A stretch of DNA of 64,000 nucleotides from Rhizophagus irregularis (taxonomy: Eukaryota > Glomeromycota > Glomeromycetes > Glomerales > Glomeraceae): NCBI RefSeq assembly GCF_026210795.1, contig NC_089453.1, positions 994,501 through 1,058,500 on the forward strand, given 5' to 3'. This document shows positions 1-64,000 of this stretch, piece by piece. The position numbers and the translations under genes are program-made. Each line of letters opens with the position of its first letter. The first letter of the stretch is position 1. The notes below the pieces were generated by a model. The model saw only the letters and a program-made list of their open reading frames with translations. It ran no database searches and was not told the DNA's origin.

Positions 1-3000
1 TCAAAAAAAACTTACCAATATATTACACGAAATTCCATCAAATTTTTCGATAAATTGCCCTTTAACTTACCAAATTAAGTTACCATAATTTTTATTATTA
101 ACCTTAAATTCTTTTTGAATGAAGCTGTTAACATTTTAAACAAGGAAAATAAGGGAAATAACTTGCATATCAGTTTGTAATCGATAAACGCGTCGAACTA
201 AGAAAAAAAAAATAAAAAATTTTTATGCATATTCCTGTATGTATTAAACATAAATATAAAGTACAATAGGAAATTTTCAAAAAATCATTTTTATTATTTA
301 TAATTTTCAATGAATAAGGAAAATTCCAAAGAAGGACTATTATAATATTTTGTACGAGTCTCCTGATTAAAGTATTAGTAATTAATAAAAAAGGAAATAA
401 GAAAAAAAAAATTTATATATATTACATTTTATTTATTTACTTTTGATTAAATAATCATTAAGGGGGGGATAAAAAAAATATAGTAATAAAATAATGAATT
501 TCAACTTATGGAAATAATGGAAAATAATGAGCCAAAAAAGAAGAAAAAAATAAAAAAAATTATATATATATACTGTATATATATATGTATGAGTACAAAA
601 TTTTAAACCAACGAAAAACTTCTAACCTAAATAAGATGTAAAAAAAAAAAAACGGTAAAAGTTTGTTGAAATTCACCTTATATAGGTTCAGTTTATAACT
701 TTAAAAAAAAAAAGGGTTTTTTTATCGCGTTGTGCTAATACTAAAAAAAGAATTGGAATTACTAATACATAAATTGAGTGACAATACCGGTTACTTTCTT
801 TGAGAAAAAAAAATTTTTTTAAAATATTATTAATGGTTGGTTTATATATCGGGTACTTAGGGAAAATAATTCTCCCATTAATTAAACCGGTCTATTGTTT
901 ACTATGACGGAAATCTTTTAAAACGCTAATTTATTTTACCGATAAATTTTTTATCGATTGGTCATCAGCTGATTATTGTACCAAAATTGACTATAATGCA
1001 CTTTTAAGCGAGATTTGCATAAATATGGATAAATTAAATCATGATTAAAAGTAATACATCTTACATCATATATATGCCATGTCCGTATAAACAATTACGT
1101 AATAGTCGCTGTATTTAATTTTACGGGGTCGTTTAACTCGCAGGTTCATTATTCTCCGAAAAGGTTTGTTAATTCGTGTAACGGCCAAGAATTCGATAAC
1201 TTTTTGAGTTACATTTAACTAAAATCTTATTGTATATAACCTAGTAAGAAGGATGTTCCGTAGGGCATGATACAGTAACTAAGGAAAGGTTGTAAAATAA
1301 TTATTGGTACGTGACGTTCATCGGACAAGGCCCCGCCCAATAACGGATGAACCCGGTCGACCTCTATCCCGGCATACACTTTATCCGTAACCTTATGAAA
1401 AATTATAATATTACAAATTAATGTAGAAAATAAAATGCACCTTTCAAAGAAAAAAAGAATCTTTTTAGTACTAGTATTATAGAATTTGTAATGAAAATAT
1501 TGATGTAATATTATTGGGATTTGGGAAGGTAGGAAATCCCTAGTGATGATAGCACATGGATGCTCCGAAGGAAACCCGAAAGACCATCATGCATCCGTAT
1601 ATAGTATGTTATTGTTAGGAATCTCCGATGTTACTCCTCGTGAAATAAATGGTTAGTTCCAACGTATCACCAGATTGTTCATCAGCAGGTGATTTTTTTT
1701 TTTATCTTTTTTATCTTTTATTCTATTAATTTAAAAAAAATAATAAAGTTAGAGAAATCAGATAAAGATGAAATGAAATATCAAAATTGGAAATTTTCTA
1801 AAAGTTTTTTTTTTTTATAATTTAATCACAATTGTGTCGCAAAAGTAATTTATTATTTATATTATATATTCATTAAATGTTACAATAATAATATGAATTA
1901 TGGCTTAGATTAATACCTATTAATGACAAGTAAAATTATTGTACAGAAACCCATGAGATATTTTAAACAACGCTTATTGAAACGGAGATTTCCGGTTATC
2001 AAACCGGAAGGACCGGGAAATAAATAAACAAAAGATTCCTAGATTCCTGATCACAAACTCAAGATACGAATAGAAATTTTAGATATTAATAATTAATAGA
2101 TAATATAAAGACAAGTATTTCCGTCAAATTTTATTCACGTTGGTTGATTAAACATTGTCTATCGTATAGATATTTCAGTTGATTAAACATGTACATCATA
2201 AACTTACGATTTAGAGATGAGGCTTATAATTTTCTGGCATTTTAATTTAGAGAATTTTAAATTTTATATATATATATTTTTTTTTTAAAAAAAAATACAT
2301 TTATCGAGAGTGCATACTACAAAAAAAAATAGTGGTCTAAAGCTGCAAGTACGGTCACAATTTAATATTTCAAAGAATCGGTTGAATAATAGACAATATT
2401 AGTTATTGGAAAAAAAAAAATCTTGAAATTTAACTGCATCCAATTATTAAAATGACAATAAGCCGTATCAGTCTTGCAGTAACGGACAATTTCCCAATAA
2501 CCGTTTTCTTCTCGACATTATTAATGATAAAAATGTGATTGTTGAGAAGGTATCGGGAATATTTAGTTTAATATAGTAAGTACATAATATTTAATATATT
2601 GATATAATTGATTTGTAATACGATATGATATCTCAACAACATATATTCCATCAGATATTTTACCAAAAATTAAAAAAGAAAGTGAAACAAAATTGTCCAG
2701 AACGAAAATCAAAGAAAGAAAAATGGACCAATCACTCATTTTCGGGGAAATGTCCTGTAAGTTCATTCAACAAAATATGCCATGTATAAATGTGTATATT
2801 TATATATGTCGGATAAGATCTATGTACTCTCCTCGATTTACATGACGAGGCATACGAGATTTTATTCGATTGATTTAATTGAACCTAATTTATTGATACC
2901 TTAGTACATTCACTTGTTCAAAGTTGCTTTTATTAAATATCTTAAAAATACTTGACGCATAAGAAGGGTAAACGAAGATTCGTTCTAGGACCAAGGACTT

Positions 3001-3194
3001 AGTTGATTGTAATTGAAGATTCTTAAGCTTTATTATCGAGTTAAACAATGTATAATGATATATTTTATTACTTACAAGATACATAATTCCACTAAATGGC
3101 TTTAAATCCGAACGAATTGATCGTGAATTATCGCAATTATCATAGGTATAAAAAACATTTAACATTTCATATCATCCTAAATAATTTGTATGAA

Positions 3195-3228
<34 letters not shown>

Positions 3229-3800
3229 TTTCTTCTTTTTTTTTAATAATTATTGAACTTTCATTTTTTTTTTATATATGTAATTCCAGCCCTGAAAAAA
3301 TGTGTACAGTTAATAGAAAAATGTACTGTATTTGGCTGCCTCTGACCTTTTTATATATATTTAAGTATCCTAAAATAAATTATTAAAATATTCCATCTTT
3401 ACTTAATTTCTTTTATTTATACGGATACGATACAATTATAAAAATCTAATTATCATGAATTGATAATACGAACGTCTCATAAAATAACATTATTATTGAA
3501 TTAGATACATTTTATTATAGATAACTATCAAACGTCCTGTCAGAGTAATACAACTACTTGTGTAAATTCGCGAATTATACTTGATCATTGATTGGTTCAA
3601 ATCAATCGAGAAAGTGTAGATGAATTAGTAGAAGGTTTAGTACAAAGTACGTAATTCCACTAAATATATAAACATCTTCAAAATGTACCGGAAGAAAAGT
3701 TGATTGGTCAATTTTGTGGATTATGTTGACATCCTCTTTGACATCCTCAATGTTTTTTCTCCTAAATACTAAAAAATTTGTTAAAGAAAAAAAAAGATTA
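1..3800. other. Gene-free AT-rich stretch
   Basis: No gene could be supported on either strand. The few open frames are short (under 100 codons), lie in AT-rich sequence and resemble no family I know. The stretch has many poly-A/poly-T runs, a (TA)n patch near 560-590 and an AAT microsatellite near 3197-3228. A GC-richer patch around 1310-1400 contains 7-base inverted arms at 1316-1322 and 1346-1352. I saw no rRNA, tRNA or terminal inverted repeats here. Confidence 0.6.
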
Positions 3801-3810
3801 AAATGCGAGT

Positions 3811-3869
3811 GAGATCTTGGGCTAGAATTGAACTAGCCAAGGCACAGGTGTGCTCCACCAGGATAAGAT
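3811..3869 (-). other. tRNA-like / SINE-like sequence
   Basis: Read on the minus strand this resembles the body of a tRNA. A D-arm/A-box-like stretch (CCTGGTGGAGCA) is followed about 20 bases later by a strong T-arm: GGCTAG, the 7-base loop TTCAATT, then CTAGCC. The order and spacing suit internal Pol III promoter boxes. There is no convincing anticodon arm, and only weak ATCTT/AAGAT pairing where the acceptor stem should be, so it is not a functional tRNA. A tRNA-derived SINE head or an old tRNA pseudogene are the two likely readings. Only one copy was seen in this window. Confidence 0.4.
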
Positions 3870-3968
3870 TAAAAAAAAAACTCATCTGTTTTCTTAATTT
3901 TTTAAACAGATCAAAAGAAAAAAAACACCTTTATGAGAAAGAAAAGTGTGCTAAAATTTTTATTTAAT

Positions 3969-4019
3969 GGTAAAGAAGGTACATAGTTAGTTCCTCCTCC
4001 AGAACTAACAGACTTTACC
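3969..4019. repeat. Two-part inverted repeat (hairpin)
   Basis: An outer GGTAAAG/CTTTACC pair (3969-3975 with 4013-4019) encloses an inner GTTAGTTC/GAACTAAC pair (3986-3993 with 4002-4009) around the 8-base loop CTCCTCCA. All 15 pairs are exact. It lies about 100 bases from the tRNA-like sequence and immediately before a duplicated segment, so it may belong to the same non-coding element. Confidence 0.6.
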
Positions 4020-4050
4020 AATAACAAAGTTAGGATGTTTCTCCCAGACT

Positions 4051-4207
4051 TCAATTGAGTAATCCGCTCCTCAAAATGCTTAGTCACTTTGCAAAATCAA
4101 AAAACACTCAATAACTCAGAGCAATTCTCTTATGTCAAAAGGAATTCCCTGACTCAATTGAGTTATCCGTTCCATAACTTGCTTAGGAGATTGCAAAATA
4201 AAAAAAT
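4051..4207 (+). repeat. Diverged direct duplication
   Basis: Two copies of about 54 bases, at 4051-4104 and 4154-4207, begin with TCAATTGAG and end in a GCAAAAT-plus-A-run. They share the order of several short blocks (ATCCG, TGCTTAG, TTGCAAAAT) but differ at many positions, so the duplication is old. The open frame over this area (4089-4304) resembles no family I know. Confidence 0.45.
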
Positions 4208-5439
4208 GTCTAATTGGCAAATTCAGAGGGTTGCTAAGGTCATCTACAACATATGGGGATGTGGCCTAGAGAGTTCAAACCTAAAGTGGGCTATTTACGT
4301 GTAGCTGAATTTTGCAGGAATCTGCTGATTATTATTGAAAGAAAATTACCTAGCTTGGGAAATGAGAGGGAGTGCTTTGCAGTATGCTAGCGGTAACCAT
4401 CAATTTTCTTGACGACAGAATTAATATTACTAACTATGACTCAGATGCTCAGATGTTTACGTGATTTTTATTTTACTCATTTATTGTTATTTTACTATCG
4501 ATACTAGACAGTCTAATACTACCAATTCCAATTCTGATATCTCTAAGAGTACATAAGAACTGAATCAGATGCAACTTATACTAGTATCAATAAAAGTTTA
4601 TTTTTAATCTTTGGCAGATATAAACTTGAATGAAAATGATATGGATTCTCATGGTCATGAAAGATATATTAAGATTATTTCTTACTGTATTTGTCTAATT
4701 AGTCGCAAGATTAATCGAAATGGGAGATTGAAAATTTATAAAATTACATATTATACCAACGATGAAAACCCATCTAGGATCATAAATAATATTGGTTATA
4801 CCGGACCGTTTTATGCAATATAAAATTCCGTTACTAATTGTTATTATACCAGCTGCATAGTAATAATTAAATAATTAATATAAAATTAATAATTATTAAA
4901 TCTGTATAAACTTATGTGAATAAATTACTTTGTTTTATTTAATGATTATAATCTTATAACGCTTTATAATGAAATTCGTCTTATTATCATTGAATAAAAA
5001 AAAATTTTTTTTTAACAGTATATGAACAAAAAAAGTTTGGATATTAAATCTAAATACAGATATAGAATCCGTTCATACATTTTTTAAAGTATCACAATTT
5101 AATAATTTGTCAAAGAAGTACATTATCTGCTATATTTTGATTCGAATATTTTTTTTTTTTTTAAGAATCATTAATTTGACGCGAATTTTTTTACAGTTTT
5201 GACGCTTACTTCTGGTAAGTTTCTAACGTCGTTTTTATTAAACAGCATTAACTACCTTTTTTTTGTAGATGCTTCTTATCTTGACTTTTGGAGCTTCGGG
5301 TAACATTGTCATATTTTTTTTGTTAATTAACGTTAACTCTCTCTTTAATTCTTTCGGCTTTTAATGGCTTTAGATTTTGGCATCAAGGTCCAAGTAAAAA
5401 TTTATCTTCTTAAATTAGCCATCTTCTTTTTTCTTTTTT

Positions 5440-5960
5440 TGGTTGAGTTTTTCATATTCAATTTCATTTCTTCATTTCGTTTTGGGCTTCACCTTTTTAT
5501 TTCATTTTTCGATTCATCTTTTATCGTTTTCCCATCACCTTTTCATTCCTTATTGTTTCTTTTCATTATCCTTTCGCCTTTCATTGTTCCTCTCATTCCT
5601 CATCGTTCTTTTCATTCCCTTTTCATTTTTCATCATTCTTTTATTCCATTTTTGTTCTTTACATTCTTTTCGTCCTCCACGTCCTCCATCAATTTTTCAT
5701 CATCCTTTCGTTCTCTATCGTTCTTTACATTTCCTTTCATCCTCCATTGTTCTTTTCACTATCCTTTGGTTCTTTATCGTTCTTTTCATTCATTCTTTCA
5801 TCCCCCATCGTTATTTTCATTCCTCTTTCATTTTCCATCGTTTCTTTATTTAAAATAAAAAATTATTTTGTAATTTTATTTAGTTAGTAAGTTATAAGTT
5901 ATTTATTTAATTCTATTATTACTTATTTATATTCTTTTCATTATCGTTTCATCTCTCGTC
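5440..5960 (+). repeat. Pyrimidine-rich degenerate tandem repeat
   Basis: The plus strand is almost all T and C, built from loosely repeated units such as TCGTTCTTTTCATTCC and TTTTCATTATCCTT of roughly 15-30 bases. Two overlapping long open frames (5364-5858 and 5443-5853) translate to Phe/Ser/Leu/His-rich low-complexity peptide only because the pyrimidine strand lacks stop codons. It is therefore a degenerate minisatellite and not a gene. Confidence 0.65.
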
Positions 5961-6429
5961 CTCATCATCTTTTTTCCTCCATCTTTCTTTTATTGAAAAT
6001 CTTTTTCCATAATGATTCTTTTTTTTTCAAGCAGGTAAAGGATTAGACGATTAGTTCTTCAATCAATCTTATACGAACTCAAACTAATATTTGCTTTTGT
6101 CAGAAAACAAAGGCTTCAAATTGGTCTTCTATTTCTTTAGTAAAAGATGGGTTAAGACTTATTTTTACATGGTTAATGGGTGATTGGCTAAGATTTTGAC
6201 ACGTCAGTGGCAATATAATTATAGGTTTCTTTATCTGTCGGCATCCTGGACCATTGAATGTAGCATATTTTCTTGCCGCATTAATAGTTGTAGGTGAAAC
6301 CTAAATTAACATCATCGAATTTATTTAGAATATATCACAAAAATATACAAGAAATAATTCATATTATATTTACTCCAAGTCTATTTTGTAATTCCTGATA
6401 AGAAAATTGATGTGCAATAACGGACAAAA

Positions 6430-7385
6430 TTCGTCGTATCCGATCTGGGCCCTTTAGATTTTGTGTTAAACTTTTCGCGAAAAAATTCCAGAATAATTAT
6501 GACGAATTTTGAGGATATTATAAAGCCTAGATTAAAGAGATTCTTCAAAGCATTTTTATCATCTGTATCTACGCTCATTGAAGCCCAAAAAGAAAAGGAA
6601 ATTCAATTCAAATCACATAAAGATCGTGTCCAAATTTTATGCTGTTTTTCATATGAATTGTAATAATTTCTAATGTAAGACGAAATAAATCAGTAATAAA
6701 ATACAATTACCGGAGATACTTCACTATTAAAAGGTGTGCATTTCACGATCACTAAATTGATAATTTTTTGGATAAATCCATAAGGACTGTATTTATTTCA
6801 ATAATATTTCCACTAGACTCCCATTGTTTAAATAAATTCCAATAAATAGTTCGTTTTTTGAGATGATATTCGTATAAACTATTCATTAGTTCTTCATTAC
6901 TCCATTGAGATGGTTGACAGATCGCGTATATGCATGCTCAAATCCAAATAATTGTGTACCTTGGAATTTTCCCAAAATTCCAATTTTTTTTCCAAACTTC
7001 CACAGGTAAATACCTTCATAATGTGAATTTTAGCAATTATTATTCCATACTTCTACTAGCGGAATTCTATATCTTGTAATAATTCAATAAATATTAATTC
7101 CTTATCAAAACTCATAACCATTGAACCCGAAATTGAAAATTTGTCCATATAAAGAAGTAATTGTTATTAGTTGGATTATCTTCAGTTTCACTGAAATCAG
7201 AATCACATTGACAAGTATAACCAGGTTGGTTCAAATCAAATTTGTTCTTTCTAAAATACGTAATAATAAATTATTTTTCATTTATTTCTACTTGTGTTTT
7301 CATAATAATCCGAATAGGATACATCATTTCTATATCATTATTACTATTTATCGTTGGAATAAACCACCAATTTCGTGAAAATGTA
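6430..7385. pseudogene. Degraded coding relics, family unknown
   Basis: Two opposed traces look like former protein-coding sequence. On the plus strand, about 6463-6660 gives a peptide containing FEDIIKPRLKRFFKAFLSSV and EAQKEKEIQFKSHKDR. On the minus strand, about 6760-7385 gives pieces such as WSNEELMNSLYEYHLKKRTI and NLFKQWESSGNI. Their balanced, non-low-complexity composition differs from the surrounding AT-rich noise, and the minus-strand trace is broken by several interruptions. No start, no splice structure and no recognisable domain could be assigned. They could be remnants of a mobile element or of a lineage-specific gene family. Confidence 0.3.
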
Positions 7386-7890
7386 AGCGGGGTTCAATTA
7401 TTCCACAAGAAACTAACGTAATTGCTAGTTCGTGTCGTTTTGTCATAAGTACGATAATATTTACACAATTTTTAAACAATAACTTTTTATAACTATTATT
7501 TAATAATGTAAAGTTGTTAACTTATAACGAAACTAGCTTTAATAAATACAGAATAACTACGGGTTTTTTTTGAGATTTCACGAAGAATAACCCGAAAATC
7601 AAATACTATATGGTTTTTATGCACGTGCTACACATGATCGGCGAATTTTACGAATTAAAAAAATTGGTAACACCCAGATAATTTCTTTTTAAGCATATAA
7701 GACTTTTCAAAAAAAAAATTTCTCTTTTCTTTCTTATCGCAATTTATCGTAATTTAATATATCAGATACACACACACATTGTTTTTATTTATGTACAATA
7801 TATATACATAATTTTTTTTTTTTTAGAATTTTATTTATTTATTTATTATTATTTATTCGTTTCTCCCTATTTTTTTTAAAAAAAAGAAAA

Positions 7891-8838
7891 ATGACTTATT
7901 TTGATAACCTTCAAAGAAACTATACTGATGTACCTATTACGGAAGACGGTATTGAAACTATACCTTTTATTGAAGCAACCAATGGACTTGTAAAATTGTT
8001 TGGTATGAAAAAAAAAGATTTATTTCTTTCTTAGAATGTATAGAAATTTTATTCTAAACTTTTTTTTTTCTTTTAGACTTGCTTGGTTCGAAAGCATTTA
8101 ATGTCGTTCAAAGTGATATGAATGGAAACATTGAGGTACGGTTTAATTTTAATCGGTTTAATAGTTTTAATCGGTTTAATGGTTTTTAATCTTAATAGTT
8201 TTAATAGGGTTAATGATTTTAATCTGTTCAATTTGATCATAATTCTTTTATATAGAAAATTAAGAACCGCTATGAAGCTGATCCAACAAAGAGCCCTACT
8301 CTTGAAAAGTTGGTGATTAACGAACAAGGTGAAAAGAAACGTACCGCTACTGAGGGTTTATTGTGGTTGAAAAGGTTAGTAATTTCTCTTTTTTTTTCGA
8401 TCCTACCCATAAATTTCATATTATTTAATAAATTTCATATAATTATAGAGGATTGGAATTTACTTCAGTAGCATTAAGGCGTTCCATTAATGATGAAAAT
8501 GAAGAACTTACGGTTTCTTTTACTGAGGCTTATGGTGTTACTTTGAGACCATTTCATTCCATGCTCGTCCGACCTATATTTGGAGTACGTTATATCATTT
8601 TTATTTTTTTTGCATACATCATATATATGCATATATTAAAAAATTTTCTTTTTTTTTTGGATCAATCAAGTTGGCAATGAAAGCTTGTCCTTATCGTAAA
8701 GATTTTTTTGAAAAATTGGGTGATGATCAAGAAAAAGTTAAACAACAATATGAAGAATGGTTATTAGCTTTTGAAAAGGTTGTTCAAAGATTAAATAACT
8801 TTTATACTGAAGGTGGTTATGATAAAGGTAAATTTTAA
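7891..8838 (+). CDS. Glycolipid transfer protein (GLTP fold)
   Basis: Spliced from five exons (7891-8002, 8077-8135, 8256-8374, 8449-8584, 8671-8838) into a 197-residue protein, the usual length for the GLTP family (HET-C2 in filamentous fungi). GLTP proteins move glycosphingolipids between membranes at the ER/Golgi-plasma membrane interface. The glycolipid headgroup site is recognisable: D51, N55 and K58 in the DMNGNIEKIKNRY stretch, W94 in TEGLLWLKRG, and H133 in LRPFHSML, matching the Asp-Asn-Lys/Trp/His set of the family. All introns are GT-AG and 74-120 bases long. The start is the first ATG after a poly-A leader. The third exon begins after an intron filled with GGTTTAAT-like repeats. 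Confidence in family is high; the exact ligand is not known. Confidence 0.93.
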
Positions 8839-9216
8839 TAATAGATAATAATATACATTTGTTGATTTTTTTAAAAAATTTTAATAAAATAAAGGAAGAT
8901 GGAAATTATAATTTTGAAACTAAGCAAAATTAATTGGTTTTTATTAATAATGCAATCTATTATTTTAATAAAATTTGTAATAATTTGTTGAGATCAATTG
9001 GAATAATTATCTAATTTGTTAAGATCAATTGGAATAATTTTTGATATTTATCTAATTTGTTGAAGATCAATTGGAATAATATTTTTTTTTTTTAATAATT
9101 ATCATCATTTTACAAATATATTATTAAAAGGATTTCCCACCAAATAATGAAAAAAAAAATTATCTAAGAAAAAAAAAGGCAGCGGAAAATAAATTGAAAA
9201 CAAAATAGATTTCTTT
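8839..9216. other. Short intergenic region with direct repeat
   Basis: This is the convergent gap between the GLTP and TFIIA genes. A unit close to GATCAATTGGAATAAT preceded by TTTGTT occurs three times between about 8980 and 9085. The rest is AT-rich, and no coding potential is visible. Confidence 0.5.
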
Positions 9217-10135
9217 TTAATTTTTGTTTTCAGCTTCACCAGGCTTCTTTGAATTACATGCTACAATCTTGATTTTGTCAACAGGTAACGATTCATGTTC
9301 CAATTTGAAATTAGGATTCTTAATAATGAATGTCCATACTTCATCGCAAAATCGATAAGTATGAAGATGTCCAGCCTGAAAATTTCAACAATTAAGTTAA
9401 TGAAACAAATTTTGATCAATCAATTTAAATAATGAATTAGATTTTAAGCTTACTTTAAAAGTTGCCTTATGTTTGACTTTATTTTCAAGAGATTCCGCTA
9501 TACTTTTATCAAACTTGAATTGAATTGAAATATAAATTTGATAAATTTGATTTTTGTAAGTAATAAATTAACAAAAACAAAAAGAGGATCATATCAAGAT
9601 ATATTATATATATAATTCACGGATTCACGGATCAAATCATAAATTCCATATATAATATATATATAATCTAATTACTTTATATAAAATGAATTGAAACGAA
9701 GAAAAAAAAAAAATCCTATTTCTTATATTGATTCATAATATTAATTTTTAAAACATACTTGTAAAAGAACCTTCATCGCTAGTTGTGGAGAAATTCGGGC
9801 ATTTTTAATTAACTCGTCAAGAGAATCTGTCAAGGCCACACCAATACTTTTTATATAAATTACGTTTAAAACATAAAATAATTGTCAGTAAAGGAAAAAA
9901 ACAAGATAATTAAAAATTAAATATATATATTTTACATATAAATTTTTAAAAAACTATTATTTAATGATTTTCATTAACGATTGAGAGAGATTTTTTTTTT
10001 AAAAAATAAAAAATACAATAAATACGAAAGAAAAACCTGTTTCTTTTAAAATAAACAGGTTTTAACCTTCTTCTACAACAAAGTTCTTTGTAATACCAAC
10101 CTGCTTCTGCGATAAAGTTCATAGTAATGAGTCAT
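9217..10135 (-). CDS. TOA2: Transcription factor IIA small (gamma) subunit
   Basis: Four exons on the minus strand (10135-10101, 9846-9759, 9513-9454, 9375-9217) give a 113-residue protein, close to the 109-122 residues usual for TFIIA-gamma/Toa2. The protein starts [18 protein letters not shown], continues through the helical bundle with [20 protein letters not shown], and ends with the beta-barrel part ([20 protein letters not shown]). This subunit joins the large TFIIA subunit to stabilise TBP on TATA-box promoters in the nucleus. The first exon codes for only 11 full codons and its Ser codon is split by the first intron (254 bases, long for this window). Introns are GT-AG. Assignment rests on near-colinear match to the family from memory. 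Confidence 0.93.
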
Positions 10136-10519
10136 TGTGATAAAATGTTTTATTGACAAAAAGAGGACTTCTATTAAAATTTTTACGAGTTGAAAAAAGA
10201 AGAGAGAAGTTTGCCTTTATAAAGGGGCTGATGATACAATTTTTGTGTTGATTCAACCAATGATTTTTATTGTAATAATAATGTAATATTTCCATTACAT
10301 TCAAGCACGTGAATCCTATTAGTCAATCCCATTTTATAACTTATTTTGGTAAATTAAATATAATAACTTTATACTTGAAAATACTTAATACTTTTTCAGT
10401 ATGTGATAAATTAGTCTTAATATACCTTAATACAAATTTATAATGGTGATGATGATCATTAAAATTTGCCATAAATCGTTAAATCAAAAAAATTATAAAT
10501 AATCCCCAACTTTTTTTTT
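10136..10519. other. Short intergenic region
   Basis: This separates the TFIIA-gamma start from the stop of the phosphopantetheinyl transferase gene, both on the minus strand. It should hold the TFIIA-gamma promoter and the upstream neighbour's 3' end. I saw no distinct motif beyond A/T runs. Confidence 0.4.
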
Positions 10520-12160
10520 TCAATTTAATTTTTTTGCATATTTTAATATTTCATCAATTTCAAATTTATCGAAATTTTGAGAATTAATAATATTTTCATG
10601 ATCTAATACATTATAAGTAATACCAACGCAATGTAAATCATCAAGATAAGATTCTTCAAATTTCCATTCAGGTTGTAATTCATTATTAATAAACAATTGT
10701 GTTTTTGATTTTATTATCTACAAAAAAAAAATATTATTTTAAAAGGGTATAAAAGATATAAAGATAAAGATATAAAGATAAAGATATAAAAGATATAAAA
10801 GATATAAAATGTATAAAAGGTATAAAAAGGTATAAAAGGTATAAAAAGGTATAAAAAGGTATAAAAGGTATAAAAAGGTATAAAAGGTATAAAAAGGTAT
10901 AAAAGGTATAAAAAGGTATAAAAGGTATAAAAAGGTATAAAAGGTATAAAAAGGTATAAAAGGTATAAAAAGGTATAAAAGGTATAAAAAGGTATAAAAG
11001 ATATAAAAGGTATAAAAGGTATAAAAAGGTATAAAAGGTATAAAAAGGTATAAAAAGGTATAAAAAGGTATAAAAGATATAAAAGATATAAAAGGTATAA
11101 AGGACATAAAAGGTATAAAAGGTAAAGGTATAAAAGGTATAAAAGGTATAAAAGACATAAAAGTTATAAAAGGTATAAAAGGTATGAAAAGTATAACAGG
11201 TATAAAAGGTATAAAAAGTATAAAAGGTATAAAAGGCTTAACAGGTATAAACGGTATAAAAGATATAATAGATATAATAGAGATATATAGTAAACAAACC
11301 TGCGGATTTTCTATTAAACTAGATTCTTCATTTGATAGATGAAATTCGATAGATCTCAAATCCAAAGATAATCCTAATCCAATAGCTTTTACATAACTTT
11401 CTTTTAAACACCAAAATTGATAAAATTGATGTAATTGTTGGAATTCTGTATAATTTTGATTTGTTATTGTTGACCATTCATAATCTGAAAACTATTAGAA
11501 AAAACAATTAATTAATTAAATATTATATATACACATATATATATATATATATATTATTTTATACCCGATCTTTGAGCGTTTCAAAAAAATATTCCAAAGT
11601 TTGATTTGAAGGTAATTCAACTTTCATTACATCAACACCAATCAAAGAATTTTCACTAGCAACTAATACAACCCAATCTCCGTGATGTGATATATTAAAA
11701 TTTATTATAGGATCGGAATCTTTCATTTTAGGGGTCACCTTTATATAATATAATTATAAATTAACCAATTGCAACCTTATACCTTATAATATATATACAT
11801 ATATCATCTTACCAAAATGGGTTTGTTTCTTTCAGTTCTAGAAAATTGAATCGTATTCCAATCATATTTATATAATTTACAAAATAATAATCTCATTAAA
11901 CATCTACCAATTAATGAAAGTTTTGCATCTTCAATAAAATAAGATCGATTTATTCGAGATTTTTCTTCCGGTTGAATAAAAGATAGAATTTGTTGATATT
12001 GCTTTAATAAAATTTTTGTGAAAATTTATGTACTTTTTGTTATATTTATTATATTACGTTAAATATCATATTCAGAAAAAAAAAATTTATTTACTTCATC
12101 AGATGGATTCCATTCACTAACATTGAATGCCCATCGAGCTGTTATTTTTGTTGATGACAT
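10520..12160 (-). CDS. 4'-phosphopantetheinyl transferase (Sfp/AASDHPPT type)
   Basis: Five exons (12160-12095, 12001-11813, 11738-11565, 11491-11300, 10717-10520) encode 272 residues. The enzyme transfers the phosphopantetheine arm of CoA to a serine of carrier domains such as those of fatty-acid synthase or aminoadipate reductase. Family signatures are present: NISHHGDW near residues 100-107, the metal-binding GVDVMK with D121, and the WCLKESYVKAIG box with E174 and K178. Length fits the Sfp/human AASDHPPT class rather than the short AcpS class. The last intron is about 580 bases because it carries a minisatellite (listed separately); the others are 60-95 bases. In a fungus with a single broad-range enzyme this would serve lysine synthesis and fatty-acid synthase, but the substrate is inferred. 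Confidence 0.92.
10741..11285. repeat. Minisatellite inside an intron
   Basis: About 540 bases of near-perfect tandem repeat built on GGTATAAAA and GGTATAAAAA, alternating in many places to give a 19-base higher-order unit; variants GATATAAAA and GACATAAAA occur near the ends. It fills most of the last intron of the phosphopantetheinyl transferase gene. The 208-codon minus-strand open frame across it (FIPFIPFYTF-type repeats) is a by-product of the repeat and is not taken as coding. Confidence 0.9.
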
Positions 12161-12359
12161 TTTTTCTTTAATAAAATATTTAAGTATTAAAATTGTATCA
12201 ATGTTTTTAGTTGGTCAAATGATGAAAGAAAAAAAGGTAAAATTGATATTTTTTTTTCAAATTAAAAAAAATTTATGTAGTACGATCGACTTGCATTTTA
12301 TCAATTTTATCATCTATATCATCTATTTATATCATCTCTAAATTTATACCATAATATCA

Positions 12360-13250
12360 TTAAGTATCATATTTAAGTACAGAATATAAAGGTGCATCTA
12401 ATTTTTTATATCCATCAAATACTGTTAATTCAACCACGAAAATATATTCCAAAAGTTTACCACCAAGTTTATTAACAAGTTTACCAGCTGCAACCGCTGT
12501 ACCTCCTACAATTGATAATTCATAATTTATTCACAATTGAATCAAAATCAAATGATAAAATTGTTCAAATTATTAATATCTTTACCTGTTGCCATAAGAT
12601 CATCTATAACAATAACATTTTGATCTTGTTTAATTGCATCCTCTTGTATCTCAAAAATATCCTAATAATATTAAAAATTTACATAAATCTTATGTATAAC
12701 AAGGTAATATAATTATAAATAAAATACGTACCGGTCCATACTCCTTTTGATATTCAACATCAATAACTTTTCCAGGTAATTTACCTTTTTTTCTTATAGG
12801 GACAAAAGCAGCATTTAATCTTAAAGCCAATATTGGTCCAAATAAAAATCCACGAGCTTCCAATCCTAAAAGGATCAAACCATAATTAGATTTGAAATTC
12901 TTTATCAATTAAAAGAAAAAGGATGATTATAATTTTATACCAACAACTACATCGATTTTTTCTTTTGTTGAAGTAACATGATCCACAATATTATTTATGA
13001 TAAATTCAACTGCTTTAGGATTTTGAAAAATGGGTAAAATATCAAGGAAAGGAATACCCTATTCAAAGGGTCAAAATAATTAAAATAAAAAAAATATTAT
13101 ATATAATATATATATAATAATTAAAATTATATCTTTAATAATTTAATAATTAAAATTATATCTTTATATCTTTATATGTACCTTTATTGGAAAGTCTAGT
13201 ACAGTTCTTGTAAGATTACGAATATCTTGAATGTCTTTAATATCGGACAT
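12360..13250 (-). CDS. APT1: Adenine phosphoribosyltransferase
   Basis: Five exons (13250-13182, 13058-12941, 12865-12732, 12661-12586, 12505-12360) encode 180 residues, the normal APRT size. The cytosolic enzyme makes AMP from adenine and PRPP in purine salvage. The N-terminal half has [15 protein letters not shown] and the [11 protein letters not shown] substrate loop; the PRPP-binding motif [14 protein letters not shown] is near residues 127-140 and is split by the last intron after the ACA-G of Ala-Thr-Gly. Introns are all GT-AG and 75-120 bases long. The start is the only ATG upstream of the conserved core ([13 protein letters not shown]). The gene lies 199 bases upstream of the phosphopantetheinyl transferase start, in the same orientation. 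Confidence 0.95.
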
Positions 13251-15838
13251 TTTTATTAAAAACAAGGGTAAAGAGTATATTTGTTTGTTATATAAAGAAA
13301 ATTTTTTTTTATTGATTGATTGATGGAATCTACGTAATACATGCTGTGCAATATGGCACTGATAACTGATAAGTGATAAGGTGTAAATCCATAATCTTCA
13401 TAATCCTATAATCTTTGAACTCGTATGAATATGAATGTTCGTCGGTCTTTGATACTTATTTGGGCAATAGACATGAAATTTTTTATCGCGCATTGAATCA
13501 CAATTTTCATTGGTGAAACTTTGTGGGAAAATTGTGAAAATTATTCAAATTGTAAAAATTATTCAAGTTGTGAAAATTATTCAAAAGTTGTGAAAATTAT
13601 TCAAAAGTTGTGAAAATATTCAAAAGTTGTGAAAATATTCAAAAGTTGTGGAAATATTCAAAAGTTGTGAAAATTATTCAAATGAAAACATTTAAAAATT
13701 GTGAAAATTAATAAATTTCACAATTTTAATAATTTTCACAAAACATTTCCTAAATCATAACGGCAAAATCCCTAAAAGTTGCTTATTTCCGTGAGGTCAT
13801 ATTACGTACGATATAAGCCAGCTAAAAAAAGATAAAAAATACCACCATGACTAATCTCAATAAACGCGTTCTTTGTAAAGATCATCATAGGTTTCGATCT
13901 GCGCAGTGGCACTTACATAAATCGGTGTAAAGAAAAAAAAAAGAGGGGGGGACCGAGTGAGGGAAGGGGGGTGAAGGGGGAAATTGAATGAACTTTTGGT
14001 TTTAGAAATAAATCTATACTTTTATAAGAAATATTTATTATTGAATTTTCCATAATTATAAATGATTTACCCATTTAAGAAATCATATCAAATAAAAACA
14101 ATCATAAATTTTTTGATTGTTTTATTTTATTAGTAATAAAGTAACAACGCTTTTTTTTTCTTTATTTCTTTTCGAAATAAAGATTCTTTTTACGTCAAAT
14201 AAAAAAAGAGTAAAAAAACTATAACGACTAATCGGAATTATTATGAATGCATTAATGAATTTCCATTTTTAAATTAGATTAAAAAATTTCAAAGAAAATT
14301 CAACTTTTTTAGAAAATGATCAACAAATATAATTTCAGTCGTATATAAAAAAAAAAATCCATTATCATAACTTTAAAAAAAAATAATAATTTTTTACTAT
14401 TTTCAATGTAAATTCTTTCATGTAGTGTAAAATTATAATACAGTAAGGATACATAATTAAAGGTAATTGGACATGAAAATTTATGATAAACATATTTTTC
14501 TTACACAAAAATATCACGATATTCTTTCAAAATAAAACAACAAATAAAAAATAAATAATAATATTTTTTTTTTTCACGCGGGATAGCTTTTTTTAATGCA
14601 GCATTATTATTTGTCCTTCTTTATAGTTTTAAAACTTTTTATTTACAATGAAAATTCGGTCTAGACTTTTTTTACATATCAGTTAAAAACCATTAAACTT
14701 TTTTTGCGTCATATGCGTCATATACCCATGTAAAATTTTGTGAATTTGAAGTTTAAAGAAGTTTCCTAACCAAATAAGTTTTCTAACCATTTAAACTTTA
14801 AATTAGAAGTTTCTTAACCAAATATTTAAGATTTAGAAAACAAACTCCCTTGTAATATTTTAGAATTCAAAGTAAAAGTAAATATCGTATGATTTCATAG
14901 TATCACGTGTTGCATTCCAGTTATATCCTTACGCGTGCGCAGTTACATGCATTCATTCATATGTCCAATAACTCCCGCTTAATCCGAATTACATTAAAAT
15001 AGATCGTAAAAAGAACAAATAAATTTTAATTATCTAATAATTTATTTTATATTACCTTTTGGTTTTTACCTTTTGACCAGTTAACATTGGTTGACATTGA
15101 TTGGGCATCCGGTTGGTATCAAAAAGAATAAAAAGGAATAAAGGATAGTTGATAGACACTTTCATATGAATTATTTTCTTCACATGAGAGAATAAAAGAT
15201 CTGTGCAGTTAATCAACTTTTTCTAGAAGCAATTATTTAGAATAACGACCATTCAATAACATAATATTATTGAATACACAATATAAAGTTTTAAAATAAT
15301 TAGTAAAAGATGAAACTTGATTGATTTTGTTTATATCAAAATTTGTCAATAAATTTAATATTAAGTTCTAGACCTTTATGTTTAATACTATTATTGGATA
15401 TATTTAGAACGATAAATTTGATGACGCAAAATTTAATATATACTGTTTACATGATATTCACCTAACGGTAAGTCGATGCAGCTATGTTTGTACGGTTCTG
15501 GAACCCTGCGTTTTTTTTTTACATATATATTTTTTTTTATTGGATATTTTTGTAAGATCTTTTTACAATCTATTACTATATAAAGTATGATTTTTTTTTC
15601 ATTTTAAAAACACAAAAAAAAATTTTAAAAATAATCTGCAAAATATCTTACCTTTTGAATCTTTTGACATTCTTCTTTTTCTTTTCTTTTTTTTTTTACT
15701 TTAAAAAAAAAAGTTTATAAATAATTTACATACTCTCATATTTTTTCTTTTTTTTTCTTTATTGTTTCAAATAAATATATATATACATATATATTTTTTA
15801 TTACCTTTTTTTTTTCTTCCTCCTTTTTTAAAAAAAAA
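13251..15838. other. Intergenic region
   Basis: About 2.6 kb separates the APRT start from the F-box gene. It includes the APRT upstream region, a tandem repeat (13520-13742), a G-rich patch (13944-13980) and long poly-A/poly-T runs, some pyrimidine-rich, just before the F-box ATG. No gene or RNA was recognised. Confidence 0.5.
13520..13742. repeat. Tandem repeat closed by an inverted copy
   Basis: About nine copies of a 19-21 base unit near TTCAAAAGTTGTGAAAAT run from 13520 to about 13715. The block ends in a palindromic tail in which TTGTGAAAATTA is followed, about 20 bases later, by its reverse complement TAATTTTCACAA. It lies roughly 270 bases upstream of the APRT start. Confidence 0.75.
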
Positions 15839-16840
15839 ATGTCATTTTTAACAAATCTTACATATTTTCCTTTCGTTCTTTTAAATAAAATGTGTGGAAT
15901 GGTAATGGAAAATTCAATCTCTTATAAAACTTATATATTTAATAATAATAATAATAATAATCATATAAAGTTGACAACACTTTCATCACTTCCTGATGAT
16001 ATTCTTTACATTATTAAAAAAGATTTAGATTTCTTATCAACAATATCATTAAGATGCGCGTGTCGTCAATTATATGCAATATTTACTGATTCTATCTTAT
16101 TTTCGGAAATTATCCTCCTTTCAAATATTAATCAACAACAATTTAACAATTTAATAAATTATATTGTTTCAAATAATATGAATCAATATATTCGAAAAGT
16201 ATCATTTAATCAATCGCAAATAACTGAACAAGCGATTGTATCTGTATTGGAACATTTTTATAATTTACAAATTTTAAATATTTTGGCTTGTAAACAAGTT
16301 AAAATATTACCAATAACAAATGCAATGGTAAAATGGCATCAAGATAAATCAGGAAATTCCCCTGATTTAAAAGAATTAAAGAAGATTATTTTAACAAGAT
16401 GTATTGGAGGAAAAAGACATTCTTTAATTATTAAAAAAGTTATTGAAGATTTACGTAAATTAAAATGTGATGATGATGAAGATATTACTCAAAATAATAG
16501 TTTATATCTTGGAATAAATCATAAACCAATTCCATTAAAGATCAATCTTATTTTAAATTCTTCTTCAAGAAAAGATTTTGATACGAACGATGATGGTATA
16601 TTTCAATTTCAGGATTGTCAAAATGATACCTGTGAATTCTGTACTATGTCATGTGTTATTTGTAAAACTAAATATAAATATTGGGATGAATTTTGGATAA
16701 AATGTGGATGGTGTAAAGAAAGAAATTTTTGTGGAAAATGTGTTGTGGAAGCATCGAAAAAGAATACTTTTAAGAATCATGCTTTTCAATTCATGAGAAT
16801 AAAATTATGTCAAATTTTTGATTTACCTTGTCCTTATTAA
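15839..16840 (+). CDS. F-box protein with cysteine-rich C-terminus
   Basis: A single-exon gene of 333 residues. An F-box (about residues 47-85: TTLSSLPDDILYIIKKDLDF, then STISLRCACRQLY) is preceded by an Asn homopolymer (35-41). F-box proteins bring substrates to SCF ubiquitin ligases through Skp1. The middle has leucine-rich-repeat-like spacing (QITEQAIVSVLEHFYNLQIL). The last 85 residues hold a run of cysteine pairs (CEFC, CVIC, CGWC, CGKC), suggesting a small zinc-binding module; that is an inference from spacing. The start is the first ATG after a long poly-A/poly-T leader. Such single-exon F-box/LRR genes are abundant in Glomeromycotina. The substrate is unknown. Confidence 0.75.
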   Translation: MSFLTNLTYFPFVLLNKMCGMVMENSISYKTYIFNNNNNNNHIKLTTLSSLPDDILYIIKKDLDFLSTISLRCACRQLYAIFTDSILFSEIILLSNINQQQFNNLINYIVSNNMNQYIRKVSFNQSQITEQAIVSVLEHFYNLQILNILACKQVKILPITNAMVKWHQDKSGNSPDLKELKKIILTRCIGGKRHSLIIKKVIEDLRKLKCDDDEDITQNNSLYLGINHKPIPLKINLILNSSSRKDFDTNDDGIFQFQDCQNDTCEFCTMSCVICKTKYKYWDEFWIKCGWCKERNFCGKCVVEASKKNTFKNHAFQFMRIKLCQIFDLPCPY

Positions 16841-16846
16841 AAAAAA

Positions 16847-16878
<32 letters not shown>

Positions 16879-18180
16879 GATTATATACATATATATTAGG
16901 AACAATTATTTCAAATTCTTTTTCAAAACTTTTTCTCTCTCTTTCTCTCTCTCATATTCTTCTTTCTCTCATTCATTCATTCTTTCATGTAAATAGTACT
17001 TTTTTACCGAATTTTTGGTTTATGTTTATTGTTTTGATCAGCTGGACAGATTTAAAATTAAATAAAAACGTATTTAAAAAAAAAAATTATTAAAACATTT
17101 TTTAATATTTTTGCATTTCGCGTGGGTATGTCGGTCGATCGTGTGTGTGATACTTGGTAGATCCAGATCGGTCTAGACGGTCTAGATCTCGGACTATGTA
17201 CTAAATCTGACTTTCAAACTTTTTTTTAAACAAACCATGCGGACTTTATGAATCCCAAACTGTACATTTTAGAATGAAAAAAAATAAATAAAATTATTAA
17301 TTTAATTCATTTATTCAATAAACAAATAAATGACAAATTATGAAACTATAAATTTTTAAACAATTTTTCCTTTTATATTAAATATATTAAAATACCCTGG
17401 TTGATAAGGATGAACCCCTTGAACCCTTGAATTAACCACAAAGCAATCACACGACATTTTATACAAATAAATACTGAATATATAATAAATATAATTTATA
17501 TATATATTATACTATTGGATATAATTATTATATCTAATCTTATCATTATATGATTTATATGGTATCTTTTATTTATATGTTATCGAAAAGAATCTCTTAT
17601 CAAAAGAATCCTATTTATTATATATTGTATAACAATTATAATTAATTAATTTTTTTTTAAAAAAAAACAAATAAGAAGGTTTTTTAGGTTTAAAAAGAGA
17701 ATTATTAATTATTATTTTTTTTTATTTGAATAAAAAAAAGGTTTCGTCCATTAAAGTTTAGGTTTAAAAGAGAATTATTAATTAATTAAGGGTTTCTATT
17801 AATAGGATATATAGATAATGCAAATTTAGGCAGTACATATAATTTATAAACATTTTTATCATTATCATTTTTCTTTATTTTCTTTTGAACCATGTTTTTT
17901 TTTTCAAACGGTTTCATCCGATTTATCAGCCTACTAAGCCTACTACTAAATAGATAATATTGATATACAATCTGATTTTTTAATTTACGAGAAAGATAAT
18001 CGCGATAAACCATTTGAAAATCATAATTTGTTTCATTAAATAAACAATTGATTTTAAAATGAATTACTAAAATAATATATCATTTTGTAATGATCTTTTT
18101 GGTCATTTTATATAAATAATAATATAACAAAAAAGATGATTAAGTTGTTTTATTAACCAAATTGACATGTTGACATGTGG

Positions 18181-18496
18181 TCACATTTTTCTTTGATGTG
18201 TTAGTCCAACAAAAAAAGAAACGGCAAGGATTATCTTAATTGAGTAAATTTCACCTTTAAAAGAATTTGGTATAAAAATACTTTTTGAAGTATCGTTCAT
18301 GTTTAAGCCCTTATCAATGGCTAAAAAGTCGCCAAATTGAAGTAATATTTGCATTTTTGGTAGTACAATGTTCATACAATTTTCGCAGTTTTTTGCCACA
18401 TTGTGTACATATGCCGTTTATATTCAGACTATACCGTATACTCCGTATATTTCGGAAGTATACTCCCCATGCGTAATATGCGTAAATATCCCCCAT
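18181..18496 (-). pseudogene. Possible protein kinase relic
   Basis: Two overlapping minus-strand frames carry fragments reminiscent of the lineage-specific kinases of Glomeromycotina. One has a Cys-x2-Cys knuckle (GICTQCGKKLRKLYEHC). The other has GLNMNDTSKSIF followed by GEIYSIKIIL, which resembles the region between the DFG segment and the YSFGII helix of a kinase. No catalytic loop remains and no gene structure could be built. Chance similarity cannot be excluded. Confidence 0.25.
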
Positions 18497-18669
18497 CTTT
18501 CACTATCTTTCATCTTTCACCCTAAAATCTAAATACACAGTTTGATATAGCCCCCTAATCTTACAGCGAAGAATTAAAAGATTATAGATTAGGTATAACG
18601 AGAGAATTTCGATAAATGTGATTGGTTAAATGTCACATGTTTAGCAAAATTCGGGACCATAATGAAAAT

Positions 18670-18810
18670 TTGAAAAAACGTGCATTTAGAGAGGGAGTGC
18701 ATTTAGAGAAGGAAATTTTATATGATACTTGGGACTGAGTAAGAGGGTGCAGTTAGAGAAAAGATATATAATACGTGCACTTAGAGAGTGTGCACTTAGA
18801 GAGTGTGTAT
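18670..18810 (+). repeat. GTGCAYTTAGAGAG interspersed repeat
   Basis: A motif near GTGCATTTAGAGAG or GTGCACTTAGAGAG recurs five times between 18670 and 18810 (twice close together, once as GTGCAGTTAGAGAA, then twice in tandem). Spacing is irregular. It could be subterminal repeats of a DNA transposon or a short local amplification; no flanking inverted repeats were identified. Confidence 0.5.
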
Positions 18811-19019
18811 CATGAATTCATTATATCGAGGGCAGACTGTAACCATATATTTATAACTATATACACGATTTTGTGATTATTATACATATTATTCTCATTA
18901 TAGTTCCCAATATACGGTAATAAGGCATGAATCCCTTCCGAATGGGTAATGATTCATATTTTAAACATATTAATTGGCACTATCTGCTATAGTTTCAATT
19001 TTTTTATTTGATAACCAAT

Positions 19020-19195
19020 AAAATCGATTCTATCGATTCTATCGATTCTTATTCGATTAAAATAATCAAAAAAGTTGAAACATTTCATAAATTCCCGTAT
19101 CAATTAATATCGATTAATCGATTAATCGATTAATACTATGGAATACTATGGAATAATATGGAATACATGGAATACTATGGAAATACTATGCTTAT
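19020..19195 (+). repeat. Short tandem repeats
   Basis: Three kinds of short repeat follow each other: TCGATTCTA (about 19022-19048), CGATTAAT (about 19108-19132) and ATGGAATACT variants (about 19137-19190). All are typical slippage products. No coding content. Confidence 0.6.
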
Positions 19196-22100
19196 ATTTT
19201 TTAAACCGTCCACCGGCATATACATACCTGGAATATCTGGAAAATACATGGCATAATTATATAACAAATTCACAGCAATCACGTGATAAATAGAAGTTTC
19301 GTTGGAAAAGTGACTATCATTCATAAAAAAGGTAATAAATATTTTAAATATAATAATACTAAAATATGACTACAAAAAAAAAAAAAGGAAACCCCGCATT
19401 TCGGAATTTTGATATATTTAGTGCATTCATACAATACGTAATATATTAATTTTTACTTTTTTCCTTATTTAACTTAGTCCTTCTCTTAGAGAATCTATTA
19501 ATAAATAAATTGTTTACATAGATTAAATACATAATCGCCAAATGTCATATATTAAGTTAATTTGTCAATCAAATAATTTATTCCTAATATGTTTAAATAG
19601 GAATTACCGTTTATTTTCTTTCCCTTTTCTATCCTTTATCTCCTTTTATTTAAAAGGTTTCAATATAATAATGAACGATAATTATAATTATAATAATTAT
19701 AAAATAATTATAATTATAATTGTTCCTTTGTTAATCTGAAAAGAAATTTTTTTTTTTAAAAAAAAAAACTGACGCGAAAAATTTGCAACACCATTTAAGG
19801 AATAAAAATGTGTATTAAGACTAACTAAATGTATTAAGATAATGTATTAAACTAAAAAAAAATTGGCACAATCGAAATCAAAATGACAACAATATTTTAT
19901 TTTGACTTCGATTACGTTTTTGGATGATGATCTTCGACTATTTTGGATTTCAAAAGAAAAAAAATTTTGAATAAAAATCATTGTTATTCATTCTAGTAAA
20001 TGTAATTTAATTATGTCATGATCTGTATTCTAAATTTACTTTACTGCAAGTTGAACAATGAGTTTTATTCGAACGAAACCGTAAATGAAACTAGGAATGA
20101 ATTTTTTTTGCTTCGCGTTTGCAGTTTTTATTAATCCTTTGTAGTTAAAATTTTATTCGTGCTTAACAATTTAAATATTTTAAATAGATTATCAATCTAA
20201 AAATTTCACGTTGCGCATAATTTATAACAATTTACAATATTTACAATTACAATAAATAATTTACATAAAATGATCTTAAATCAAAAAAAAAGGTTCAAAT
20301 TTATATTACAAAGAAAATCAATTTACAATATGAAGAATATGAAGGTAGAATATATTATAAATTTAAAAATAGAAATTTATTTTTATAAAGAAAATATATT
20401 AAGTTATGACTTATCATAATAATTAAACGATATTTTTGATTAACATCAGATCTTATCATGTGATTGGTGGCCCACATTAATTATTTATAATTTTGGCTGG
20501 TATTACCTGTCAAAATAAATTCTTTTTTTCCGTTATAAATATATAATAAATATTTTGTTTTTTTTAAAAAAATCAGTTATTCAATTATCTATTATCTATA
20601 GACTTTTTTTCCTTTTACTGTTTTAATTTAATTTGATGATTTGTATAAAAATAATTTTGAAATGAATATTGATATACTAAAAATAATTACATACAATGGA
20701 TGAACATTACCAAAAATTATCAACGGAAATTGTGGAAAAATGAGATCGGAATTATGACGAAAAAATCCTTCAATATGACATTGCTTATTTATTTATATTT
20801 GATAAACATTGTACACTCTTTTTTTTTCTTTCTCTTTTTGACCGGAAAATATTTTTGATATTAATAACATATATATAAGGATTATTATCCTTTCACGAAA
20901 TTAATAAGTGATAGAATGTTGGAACACAAATAATATATATATAATAATATATATATTTACTGTAACCAGGAAATATATTTATTTACTGTAATGAGTGTAA
21001 CCAGAAAACATATAAAATTCTATATACATGTTCTAATATCTATATAACACAAAAAATTTTATATCTTAACCCCTAAATCTTAAAAGGGGGGACATCCCAT
21101 TGATAAACTTTATATTCTCGATTTATTTTATAATGATCTACAATAATCCGATCCTGTTGTATAACACAAACTATATATGTCATTATTCTCAAATTCCTGG
21201 GTTCTTCTTTTTTACCTCCTTTCACTCCTTAAAACTTAAAACTCCTTTTTTTAAAATGCTCCTCTTGAAATCTTTCTTCATAATCAAATATTATCATCAT
21301 TATCATTATTATAATTTTTTTTTTTTTTTTTTATAATCATAATAATCATCATTGAAAGGTTGAAAGAAACTTAAAAATCTGGTTTGGGCTTATCAAAGTT
21401 AAATTTGTACAATATTAATTCAAGGGTTGTACATATTTTTTTTCAAGTTCTTACCGCCAAAAAAATTTCTTATTTTCATACATTCTTGTTTTATCAATTT
21501 ATGGATTTTTGTGTGTGTAATGACAAATCAAGTGACAGAAATTATTATATTTATAATGTATTGTATAACTAAATACAATGCGTTATGTATGAAGAATATT
21601 TTTCCTTTTATATACTGCTATATCCAAAGCATTTGGTTTTATTTGTTTTTTTTTTGTTAAAATAAACCCTTAATTTATTTTCCTTGTTGTTGATCTTTTC
21701 CTTTTAGATCAGAAAAAGGTCGTTTTTTTTAGTCAAAAAAAATTTTTTTTCATTATAAATAGTTGTTTTATGAATGTTATTTTTTTTTTAAAAAAAAAAA
21801 ATCTCTTTTACGATTACGACGAAAAAAGAAAAAATTAAAAAATAATAAAATATACGTTTGTAAACATAAAAAAGTATATATATATATATATATATAAAGA
21901 AAGAAAGAAATATATATATATATATACATATATTATATATACACCCTTTTTTAATTTTTACCATTAATGTATAAAAACGGTTTAAATTAAAAGAAAAAAT
22001 TATTTTTTGGTTTTTTTTTTATTCTGTCTCTTTTAAAACATTTTTTTTTTTTAAAAAGCAAAACCCATTCAACCCATTTTTTTTTATACTTTCGTTTTTA

Positions 22101-22220
22101 ATTTTTTTTTAATTTAATAATAATAACATTCTTTAATTAATATAGTATATATTTTTTTTTTCTATTGTTTTTTTTTCATTCTTTATAAAAAATATCCTAA
22201 TTGTAATATATTTGAAAAGA

Positions 22221-22829
22221 ATGGGTAATAATCATTCATCGTCGTCTCGTGTTAATAGACATAACAACGGGACCATGAGATTGAAAAATAAAAAAAGTAA
22301 ACAACAATTGATGGAAAGGGAAGAACATAAAGAATCTGCAAAATCTCGATTCCATTTACCAAAAAATGATCAAGATATTGATAGAATGCAATTACAACAT
22401 TTTTTGTTCAAACATATTTGGAATGATGAGAATTATTCTTCTCCAATTGAACAAATATTAAAATCAGGCGATTGTAAGGTTTTAGATGCTGGGTAAGTTT
22501 TTCGATTTTCGATTCTCGATTTTTTTTAATCAAAATTTAATTTTTCATATTCTCGGTTTCTTTTTAGTTGTGGACCAGGTGCATGGTTGCTTGAAATGTC
22601 TACACAACATCCTTTAACAAGATTCTTTGGTGTTGACATTGCAGCAGTGTTCCCGTCGGAAATAAAACCAACCAATTTAAATTTTCATCAATGTGATATA
22701 AATCGAGGTTTACCTTTTAAAGATAATTACTTTGATTTTGTCAGGATGAGTTTAATGGCTACATCCCTAAAGACAGATCAATGGGTTAATGTCATAAGAG
22801 AATTAGTAAGGTATGTAAGATTGTAAGCT

Positions 22830-22860
<31 letters not shown>

Positions 22861-23576
22861 TAATAATATATTTTCTCAAATTTTTAGGGTATTAAAACCT
22901 GGGGGTCATTTAGAACTTATAGAAAGAGAATTACAAGTGTATAATGCAGGTCCACATTTTACATTTATGATTAAAAATAGTAAGTGTACAATTTAAAAAT
23001 ACATATATACATATACAGTATACATATGTACATATAAATAATATATATATATTTATATATTTATATTTATATTTATATTTATATTTATGTTTATATATAT
23101 ATATATATATTTCAATATTCAATATTTCAAAATATTAACCATTTTTATTTTTTTTTGTTTTTTAATTCTTAGTAATGAGTTTTAAAAATTCAAACGATTT
23201 AAATGTTTATATAACAAATCAAATTCCTTTGATATTTTCATCAATCCCATCATTAACTGGTATTCAAACGGATTTTCGTATGGTCCCAATCGGTCCACTT
23301 GGTGGTCAAAGTGGATTAATATATGGTGATTTATTAGATATGTATTTTACAAATAAACTTGGAGATATTTTACCAAAATTTATGAATATTACAGAAAGGG
23401 AATATTTAAATTTATGGGATAGATGTCAATCAGAATTTAATATTTATGCTACTACAGTTAAATTGTTTAGATTTTGGGCTCAAAAAGTTGTAGTAAATAA
23501 TGATGATGATGAAGAAGATTATAATGATAATAATATAGAGGAAGGGGTGGGAAATGATGATCAATTAGAAAATTAA
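22221..23576 (+). CDS. SAM-dependent methyltransferase
   Basis: Four exons (22221-22492, 22568-22810, 22888-22979, 23173-23576) encode 336 residues. The class I methyltransferase fold is clear: motif I CKVLDAGCGPGAWLLEMS around residues 85-102 (the AGC codons span intron 1), FFGVDIAA as the acidic beta-2 end, CDINRGLPFKDNYFDFV for motifs II/III, and VLKPGGHLELIE as the post-motif. The first ATG is at 22221; an upstream in-frame TTG at 22212 is not needed. The protein begins MGNNHSSSS, a good candidate for N-myristoylation, followed by a basic stretch, so membrane attachment is possible. The C-terminus is acidic and low in complexity (DDDEEDYNDNN). Related genes form large families in Rhizophagus-type fungi. 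Substrate unknown. Confidence 0.87.
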
Positions 23577-24407
23577 TTAAATAAAATTAGAAAATTTTGG
23601 ACTTTGTATATATTATACATAACAAATTTTTTTTTTTAAAATAATAAAATAAAAAAAAAAATTGATAATCACGCAATCAAATAAAAAAAAAACAAAGTTT
23701 TATAAGTTTTTGTCGTACAAAAAAAAAAGAGAATCTATGATGGAAAAGAATTTAAGAAAACAACAAACAACAACAAAATTTTGTACAATCCAATAAAAAA
23801 ACTTTTTCATGATTGTGTAACCACAACCCAGGAAGACAAGCTCCTATTTTAATCCTATTTTAGTATATCTCAAGTTACTTATCTTACTAAATTACAAAAT
23901 GTTTAATGTCTTACAAAATTAAAAAATATTTATTTTTACTCACGCCATCCTGAAATACTAATTTAGTAATGAAAATTTCCTGATTACATGTAAATCTTTA
24001 AAAGAAATTGACAAAATTTCATGATTTCAATGATTTCACTGATTTTTTTTTTTATGTATTCCCAAACATTTATATTTTTTTTTTACAAAGAATTTTTACA
24101 ATCTAGTTAAAGTGGCAGAATAATTAATATATAAATAAATACACAAAATTAATATTATTTATTAAAATATCGGAATAACTGATGAAATTATTAAGAAATC
24201 ATAAAAATAAAAAAAAAATATAAAATCACATGTTGTTATGATAAGCAAAAAAAAGTGATTGTGTTAATGAGTTTTGAAGGGTTTATGTAGATTTTTTCTA
24301 AAAAAAAATTCTAAAAAAATGTTTATTTTATTCAAAAAAACTTTTTTTTATGAAATTCCTTTTTTTCCTTAAAATATCATTAGATAATATGATTATATAT
24401 GATTATA

Positions 24408-24455
24408 TGATGGATATGATGGATATGATGGATATGATCGATATGATCGATATGA
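24408..24455 (+). repeat. GATATGATGG tandem repeat
   Basis: About five copies of a 9-base unit (GATATGATG, later GATATGATC). It is a short microsatellite-scale repeat with no coding context. Confidence 0.7.
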
Positions 24456-24834
24456 TGCTTTGTCCCTTTTTTTTTCCCTCCTTTTTTTTTTTCCCATAAA
24501 ATTAGTTTGAGGTCATTATGCGTAATGCAATTGTAGATCATTAATCGAATATCGGTAGATCAAAGCGCTTGTCCTTTTTTGATTACATAAATTCGAATTT
24601 CAATTTGACAGTATTTACTTTTATTTAAATGAATGAAATATATTTTTAAAGTAATTTTATCTAATTCCATCTTGAATTTCTTGAATTGCGGAAAATCCCC
24701 CTTATGATATCGCGAAATTTTAATTTTACCTAAAATCAACATTTCTTTTTAAACCATTACGGATTACGAGATACTTTAATGTTTTTTTTAAAAAAAAATT
24801 TCCTATTAAATAAAACACTATGAAATATGCATAA

Positions 24835-25095
24835 GTAACGGTACATTGTACATACAAGTAACGGTACATACGAGTAACAGTACTTGCGAGTAAAGTACTT
24901 ATGAGTATCTTACGAGTAGCAGACTACGAGTAACTTACGAGTAACAGTACTTGCGAGTTACTTATGCTTATGAGTATCTTACGAGTTACAGACTAACAGT
25001 ACTTACGAGTAACTTATGAGTAACTCAAATAACAGCTAATAACAATGATACTTACGACTAGTTACGAGAGTAACACTGCGAGTAACGGCTTTGTA
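24835..25095 (+). repeat. TACGAGTAAC minisatellite
   Basis: More than ten variants of TACGAGTAAC or TTGCGAGTAAC, interleaved with CAGTACT and TTATGAGTATC, form a degenerate higher-order tandem repeat. Longer units are visible, for example GAGTATCTTACGAGT occurring twice. Its base composition is more GC-rich than its surroundings. No open frame runs across it. Confidence 0.75.
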
Positions 25096-25819
25096 AAAAA
25101 TAAAGGGGTGACAAGCTATCATTTCCTGACCAGGAAGTTTATTTCTTTATTAAATTAATACATTTTATTTCTTAACAGTTAATTGTTTTTTTTACTATGA
25201 ATTTACTAAATTCGTAATTAATTTTTTATTATGTAAATGGAAATTTCTTTTAACGCTAGCCTGTTTTATTTTTAGCATAGTGTATACACGTACTGTACAA
25301 TTGAAAATAACGATTTATCTGTTATATGATTCATTTCATTATCAAACCGCGTATTGGTACTCTCCTTGTCCACTATTCTCTGCTACATTAATTACACGTA
25401 ATATTAAGAAATATCATTGAAGATTTGATGATTTGATGATTTCGAAATTTCGAAATTTCGGAATAAATTTTTACGCACATTTAAAGAAATTATAGGAATT
25501 ATCAATGAATTTACCATATTTAAACCAAATAATTTAATTAAATTTATTTAATTTTAAAAAAATTTATATTTTTAAAAATACAAAATAGATTTTTACGGAA
25601 CAATAAAGTAAAAATCATAACTCGAGTAATTTCAAAAGTTTTTGTCTGAATTTGGGAATTTTCATACTATTTCTTCCTATCATCACGATATCATCTTAAA
25701 ATATCATTCTTTTTACACAATCTTTAACACAACATTGATCCGCAATATTGATAATATTATCATTCGCAAGAAATATATCATCATTCGCAGGGGAGTATAT
25801 CATCATTTGCTGTATAGGT

Positions 25820-26061
25820 GCCGTCGAAATTGGCGAATTGAAATTACGGCATTATGAAATATGGATTTTTACCATTTAAATATCTAACAAAACAAGATCA
25901 GCATTATAGATTTACGGATTACAAATTATCTACGGTATAATCAAAAAAATATTTACTTTCTTTGTGTAATTTTTGTATATTTGGCATTAAATAATTATGA
26001 CATTACGGCGATTTAATATATTACGATATAAGCTTCATATGCCGTAATTAATTCCGACGGC
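25820..26061. repeat. Segment flanked by short inverted repeats
   Basis: GCCGTCGAAATT...AATTACGGC at 25820-25850 is mirrored by GCCGTAATTAATTCCGACGG at 26041-26060, so the two ends are inverted relatives that share GCCGTCG and ATTACGGC blocks. The roughly 240-base interval could be a tiny non-autonomous DNA element. No target-site duplication was established. Confidence 0.3.
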
Positions 26062-26090
26062 AAGTATATTTGCAAGGGAACTCAATCAAG

Positions 26091-26098
26091 TATAAAAG
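26091..26098 (+). promoter_or_regulatory. TATA box of the peptide relic
   Basis: TATAAAAG lies 87 bases upstream of the ATG at 26185, followed by a C/T-rich stretch typical of fungal transcription starts. The promoter appears better kept than the coding sequence it serves. Confidence 0.5.
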
Positions 26099-26184
26099 TA
26101 CAAAAAGTACCCAATTTCCACTTCACACTCGCTTTTCAGTTCTGTTTGAACAAAGATAATAACATAACAAAATAATCCATCAAA

Positions 26185-26466
26185 ATGAAATTCAATTACC
26201 TTTTCTCACTCCTTAGTCCTTATTGTATTCGCACTTTCGCAGCAATGAAATAATCAAGAAGTTGAACAATGGTAAAATTCTTTCTTTAGTACTCATTAAA
26301 TTTTTTGCTTTAAAATATTAATTTTTCTAATTCATTAATTCGTTATAATTTAGTTATTAAACGTGATGCAGAATTTGAACCGGCTCCAGTTCCAGATGCT
26401 CTTCCAGAAGCTGATTCTGAGCCCGAAGCAGATCCTGAGGAAATACAAACCAAAATACAAATATAA
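26185..26466 (+). pseudogene. Broken small secreted peptide gene (Kex2-type)
   Basis: An ATG at 26185 opens a signal-peptide-like start (MKFNYLFSLLS). The hydrophobic continuation LIVFALSQQ is in another frame, and that frame then meets TGA before NNQEVEQ. A GT at 26272 and an AG at 26352 frame an 82-base intron. The second exon (26354-26466) reads IKRDAEFEPAPVPDALPEAD, then SEPEADPEEIQ and a stop. Signal peptide, acidic pro-region, a Lys-Arg site and Glu/Pro/Ala-rich dipeptides are the layout of fungal Kex2-processed peptide precursors. One indel and one stop separate this copy from an open frame, so I call it a pseudogene. A sequencing or assembly error, or a different start, could change that. 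A TATA box lies upstream. Confidence 0.5.
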
Positions 26467-27631
26467 ATATTATTATAATATATATATATATATATATCCA
26501 AAATATAAATATAAGCATAAATATTATCCAAAAAAATATCACAAGAAACCTTTACGATCCTGTAATAAAAAAATTTTTTTGATTGCTTCATTTATTTCAT
26601 TTACGGTATTTATTTGTTCGAATATTGGAGGAATTATATATATATATATATATGTATATGAGATACATATAGTTTGCTTAATGTGTATATAATGTAATAT
26701 TTTTTATAATACCTGTTGAATATCATTGTTCATAGTAAATAATTGTTAATTTCCCTTTTTAATTTCTCCAAAACTCTGTATTATTACCAATAAAATTCAT
26801 TTATTTACTTTTTGCATGTTTTTAAGTGATATCATTGGCCCAAGCTGTATGTATACCCATGTGGAGATCAACTCCGCCGGAGTTCGAAATATAGTACTAT
26901 CCTCACCTGAGTGGCTGAGTCCATTAAGAAAGTCTGAAAGTCTTACAATTTATTTGTTTATTCATGCCATGGCATGAATCATTGAATCCATTGAATCAAG
27001 TATTAAGATATTATTTACTATTATTTATAACGTGCTAGTTAATAATTTAACAAAAATAAATTTTAAATTCAACAAAATTATATTTGAATTCAACAAAAAT
27101 ATTAAAAGCTTTCTTTTTTCCTCGGCAAAGTCATTCGGTTATTAAACGGCCATTATGTGGATCAATTAATATTTCACATCACATTATACACTTTGTATGC
27201 TATATTGCAACACATAAGTATATGCAATTACGCATTTTTAACATAAAAATCAGTCAAACAAACTAAAGCTAGGCGTGAACCTGCATGGAAAATGTTCCAC
27301 ACCAATCATCGAAAAATCCAAACCTATCCTATCCGTCATTAATTTAACACAAAATAAAAATATCTCGAATTGATGGCCTATTTAAGAAAGGATCATTGGT
27401 GTCACCATGCGATCAATTAAGACCACTATAAGAATGCATTTTAACTGAAAATTTTATTCGTCGTTGTAACGGAATAATTACCTTCTCACATACGGATTAG
27501 TTTCCGCTCACCAACTTCACTCTTTCTCTCATTGATACTAAAGATATAGGCCAAGTACGATACATTTTTTTTTATATTATAATAATAATAATTTATATAA
27601 AAAAACTTTTTTTTTTCACGAGTTGGTAAAT
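26467..27631. other. Intergenic region
   Basis: AT-rich DNA between the peptide relic and the MARVEL-like gene. Around 26870-26950 there is a GC-richer patch with tRNA-box-like strings but no foldable tRNA. The 60-codon frame at 27084-27266 and the frame at 26363-26692 look random. No other feature was seen. Confidence 0.45.
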
Positions 27632-28450
27632 ATGTCTTGGCCATTTCAAACCCTTCGAATCCTTTATCCCGTGCTTACCCTTTTATCATTAATTACCATT
27701 TTTTTACTTTCTGCATGGGTCTCATCAACAAATTCATTTTCCTCTTCATTCGATTCTTATTATAATCAAATTAATAATAAACAAGAGAATTCAACAATAA
27801 AGTTTCCTGCAGAAATTTATTTGGGTTTTATTTTTAGTATAATATCATTTTTATTTACAGCAATTTTATGCTTCCCTACAATTTCACGTAAATTCGGATA
27901 CAAAATTTTTATTTATTTAATAGATGTAATTTTATCTATTTTTTGGTTCGTCCTTTCAATTTTAATTGTTGCTAGAATTAATAATGGATCTATAATTGAC
28001 CCTAATAATATAACTATTCAATTAAATGAAAAAATTAATGAATTACAAATTAAAGAAGGTATTCCTGATACGAATAAATCATTATTATTAGGAAAAGCAA
28101 TAACTATTCTCAGTTGGATACAATTTTTAACTTGGACTTTTACAACAATTATTTTGGCTCATATTCGTTCTCGTAAATGGACAAAGAAAGATAGAAATAA
28201 GAGGATTAATATTGTTAGTGGATCATATGACCAAGATGCTAAAATGTTAACTACACCTTCTATTATAAAAGAAATTGATGAATTAGTAAAAAATCCTCCA
28301 AATGCACAAACTACAATAGAAGAGACCTCATCGAAAACTCCTGTTTTAGAATTAAATCTTTCGCTTACAACGAATACTACTCTTTATTTACTTGATCCAG
28401 TTTCATCTCCTCCTAAAAATGATGATGAACTTTTTTCTATCAAATTATAA
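27632..28450 (+). CDS. Four-helix membrane protein (MARVEL-like)
   Basis: A single exon of 272 residues. Four hydrophobic segments are evident at about residues 11-29, 62-83, 92-114 and 151-176. The second is followed by the short basic loop SRKFGYK and the fourth by the basic stretch RSRKWTKKDRNKR. The remainder is a hydrophilic cytosolic tail. A 4-helix array with a long first extracytosolic loop (about 30-60, Ser/Asn-rich with possible N-glycosylation sites) and cytosolic termini is the MARVEL-domain layout found in membrane-apposition proteins of fungi. That call is from topology alone. The start used is the ATG at 27632; an in-frame TTG nine bases earlier is not needed. Confidence 0.6.
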   Translation: MSWPFQTLRILYPVLTLLSLITIFLLSAWVSSTNSFSSSFDSYYNQINNKQENSTIKFPAEIYLGFIFSIISFLFTAILCFPTISRKFGYKIFIYLIDVILSIFWFVLSILIVARINNGSIIDPNNITIQLNEKINELQIKEGIPDTNKSLLLGKAITILSWIQFLTWTFTTIILAHIRSRKWTKKDRNKRINIVSGSYDQDAKMLTTPSIIKEIDELVKNPPNAQTTIEETSSKTPVLELNLSLTTNTTLYLLDPVSSPPKNDDELFSIKL

Positions 28451-29800
28451 TATATATATATATAACTTTTGTTAAAAAAGGAATTGTATAGACAATAGTT
28501 TATAATATCATTAACATTTTTTATTTTAGATTTCAATCAATATACTTTTAAATTGCATTTTCTCATTAACATTCCATTATATTCATTTACAATTACATTA
28601 ACTTAATATAATATAATAAGTTCTTGAGTGACGAATACCAGTGGTATATTGATTCTTTTTCTTTTTTTTATCGGTTGTGATAAATTATGAATGTATGATG
28701 TGTGGGAAAAAATTTATTTATATATATATATATACAGTATATAGAGATTATGTACTTATACATTATTATGTATATTATTATAGTTATACTCATAACATTT
28801 ACAACCGGTAATAATACGTAATTTAATTTAATAAATATTAAATTTCTGATCGATTTTATATTTTCATTATAAATTGTTCGAATTAATTGTGTTTATAAAT
28901 TGTTTTTTATACTTAATTTTCTTAATTTTACTAATTTTACATAAAAAATTTTACAGAAAAATGATCACGTGTCTGAGTTTCTTCGGAATAAAAACTATTT
29001 ATCGGAGTTTTTTTTTTATAATTATGTTTGAATTTAGCACTATAAAATACAGAAACAGATAAAGGTAACTTGATAACGTAAATAAAACACGAAACTAAGA
29101 GAATATAACTCCAACGTATACAGCATATAATCTTTTTTTTTGCGCTTGCCCAAGATGCGCTTAAATAATGATGACAATAATTAACAAAATGTTATATATT
29201 TTAAAGCACAAATAAAATTTGAATTGTAACAATATTACGCCTTTGTTAGAAAAATGTTGAGTTTTTACAATTAAATATACTAACTAAATAAAGCTCGAAA
29301 TTTTTTTTTTTTAAATTTTCTGGCAGCTTTTCTCAAAACAGTTTAGCTTGATTTAAGCTTTAATTTTAAATGCTTTATGTAAGCTTGAACAGGTTAGAGA
29401 TTATATCATACTAAATTTATTTGAATTACGCTACCATTATCGATTAAAAAAAATTGATTAAACATTTAATGACATTATTTTATGATAGACTGGAAACAAA
29501 ATTAAAGGAAAATTATCTTTTCTGCACTTTCTGACGTGGTCGGAACTCGGAAGAACTAACATCTTTTCAATATCATAATTAAAACTACAAACGATATATT
29601 CTTTTAGACTTACGCCAAGAATGGCTTAAAACCATTAATGACGTAACATATATGTAAACGTAACATCATGATGACGACGATCGTTGAGAAATTTTAATAT
29701 AAAAAAATAACTCTTTCTCCTAAATTAAATTTTTTTTTCTTTCTTTTCAATAAATTATTCCAATAAATTATTCCACATCTAATAAAAATTTATTCTAGTA
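28451..29800. other. Intergenic region
   Basis: This holds the 3' end of the MARVEL-like gene and the upstream region of the Yvc1-like channel. It contains (TA)n runs near 28450 and 28715 and AT-rich filler. Short frames such as 28874-29062 look random. Nothing else was recognised. Confidence 0.5.
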
Positions 29801-32042
29801 ATGTCGGCAGATACGCGGACTCCTTTGGTCAATGACTCGCAACATTCTTATTATTGTTTAACACCTGAAAGTGATGAAAATGATAATTCATCTAACAAAT
29901 CATATGATGATGAATATGATAATTTTTATGAGGAAATTAATGAGAGACTGACTATAATTCGTGATGTCATTAGGAATTTGGTACCTTTGGGTTCAATTAA
30001 AAGTGCCGAAGAGCTTATAATTGAACCAGTTGTTGATTACGTATTCGAGAAATGTAAAAAAGATCCGTGCATTGTTTTTGTCGTATTATATTATGCGAGA
30101 GGATTACAAAAAATGATTAAAGCTGATGGTAATGGACCGGCTTTAGTCAGTATGAGAACTAGAAGAATTGAGTGTAGTGAATTATTAGCTATAGAATTGT
30201 AAGTAAAAAAAAAAAAGTCAATTGTAAGTTTGATTTGATAAAGAAACTAACATTATTTACAAAAAATCAAAAATCTTTCAGAGTTCATAAATTTGATGAT
30301 CAAGAACTTATATTCACTAAAGTATTAACGAAACGATATGCATTCTCACAATATGATGATCTCGAAACTCGTAAAAATGGTATTTAAATCATATCGTTAA
30401 TTTAATTTCTTTAAAGAAAGAATACTATTATTTATCTCTTACATTTTTTGTATAGCTTTGGATCTCGCAGCAAGAATTTATTCTGAAAATAGTGATCATG
30501 GCACATTGTTTTTATCTGATGATGAAGTTCAATCGTGTCTATATGTAAATATTTTGTATTCAGTATGCATATATGCATGTGATAATTTTTAACTAATTTC
30601 TACCTTATTACCATACTTAGGCATTATGGACTGGTCACTTAATGCCGTCACAAATTTCCGATATATCACGTACTATAGCCGTTACCGATTATCATATTCC
30701 AAAACATAGTTCAAATTTCTTTGAAACCTATAAAAATTTAGATTTATTATGTATTCCTAGAAATCAATATTTATTTGACGTATTTGCATATGTTACATTT
30801 TTATTAATTTATACTCTTTTCGCCGCCAATATTGACGAGATTCGTAAATATGATAGTTATTTGGAAACAATGATGTATTTTTTAGTATCATCTTTTATGT
30901 TAGATGATGTTTGTTTAGTAAGTATTCATTTAAAATAATTTCTTCTTTTAAATTTTGTATTTTTCAGATTTTTTTAACAATATGTTATTCCTTTTCTTTT
31001 TATAGTTCCAAAAACATGGAGTTAAGCATTTCACATCTCTTAGAAAATTACTTTCATTTATTATATATGCGATTTTCATTATTGACATGATGTTAAGAAT
31101 TAGAAATTTTATTAATCCTGATAGTTCCCTTCCTTCATTACATCGAAAAATTCTATCATTAGTACCTTTATTTCTTCATTGGCGAGTTCTTTTATTATTG
31201 GATGCATTTCAACCAGTTGGAAGATGGTTAACTCAAATTTCAAGAATTTTAAAGAAGAGCATGTCATATTATATTTTATTATCTTTGGCATTTTTTGCAT
31301 TCTTTCAATCATTTTTAGTTCTTCAAGATAGTTATAATAATCAGAATGATGAGTTAAGTGAATGGGAAATTTTCAAACTTTTGATTAAAGGAATATTAAT
31401 GTAAGAAAAGATTTTTTTTTTTTTTATAATTCGTTATTTTTATATTTATTTGTTTGTTTGTTTGTTTTTTTAATTAGTGCACCGGATTTTCAAACTGTGA
31501 ACGAAGTGGAACATAGATTTGGTTTTTTGTTATACTCTTTTTATGTATTTATAGTTAGTATTATTCTCTTTGCAGTCTTACTTCCATTATTTATGACGGC
31601 ATTGTCAACTAGACGTTCAGTTCCAGAAGAGTATTTATCACATTTCGCATATTTAGTCTTAAGAGAAGTAAGACAACAAACTCGATATAATTATCCTCCA
31701 CCATTTAATATTTTATGTTATATATTCATATTACCAATTTACTGTATTTTTGGAAAAAACCGAAATGTACGTTCATATGTGAAAATTTTAACAGGAATAA
31801 TATTTTTTATTCCAATGATTATTTTTACTTTGATTCAAATACGTGGAGGTAAAAATAATCAAGAAAAGGATGTTAGAGATATAGATGTAAAAGAATTACC
31901 GGATTTACCCATTCCTCAAGATGAAAATCAAATGCTTAGAATAATATTACATAAATTAGATATAATTAATGAACAACAAAGCAGGCTTCAATCTAAATTG
32001 GAAAATATTGAATCTCATTTAGGTGGTGTTTATTCAGTATAA
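29801..32042 (+). CDS. YVC1: Yvc1-like TRP cation channel
   Basis: Six exons (29801-30198, 30282-30379, 30456-30544, 30621-30917, 31006-31400, 31478-32042) encode 613 residues, slightly shorter than yeast Yvc1. An acidic N-terminus (about 1-50) is followed by the conserved cytosolic region (RDVIRNLVPLGSIKSAEELI, with RRIECSELLAIEL). A transmembrane block runs from about residue 255 (FDVFAYVTFLLIYTLFAANI) to about 500, including the TM helices before and after the pore region (SYYILLSLAFFAFFQSFLVL and the segment at 31500-31600). A helical C-terminal tail ends LQSKLENIESHLGG. Yvc1/TRPY1 releases calcium from the fungal vacuole in response to stretch and calcium. The fourth exon was fixed by family-like sequence (ALWTGHLMPSQISD). 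Localisation is inferred from the family. Confidence 0.83.
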
Positions 32043-32354
32043 ATTTGTTAAAGTATTTTAAAATAGATTTTAATAAAAGTATACCAGATACCGTACTTTA
32101 TTTTTAATTAATAAATAAATAATATTATTATATTTTTATATTTTTGTATTAGAAAAGTGAACGAAATGGTTAAATAAATAAATATTTTTTTTTTTTTTAA
32201 ACATATACTGTGAGTCTGTGAGGTACAAAATTCATATCACATGATTGATTACGTGAACGTGGTCGGTTAAGATCTCCCAACCAATGCTTGACCCGTGTCT
32301 ACTCTTTTTCTTGTTTATCCTTGAACCTTTAGATTGAAATTTATAATCGATAAA
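32043..32354. other. Short intergenic region
   Basis: 312 bases between the channel stop and the YIPF gene start, same strand. It contains poly-T (32188-32199) and a CACG-bearing GC-richer stretch near 32250 (TACGTGAACGTGGTCGG), a plausible upstream element for the next gene. Confidence 0.4.
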
Positions 32355-33615
32355 ATGTCGAGAGAAGAATATAGCGTGGTCGTCGAAATGGACGATGAGG
32401 TAAGAAAATTTGCCTCTTAAAAGTTTTTTTTATTTTTACCAAAGTTATTAAATCCCTAATCTTTAGCCTACTCGAAGGGAAGAATTAGAGTTTCAAGGTT
32501 AGTCTCTCTCTTTTTTTTTTACTCTTAACGTTATTTGCTTATTTTTATTTAATTCGATATTTTCACGCATAGATTTTTCTTCCACTTCCGGAGTTGGTGG
32601 CAAAATTTCTAAAGATAAACAAGCGTCCTCTAATAATGACGGTATTGTTAAAAATGTATTTAAGTTAATTGTTTTTTTCTTTTAATAATTTATGTAGAAC
32701 TAAATTATTTTTAAATAATTTTTAATAGGATTTAATAATGCGTCATTTTTCGATTCAAATCAGTCAATTCGAAATGAATCGCAAGGCGGTTCATACCCTT
32801 TATGGTCGATTGAATACTACGCTCGATATTTTGATGTAGATACCACTCAGGTTTGTTAATTAAAAAAGTTTTTTTTTTTTATAATAAAAAGGTTTAACTG
32901 AAAAAATATATAATATAGGTTCTTGAAAGAGCATCGAAAAGTCTTTTTCCCAAAGACAACTTTGTTGAAACAGTTGGATCAAATCCTGACTTATATGGTA
33001 CACACTAATTCTATATCGGATTTTTATTATAATTATTCTAATAATTTTTACTTTATTAAAGGACCTTTTTGGATACCCACAACTGTCATATTTTTACTTT
33101 TTGTGACAGCAACAATTGCAAAATTTATTTCAGACAAAGATTCTCCTTATGATTTTATAATTTTATCATTTGGCTTCGCCGCTATTTATACATACTCTTT
33201 TGGTATGCCATTTATTGTTTGGGGTGCATTAAAATATTTTGGTTGTAGCCCTTCATTGTTAGATACTATCGGTTTATATGGATATAGTTTAACCATATGG
33301 CTACCTATCTCTGTACGTTACTTTTTTGTTTTGTTTTGTTTTCGTTTATTCATATCATTAATAGAAAATCTCATTTTTATTTTATTTCAGATTATTAATA
33401 TTATTCCTTCTGATACAGTTCGATGGGCCCTTGTAATAGTTGGATTTGCAATTTCAGGATTCTTTATCACAAGAAATCTTTATCCAATTATATCCAGAGC
33501 TGATTCGAAAACTTCTAGATTATTATTGATTTTTGTACTAGCGGCTCATGCTGCATTTGCTTTGTTACTTAAATTTAAATTCTTTTCGTATCAATGGAAA
33601 CCTAAAAGTGATTAA
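32355..33615 (+). CDS. YIP5: YIPF1/2-Yip5 family Golgi membrane protein
   Basis: Seven exons (32355-32399, 32467-32497, 32573-32641, 32729-32850, 32919-32997, 33062-33312, 33391-33615) encode 273 residues. The cytosolic N-terminus is acidic. It leads into the family hallmark YPLWSIEYYARYFDVDTTQV and DLYGPFWIPTTVIFLLFVTA, followed by the five-helix Yip1 domain. Yip1-domain proteins bind prenylated Rab GTPases in Golgi membranes. The sequence is nearest the YIPF1/YIPF2 branch, whose yeast member is Yip5. Exon 2 is only 31 bases. The gene is convergent with the Gyp1-like gene (228 bases between stops), placing two Golgi Rab-related genes tail to tail. Confidence 0.88.
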
Positions 33616-33843
33616 GATTAATTTTAAATATTTATTATTTAATTTGATAATAGTAAAAAGGTAAGGTTTGGTTGTATGATTTTTTTTTTGCGCTTTTTTT
33701 TTTTGAAAAAAAAAATATTATTGTAATACACAAGTGATGTAATTAATTGTAAATCGAATAAATATATATTAAAAAAGGAGCACAAAATAATACATTTTAC
33801 GTCTAATATATTAAGAGTCCTTATTCAAAAAATAAGTGTTAAA

Positions 33844-36214
33844 TTAAACTCTTGATAAGTGATTTGGAGCTTCATGGTATAAACTTTTTAATCTATATGC
33901 TTCCGATAATAGCAACTCAATATCTTGTTCTTTCCATTTAGCTGTTGGTAATGATTGTAAAAACATCATAATTCCCTATAAAAAGAAATAGTCAAGAATT
34001 TTTTTTTTTTTTAAAAGGAAAATTCTTCGAAAATATAATAAATACCTGGAAATCTCTTGTTTTTAATTCATCCGACCATTTATCTAGAAATGCTACGCAA
34101 ACATATAAATGAAACACCGAAAATCCATCTGATCTTTCCGCCTATAATTTTTATAATTAATTTTTATGTAAGTAATTATAAAAGAATAATTATTTTCTTC
34201 GTATTTTGTATTCTTCTTACCAAATAAGTATCCCACATTCTAATTGTATGTTTTAAAGACATTTCACGCATTAACAGACAATTCATCCATCTAAAAGCAA
34301 ATTGAAGGTATTCAACACCTTCCTTTTGCAAGTGAGCCGCAAGTGGTGCTATAAACAAAAATTTATTAATCCGAGAGTTTATGAATAAAATCTATCAAAT
34401 TATATTTCTAAAATCGAAAACATACCATTTATTCTGTTAATCAAATCCTTTAATTTATTAATTTGCCTTTGTATACCAGGTTGTGCAAATGTATAATTAT
34501 CCTATGAAATATGAGAAAGTGTTATAATGAATATAGTTTAAATTTATTATAATATTTTGATTCTTAACTTACCTGAATACCATCAAGTAACTTAGATAAA
34601 CACCAAAAACTATCTGCCTCAATCACGTCTAAAACATTCTTTGGAAGACAACTGGTATCATAATTTTCTGGATTCTCATCTGCAATGGAAATTCGGATTA
34701 ATTAAACGAAATTTAAAATCATCAAAATAAAATACCGACCAATATAGAAAGAAAGGAAAACTTGGAAGAATGGAGTAACAAGATCATTGATTCCCTGAAC
34801 ATATCCACTAGCAGGATGACGGATGGCCCATACATAAAGTACACGTTCCAAACACTAAAAAAGAAAAATTATTGATAAATCAACCAAAAATAAAAAGCTT
34901 GTTTAATTACTAACCTGCTGAGTAGTCTCACATTGATAAAGAATAGTACCAGGATTAGTCCGAGGTACATCAATATGAATTTGATGCCAAATTGTTTGAT
35001 CCAATCCAGCAATACCTCTAGCATATGCTTGTGAGACACCTTCAAAATATTCTTGCCTTTTTCGAGCTAAAGTTTTAACCTGACGGTCAGCATTACAGGG
35101 AAGATATTCCTAATATTGTCGAAATAAAAAATAAATAAATAAAATTTTAAGTGAACGGTCAAAAAGTTTGTTTTTAAACGTACTAAAAGTAATTGCCATG
35201 TTATTGATCTTAGTTCGCTTGGCAACTCATTCGGTATGCCCAGCCAATTGAGATTTCTGAGTGCATCTATGTACAAAAAATATATTATATATCTAGTTTA
35301 ATTAAATAACACTTATTCTTAAATATTTCCACATACCCAAATCGATATTTGCACTTTGCAATACATCTTTGAATTTGTTAAGACACCTTTCGAATCTCAA
35401 CCTTTGTGTTTCATCTAGTCGACTGACAGTTGAGTCTGAGAGTTTCATCGAATCTATTGCCTTCATAGGATCTAAAAGATATAATTAATTTAATACTGTA
35501 TAAAACAATCGGAAAAACTTTATATTTACCTTTAATTAGTAAATCGATATTAGGTTTAAGCCCAATAGAGCTTTTTTCAACGAGTGTTGATTGATCAGAA
35601 CTTATTACTACTGACACTTTCTCATCATCAACTTCCTTTGTTTGAGATTCTTTAATACGATTGTGATCTCTTAATTTATCTATGGATGAATCTATTTCTG
35701 ATATATCATCATTTGCATCAGAAGAAAATGCACTTCCGGATGGATTTGGAGATGGTTCACGACGAGGCGATTGTGGTGACTGAGATTGTAAGTATCTTTT
35801 ATAAGTGGCTTTAGTAAGTATAAAACAAACTAAATTTTGTAAGATATAATTAATTGAATTCCATAGATACCTTAAACCATCAGAATTATTTATCGATACG
35901 GTTTGTCCATAAGAGTATGTTGCTCCAATTACCAATTTTGTAGCACCAGTTTTCGTTTCAACCGGTTTTACACTAAAAAAGTTTTATCATAAATATTTGC
36001 AATAGACCTTTGGAAGAAAAGTGATTAACAAATATGCAGTTACCTTCCTGGTAATGTAGAAGTATGTGGTCGCAAAAGGCTCCTTTAAAAAATACTAGTT
36101 AGAACGATGGATAAACTGTAAGAAAAAATAAAGAGAGAAAAATATATATATATATAAAATAAAAAATAAAATTGGAGAGAATGCATACTTTTTTGTGAAG
36201 TTAATATCGGCCAT
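33844..36214 (-). CDS. GYP1: Gyp1/TBC1D22-type Rab GTPase-activating protein
   Basis: Twelve exons (36214-36189, 36082-36044, 35972-35530, 35471-35337, 35266-35184, 35109-34915, 34854-34740, 34679-34573, 34501-34426, 34348-34221, 34141-34046, 33975-33844) encode 524 residues. The N-terminal 190 residues are a Ser/Pro-rich linker (SQSPQSPRREPSPNPSGS). The TBC domain starts at RNLNWLGIPNELPSELRSIT. The arginine finger IWHQIHIDVPRT and glutamine finger YVQGINDLV are both present, as is the branch-specific EADSFWCLSKLLDGIQDNYT. Gyp1 inactivates Ypt1/Rab1 at the Golgi. Exon 7 must use the unusual donor GTCGGT, since the nearby GTATTT donor would give a stop. A stretch near 35820-35870 could be an extra intron but is open as drawn. 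Confidence 0.9.
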
Positions 36215-36361
36215 TTTCTCACATGTATTGGTGTTTAAAATAAAAATTCTTTCGCAAACGACAAAATTTAAGTTAATCACGTGGAATTTCACTTATGATA
36301 ACATGTACCCAATCAATATATTTGCCGCCGCATTTCAATTTATTTCTTTAGTATCAAAAAA
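36215..36361. promoter_or_regulatory. Shared divergent promoter, GYP1-GOS1
   Basis: Only 147 bases separate the ATGs of the Gyp1-like gene (minus) and the Gos1-like gene (plus). The interval holds a palindromic E-box CACGTG at 36278-36283 and a CCAAT at 36309-36313. Both genes act at the Golgi, so co-regulation from this shared promoter is plausible but unproven. Confidence 0.6.
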
Positions 36362-37507
36362 ATGAATAATAATAAATCGTTGACTCCCGGTTCTCCATCA
36401 CCTGCTACTCTTCATACTCCTCTGTCTAATCTCACTTCAAACGATCTTTCCACAAGTGCTCACTCCTGGGAGTATTTGCGGAAGCAAGCCCGACAATTTG
36501 AAAATGAACTTGAACAAAAACTTACTAGTTATTCTAAAATAGCAGCACAAGTTGGAAGAAGTGTGGGATATAGTAAAGAAGGTGAAGGTGCGACGGGAAA
36601 TTCGAGCGAAGCCATGGAATTGGAATTAGAAGAATTAATCAAGAAGGTATCTTTTTTTTCTAAATTGATTCTCAATTTGAAAATAAATTTAATAAATATA
36701 TATGTTTATTTTTTTAGCTTACTTCAGTTGTGAATTCTATGGCAGAAGTTGTGGATAGACCTTCAACAACACCAACAAATCCATCAATGATGCATATGCT
36801 TCAAAGACACAGAGATATTTTATATGATTATTCAAAAGAATTTAAAAAGACAAAAGTATGTAAGAAAAATTGGTTATATATAATTATTTAAAATACGAAA
36901 TTTATATAATTCGATTTATAGGCAAATATACTGGCAGCAAAAAATCACTCTGATTTGTTAAATTCAGTTAGAGAAGATATCAGGCGAGTTGAATATTGAA
37001 TATAAATTTTTAGACATAAAATAAGTAAAATAAGTATTCTTTATTAATTAAAGTTGCATTTTATAGCTCTTTCAAATCAGGAATAAGTAGTGAAACTGAT
37101 TATTTTTTAGGTGAAAGAGGCAGAATAGAAAGTTCACATAGGATGACAGATATGATTATTGAGTAAGTTTTGATTTATTATTTATTAGATCAAAAGTAGT
37201 TTCAATCAATTGATATTTTTATTACAGACAAGCATATGAAACGAGAGAAGAAATTGGAAGACAAAGGAATATATTATTAAACATGAATAATCGAATGAAC
37301 CGTTTAACAAGTACGTAAAAATAGCATTGGTTTTTTTTTGACATTTTAATTTATCTCTCTTTCTTTTCTTTAGACATGTTTCCTGGAATTAACAGTTTAA
37401 TAGGTAGAATAAATTTACGAAAAAAGCGCGATACGATTATATTAGCTTTTATAATTTCTTTTTGTATTATTTTAATATTTTTATATATGAGACATACTTC
37501 AAGTTAA
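36362..37507 (+). CDS. GOS1: Gos1/GOSR1 Golgi Qb-SNARE
   Basis: Six exons (36362-36646, 36718-36855, 36922-36983, 37067-37162, 37228-37310, 37374-37507) encode 265 residues. An N-terminal three-helix part begins SWEYLRKQARQFENELEQKL. Next comes the characteristic MLQRHRDILYDYSKEFKKTK. A SNARE motif (about 185-240, MTDMIIEQAYETREEIGRQR) is followed by FPGINSLIGRINLRKKRDTI and a C-terminal tail anchor (LAFIISFCIILIFLYM). Gos1 works in intra-Golgi and ER-Golgi fusion. Intron 3 uses a GC donor (GCGAGT), the only choice that keeps the frame. The gene starts 147 bases from the divergent Gyp1-like gene. Confidence 0.93.
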
Positions 37508-37724
37508 TTCGTTGCTAAAGAACTATTTGATATATATCAAAAAAATTAAATTTTAGATAATAGACTAAATTAATACCATAATAATAATAATACATTGATT
37601 CGTTGATTAGTTAATATAATAACCTCAAAAAATAAATATATTTCCGATTATGGCTTACCATATGTACTACATACGTCATTATCTATATGTTGATTAGATC
37701 CCGTTTGCCAAAAAGAACCCAGAC

Positions 37725-39639
37725 ATGAAAAATTTTCGCTCTAATTCTTTGGTTTCTTGTGTTGGTTTTCTTGCTACCATAAAGAAAAAACCTTTCGTAA
37801 AATTTTCCTCCGCTTTATTAACTCAGCGTATAATGGCTACTAATACGAAAATCTCTAGCGACAATAAGCAACTTATTAAAAGATCTGATAAAATTGCACA
37901 TTTTAAACAAGATGGTAATGCATATGAATTATATGTAAACTATCAAATAGAAATCTATTTCATATTTCTAAAATAATTATTTTAGTATGGTCTATTTTTA
38001 CTCCCTTGGCTCAGCAATTCAATGCAGCGAATTTAGGGCAAGGCTTTATGGAGTATATATTTTCTTTGCAATATTATATTATGTATTATATTCGTGAAAT
38101 TAACAAAATCTTTAAAGTTTTCCTCCACCAGATTTTGTAATAGAAGCTGCAAATAGAGCAATTAATAATCGGAATGATCATCAATATAGGTTAGATGTCG
38201 TCTTATGTCGACTAAAATTATAATCATCTAATTTTTATATACTTGCAGTCCTCCTAAGGGTCGAGCAAATCTAAAAAGTATTTTAGCGAAGTCATATAGT
38301 CCTTTGTTTAAACGAACATTAGATCCTGATTCAGAAATTCTTCCCACCGCGGGAGCAAATGAAGGTTTAAAATTTTTTTTATTCGTGGTTCATTAATTAT
38401 AATATTATTTTTTGATTATGATAGTTTATTAAATTTATTGTTCTCCATAAAATAAAGGTTTATACGCAATCTTCGCTGCATTTTTGGATCCGGGAGATGA
38501 AGTTATTCTAATTGAACCATTTTTTGATCAATATATTGTAGGTATCTTGTCCTTTTAAGGTAAATTATATACTTACGCTCTTGTCCTACTATTTATCACA
38601 TATTAGGCTAATATCACCATGAATGGTGGTGTTCCGGTCTATGTCCCGTTAAGGCCTATGGGTGACACAAATAAAATCATGTCATCAAGAGACTGGAAGT
38701 TAGACATTAATGAACTTCGATCAAAAATTACATCGAAAAGCAAAATCATTGTTTTTAACACTCCGCATAATCCTGTGGGCAAAGTCTTTTCAATAGAAGA
38801 AATGGCAGAAATAAATAAATTGGCCGAAGAATTTAATTTGATGATCATAAGTGATGAAGTGGTATGCGGATTTCAGATTTATTTTTATTTTATAAACGAA
38901 AATTTTTTAAGTCATTTATAATTTTACGTAAGTATGATCGACTCTATTATGATCCTGATGTTCATGAGCGAATTGCTAATCTTCCTGGTGCATGGGAACG
39001 TACCATCACCGTTGGCAGTGGTGGCAAAACTTTTGGCACGACTGGATGGCGCATTGGTTGGTTGATTGGACCAAAACACTTGATAGGAGCTGCCTTATCC
39101 GCACAGACCAGAATCGTCTTTTGTGTCAATACACCGCTTCAGGTATTTTAATGATTTACACATAATTTTATAATTTTATACTATTATAATGTTTATAACC
39201 ATTTATGCTTATTTAATTAATTATACAGGAAGCACTTGCCATTTCATTTGATTTAGCTGAAACAAATAATTATTTTGAGAATACTATTGGAGAATATACA
39301 CGTAGACGCGAAAAATTGATGAAAGCATTAACGGATGTTGGACTTCCCTATACTATTCCTCAAGGGAGTTATTTTATACTTGCAAATACTGCAAAAGTCA
39401 AGATTCCTGAAGATTATCCATATCCAGATGTTATTTTACAACGTCCTAGAGATTTTAAGGTATGTTACTGGATGGCAAAGGAAATTGGGGTAGTGGCGAT
39501 TCCTCCAAGTGAGTTTTATTGTGAGGAAAATGCACATCTTGCTGAAAACTTTATTAGATTGGCATTTTGCAAAACTGATAAAACATTAGACGAAGCTGCT
39601 AAAAATTTACAAAAATTGAAGAAATATATCGAAGAATAA
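37725..39639 (+). CDS. BNA3: Kynurenine/cysteine-conjugate aminotransferase
   Basis: Eight exons (37725-37914, 37986-38052, 38118-38189, 38249-38364, 38458-38537, 38607-38861, 38933-39142, 39229-39639) encode 466 residues of a fold-type I PLP aminotransferase. The core begins RSDKIAHFKQDVWSIFTPLA followed by NLGQGF, typical of the Bna3/KYAT group. PNP-loop FNTPHNPVGKVF, ISDEVYDRLYYD and the PLP lysine K292 in GSGGKTFGTTGWRIGW are present. The family converts kynurenine to kynurenic acid and acts on cysteine S-conjugates. The first 36 residues are basic and Ser-rich, like a mitochondrial presequence, and Met37 could start a cytosolic form. Exon 1 ends at GAT-G rather than at the later TATGTAAAC site, because only that choice gives DVWSIF. 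Confidence 0.92.
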
Positions 39640-39802
39640 TAAATTAATAAAATTTTTGGTCTAAAGTAATTGTTATGTGTTTCGGAAATATTAAAGTCCC
39701 ATAAAATTCTCCTTAATATGTCCAAAATTACTTGTAAGCCGTAGAATTCCCCGATAAAAAATCGTTCATATTATTTTTTTTACTATAATTACTTATATAA
39801 AA

Positions 39803-39884
39803 GGCGACGTGCCCGAGTGGTCCAAGGGGCCAGGTTTAGGCCCTGGTATGGAAACATGCGTGGGTTCAAACCCCACCGTCGTCA
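39803..39884 (+). tRNA. tRNA-Leu (anticodon UAG)
   Basis: An 82-base tRNA with a complete cloverleaf. Acceptor stem GGCGACG pairs with CGTCGTC (one G-T), D stem CCC/GGG encloses GAGTGGTCCAA, and anticodon stem CCAGG/CCTGG carries loop TTTAGGC (anticodon TAG, reading CUA). A type II variable arm has ATG-GAAA-CAT. The T stem GTGGG/CCCAC has loop TTCAAAC, and the discriminator is A. The long variable arm and discriminator A agree with leucine. No intron is present. Confidence 0.96.
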
Positions 39885-40995
39885 CATTCATTCAATATTT
39901 TATTTTTTTTATATGTAACGGGTAGTTACAGTTTTATGCAGTGTCATGTGCTTTTGCAAACTTGATCAAATAAACCATTTAAAAGTTTAATTAGAAACCA
40001 AAAAACACATTATGCACATTATATGAAAAAATTCAAATAAAATTAAATAAGAATAAAATTAAAATAAAATTATCTTGCAAAATATTTATAGATGTGATGT
40101 ATAACAACATCATTTGAAAAATTTTGTCACAAACATTTACAAATTAAGATTTGGAAGATTCAATCTGAGAATATTTTTCTTGTATTATTATAATACGTCA
40201 GGATTTTTTGTGTTACGAATTTAACTTTTAAATACAGGTTTTTCCGTGATTATTTGCAAGATTAGAGATTAACTTTTTTGTGCGCAAAATTAAAGTTTAA
40301 TATTCACTATAAACTTAATTTTATCGGTTAATCATAATAAACCCATTTTAAGCGACTAACACATTAATGATTTGTATGAACAAATAATATCATCAGAAAT
40401 AAACATATATAGAATTTTTTCGCTTTCCCGCCAAATTGTTAATCTTAGACACTCATTTTAACTGGTACATACTGATTTTTACAGATTGATTAGAACACTG
40501 AAAGATTTACATAGTAAAATTCTTTATACGTATTCATTAAATATTTAATTGAATTGGGTACACATGTTGTTAAGATATACGGATAGGCCAGCATTTGATC
40601 GTCGAATGTGGGGTTGGTAAAGGAACGCCAACCCGCATCAAATAACTGCATAAACATCAAAATTTTTTCACACGAAAAATTCTTATGCAGTATTGTAACA
40701 CAAAATTTTAAATTTACCTAATTAATTATATTATCTTCATTATATACAAAGGGGAAAATATTATATTGATATAACAGAGATTTTTTTTATTCAATTGTTC
40801 GTGATGTTTAATAATCTGCTTATTTCCAAAAAAGTATTGTTCAAAGCTTATTCCAAAAGAGAAAAGTAAAGTTAAAAAGGAAAATAATAGAAAAAAATGT
40901 TCGGAATCTTAGTTATTTTCAGTGTAAGTCAAAAGGTAAACATAATTGACTAAAACACGAGAAAATAATAAAGCTTATTTTTTGTTGTGTTCAAA
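39885..40995. other. Intergenic region
   Basis: Between the tRNA and the stop of the DP gene. It includes a TTTCCCGCC E2F-like string at 40424-40432 and a nested hairpin (40593-40643), listed separately. A T-run follows the tRNA at 39901-39910 (TTTTATTTTTTTTAT), suitable as a Pol III terminator. No coding sequence was recognised. Confidence 0.5.
40593..40643. repeat. Nested hairpin
   Basis: Outer arms ATTTGAT (40593-40599) and ATCAAAT (40637-40643) enclose inner arms GGGTTGG (40611-40617) and CCAACCC (40628-40634) with the 10-base loop TAAAGGAACG. It is strikingly GC-rich for its surroundings. No gene overlaps it. Confidence 0.6.
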
Positions 40996-43556
40996 TTACT
41001 GAGCACAGCTTATACGATAATCCCCATCGTCGCCCTGTTTCGTGACAATCCACTTCAAGTGTTCAGGGTTAACCCATTGCTGCATATCTTCAGGCGAAAT
41101 TTTGTCCATACCAATATATTGCAAAATATGCGCATCTTCAAGTATAGTGGGTTGATGAGGATGGAAAGTAAGGATTTGAGAAAACCTATAAAGTTGAATT
41201 TGATTTTATTTGATGCATGTAATTTAAATATTTGCATATTGTTAAAAAAGAAATATTTTTAACTTCTTTTACCCGTCTTGGCCATTTTGACATTCAATAG
41301 TTGTTCCTCGTGGACAATGTAACAACTTAAACGGAAGATGTAATTCTTTTTCAGATTTTAATTTGTTCGATACCCGATATGGGCTATGACGTTTATTTCT
41401 TTTCATGAGGTTGCGAATGTGAAGGTGCTATAAAATGAATATACATTGTTTGAACGTCGACAACATTGAATAAGTTGTTTTTAAGCTGTATGAAAATACG
41501 AATAAAATATTAACTTACTCGAGCTAATTTATCCTGGAAAGCGACTTTAGCTTCATCCACTTGTTTACACAAGCGTCGATTAAGTCGCTGAATATGTTAT
41601 ATATATAATGTTTATAAAATATTTCATGCGATTCCCACGACACATTTGCATTAATAACGCGTAAAAATCAAAACTCTTCTACAATTTACCTCCAGTTCTC
41701 GAAGTTCAGATTTTTGCCTTTCAATTTCAGCATCTGTCGTCGCAGACGACTTTGCTGAATTTGCACCATTTTTTTGACCTGGTAATCCTAACCACCTAAT
41801 TTCTTTTTTATCTTTAGCTATAATGTCCATTGCCATCAATACATTTAAAGCATCATACACGCGACGTCTAATATTTTTTTGATCCACCTTTTGCTACATC
41901 GACAAATATAATATTGATCAACATATTGACGTAATGTTAAAATATCTTTGACAACATAATAGGGAAATAAATTGTAATACTCACCCCACTTCCATGTTCT
42001 GACATCTGGGCTGCAAAGTCTTCAGCAAGTTCATCTGCAACCTAATACATTAACAAATTGCAAGTTACTAGAGATGTTCACATATGTATTATAATACATC
42101 AAGTTATTTTGCATGAACGAAAAGTGATGAATATTCCTACAATCATATTTTCTTTTATTTATTAATTTATATTTTTATTCCTTTTTTTTCCTTTTTAAAA
42201 AAGCGCGTAATCCCTATAAGTACTCGTAAATCTATTTCGTCTTCTCATTACCTACCTCATTATAAGTTGTCATGCCTTTTAATTCCACTTTATCGCACAC
42301 TTGCTTGCTAAAATGTCTAAGACCTTTGTTTTGTCGTAAAATTTGTTGTTGCGGAACTTGTTCACCTAACATGCTACCGGCATCACTACTGTCATTTGGT
42401 GTAATTGGAGAATCTTTAGATGATGAACTCATCGCGTTAGCCGCGGGCACAATGTGAAGCGAGGAAAGGCAGGGTGTAATTCCGCTGCTACGAAATTATT
42501 TGGGCCATGTTTTTTATGTGGAATGATATTTGGTTAGTATACGGTTTTGCCAAAAATAAAGACTGCTTAACAAATAAGTAAAAGAATAAAAGGCATGATA
42601 ATAGAGCTCGTATTTCTCGACCATAAGATTCAACTCCCAGAAAGATCAGCAGGAGGGAGGGGAATAGAGCAGGAATTCTTTTAATTTTTTTTTATTTTTT
42701 TGATGAACGAAATATCTTCGTTTTCGCTCTCTCCTCTCAAATACTTTTCAGACTCACTCACTGCCTTTTTGTTTCGTTTTTATAAAGAGGGGGGCAACAC
42801 TCACCTCTCTTGGCAAACATTATTGCAACTACCATTACTTTCATCACCTTCACTATCTCTATCCCCTTCCTCCCTCCTGTCATCAAATCTTGGTCGTTTA
42901 ATATTGATCTGATCTATTTGTTGTCTATCCTTTCTATAATCATCGTCATTGCTTTGTAAAATTTGGGATAATGTTGAAGGTCTACGAAGCATCTGTTGCA
43001 TAATAGTTTTTGCAGGTGGTGCTGTAGATAAATTCATATGACCAAGCTTTTGCTGTAGATTGAACTGTTGTTGATGAATATCCTGTTGAAGAGTGAACCT
43101 GTCTAAGGTAGAGGGCGCGCCATATTCCATGATATGATAATTAGGTTCACTACTACGTCTAATCTCAAGACGTGGTCTGGCGGAAACTAACGAGGGCGAA
43201 TGACTCCCTCTAAGTTGGGGCGATACAGAAAATTGTAAACTATTATTTCCTGGTGTATTAAAGCCAGTAACTATATTGGTGGTCGTGTTGATTGGAGGAA
43301 GGATGTTGGGGCTAGTCTGGTTTTCAAACCCTTTTGAAATAAATCGTTGTTCTGTCGCTGCCGGCGAAGAAGTAGAATAAACTTGGAAATAAAATTTAGC
43401 TTGAGTGTTATTTGCACTTATAAGGTGAGCACGCGGGTCACTGGAATAAACACAATGTCGAGGTGGTGGTGGAGGCACAACTACACTAGGGGTGGGTGGT
43501 GCAGTATGCACTGGCGCGGAAAGATTTGGAGGAAATATAAAAGGTGGTGTGGTCAT
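40996..43556 (-). CDS. E2F dimerisation partner (DP) transcription factor
   Basis: Seven exons (43556-42805, 42487-42256, 42041-41985, 41893-41690, 41587-41519, 41427-41273, 41185-40996) encode 552 residues. The N-terminal 290 residues are Pro/Ser/Gln-rich and disordered-looking. The winged-helix DNA-binding domain follows: [52 protein letters not shown] and [10 protein letters not shown], near-identical to animal and plant DP proteins ([10 protein letters not shown]). The DP coiled coil and marked box ([33 protein letters not shown]) come after. DP pairs with E2F to control G1/S genes. Yeast uses unrelated SBF/MBF; early-diverging fungi keep E2F/DP. An E2F consensus lies about 200 bases upstream of the start. 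Confidence 0.93.
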
Positions 43557-45077
43557 TTTTCAAAATGTGCAGTTAAAATTCAAATTACGAAAAAAAAAAC
43601 CGAAAAAAAAATTGTAAAGGATAAAAAAAAAATTTTTATTTTGCCAGAAATTTTAAATATAATGTTCAATTAATTTTTTATTTTTTTTCTTTTTTTTAAT
43701 AATATTTATAGTTATTATAGTTATTTATATACACTCTCCCTTTATAAATCTATAAGGCGGGAAATTTTTGATAAAGTGTTCTTTAATAATTATGAACGCT
43801 TTAACAAGTAAAATAAAAGAATAATACGAAAATAATCAATACACGAGAAGCCATGAACTCGGCACGACTTCAAAATTTTTTTTTTTAATATTATATGTAT
43901 AAAGATGGATAATATATATATATATATAAAAAGAAAAAAAGAAAAAAAACGGAAAGCGGATTTAAGAAGACCGAAAGATGAAGAAAGGGAGTGTTGTAAT
44001 CAACATACCATGTATATCTTCAAATATGGTTAAAAAAACCCTAAAAAAAATTATCGATAGGAGAAAAAAAAATTAGAGTTGATGCGTTGATTTTGGTAAA
44101 ACTTGGCGGGTTTATTTCAATTTTACAGTAATACTAAACTTTCACTGTATAAAAAAACCCGTTTAAATTGTCTGTGTGCCCTATTATGAAATTATATGAT
44201 GATGCGACGAATTAACGATTTTATGAACGTTCTATTAAAAGTCTATGAATTGTGTGTTACTATTTAGTTCATATAGATTTTAGATTAGGGTTATTAACCC
44301 GCTAAACATAAAGGAATAAGTCACACAGATCAGGTTTATATTGTCGATTAAAATTATATGTGATTGTGCTGCAGGGGGGCTTATACAGCTCACTGCTAAA
44401 CGTCAAACTTTTATTGCATTCACCCCTCTTTCCAATCAATTTTAAAAATTCAAAGTTATACCTTTTCTCCCCGCTTCTACCTTTATAACAAAGAACTTGA
44501 ATACACTTCTCACATGCAAAAGCCCCATTCTCTCGTGAAATGTCCTTACTAACGGCTCTCTTTTCCCGTATCTGCGCTTCTCCACACAGACTTGCATAAG
44601 AAAAACAAGAAATACGGCGTCGGAAGAAAACTAAAACAGTTTATATTTTCTTTGAAAAAGTTTTATAAACAAAGAGTTTATCTTGTATAAAAGGCAGGAA
44701 ACAAATTAAAAAATAGGCGCAATAACCCATTATACAAAGGATATTCGAATACTAATTGTTTAAAAAAAATTATCATATCTACGATTGTGAATCATAAATC
44801 CTTTTACGAACCAACCCTAGCCTAATTTGGTGTCATTCACCAAAGACTTTCCGGAGATGACCTTTTGTATTTTCTAATAATAAAATTTTTTTTTACGTTT
44901 CTTCGATCTTCTCTTTCCAAAATGCGGAGTCCGCATTCTTACCTCATATGATTGAAAGTAGAAGATTCATAATAGGAATAATTATTAAAAATAATGAAAT
45001 AATAATAATAATGATTATTAAATATTTATAACCCTATACAAGTTTGCCCTCCCAAATTATTCAACTAGTGCACGAAA
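43557..45077. other. Intergenic region, DP upstream region
   Basis: Upstream of the DP gene and downstream of the PFK-2/FBPase-2 gene. It carries E2F-like sites (43756-43764 and 44104-44110), poly-A/poly-T runs and a GA-rich stretch near 43928-43990. No open frame of note. Confidence 0.5.
43756..43764 (-). promoter_or_regulatory. E2F/DP consensus site upstream of DP
   Basis: GGCGGGAAA on the plus strand is TTTCCCGCC on the minus strand, the canonical E2F/DP site. It lies 200 bases upstream of the DP start codon, in the DP gene's own orientation. A weaker GGCGGGTTT occurs at 44104-44112. Autoregulation is a natural inference from E2F biology elsewhere. Confidence 0.5.
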
Positions 45078-47395
<2,318 letters not shown>

Positions 47396-47731
47396 AATTA
47401 ACAGCCGTACGTATTAAGTCAATCAAAAAATAAATACTGAAGAACAAACGTTTATTTCTAAGTTAAGACTTTTTATTCTAAGCTGATATTTTATTGTACG
47501 ATATAACACGCAGTGATTATCCAGTGTACAAATACGAGATTATCAACAAGTTAGCTAATCACAATAATGGTAAGGAATAATTATCAGTTTATTAGTTTTT
47601 GTTACATTTTTATATGATCTAATTAGGAAATGATGATTATGAGTGATATTCACACCTGAAAATATACATATATTTAATATTTATATTATTTTCTATAAAA
47701 TAAAATATTAGTATAACTAACCTACTTTTTT
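47396..47731. other. Short intergenic region
   Basis: This lies between the stop of the Ynd1-like gene and the start of the PFK-2/FBPase-2 gene, both on the minus strand. It is AT-rich, with a possible TTATTGTACGATATAAC element near 47491. Nothing else was recognised. Confidence 0.4.
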
Positions 47732-50632
47732 TTATAATTCGCTCAAAGTAGAACCAGATAATCTATTAGTTTTATCTATACTTAAATTCCTTCCTGCTCG
47801 ACTACTTGGTCTACTTAATCCTGTAGTTCCTGATATTACACTTGATGCCGATGACATATCAGTAGACGAATTATTATTAGGGTTTAAATTAGTGTTAATT
47901 GTAGGTAACGTAGTGTTTCTAGGTGATGTTGAAATTGGAAATGATGGGAAATTAAATGGTCTTGTGGATGATGATGTTTGATATCTTGATTGTTCAGTAG
48001 AAGATGTAGGACTTTTCGATAATATTGAATCCGTAATTTCATATTCAACGACTTTATCATCATGCTCATCTTCTATCCATCCTAAATTCGTAGTTGATTT
48101 TGATCCACGTCCTAGAGAATAATTTGGACTAGTATTACTTGATAGGGACATTCCAGAATCATTAAGATATCCTCCATTATTTGAACCTGGTTGCCCACCT
48201 AAACTTATACTACTAGCATTAGCATTAATCCCTGTACGATCCTTAAATTTTCCAAGATTTGTAAAGCTACTATTTCTTGATTGTAATCCAGTTAACGATA
48301 AATTAATTGGTGTTGAGAATCCTTTATCAATAACTTCATTAGGTATTACACTATCCCCACTTAGCCGTTTTTTGTAACGCGTTGAAGGGAATCCATAAGG
48401 TGGAAATTGTAATGTTTGTTCTGTAGGTGATGATCCTTTTTCTATAACAGGTGTAGCAGGTGTTTCAGTAATTGTAATTACTGAGTTTGAGCTAACATCA
48501 ACAGATGGTGCTTGCCGAAAGTGTTTCATTTCTTCTTCATCATCACCTGATGATACAGTTAATGATACATCTTCGCTCGAATCTGCTCCTTTTTTAGTGA
48601 AAAATTTTCGAAATGGTGATGTTAATTGAAGAAGTTTCCATCTAAAATAACTTATAATTCTATTAAAATTGTTCACAATACGCCATGAAGAGAAACCTGC
48701 AGAAGGATATTGACCTCCTTCCAATCTCCCATAATCTGGTCCTCCATCTCTCGCCCCTCTTCGCATTGATGATAAAAAATGTAGAAATCCAATACTCATT
48801 CTTCTTCCCTTTCCAAGCCCATTCTTGCGTAAACATGTAAACCAAATAAAAATTAATAACATAGCTAAAACTGAAATTCCAATCATCCATTCTACTAAGT
48901 AATTATAATATCCAAATAAGCCATGACCTTGAGGTTGAGGAGGAGGATGTGGGTGTGGACCCCATAATAAAGGAATTGTACCTGATGCCTCCATAACCAT
49001 TTTTCCTAAAGTCCAACTAACTTGTACATCATTAATATTATTAATACTTTGAAAAGGTGGAGCTTTCCTTACTTTATCTATTACTTTGTTATCAGAATTG
49101 ATCACATGATCATCAATTGTCTTTGGAACTCCAATACCTTCATGCAACACGTTTACTATCCATGCTGCCTTAAAACATTGCATTTCCAATCTTGTTAAAT
49201 CTATATCTTTACTCCATACATTTTTCTTATAAAAATCATCAACTATTTTATCCCATTCCCTCGCACAATAATCATTCGCTTTCCTCTCAAATTCCGAGAA
49301 ATTCCAAATTCCACCCAATCCAAAAACATCTTGAGAAGAATACCAATATTCTGATATGCCTATGAAATGATTAACAGAAAAATCAATGTTTGGAGTGTGA
49401 ACACCATTAAATAAACAAGGATCGTCTAAACAGGAAGCAGTTTTATTTAATAAAGGGTATGTAAGTTCAAGACATTGATTAAAAGAACCTGTCCCTTGAA
49501 GGGTATAATAAGGGGGTGGAAGTGATGTATCTGTAAGAAATAAATCAATAGGTAAGCAAGGGTCTTTAATTAGAATAGTTGGCTGTTCACGAGAGGATTC
49601 TGGATTAGCAATCTGTTCATGTGTTGCCATGTATTTTCGAGTTTGTTCTTCTATATATCGACGTCTTGCTTCATTTGTTCCAAATCCTAAAAATGTTGTG
49701 ACAAATATATTATAGTCCATTCTTTTTCCATCTAAAGTATATAATGTAACTTTAGTTAAATCATCCGCATGTTTTTTTGATTCCAATGAATTTGGTTCAA
49801 AAGCTATTTGTGTACTAGCACCTCCCATGTCTAAGAATCCGTAAGTTGTGGTATGTTTAATTGTCTCAGAATCATCACTTTCACTACTAATGTGCTGTGG
49901 TTGAATATGTTCATTTCCACTGTCATTTTCAAATCCACTCATTAGATAATTAATTGCTATCCACCCATATATTCCTTCCCATTCTCCTGATATTACTTGC
50001 ACATGATCTGAACATTTGTCAATTTTGAAAAGATAATTAAACATTATGTAATCACACGCATTTTGAAGAATTGCTTGTTGTTGAGATGATGGTAATAAAC
50101 GCATTCCAGCAGTAGATAATAAATATATTGGTGTCTGTGATACTTCATCTGTTGGTACCACCTGTAATGTAAAATCTAATAATCTTTTCAAATGTAATTC
50201 TCCCACTTCCGTTGGATTTAATGCAAATGTAGATATCCCTAAAAATTAGATCAGATAAAGATTGCAAATTTTAATAAATATATATATATATATATTAATT
50301 TTCACTTTTCCACCTCTACGAAAAAGAGATCACACATCAGAAAAATTTAATCTTTATATTTAAAGTAGTATTTTTTTTCTAAATAAAAGTTGGGAAAGAA
50401 ATGAAAAATGAAATTCTGGTTCCATACCCGGTTCAACCTTTAATTGCCATTTAAGTCCAAACTCATCTCCTCGTTCAATTCTTGGCAAGATGTGAAGCTC
50501 ACTTTCATTTTTTCCTTGTCTAACAAATCCATGTTCTTTCCAAGAATAAATTTGTACTCTTGAACCAGAACTGCCAGCGTCTATGACAACTCCAAAATTT
50601 CTGTTAGACAGCCAAGAAGTCGTAGGTGGCAT
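47732..50632 (-). CDS. YND1: Ynd1-like Golgi apyrase (GDA1/CD39 family)
   Basis: Two exons (50632-50428 and 50238-47732) encode 903 residues. The apyrase conserved regions appear in order: ACR1 VVIDAGSSGSRVQIYSW near residue 15, ACR2 LLSTAGMRLL, ACR3 WEGIYGWIAINYL (catalytic Glu near 154), ACR4 FLDMGGASTQIAFEP, and the late AAWIVNVLHEGIG. A single C-terminal-side membrane helix (about 518-536, MIGISVLAMLLIFIWFTCL) is followed by a 360-residue Ser/Thr-rich cytosolic tail. This is the Ynd1 topology, with the catalytic domain in the Golgi lumen. The enzyme hydrolyses nucleoside di- and triphosphates left by glycosylation. Ynd1 is 630 residues in yeast, so this tail is long. The first intron is 189 bases and contains a (TA)n run. 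Confidence 0.92.
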
Positions 50633-51143
50633 TGTTCGTCTTTATATTATATTAAAATTTAAAAGAATAATATACAATTATTAAATAAATATAGACTAGA
50701 TTTTTCTTAAAACTTATAAAAGAGGATCGTTCCACCAGTTTATTAATGATCCTATCTGGGTTACACAGTGATAATTTTCAATTGTAGCACGAAATTTAAA
50801 TTACGGAATTGATAAAGACAGTATCTTGAGGGCTTTGGAAAGAAAGAAAACAACGAAGGCTGTGAAGAACATAGTTATATATTGAATCAGATAATCTTCC
50901 GAGCGTCGTTACTCGTTCATCATAATTTATATTATTCGCCTCTTTTTTCACGCCACATTTCGTAAAATAACCACGAGAAAAATGGCATCACATTTTAATT
51001 GAGTAAATAAAGGTGGCTAAACCAAAATAGGAAAAAAACAAGCCACAAGAAACGAATTTTCCATTTAAAAAAATAAATAAATATAATCAAATATAGGACA
51101 AAAAATTTATTTGGTTTTCATATAACGTGTTGGATTCTAGCTA
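50633..51143. other. Intergenic region, YND1 upstream region
   Basis: Between the YND1 start and the stop of the next minus-strand gene. It contains AT-rich DNA with several GCGTCG/CACG-type short motifs near 50900-50990. No gene or RNA recognised. Confidence 0.45.
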
Positions 51144-52582
51144 TCAGAAGATAGCTCGTTTTTCATCTTTCGGTAGCGCTTCGCTAACATTATTTAAATA
51201 AGCCGCCAAAGGCTGTGACATTGCAGTGACAGGTCTTCCACTGAATAAAGCTTCGGTAACAACATCCGCCGTCAATTGCGATAACCTAAATTTTTTAAAG
51301 AAAAGAAAAAAAAAGAGGATTAATAAGATCTCAAAATAATTGATCTAAAATAAGGATAATTAGGTTACCATTGTTCTTGTTCAGATGAAAGTTTTGGTTC
51401 CTCCGAGCTATTCGTCATTTCCTTGATGGCATCGAAATGTAACTCAACACGGGATTTATATTTAATAAAATGTCCACCAGCTTGATTGAGACATTGCTAA
51501 TAAAAAGCAAAATTGAATCAATAATCAAAATAACAATTATATCAAATAAATAGTAAATTAAAAATTACATATAGCAATGCGAGTTGATGTGCCATGTATT
51601 TGTGATTTGTGAGTTTTATATCTTGTTGAAGTTGCAATGAGATCGAAACAAGTTGATTTAGTACGTTCATCTCATGGAAATGTGCTATAATTTAAAAAAA
51701 ATTCAAACATAAATAGATTAATTGATTAATTACTAAAAATTAGCAAATTACCTAAGGCATCAGCTTTTCCTGGGACTAGGTTGGGTACAACTAAACGCTT
51801 CGCAGACTTCGGAAATAATAACGCGAGTCCAAGTTCTGTGAGATAAGTCTATTATTGCAAGATAATATTTAATCAAATATAATTAAATTAATTATAATAC
51901 ATGTCGAGTCGAATCTTACTTGAACATCTTTCTTTGCTGATCCATCTTCCTCAAATTGCAATAACGAAGCCTCTAAAACGGCAATTGTGTTATCGATCTC
52001 AGTCTTGTTATATAGTTGCTAAAACAATAAAAAGATTACGTCGCAAACTAATATTATATTTCCAGAAAAGGCAATCATTCAGATGTATAGATTTAAAAAA
52101 TATAAATATGCGAACACGTTTCTATTATTTGTATATCGTTCAGCAACCCCAACCCACTTTAAAAACATTACCAGTTAGGTAAATGGACTCGATTGCATTG
52201 AGATAACTGCCACATTCATCAAAGTCCGACCATTAAATTAATTTTTTTTTTTCGTTGTTTCTTGCAACACTATTTTTCAACGCACAAACCTGCTTCAAGT
52301 TCTGCACACCGGTTTCCGAACTTGCAAGCATTTCTTCTTTACTCAACAGCACTTCCAGCCTTGCTAACGCGTTTAAAACTTGTAATCCTATTCGTTTTTT
52401 ACGAGAACCCGGTTTTATAATAAGTGGTTCATGTAAGCGTATTTCGACTAGGAAAAAAGAGAGGGAGGATCAATATACATATTAAGAGTCTTGTCTAGGT
52501 ACTCATTTACGACAATACCTTCTGAAACAGTGTTAATTTTATTTAGGCTAACAAGTGGTGGCGTTGTCTTGAGTTTGCTCAT
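51144..52582 (-). CDS. Helical protein of unknown function
   Basis: Seven exons (52582-52519, 52447-52290, 52018-51920, 51848-51752, 51684-51569, 51496-51369, 51285-51144) join in one frame to give 267 residues. It is rich in amphipathic helix with few aromatic residues: IGLQVLNALARLEVLLSKEE, NTIAVLEASLLQFEED, VLNQLVSISLQLQQDIKL. There is no signal peptide, membrane helix or recognised catalytic motif. The balanced composition, regular GT-AG introns and preserved frame across all seven exons mark it as a genuine gene. The second intron is 271 bases. An optional exon inside it (52164-52200) would break the frame, so it was left out. A structural subunit of a complex is possible, but I do not recognise the family. 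It shares a 181-base divergent promoter with the dehydrogenase gene. Confidence 0.7.
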
Positions 52583-52763
52583 TCTTAAAACAGAACAAAA
52601 ATAAATTATCCTAGAAAATATTTTCTTAAATTCGAATAACGCCTTCACAGTGATAATCATAAATTTCTATTGGAGACTATCAATTTCTGATTTTCAGGAT
52701 ATTTATAGATATTTATAGTAAATGTACATTATAACATAAATACAAAATTCAAACTTTATTTTC

Positions 52764-53696
52764 ATGTTGCATATAATCTTTTTTTTAATAATTTCTCTCT
52801 TAATAATTAAATTCTTTTTCTTGTGTAATGTCCCTTCACTTTCGAAACTTCAGGGGAAAAATGTCATAATAACAGGTGCTAGTACGGGAATTGGTGAGGA
52901 AATGGCATACATATGTGCCAAAAATGGAGCTAATATTGTAATAGCATCTCGTAGAACAGATCTTTTGGAAAAAGTTGCGTCTAAATGCAAAAACATATCA
53001 CCAAATCGACTGATAAAGGTTATTACATGTGATCTTAAACATGAAAAAGATTGTGAAAAATTAATCAATTTATCAGTTGAATTCTTTAATGAAATTGACA
53101 ATAAACCTGAAATAGATATGTTAATATTAAATCATGCAATGTCGTTATTTGAACATATGGATTTTAATAATCCAAAATTGATGATCGAAAAACTTAGAGA
53201 TATAACGATGTCAAATTTAATTGGCTTTGCTACATTGTCTCATTTAACTATACCATATATGATTTCTAATAGTAGCAAAAGAGAATTTAAATCAATAATT
53301 GTACTATCCTCACTAATGTCCACAATTTCATTGGGAATGTCATGGGCATATTCCACTTCAAAAGCAGCAATTAATTCATATTTCTCTTCATTAAATGAAG
53401 AATTAGAATATCAAGAATTCCAAAATCAAATCAAGATTACTTTATGTCATTTAGGATCAATTAATACTATTACAATGAGAAGTCATACTGATAAATATTT
53501 TCCAAAATTATTAGTTGATTATATAGCTTTGAATGCTGAAGTAACTGCAAAAATTATCTTACAGAGTGGATTAAATGGGCAAAAAGAACTGTGGTATCCT
53601 AGTTATGGTATTTTACTTAGATATGCTTATGGAATTTTTCCGGGGATTATGAGAAAAATAGGTTTTTGTATTCAAAAATATCTCATAAAAAAGTAG
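52764..53696 (+). CDS. 11-beta-HSD-like short-chain dehydrogenase
   Basis: A single exon of 310 residues. An N-terminal hydrophobic anchor (residues 1-22) is followed by the Rossmann NADP site LQGKNVIITGASTGIGEEMA (TGxxxGIG at 37-44) and ASRR at 61-64, which favours NADP(H). The catalytic set is complete: Ser183 in VLSSLM, Tyr196 and Lys200 in YSTSK, and the NHA motif at 123-125. The closest layout I know is 11-beta-hydroxysteroid dehydrogenase type 1 (LQGKKVIVTGASKGIG; DMLILNH; ITLCVLG), a membrane-anchored ER enzyme. The substrate in a fungus is unknown; a lipid, sterol or ketosphinganine-type ketone is possible. It has no introns, unlike its neighbours. Confidence 0.87.
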   Translation: MLHIIFFLIISLLIIKFFFLCNVPSLSKLQGKNVIITGASTGIGEEMAYICAKNGANIVIASRRTDLLEKVASKCKNISPNRLIKVITCDLKHEKDCEKLINLSVEFFNEIDNKPEIDMLILNHAMSLFEHMDFNNPKLMIEKLRDITMSNLIGFATLSHLTIPYMISNSSKREFKSIIVLSSLMSTISLGMSWAYSTSKAAINSYFSSLNEELEYQEFQNQIKITLCHLGSINTITMRSHTDKYFPKLLVDYIALNAEVTAKIILQSGLNGQKELWYPSYGILLRYAYGIFPGIMRKIGFCIQKYLIKK

Positions 53697-53701
53697 AATT
53701 A

Positions 53702-55264
53702 TTATGATTCAATAATTTCAAAATTTGTTGAAACTTTTTTCAATAAATGCTCTCCATACACAACCGGCTCATGATGTTTTACCGGATCAATTTGTAAACA
53801 TGCTTCAAGTGGTTCGATTTTGGCATCGTAATTTGGCTCATAAAAGAACGGAACACTTAAATTTTAAAAGAAATATGAGAAAATTGTTTTAACGTAATAA
53901 AGCATTATAGAAAGATAAAATACTTACGATACACGATAACTATCACCCTTGTGAATAACTCTATGAAGAGTACTTTTATATATATCATTCGTCCAAATCT
54001 ACGTCATATTATTAATTTATTATTAACAGTAACAAGAAAGAAAGTCATATAACAGTTTTTAATTACATTCAGCATGTCACCGATGTTCACTACAAAGGAA
54101 CCATATAGTGGATCCGCATTAATCCAATTGCCATCTTTTGTTTGAACTTGTAAAGCTTCTTTAGTGTTATCCTTTATAAATTAAAAGTCGCATTATATTA
54201 TAAATATCGATTGTAAAAGTAAATAAAATGTACTTGCCTGATTAAGAAAGGTTAAACAACTTATTTTTTTTTTAAAAAAAAAAGAGGTAAATAATTTAAA
54301 CAAATTTTATGAAAAAAGTTCCGTATCTTCATACGTGCTTACCCATAATCTTTAACCATTCGTTAAAAAGAAAAATAATTTTTTTTTTTAATATATGAAA
54401 CAATGATCAATACGTTCAATATTATTAATGTATCACCTGTGTGTTCACCGCAGCTAACACCTACGCGATCCTTGTCGGCTATATTCTTAAGATCTGGATA
54501 TCCAATGACTCTCATAACCCTTTATTTGGCATATCAGTTAGTGTCACATGATTTAACAAATAAGTATGAAAATAACGCACCAAAAAGACTCCTCTAAAAA
54601 CTTTTCAAAATAATTTTCATCCAATCCTAAACCTAATGCAATAGCACTCATTACTAGAGCACCCAGTTTCAACATATAATCTATATATTCACTAAATACT
54701 GCACGAAATTCTGAAGGATTCTCAGGCCATTGATTTTCACCTCTTAAAGGGAGGTTTTTTAAAACCAACGGATGCGTACGAGGTATTGGTTTATAGAAAT
54801 CAAGCGCCTATACATTCTAGAGTTAATTATAATTATATCATTAATTATCGATAACACAACGAATTACCTCATGCCAATCCTTTTTATATCTTGTAACATT
54901 CTCACCAAGTCTTTGATATCCCCTTTAAATAAAAAAAATGATTTAATTAATGTTATGTTATTTGGAAAATTAAATCAATGAAATTGATTTTATTTTTCTT
55001 GTTAATAAATTACCTTGCATAATCTTCATTGGCTATGCTATATTTAATTTTTTCTTCTTCTGGTAAATGAAAAAATTCATAACCCAATTTCAATACTTTA
55101 TCAATAATTTCTTGAGGTACATTATGACCTATCAGATAGAAAAACCCAACATTACGGCATGCTTCGTAGATTTGTTTAGCTATTTTAAGTTTTTCTGTTC
55201 GAGAATTTGAATCAATGGTGAATGCAGAAATGTCAATAATCGGAAGTTTGAATTCATACGACAT
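53702..55264 (-). CDS. 2-oxoglutarate/Fe(II) oxygenase (isopenicillin N synthase-like)
   Basis: Nine exons (55264-55014, 54922-54868, 54807-54581, 54519-54437, 54349-54343, 54259-54238, 54171-54067, 53998-53928, 53855-53702) encode 324 residues. The N-terminal DIOX_N region is clear (MSYEFKLPIIDISAF, RNVGFFYLIGHNVP). Iron ligands are H204 and D206 in GEHTDYG and H262 in TLHRVIH; R272 and S274 (YRVS) would hold 2-oxoglutarate. Exon 5 is 7 bases (ATTATGG), completing the Asp codon and adding Tyr. Exon 6 is 22 bases and ends in a GC donor (GCAAGT). Without the microexon the frame fails and the Asp is lost. The family includes gibberellin and flavonoid oxidases and many fungal enzymes; the substrate is unknown. 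An E2F-like TTTCCCGCC lies at 55506-55514, upstream of the start. Confidence 0.88.
54343..54349 (-). other. Seven-base microexon
   Basis: The bases ATTATGG (minus strand) lie between TTAAAG and GTAAGC splice signals. Phase is 1 in and 2 out. Joined to its neighbours it gives Asp206-Tyr207 and the first two bases of a Gly codon. The total coding length is divisible by three only when it is included. Confidence 0.7.
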
Positions 55265-56417
55265 TTTTTTAAAAAATAAGAGAAGATAGGATTTAAATTT
55301 TTTTTTTTAAAATAAAAAAATTTACCTTATCAACGTGGTTTTCATATGTTACATATGATACTAAAAAAGATCGACAATTTAGTCCATATATAGAATCATT
55401 CTAAATTCTCAGGATCAGCTGATCCAAAAATTTTATATTTTACTGCGGAAACCCTCTCAAAGTTAAAGTTACTCTATGCAGTCTGTGCGTTCCTGCTGAA
55501 GTAATTTTCCCGCCAAATTTTTGTTAGACATTACACTAACGTCATTTATAGCGCGTAAAACGTTACCGTACAATCTAAGCTGATATGATAAGATACTTTG
55601 TTTGTTTTTTACAAATTACCTATCGCACATGTACAATTCCCTTGGTTAGAATCTGGGGATATGGTATTTATAGTTAATTTTTTTATCTAATCTTAATCTT
55701 TTTAGATTTTCTTCTTATCTTTTATCATTTGATCTAAAAATAATACTTTGTATTTTATTCGGTCTTTGGTAAATAATAAATCTCATTGGGTTCAATGAAT
55801 TATTTAATTCTCGGAGACTGTTATCCGTAAATAAACCAAATATGCTTGATATTTTTTCCGCAGTGATGATCGATTCTTTGATGAATACCTGATGAATGGT
55901 TTGATGAACTGTATAAATGAAAGTGAAAATCATACTAAGATAAGAATGTCAATCTTATCAGATAAGAATGTATCTGGGGTGAATATTTTTTTTTATTTTT
56001 TTTTTGACAGCTGCAAATGCAAATTTGAATATATATTCTGATCCTTTAAAAGGGAATATAAATTGTAAGAATTAGTTTTTTCCTAGTCATTGAAAAATCC
56101 GGCGACTAATAAAAAAAAAACAGATTCATCGCATCAAAAGTTTATCATCAATCTTATCAACTAATTCACAAAGCTATGTTTCATTAGGAAAAGTTTTAGT
56201 TGCATTATTATTGTATGTTTGTATGTTTTTTTGAAATTTTTCGCCTTTCTTTCAACCCCCTTTTTATATTTGATTTAGGTCTAAGTTTTTTTTCCTATTT
56301 ATTTCGAATGTATTTCCTAAAATTTGTTTCTCCATTTAATTTATATCTGTATACTCGACATTTTTTTTGACTCTTACGTTCCTTCTTCAATATTAAATAT
56401 TAAAAAAAAAAAAAAAA
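55265..56417. other. Divergent intergenic region
   Basis: Upstream of both the 2OG oxygenase (minus) and the BED-nitrobindin gene (plus). It holds an E2F-like TTTCCCGCC at 55506-55514 and runs of poly-T and poly-A. No other gene seen. Confidence 0.45.
55506..55514 (+). promoter_or_regulatory. E2F/DP-like site
   Basis: TTTCCCGCC followed by AAA, a canonical E2F string, about 240 bases upstream of the oxygenase start. Such a GC-rich 9-mer is unusual in this AT-rich DNA. Function is unproven. Confidence 0.35.
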
Positions 56418-57687
56418 ATGAGTTCAATTTTTGAAATAAAATTAGGAGAACCACGGCCAAAAACAAGTTGGGTATGGCCATATTTTGAAGTAAAGACTTT
56501 ACAAGATGGAGAAAGTGTAGCGACTTGTAATATTTGTAATAAAACTTTTAAACATGGTGGATCCACTTCAAATTTAATAAATCATCTGGCTAAAACTCAT
56601 AAAGTTTTTAAACCTGATAATAATAATTACAATAATTCAAGTGGCAGTGGGCTTAATAACAATAATAAAAGAGGAAGTTATAGTAGTGTTAGCGGTGTTA
56701 ATGAATTTTCAAGTAATTTTGGAGGTGAATTTGTAGCTCAAGTTAATACTATTTATGATCCTAATCAACAACAACAAAATTATCCATTATTACCACAATA
56801 TCCTTTAGAGGAAGAAATGTTACATCATCATCCTCATGTGGTAGATGGTGATATAAATGTTAGAAAAATTAAACATCAAAAATTAATTCAAAATCATCCG
56901 TTGGAATTTTTATTTGGAACTTGGTATGGACAAGGTAGTGGCAGATTCGAAGGTATTAATGACTTTATTTATAATGAAGAAATTACCATTTACCCCGATG
57001 AAGCTGGTAGAGGTTGGTTATATTATAAGTAAGGGAATTTTTTTTTCTCTACTTTATGGCTTTAAAGAAACTTCTCTCATATAGTATTTTTTTTTTTCTT
57101 ACAGGCAGAGAACGTGGAATCCTATGAAAAACAATTCAAATTTTCATAGCGAAATGGGATATATTAGAACGCCTGGAATGAGCGATAAAGTTGAATTAGT
57201 TTTGGCTCAACCAACTGGTAATTTTTATTTTTTTGATTATTTTAAAGAATTCTGTATATTGGAAGTGAAATTTTAAAATTTTTCTTTTATTAAGGAATCG
57301 CTTCAATCGAAGAAGGTAGGATTGATGGTACCACAATTATGTTTAGATCAACCAATATCTCAAGATCCGCCACTGCTAAGGTTATTTATTTATTAGGATT
57401 ATTCAATTTTAATCAATTATTAATTATTAATTGTATTTTATCAATCTATCAATTTTTAGCCTCCTCATGTTGTAGAGTACACTCGGTAAACTTTTTTTTT
57501 TAAATTATTTTAATCCAAATATTTTCTTGCATTTTAACCCACTTATTTTTATAAAAGGACTTGGATGGTAGATCCTATAAACGACACAATGACATATGTA
57601 TTTAATATGTCAACACAAAGTAAGCAAATGGCTCAACATCTTAATGCCACCTTAAGAAGAGTTTCTTTCTTAAACAATAATCTCTGA
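56418..57687 (+). CDS. BED zinc finger-nitrobindin fusion
   Basis: Five exons (56418-57028, 57105-57217, 57295-57380, 57460-57485, 57558-57687) encode 321 residues with two domains. Residues 15-63 form a BED-type zinc finger (KTSWVWPYF, then Cys37, Cys40, His56, His61 in CNIC...NHLAKTH), a DNA-binding module shared with hAT transposases. Residues 66-159 are an Asn/Ser/Gln/His-rich linker. Residues 160-316 match the nitrobindin/THAP4 C-terminal haem barrel: HPLEFLFGTWYGQGSGRFEG, MGYIRTPGMSDKVELVLAQ, PHVVEYTR, and MAQHLNATLRRV with His306 at the position of the proximal haem ligand. Nitrobindins bind ferric haem and isomerise peroxynitrite to nitrate. Human THAP4 has a different zinc finger (THAP) on the same barrel. 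DNA targets and haem binding are inferred. Confidence 0.88.
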
Positions 57688-58103
57688 TTAAATTCTAATT
57701 AAGCATTATTCATATATTAAGAGAAGTAAAAAGAAATAAAGGTCAATGCAGTAATGTATTAATAAGGTTAAATTAATAATAAAAAAAAAAATCTAAGGCT
57801 AATATTATTTATAAAATATATGATTTAATAATTTTATGAAATAATACAGTTATGGTTAGGCTAGTTAGAATAAAAATAATCCAATGAAATTTGTAACTAA
57901 GAATTAAATAAATTAGCGAATCTTTTTCATCTTTATATCGACTGAGAAATTACGAAGTAATTCCGACCAATTGTATAATTTTATATTATAAATGCGAATT
58001 ATGTATACTATCTTCTGTTAAGTGTATTGACGTTCCACGATTTCTTTTAAGTTGATTTACTCATGATTTATGACAGGTTGATTGATTATTTCTATTCTAA
58101 AAT
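57688..58103. other. Convergent intergenic region
   Basis: The 3' ends of the BED-nitrobindin and ICE2 genes face each other across 416 bases of AT-rich DNA. Poly-A at 57780-57790 is the only feature I noted. Confidence 0.45.
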
Positions 58104-59619
58104 TTAATATAATTCATCTTCAACATTGAAATACCACATATACAATACCCAACATACTATAATACTAATCCATCTCCACATTCCCATTCCTGAATCCAAA
58201 TATTCATAATGATAAAGTAAAAGATGGGTATATACTGCAATAATGATCGGTGTAGTTAACGATATAATGAAATTAAAGATTTTTTGGCTCTATTTTAAAT
58301 TAATAATAAATAATATATCAATACATAGAGCAATTCGATACGGAACGAAAATCTAATGTTCATACCATTAAGTCTTCTTCATTTTGATTCTCTGCAATAA
58401 TAATATTTAGGTAGTAAAATGCACTGATAACTATACCTGTACGATATATGAGTGCCATAAATACATTTAAAGACAAAGCTTTTTGAATTGCCGTTACCGT
58501 TCGAAATCTTTCCACAAAATTCAACAAATTATTTGCAATAAATTGCGCATTTATATTCACCTTCAAACTATAATAGTGTGAATAGCTTATATTAGTTTAT
58601 TTTCTATGACCTCAAGAATATAATAATTAATATATATTAAATTACTCTCTGATATAATCTATGATTGCTTTTGCATCAAAATTCTGAAAGAGATTTGGGG
58701 AAATATTATCTTTATTAATCAATAACTGAAGATCTTGTGGAGGTACACTAGGTTTCCAATTTAACGATAACATATATATACAATAAATATTATATGCAAA
58801 CTAAAATGATAAGATTGATTAGATAATTAATGTATGAAATAAAAAAAACGAGAACAAATTATTTTTACCAAAAGAGATAAATCCGGCAAAAGTGGCTTTG
58901 CATATTCTGTGTTATTTACGGCTAATGATACTGTGATTACAACGGCTAATGTCATAATAGATCCAATTAATGTCGCGTTATATATATCCATTCCTGGCGT
59001 AGTATATAAGCTATAAAGAATATAACTAGATATAACATAATTAACTAATGATATTATAGAAATATATATCTATGAATATAAAAAAAAATTTAATAAATCG
59101 TAAGATATATTTTAGATAATTTTTTTAACTAATGTACCTGTATTCTCTCGTCTTGTTCCAAAAGTTGTTTGACTTTATCTCTACATATAATAATAGCTGT
59201 TGCTGTAGCAGCTCCCTCAATAATTGTGAATATTGGCGATGAATATATCAAAAACATTTCATAAAAATTCAATAAAGCTTGCGTTTGATCCGTATAAATA
59301 AATCGAAGTGAATGGATAAAGAAATACGGAAAGAAGAAGGGTTGTGATATTGTTAAGAGTTGTGACTGTGAAAAAAAGATAAAACAAAAATTATTGTTAA
59401 AGTAAATAAATAGAGAAATTCTAAAAGAACACTTACTATGATCCAGCCTAACCCTCGTTTTTCCGAATACAACATTTTCATTAAACCTAAAAGAGTGTGG
59501 TATGAAAATAATGCGAATGACACAGCCAAACCAGCTGTTCTTCCTCCTATGTCAAATGCAATAGGCAATAAAAACAAAACCAATATATGATTTGCTCCGT
59601 TGAAAAATGAAAGCATCAT
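58104..59619 (-). CDS. ICE2: ICE2-like ER membrane protein
   Basis: Six exons (59619-59437, 59365-59138, 59069-58869, 58800-58646, 58567-58366, 58289-58104) encode 384 residues with around eight hydrophobic segments. The start FFNGANHILVLFLLPIAFDI and GGRTAGLAVSFALFSYHTL match the Ice2 N-terminus (PISFKVGGLECGLSFTVTLF in yeast). SSPIFTIIEGAATATAI resembles Ice2 FFTLSEGFFTILAI, and the end (LTTPIIIAVYTHLLLYH, MGMWRWISIIVCW) matches its last helices. Ice2 resides in the ER, tethers it to the cell cortex and to lipid droplets, and controls phospholipid supply. A Tc1/mariner copy is inserted 153 bases upstream of the start codon (59773), so the promoter is short or disturbed. Confidence 0.85.
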
Positions 59620-59772
59620 AATGTTTCGATTTAAGAGCGACGCGTTTTCGTTTATCTATGGTATTTCCACAGATCATCTCAAATATTCACCTTCACGTTA
59701 CTCGTGTGGCGCCCTTTATATTTAGACCCCTGTCTTAATCATGTTTAATTTTGCGTAGGTTCCCAGACTATA

Positions 59773-59804
59773 CAGTGCCTGGAAATAAGTCAGTAAGCAC
59801 GTGA
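59773..59804 (+). repeat. Left terminal inverted repeat of the mariner element
   Basis: 32 bases, matching the reverse complement of 61053-61084 at 31 of 32 positions; preceded by TA. Confidence 0.95.
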
Positions 59805-59883
59805 CTGTAGATCATTTATTTGTTTAACTTTAAAACCAGTTTTGTCGATCATTTTATTATAAATTTGTCTCCAATTTTTTCCC

Positions 59884-60945
59884 ATGCGTTGTTTAGAACC
59901 TTCTTTAACTACTATGTCTTGCAAACGAAGAGAACTTACAATTTTTGAACGTGGAGAAGTCATTGGAGCTTGGAAATGTGAAGTAAGTGAACGAAAGATA
60001 GCTGAAGCATTAAATTGTCCCAGTTGTACCATTCATAAGGTTATTTCTACTTACAAGATACGTGGTGATGAGACACTCCCTCCTAGGACTGGAAGACCGC
60101 CTAAAATGACAGAAAGGGATGGCCGACATTTAATAAGAATTCTTAAAAAAGATAGGAAAATGACCCTTCAGGAGTTACATGAGAATTTCGTTTATTCTAC
60201 TTCCACACATGTATGCAAAAAAACTTTACTTAATTATCTTCATGAACAAGGTTTTTATAGTCGAGTAGGAGTAAGAAAACCTCTTGTTACTGAAACCAAT
60301 AGAATTAAAAGACTCAACTGGGCTAAAGAACGAAAATTATGGATAAATGAGTGGGACAGTGTTATTTGAAGCGACGAATCCAAATTTGAATTATTCAGAG
60401 GAAATGGTAGGAGATTGGTTTGGAGAAGGCCACATGAAAAATATGATATTGAGTGTTTAATACCTACAGTAAAGTCAGGTCAACAAGGAGTGATGGTTTG
60501 GGGATGTTTTTCAAAAAACAATCTTGGTCCATTAGTTAAATTAGAAGGTAAAATAACAGCCACAGTATATATGAATGTACTGGAAAATTATTTATTACCA
60601 TTTATTAATAATCTAGACGATCAGGAAAATTTTATTTTTCAGGATGATAATGCCCCTATACATACTGCAAGGGTGGTTAAGAGTTGGGAAGAAGAAAATG
60701 AAGTAAACAGCCTCCCTTGGCCCGCACAGAGCCCAGATTTGAATCCTATAGAGCATTTATGGGATGAATTGGAAAGGCAGGTGCGGGCACATAAGCCATT
60801 ACCAAAAAACAGGGAGAATTTATGGGAAATACTTCAAGAGGAATGGTTAAATATTGAAGCTGATAAATATCAAAATCTTATTAGTAGCATGCCTCGTCGT
60901 ATCTCTGCTGTTATAAATAGTAAAGGTTACCCAACAAAGTATTAA
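59884..60945 (+). pseudogene. Tc1/mariner transposase with one in-frame stop
   Basis: Reading through one codon gives 353 residues in a single frame. The N-terminal helix-turn-helix region (RRELTIFERGEVIGAWKCEV, then SERKIAEALNCPSCTIHKVI) is followed by GRPPKMTERDGRHLIRIL. The DDE core has the first Asp in SDESKFELF, the second in FQDDNAPIHTA and the Glu in SPDLNPIEHLWDELE, giving a DD34E pattern typical of Tc1. The interruption is TGA at 60367-60369, just before SDESK where relatives have Trp (TGG), so a single G-to-A change would explain it. Otherwise no frameshift is seen. It is either a freshly inactivated copy or a mobilisable one that borrows transposase from another locus. Confidence 0.9.
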
Positions 60946-61052
60946 TAAAAAGTTGAAGGCTTTGTCTTTCAAATAAAAAAAAAAATATTAAATTTGGCAT
61001 AGTAATTTATGAATTATTTAATTTTAAAAATTCGCATTAAAATTGATCGACA

Positions 61053-61084
61053 TCACGTGCTTACTGACTTTTTTCCAGGCACTG
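61053..61084 (-). repeat. Right terminal inverted repeat of the mariner element
   Basis: Partner of 59773-59804, followed by the TA duplication at 61085-61086. Confidence 0.95.
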
Positions 61085-61682
61085 TACATGGGATTAGGTG
61101 ATGCCGAAAGGTGTAATGTATTAGGGGATGGCCAGAAATGACGTAATTTAAATTTTAGGATTTTTGACCCCCCCCCCTCCCCATGTCATCATTCATTTTA
61201 GGAAATGTAAAATTAAAACATAATTCTGGCTAGAATTATATTAACTACAAGTGTCTAAAAATGGAAGATGTGTAACATCATCATGGTCTTAACCCCCCTC
61301 CCCCCTTAGAAAATGACGTCATTTCTGGCAGTCCCCTTACACCACAAAATGTTACACCGCCGTAATGCCGAATTGACAAAATGATGAATTGACGAATTGC
61401 CGAATTGATAAATAAATTAGGGAAAATTTATATCCCGCCCCCCGTGATTTCTTTAAACATCACTTTATGGGTGCGAAACCAATAAATATCACCTTATAAA
61501 AAAATATATATTCCGGTGATGCAATAAAATATCACTTTATTAAAATTATTAAAATTTATACATATTATTAAAGATTTTATTATACAAGATAATTAATTGC
61601 TTACACGTTCCTTAAGTTTGTTATTTTTATGATATGCTGCATTATGACCAGCCTGACCACATATACGACATTTATAAGTGTT
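61085..61682. other. Region between mobile elements
   Basis: This lies between the mariner element and the MULE transposase stop. It holds a 215-base inverted-repeat element (61123-61337), C-runs (61171-61186 and 61292-61305), GCCGAATTGA-type short repeats (about 61363-61400) and AT-rich DNA. The GATGAATTGACGAATTGCCG motif is repeated with drift. No host gene seen. Confidence 0.5.
61123..61337. mobile_element. Short inverted-repeat element (MITE-like)
   Basis: 27-base arms at 61123-61149 and 61311-61337 are inverted relatives with about three differences; both contain GCCAGAAATGACGT next to AGGGGA on the outer side. The arms continue outward more loosely (GGTGTAA at 61110 and TTACACC at 61351-61357). 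The interior carries a C-run near each end and no open frame. It has the layout of a miniature inverted-repeat transposable element, but no target duplication was established. Confidence 0.45.
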
Positions 61683-62477
61683 TCAGCTTGAAGATCCACC
61701 ATTTGCATTACGATCACTTTTTTCAATTTCAACACTACTTTTGAACCGTTTTGTTGAAGGCCGACCTTTTATTTTTATTCTTAACGGATTTTGAATGTTT
61801 TTAAGTTCATGATGTTCATATTCTTCATTAATTAGTGTATTATTATCTGATTGCTCTTCTTGAATGTTATCATCATTATTTACCAAATTTAATCCTCTTT
61901 GTCTTTTTCTCTTATTAATATATTCTTTTAATAGAACTTCCATTTCATTGTCATTAGATTCCAAAGCAAGTAAAGTAGCTTCCCGAGCCATTCCCCATAA
62001 CCTCCCATATTTTGTCTTTTTATCAATAGCTTTCTTTAAAATTGGAGCACATTTTGGAATAGTGATTTCTTTGCGTAATAGAAGAATATTATCTGAATCA
62101 GCATTATCAGTAGTTCCTTTTTCATATGCGAATACTAAATTATTTTCTTGAGATAAGTCCATTCCTTGATAAGCATCTTGATACCATCTTTCTGGGATCA
62201 TTGAAATATGAAAACCTGCAATTTTTGAAGACATCATTACATGAAAATAATGACAGCAAATAACCCCCTTTGAAATTGTAGTTAAACATGAACATAAAAA
62301 AAAGATTTAATTAGAAATTGCAATGTAATGAAAAAAACGTCTCTTTTCAGGTCGGATATCACAAATTTTCCAGATCTCCTTAATATCCTCTTTACCAATC
62401 TCATCAATAATTGATTGTAATTTAATCATCTGCACATTATAATTATCTTCAATAAACCCGTCATGTTCTTCCATTTC

Positions 62478-62767
62478 CTAAAAAAAAAAAGAAATATGAT
62501 TAATGCATTATGAACTATAATAAATAAAACCTTAATCCTCACCATAATCCAAACCCTAACCCTAATCCTATCATCCTAATCCTAATCCTAACCCTAACCT
62601 TAATCCTAACCCTAATCCTAACCCTAATCCTAATCCTAACCCTAATCCTAATCCTAACCCTAATCCTAATCCTAACCCTAATCCTAATCCTAACCCTAAT
62701 CCTAACCCTAACCCTAATCTAAATTCTAACTTTTTAATTCCAACTCCTAACTCTAAAAATTACTTAC
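62478..62767 (-). other. Intron of the MULE transposase
   Basis: Donor GTAAGT and acceptor TTTTTTTTAG (minus strand) define a 290-base intron between DFIQDQ and EMEEHDG, in phase 0. Most of it is telomere-like repeat. Confidence 0.65.
62520..62735. repeat. Telomere-like hexamer repeat
   Basis: About 30 hexamers of CCCTAA and CCTAAT/TCCTAA type on the plus strand (TTAGGG and TTAGGA on the minus strand). In the middle they form an 18-base higher-order unit, CCTAACCCTAATCCTAAT, repeated about five times. The edges are degenerate (ATCCTCACCATAATCC, ATCTAAATTCTAAC). The CCCTAA unit is the canonical telomere repeat of most fungi. Its position inside an intron and its mixed hexamers show it is interstitial and not a chromosome end. 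Confidence 0.85.
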
Positions 62768-64000
62768 TTGATCTTGAATAAAATCTACTTCAGAAAAAGA
62801 AATTATGGTTGCTTGAAGATATAAACATTGTGACATTTCTTCTTTAATAGTAGTTGCTATATTTATTATTAAATACTTTTCTAATATCTCAGTTATTGAA
62901 GGAAAAAGATCATCTCCCGTTGATAATAAAATTGAATTTGTAGTTGCAGATCTCTTCCATTGAAGTTCTGAAGTAAGCCTTTCGGATAAACTATCAACAA
63001 GATGACATAAGGTTGAATTGCTTCTGACTGTTTTTTTAATAATTGCATTCATTCCTTCAACTCGTGAAGTAGATTCAATACCAGCTGTAAATATTTTTCG
63101 CAAGTAACAGTGTGCCTATGATTTCTTTGATGGCCATAGTTCTTAAGAAGATAATCTTTAGCTAATGGGAATTTTTCTAGTAAATCATTCCATCGTGCAA
63201 TAAATAAAGCTTCACACAGACTATTACGACATTTGTAAAAGTTTTTAATAAAGTCACTATAATGTTGTCCTAATTTGCCTTTCAAATTTTTTGGTAAATT
63301 TTGTTCAATATGGTATATACAATGTGCATGATAACTATTTGGAAATTGAACAGGTATAGCAGTATCCATAGCTGGGTCGGCATCAATAAAAAATACTAAA
63401 GGTTGTTTTTCAGTAGCTTGCAATACACATTGTAATATCCATTGGTAAGTTTCAAATATTTCATTGCTAATAACAGCTTGTGCAAGTAATCTTGTACGTC
63501 CATTATTATCCACACCAACAAATACACTTAAAGGCATACTATATATATTTGTTTTTGCCGTATTATCATTGATGATAATGTCATGATATTTGATCCAGAG
63601 TACAACTTGTTCAGGAGTCATCCAAAACAGACGGGTAAGCCGATTATCATTATCAAGTTCAAATTTAACAAAGAACTGAGGATCCTCCTGCTTCTTTTGG
63701 ACAAGATTGATAAGAAGATCAGATGCATCATTATGCATATTACTACGATCAAGTGACTTGAACTTTTGTATGGCATTTGACAGGTCTGAATCTGAACAAT
63801 TCATTTTTGGAAATCTTGCTTTTAGAAGATTTCGTTGTAAAGTAATTGAAAGATTACCATATCTGGTCATTATTTCAATTTCGTCTATCATTTCTTTTGT
63901 AAATTTTCTATATTTGCTACTAAATTCAAAAGCATCTGGTCTTAATTCATGATTATGTTGATTTGCAAATAAACTAACGGTAATACAAGTAGCACGTTCT

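Follow-up and report, generated by a model that had tools for sequence, protein, structure and literature searches.

A gene of the arbuscular mycorrhizal fungus Rhizophagus irregularis carries a BED zinc finger and a complete nitrobindin-type barrel in one reading frame. It occupies positions 56418..57687 on the plus strand of the window, the 64,000-nucleotide stretch of DNA that was analysed (C25:994501-1058500 of a searched genome of 146,748,485 bases in 32 contigs), and its spliced translation, assembled from five exons with GT..AG introns and supported by Pfam matches, runs to 321 amino acids and a TGA stop. The 28S primer intraF published for R. irregularis (PMC9599619) has no match in that assembly, a mild point against the species assignment unless the rDNA in question is absent or withheld. 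The best explanation of the gene, to which we give roughly an even chance, is that its product works as a haem protein tethered to DNA, either as a sensor of reactive nitrogen species or as a means of removing them. In such a protein, His306 would bind ferric haem, and the BED finger would recruit the molecule to chromatin or DNA, where the barrel would bind NO or isomerise peroxynitrite; its ligand or oxidation state might then alter transcription of nearby genes, or its chemistry might protect them. We infer the haem binding and the NO or peroxynitrite chemistry from the family to which the barrel belongs, and the DNA binding, nuclear location and coupling of the two halves from the architecture only.

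Gene structure and neighbourhood

The fusion is independent of splicing, since the finger, the linker and the start of the barrel all lie within exon 1 (56418..57028), a single open frame of 611 bases on the plus strand. It holds, in order, the BED finger (residues 19-62; 56472..56603), a 97-residue linker (residues 63-159; 56604..56894) and the first barrel strands, which correspond to profile positions 3-45 (56895..57028). The rest of the barrel is distributed, on the same strand, over exon 2 (57105..57217), with the codon of the distal-side His218 at 57145-57147, exon 3 (57295..57380), exon 4 (57460..57485) and exon 5 (57558..57687), which completes the barrel and contains the codon of the proximal-ligand His306 at 57637-57639. 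The four introns measure 76, 77, 79 and 72 bases, and all are GT..AG in this model, which was built from sequence alone. Its least certain parts are exon 4, with a mere 26 bases, and the unusual donor GTTATT that follows exon 3; both fall inside the barrel, in a region that the alignment with THAP4 spans. The model yields 321 residues, and C37, C40, H56, H61 and H306 take the positions that the sequence-only reading had assigned to them. That reading had also proposed a single fused product and looked to RNA reads across intron 1 as the proof; the single product stands by virtue of exon 1, and intron 1 lies inside the barrel rather than at the boundary between finger and barrel, so that reads across it are not the proof.

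That the finger and barrel instead belong to separate transcripts, or were joined through a fault in the assembly or the gene model, appears very improbable. In its favour, the exon borders rest on sequence and a poly-A run stands directly ahead of the start codon. Against this, 40 simulations of the 64-kb window under a first-order Markov model never produced an open frame as long as the shared one (at most 179 codons, compared with 211), and codon bias of the coding type extends throughout the exon: GC content at codon position 3 is 0.12 in the finger, 0.09 in the linker and 0.22 in the barrel start, and in all three parts the values at positions 1 and 2 (0.27-0.46) lie above it. Because the third-position GC is low in the linker as it is in the finger and barrel start, the linker, too, looks coding. 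A further, weaker argument is that no GTRAGK or GTATGW donor was found inside exon 1, weak because, of the four donors in the gene model, one conforms to this pattern and the other three (GTAATT, GTTATT and GTAAAC) deviate from it. The fusion as a splicing artefact is rejected, as finger and barrel start share one exon and one frame.

The linker, which had been described as of low complexity, is rich in Asn, Ser and Gln, with the coding-like third position given above. It contains an in-frame methionine, Met134 (56817), and a basic patch, RKIKHQK, immediately ahead of the barrel. The predicted structure of the exon-1 product is poor, with a mean pLDDT of 34.9 and 168 of 204 residues below 50.

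Several other features share the window. On the minus strand, 55010-55306 matches DIOX_N (6.1e-22) and is likely to be exon 1 of a dioxygenase gene of the non-haem type, which would be divergent from the BED-nitrobindin gene at a distance of ~1.15 kb. On the other side, a minus-strand match to ICE2 (59353-59655; 1.7e-9) may be joined by minus-strand frames down to 58104 into a gene convergent with the BED-nitrobindin gene. A Tc1/mariner-type transposase at 59863-60945 on the plus strand, ~2.2 kb downstream of the gene, is divided by an in-frame stop into two adjacent frames, which match HTH_Tnp_Tc3_2 and DDE_3, and a MULE-type transposase frame (PF10551, 2.3e-21) occupies 63052-63999 on the minus strand, open at the window end.

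The barrel and its haem pocket

The sequence-only reading had claimed a full nitrobindin-like domain, and the Pfam search bears this out: THAP4_heme-bd (PF08768) matches residues 160-313 at 4.8e-38, with 131.1 bits against a cut-off of 25, and the match covers profile positions 3-151 of 151, that is, the whole domain. Three further Pfam families reported at E up to 1 (Usg, DUF7896 and UPF1_Zn_bind) all fall under their own cut-offs. The best relatives of solved structure are THAP4 (9.1e-20), Arabidopsis nitrobindin (2.5e-18) and mycobacterial Rv2717c (2.7e-14). Identities over the aligned columns amount to 48/151, 48/141 and 49/145, respectively, and the barrel is therefore about equally distant from all three.

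These relatives differ in what accompanies the barrel. Arabidopsis nitrobindin (At1g79260; 2a13, 3emm), described as a 166-residue barrel alone (PMC10135655), resembles the fungal protein in the barrel itself, in the two histidines H158 and H76 and in the GxWxGxG strand, but is a single domain without a finger. Rv2717c (2fr2) likewise has the barrel and both histidines, but its 172-residue chain is covered by the barrel and has no finger. Human THAP4 (3ia8) shares with the fungal protein an N-terminal zinc finger, the C-terminal nitrobindin barrel and both histidines; it differs in having a THAP finger rather than a BED finger, in reading GTWLSDPPGAG rather than GTWYGQG in the signature strand, and in length, 567 residues (PMC6275384) versus 321. 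The parallel with THAP4 that had been drawn thus holds for the order of domains, which is common to both, while the type of finger differs.

The main features of the pocket are kept and other positions in it have changed, which makes haem binding likely but not certain. His306, proposed earlier as the haem ligand, does align with the proximal H158 of Arabidopsis nitrobindin (At), and His218 with At H76 on the distal side. A review passage describes H158 and H76 as conserved in all nitrobindin-like proteins from bacteria to human, and places H76 on the distal side, beyond iron-binding distance (PMC10135655); a distal histidine of the globin type is described elsewhere as absent in nitrobindins (PMC10094804). 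Identical counterparts are also found for At F44, T98, V128, M148, L159 and E78, among them F183 for F44, M296 for M148 and E220 for E78. The GxWxGxG strand is a nitrobindin motif. It is present here as GTWYGQG at residues 167-173, and human THAP4 departs from it.

Five pocket positions have changed: L100 to I243, M75 to F217, I131 to Y277, S97 to P240 and T40 to G179. The last of these removes a contact present in Arabidopsis nitrobindin, where Thr40 is reported to hydrogen-bond a haem propionate (PMC10135655); the fungal protein has glycine where the aligned solved relatives have threonine in 3 of 3, although the contact is not known to define the family. It is conceivable that the barrel has drifted away from haem altogether and now serves another target or acts as a scaffold, leaving a DNA-binding factor without NO chemistry. 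The substitutions of Thr40 by Gly, Met75 by Phe, Ile131 by Tyr and Ser97 by Pro would agree with such a drift, though the proline recurs in Rv2717c, as would the score for the peroxynitrite-isomerase equivalog NF045819, 109.8 bits against a cut-off of 225 in NCBIfam, a library curated for bacterial and archaeal genomes. Yet both histidines and the counterparts of Met148, Phe44 and Glu78 have been retained, together with a GTWYGQG strand that is altered in human THAP4, and we regard drift away from haem as quite unlikely.

The BED finger and its origin

The N-terminal half was correctly recognised as a BED finger. Its match to zf-BED (PF02892) reaches 2.3e-10 and 40.8 bits over a cut-off of 20.6, and all four ligands, C37, C40, H56 and H61, are intact in the C-x2-C ... 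H-x4-H arrangement. A structural model of low confidence places three strands and then a helix at residues 23-60 (pLDDT 54-61), and the match to the solved finger of ZBED1 (2ct5) is weak (E 0.026). A THAP finger (PF05485) does not appear among its Pfam matches, which at E up to 1 comprise five families.

Fingers of this type abound in the genome. At least 113 BED matches exceed the cut-off, counted among 150 scored of 431 candidates, and none of 14 control genomes has a match; the count is in line with the inflated number of BED genes that has been reported (PMC6123716). When the genome was searched with the whole protein, 25 of the 29 matches fell outside the gene, each of them to the finger region (query 6-96), with 42-48% identity over 55-69 residues in the best eight. 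The top one of 15 aligned finger frames is identical in 25 of 58 columns, and one short stretch in L007 in 14 of 26. Among the nearest matches, three loci were examined, from which four frames were scanned, and at each of the three loci the finger is followed downstream by a hAT dimerisation domain (PF05699). Resident hAT loci also share SWVW..YF-like and GSTSNL-like features with the fused finger, features that link it to hAT transposases with their BED-like N-terminal finger. Unlike these, however, the BED-nitrobindin protein lacks the hAT dimerisation domain, and Pfam finds neither PF05699 nor a transposase core in it. Where a dimerisation domain is lacking, DNA binding by a lone BED finger may be weak. 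Domesticated BED proteins include ZBED1/DREF.

The proposal that the finger is of transposon type is thus supported in that the nearest matches in the genome include hAT elements, but no direct donor is found among them. The first and second cysteines are nine residues apart in L023, L024 and L027 as against two in the fused finger, and none of these three loci is therefore the direct donor; the finger of L023 (L015) passes Pfam at 24.1 bits, and that of L024 gives no match at E up to 0.001. At L023, positions 264-2638 comprise a BED finger frame followed by a stop-free hAT frame of 620 codons, which could be a transposon or a domesticated gene.

Searching the window by tblastn with four hAT pieces from the three loci, all of which matched the positive control L023, revealed no transposase: one piece, which bears a finger, matches the BED finger itself (1.3e-7) and one 23-residue stretch (E 0.027). 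That the finger belongs to a hAT insertion that is intact or recent is rejected, given that the tested pieces turned up no transposase in the window and that the nearest relatives are at most 48% identical. Since no transposase adjoins the gene, the capture appears to be old, and the captured finger to be of a hAT-like type. Inverted repeats around the gene number 63 pairs, and the 25 longest are mostly A/T-rich; two pairs, I5 and I11, flank the gene (21 nt, 81% and 76%) and look like chance.

Function and the parallel with THAP4

First, no second nitrobindin barrel came to light at the sensitivity of the genome search. The genome gives two matches to PF08768 (from three candidates), and both are exons of the BED-nitrobindin gene; neither this search nor that with the whole protein found a further copy of the fusion. 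Moreover, no globin domain (PF00042) was matched when the entire genome was read in six frames, in a scan that proceeds exon by exon, so that an intron-split gene could be missed, and whose controls matched in 3 of 14 cases, all bacteria. If this result holds, the fungus is without flavohaemoglobin, which a review of NO in fungi presents as one route of NO removal and in which a search for the word 'nitrobindin' had no hit (PMC10889981). Since no other PF08768 match and no globin match was obtained, the fusion may be a main NO-handling haem protein of the fungus, and it would supply a candidate for that role in a genome without a globin match. Wider searches with a barrel pattern made from one sequence, which reaches close relatives only, returned no match in viral contigs and, in prokaryote genomes, 17 matches of which none was confirmed.

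Second, the barrel may act at DNA or throughout the cell. It is possible, though rather unlikely, that the protein is a scavenger whose barrel isomerises peroxynitrite or binds NO cell-wide and whose finger is only a passive relic or a localisation tag. The plant protein manages with a barrel alone, overexpressed human nitrobindin in HEK293 cells is described as lowering nitration while being mainly cytoplasmic (PMC10135655), a detoxifier would be useful given the lack of a globin match, and translation from Met134 could yield a barrel-only product. What speaks against a mere relic is that the finger has all four of its zinc ligands and an intact BED core despite at most 48% identity to the nearest resident matches. 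This retention of every ligand in a widely diverged finger slightly favours a sensor at DNA over a scavenger, and hints at selection on the finger; the evidence for selection is thin, because resident hAT-type transposon fingers keep their zinc ligands as well. For the DNA-tethered haem protein that we prefer, the points on the other side are the glycine in place of Thr40, the other pocket changes, the missed equivalog NF045819, the weak match to ZBED1 and the low pLDDT of the finger.

The idea of coupling an NO sensor to transcription is already in print for THAP4. In a 2018 paper, which describes the physiological role of the protein as not yet known, a link between nitrobindin chemistry and transcription is put forward as speculation (PMC6275384), and a review considers THAP4 a possible peroxynitrite sensor (PMC10135655). 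In agreement with the sequence-only reading, which knew of no described fungal example, the BED version did not turn up in print: among the open-licence PubMed Central papers listed, in several searches a part of those that matched, no title or abstract start concerned a BED-nitrobindin protein or a fungal nitrobindin; automatic database annotations of the gene may well exist.

Third, it is interesting to consider how two different fingers came to stand before the same barrel. For its part, the THAP finger derives from a transposon, and convergence with THAP4 is plausible. A search of the fungal genome with the THAP profile gave no match, and none in its controls either. The different fingers on a shared architecture fit two separate captures, and they also fit a single ancient fusion whose finger was exchanged later; as the comparison was made within one genome that carries the fusion, the two histories are indistinguishable here. 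The most far-reaching version of events, in which a globin-lacking arbuscular mycorrhizal fungus put a hAT finger on its only nitrobindin, independently of THAP4, and so gained a DNA-bound sensor of NO or peroxynitrite that possibly reads plant NO during symbiosis, is one that we hold to be doubtful. The presence in a fungus of this haem barrel with another type of DNA-binding finger would make the coupling of finger and barrel look selected rather than accidental, and this small two-domain protein offers a direct test case for the sensor idea.
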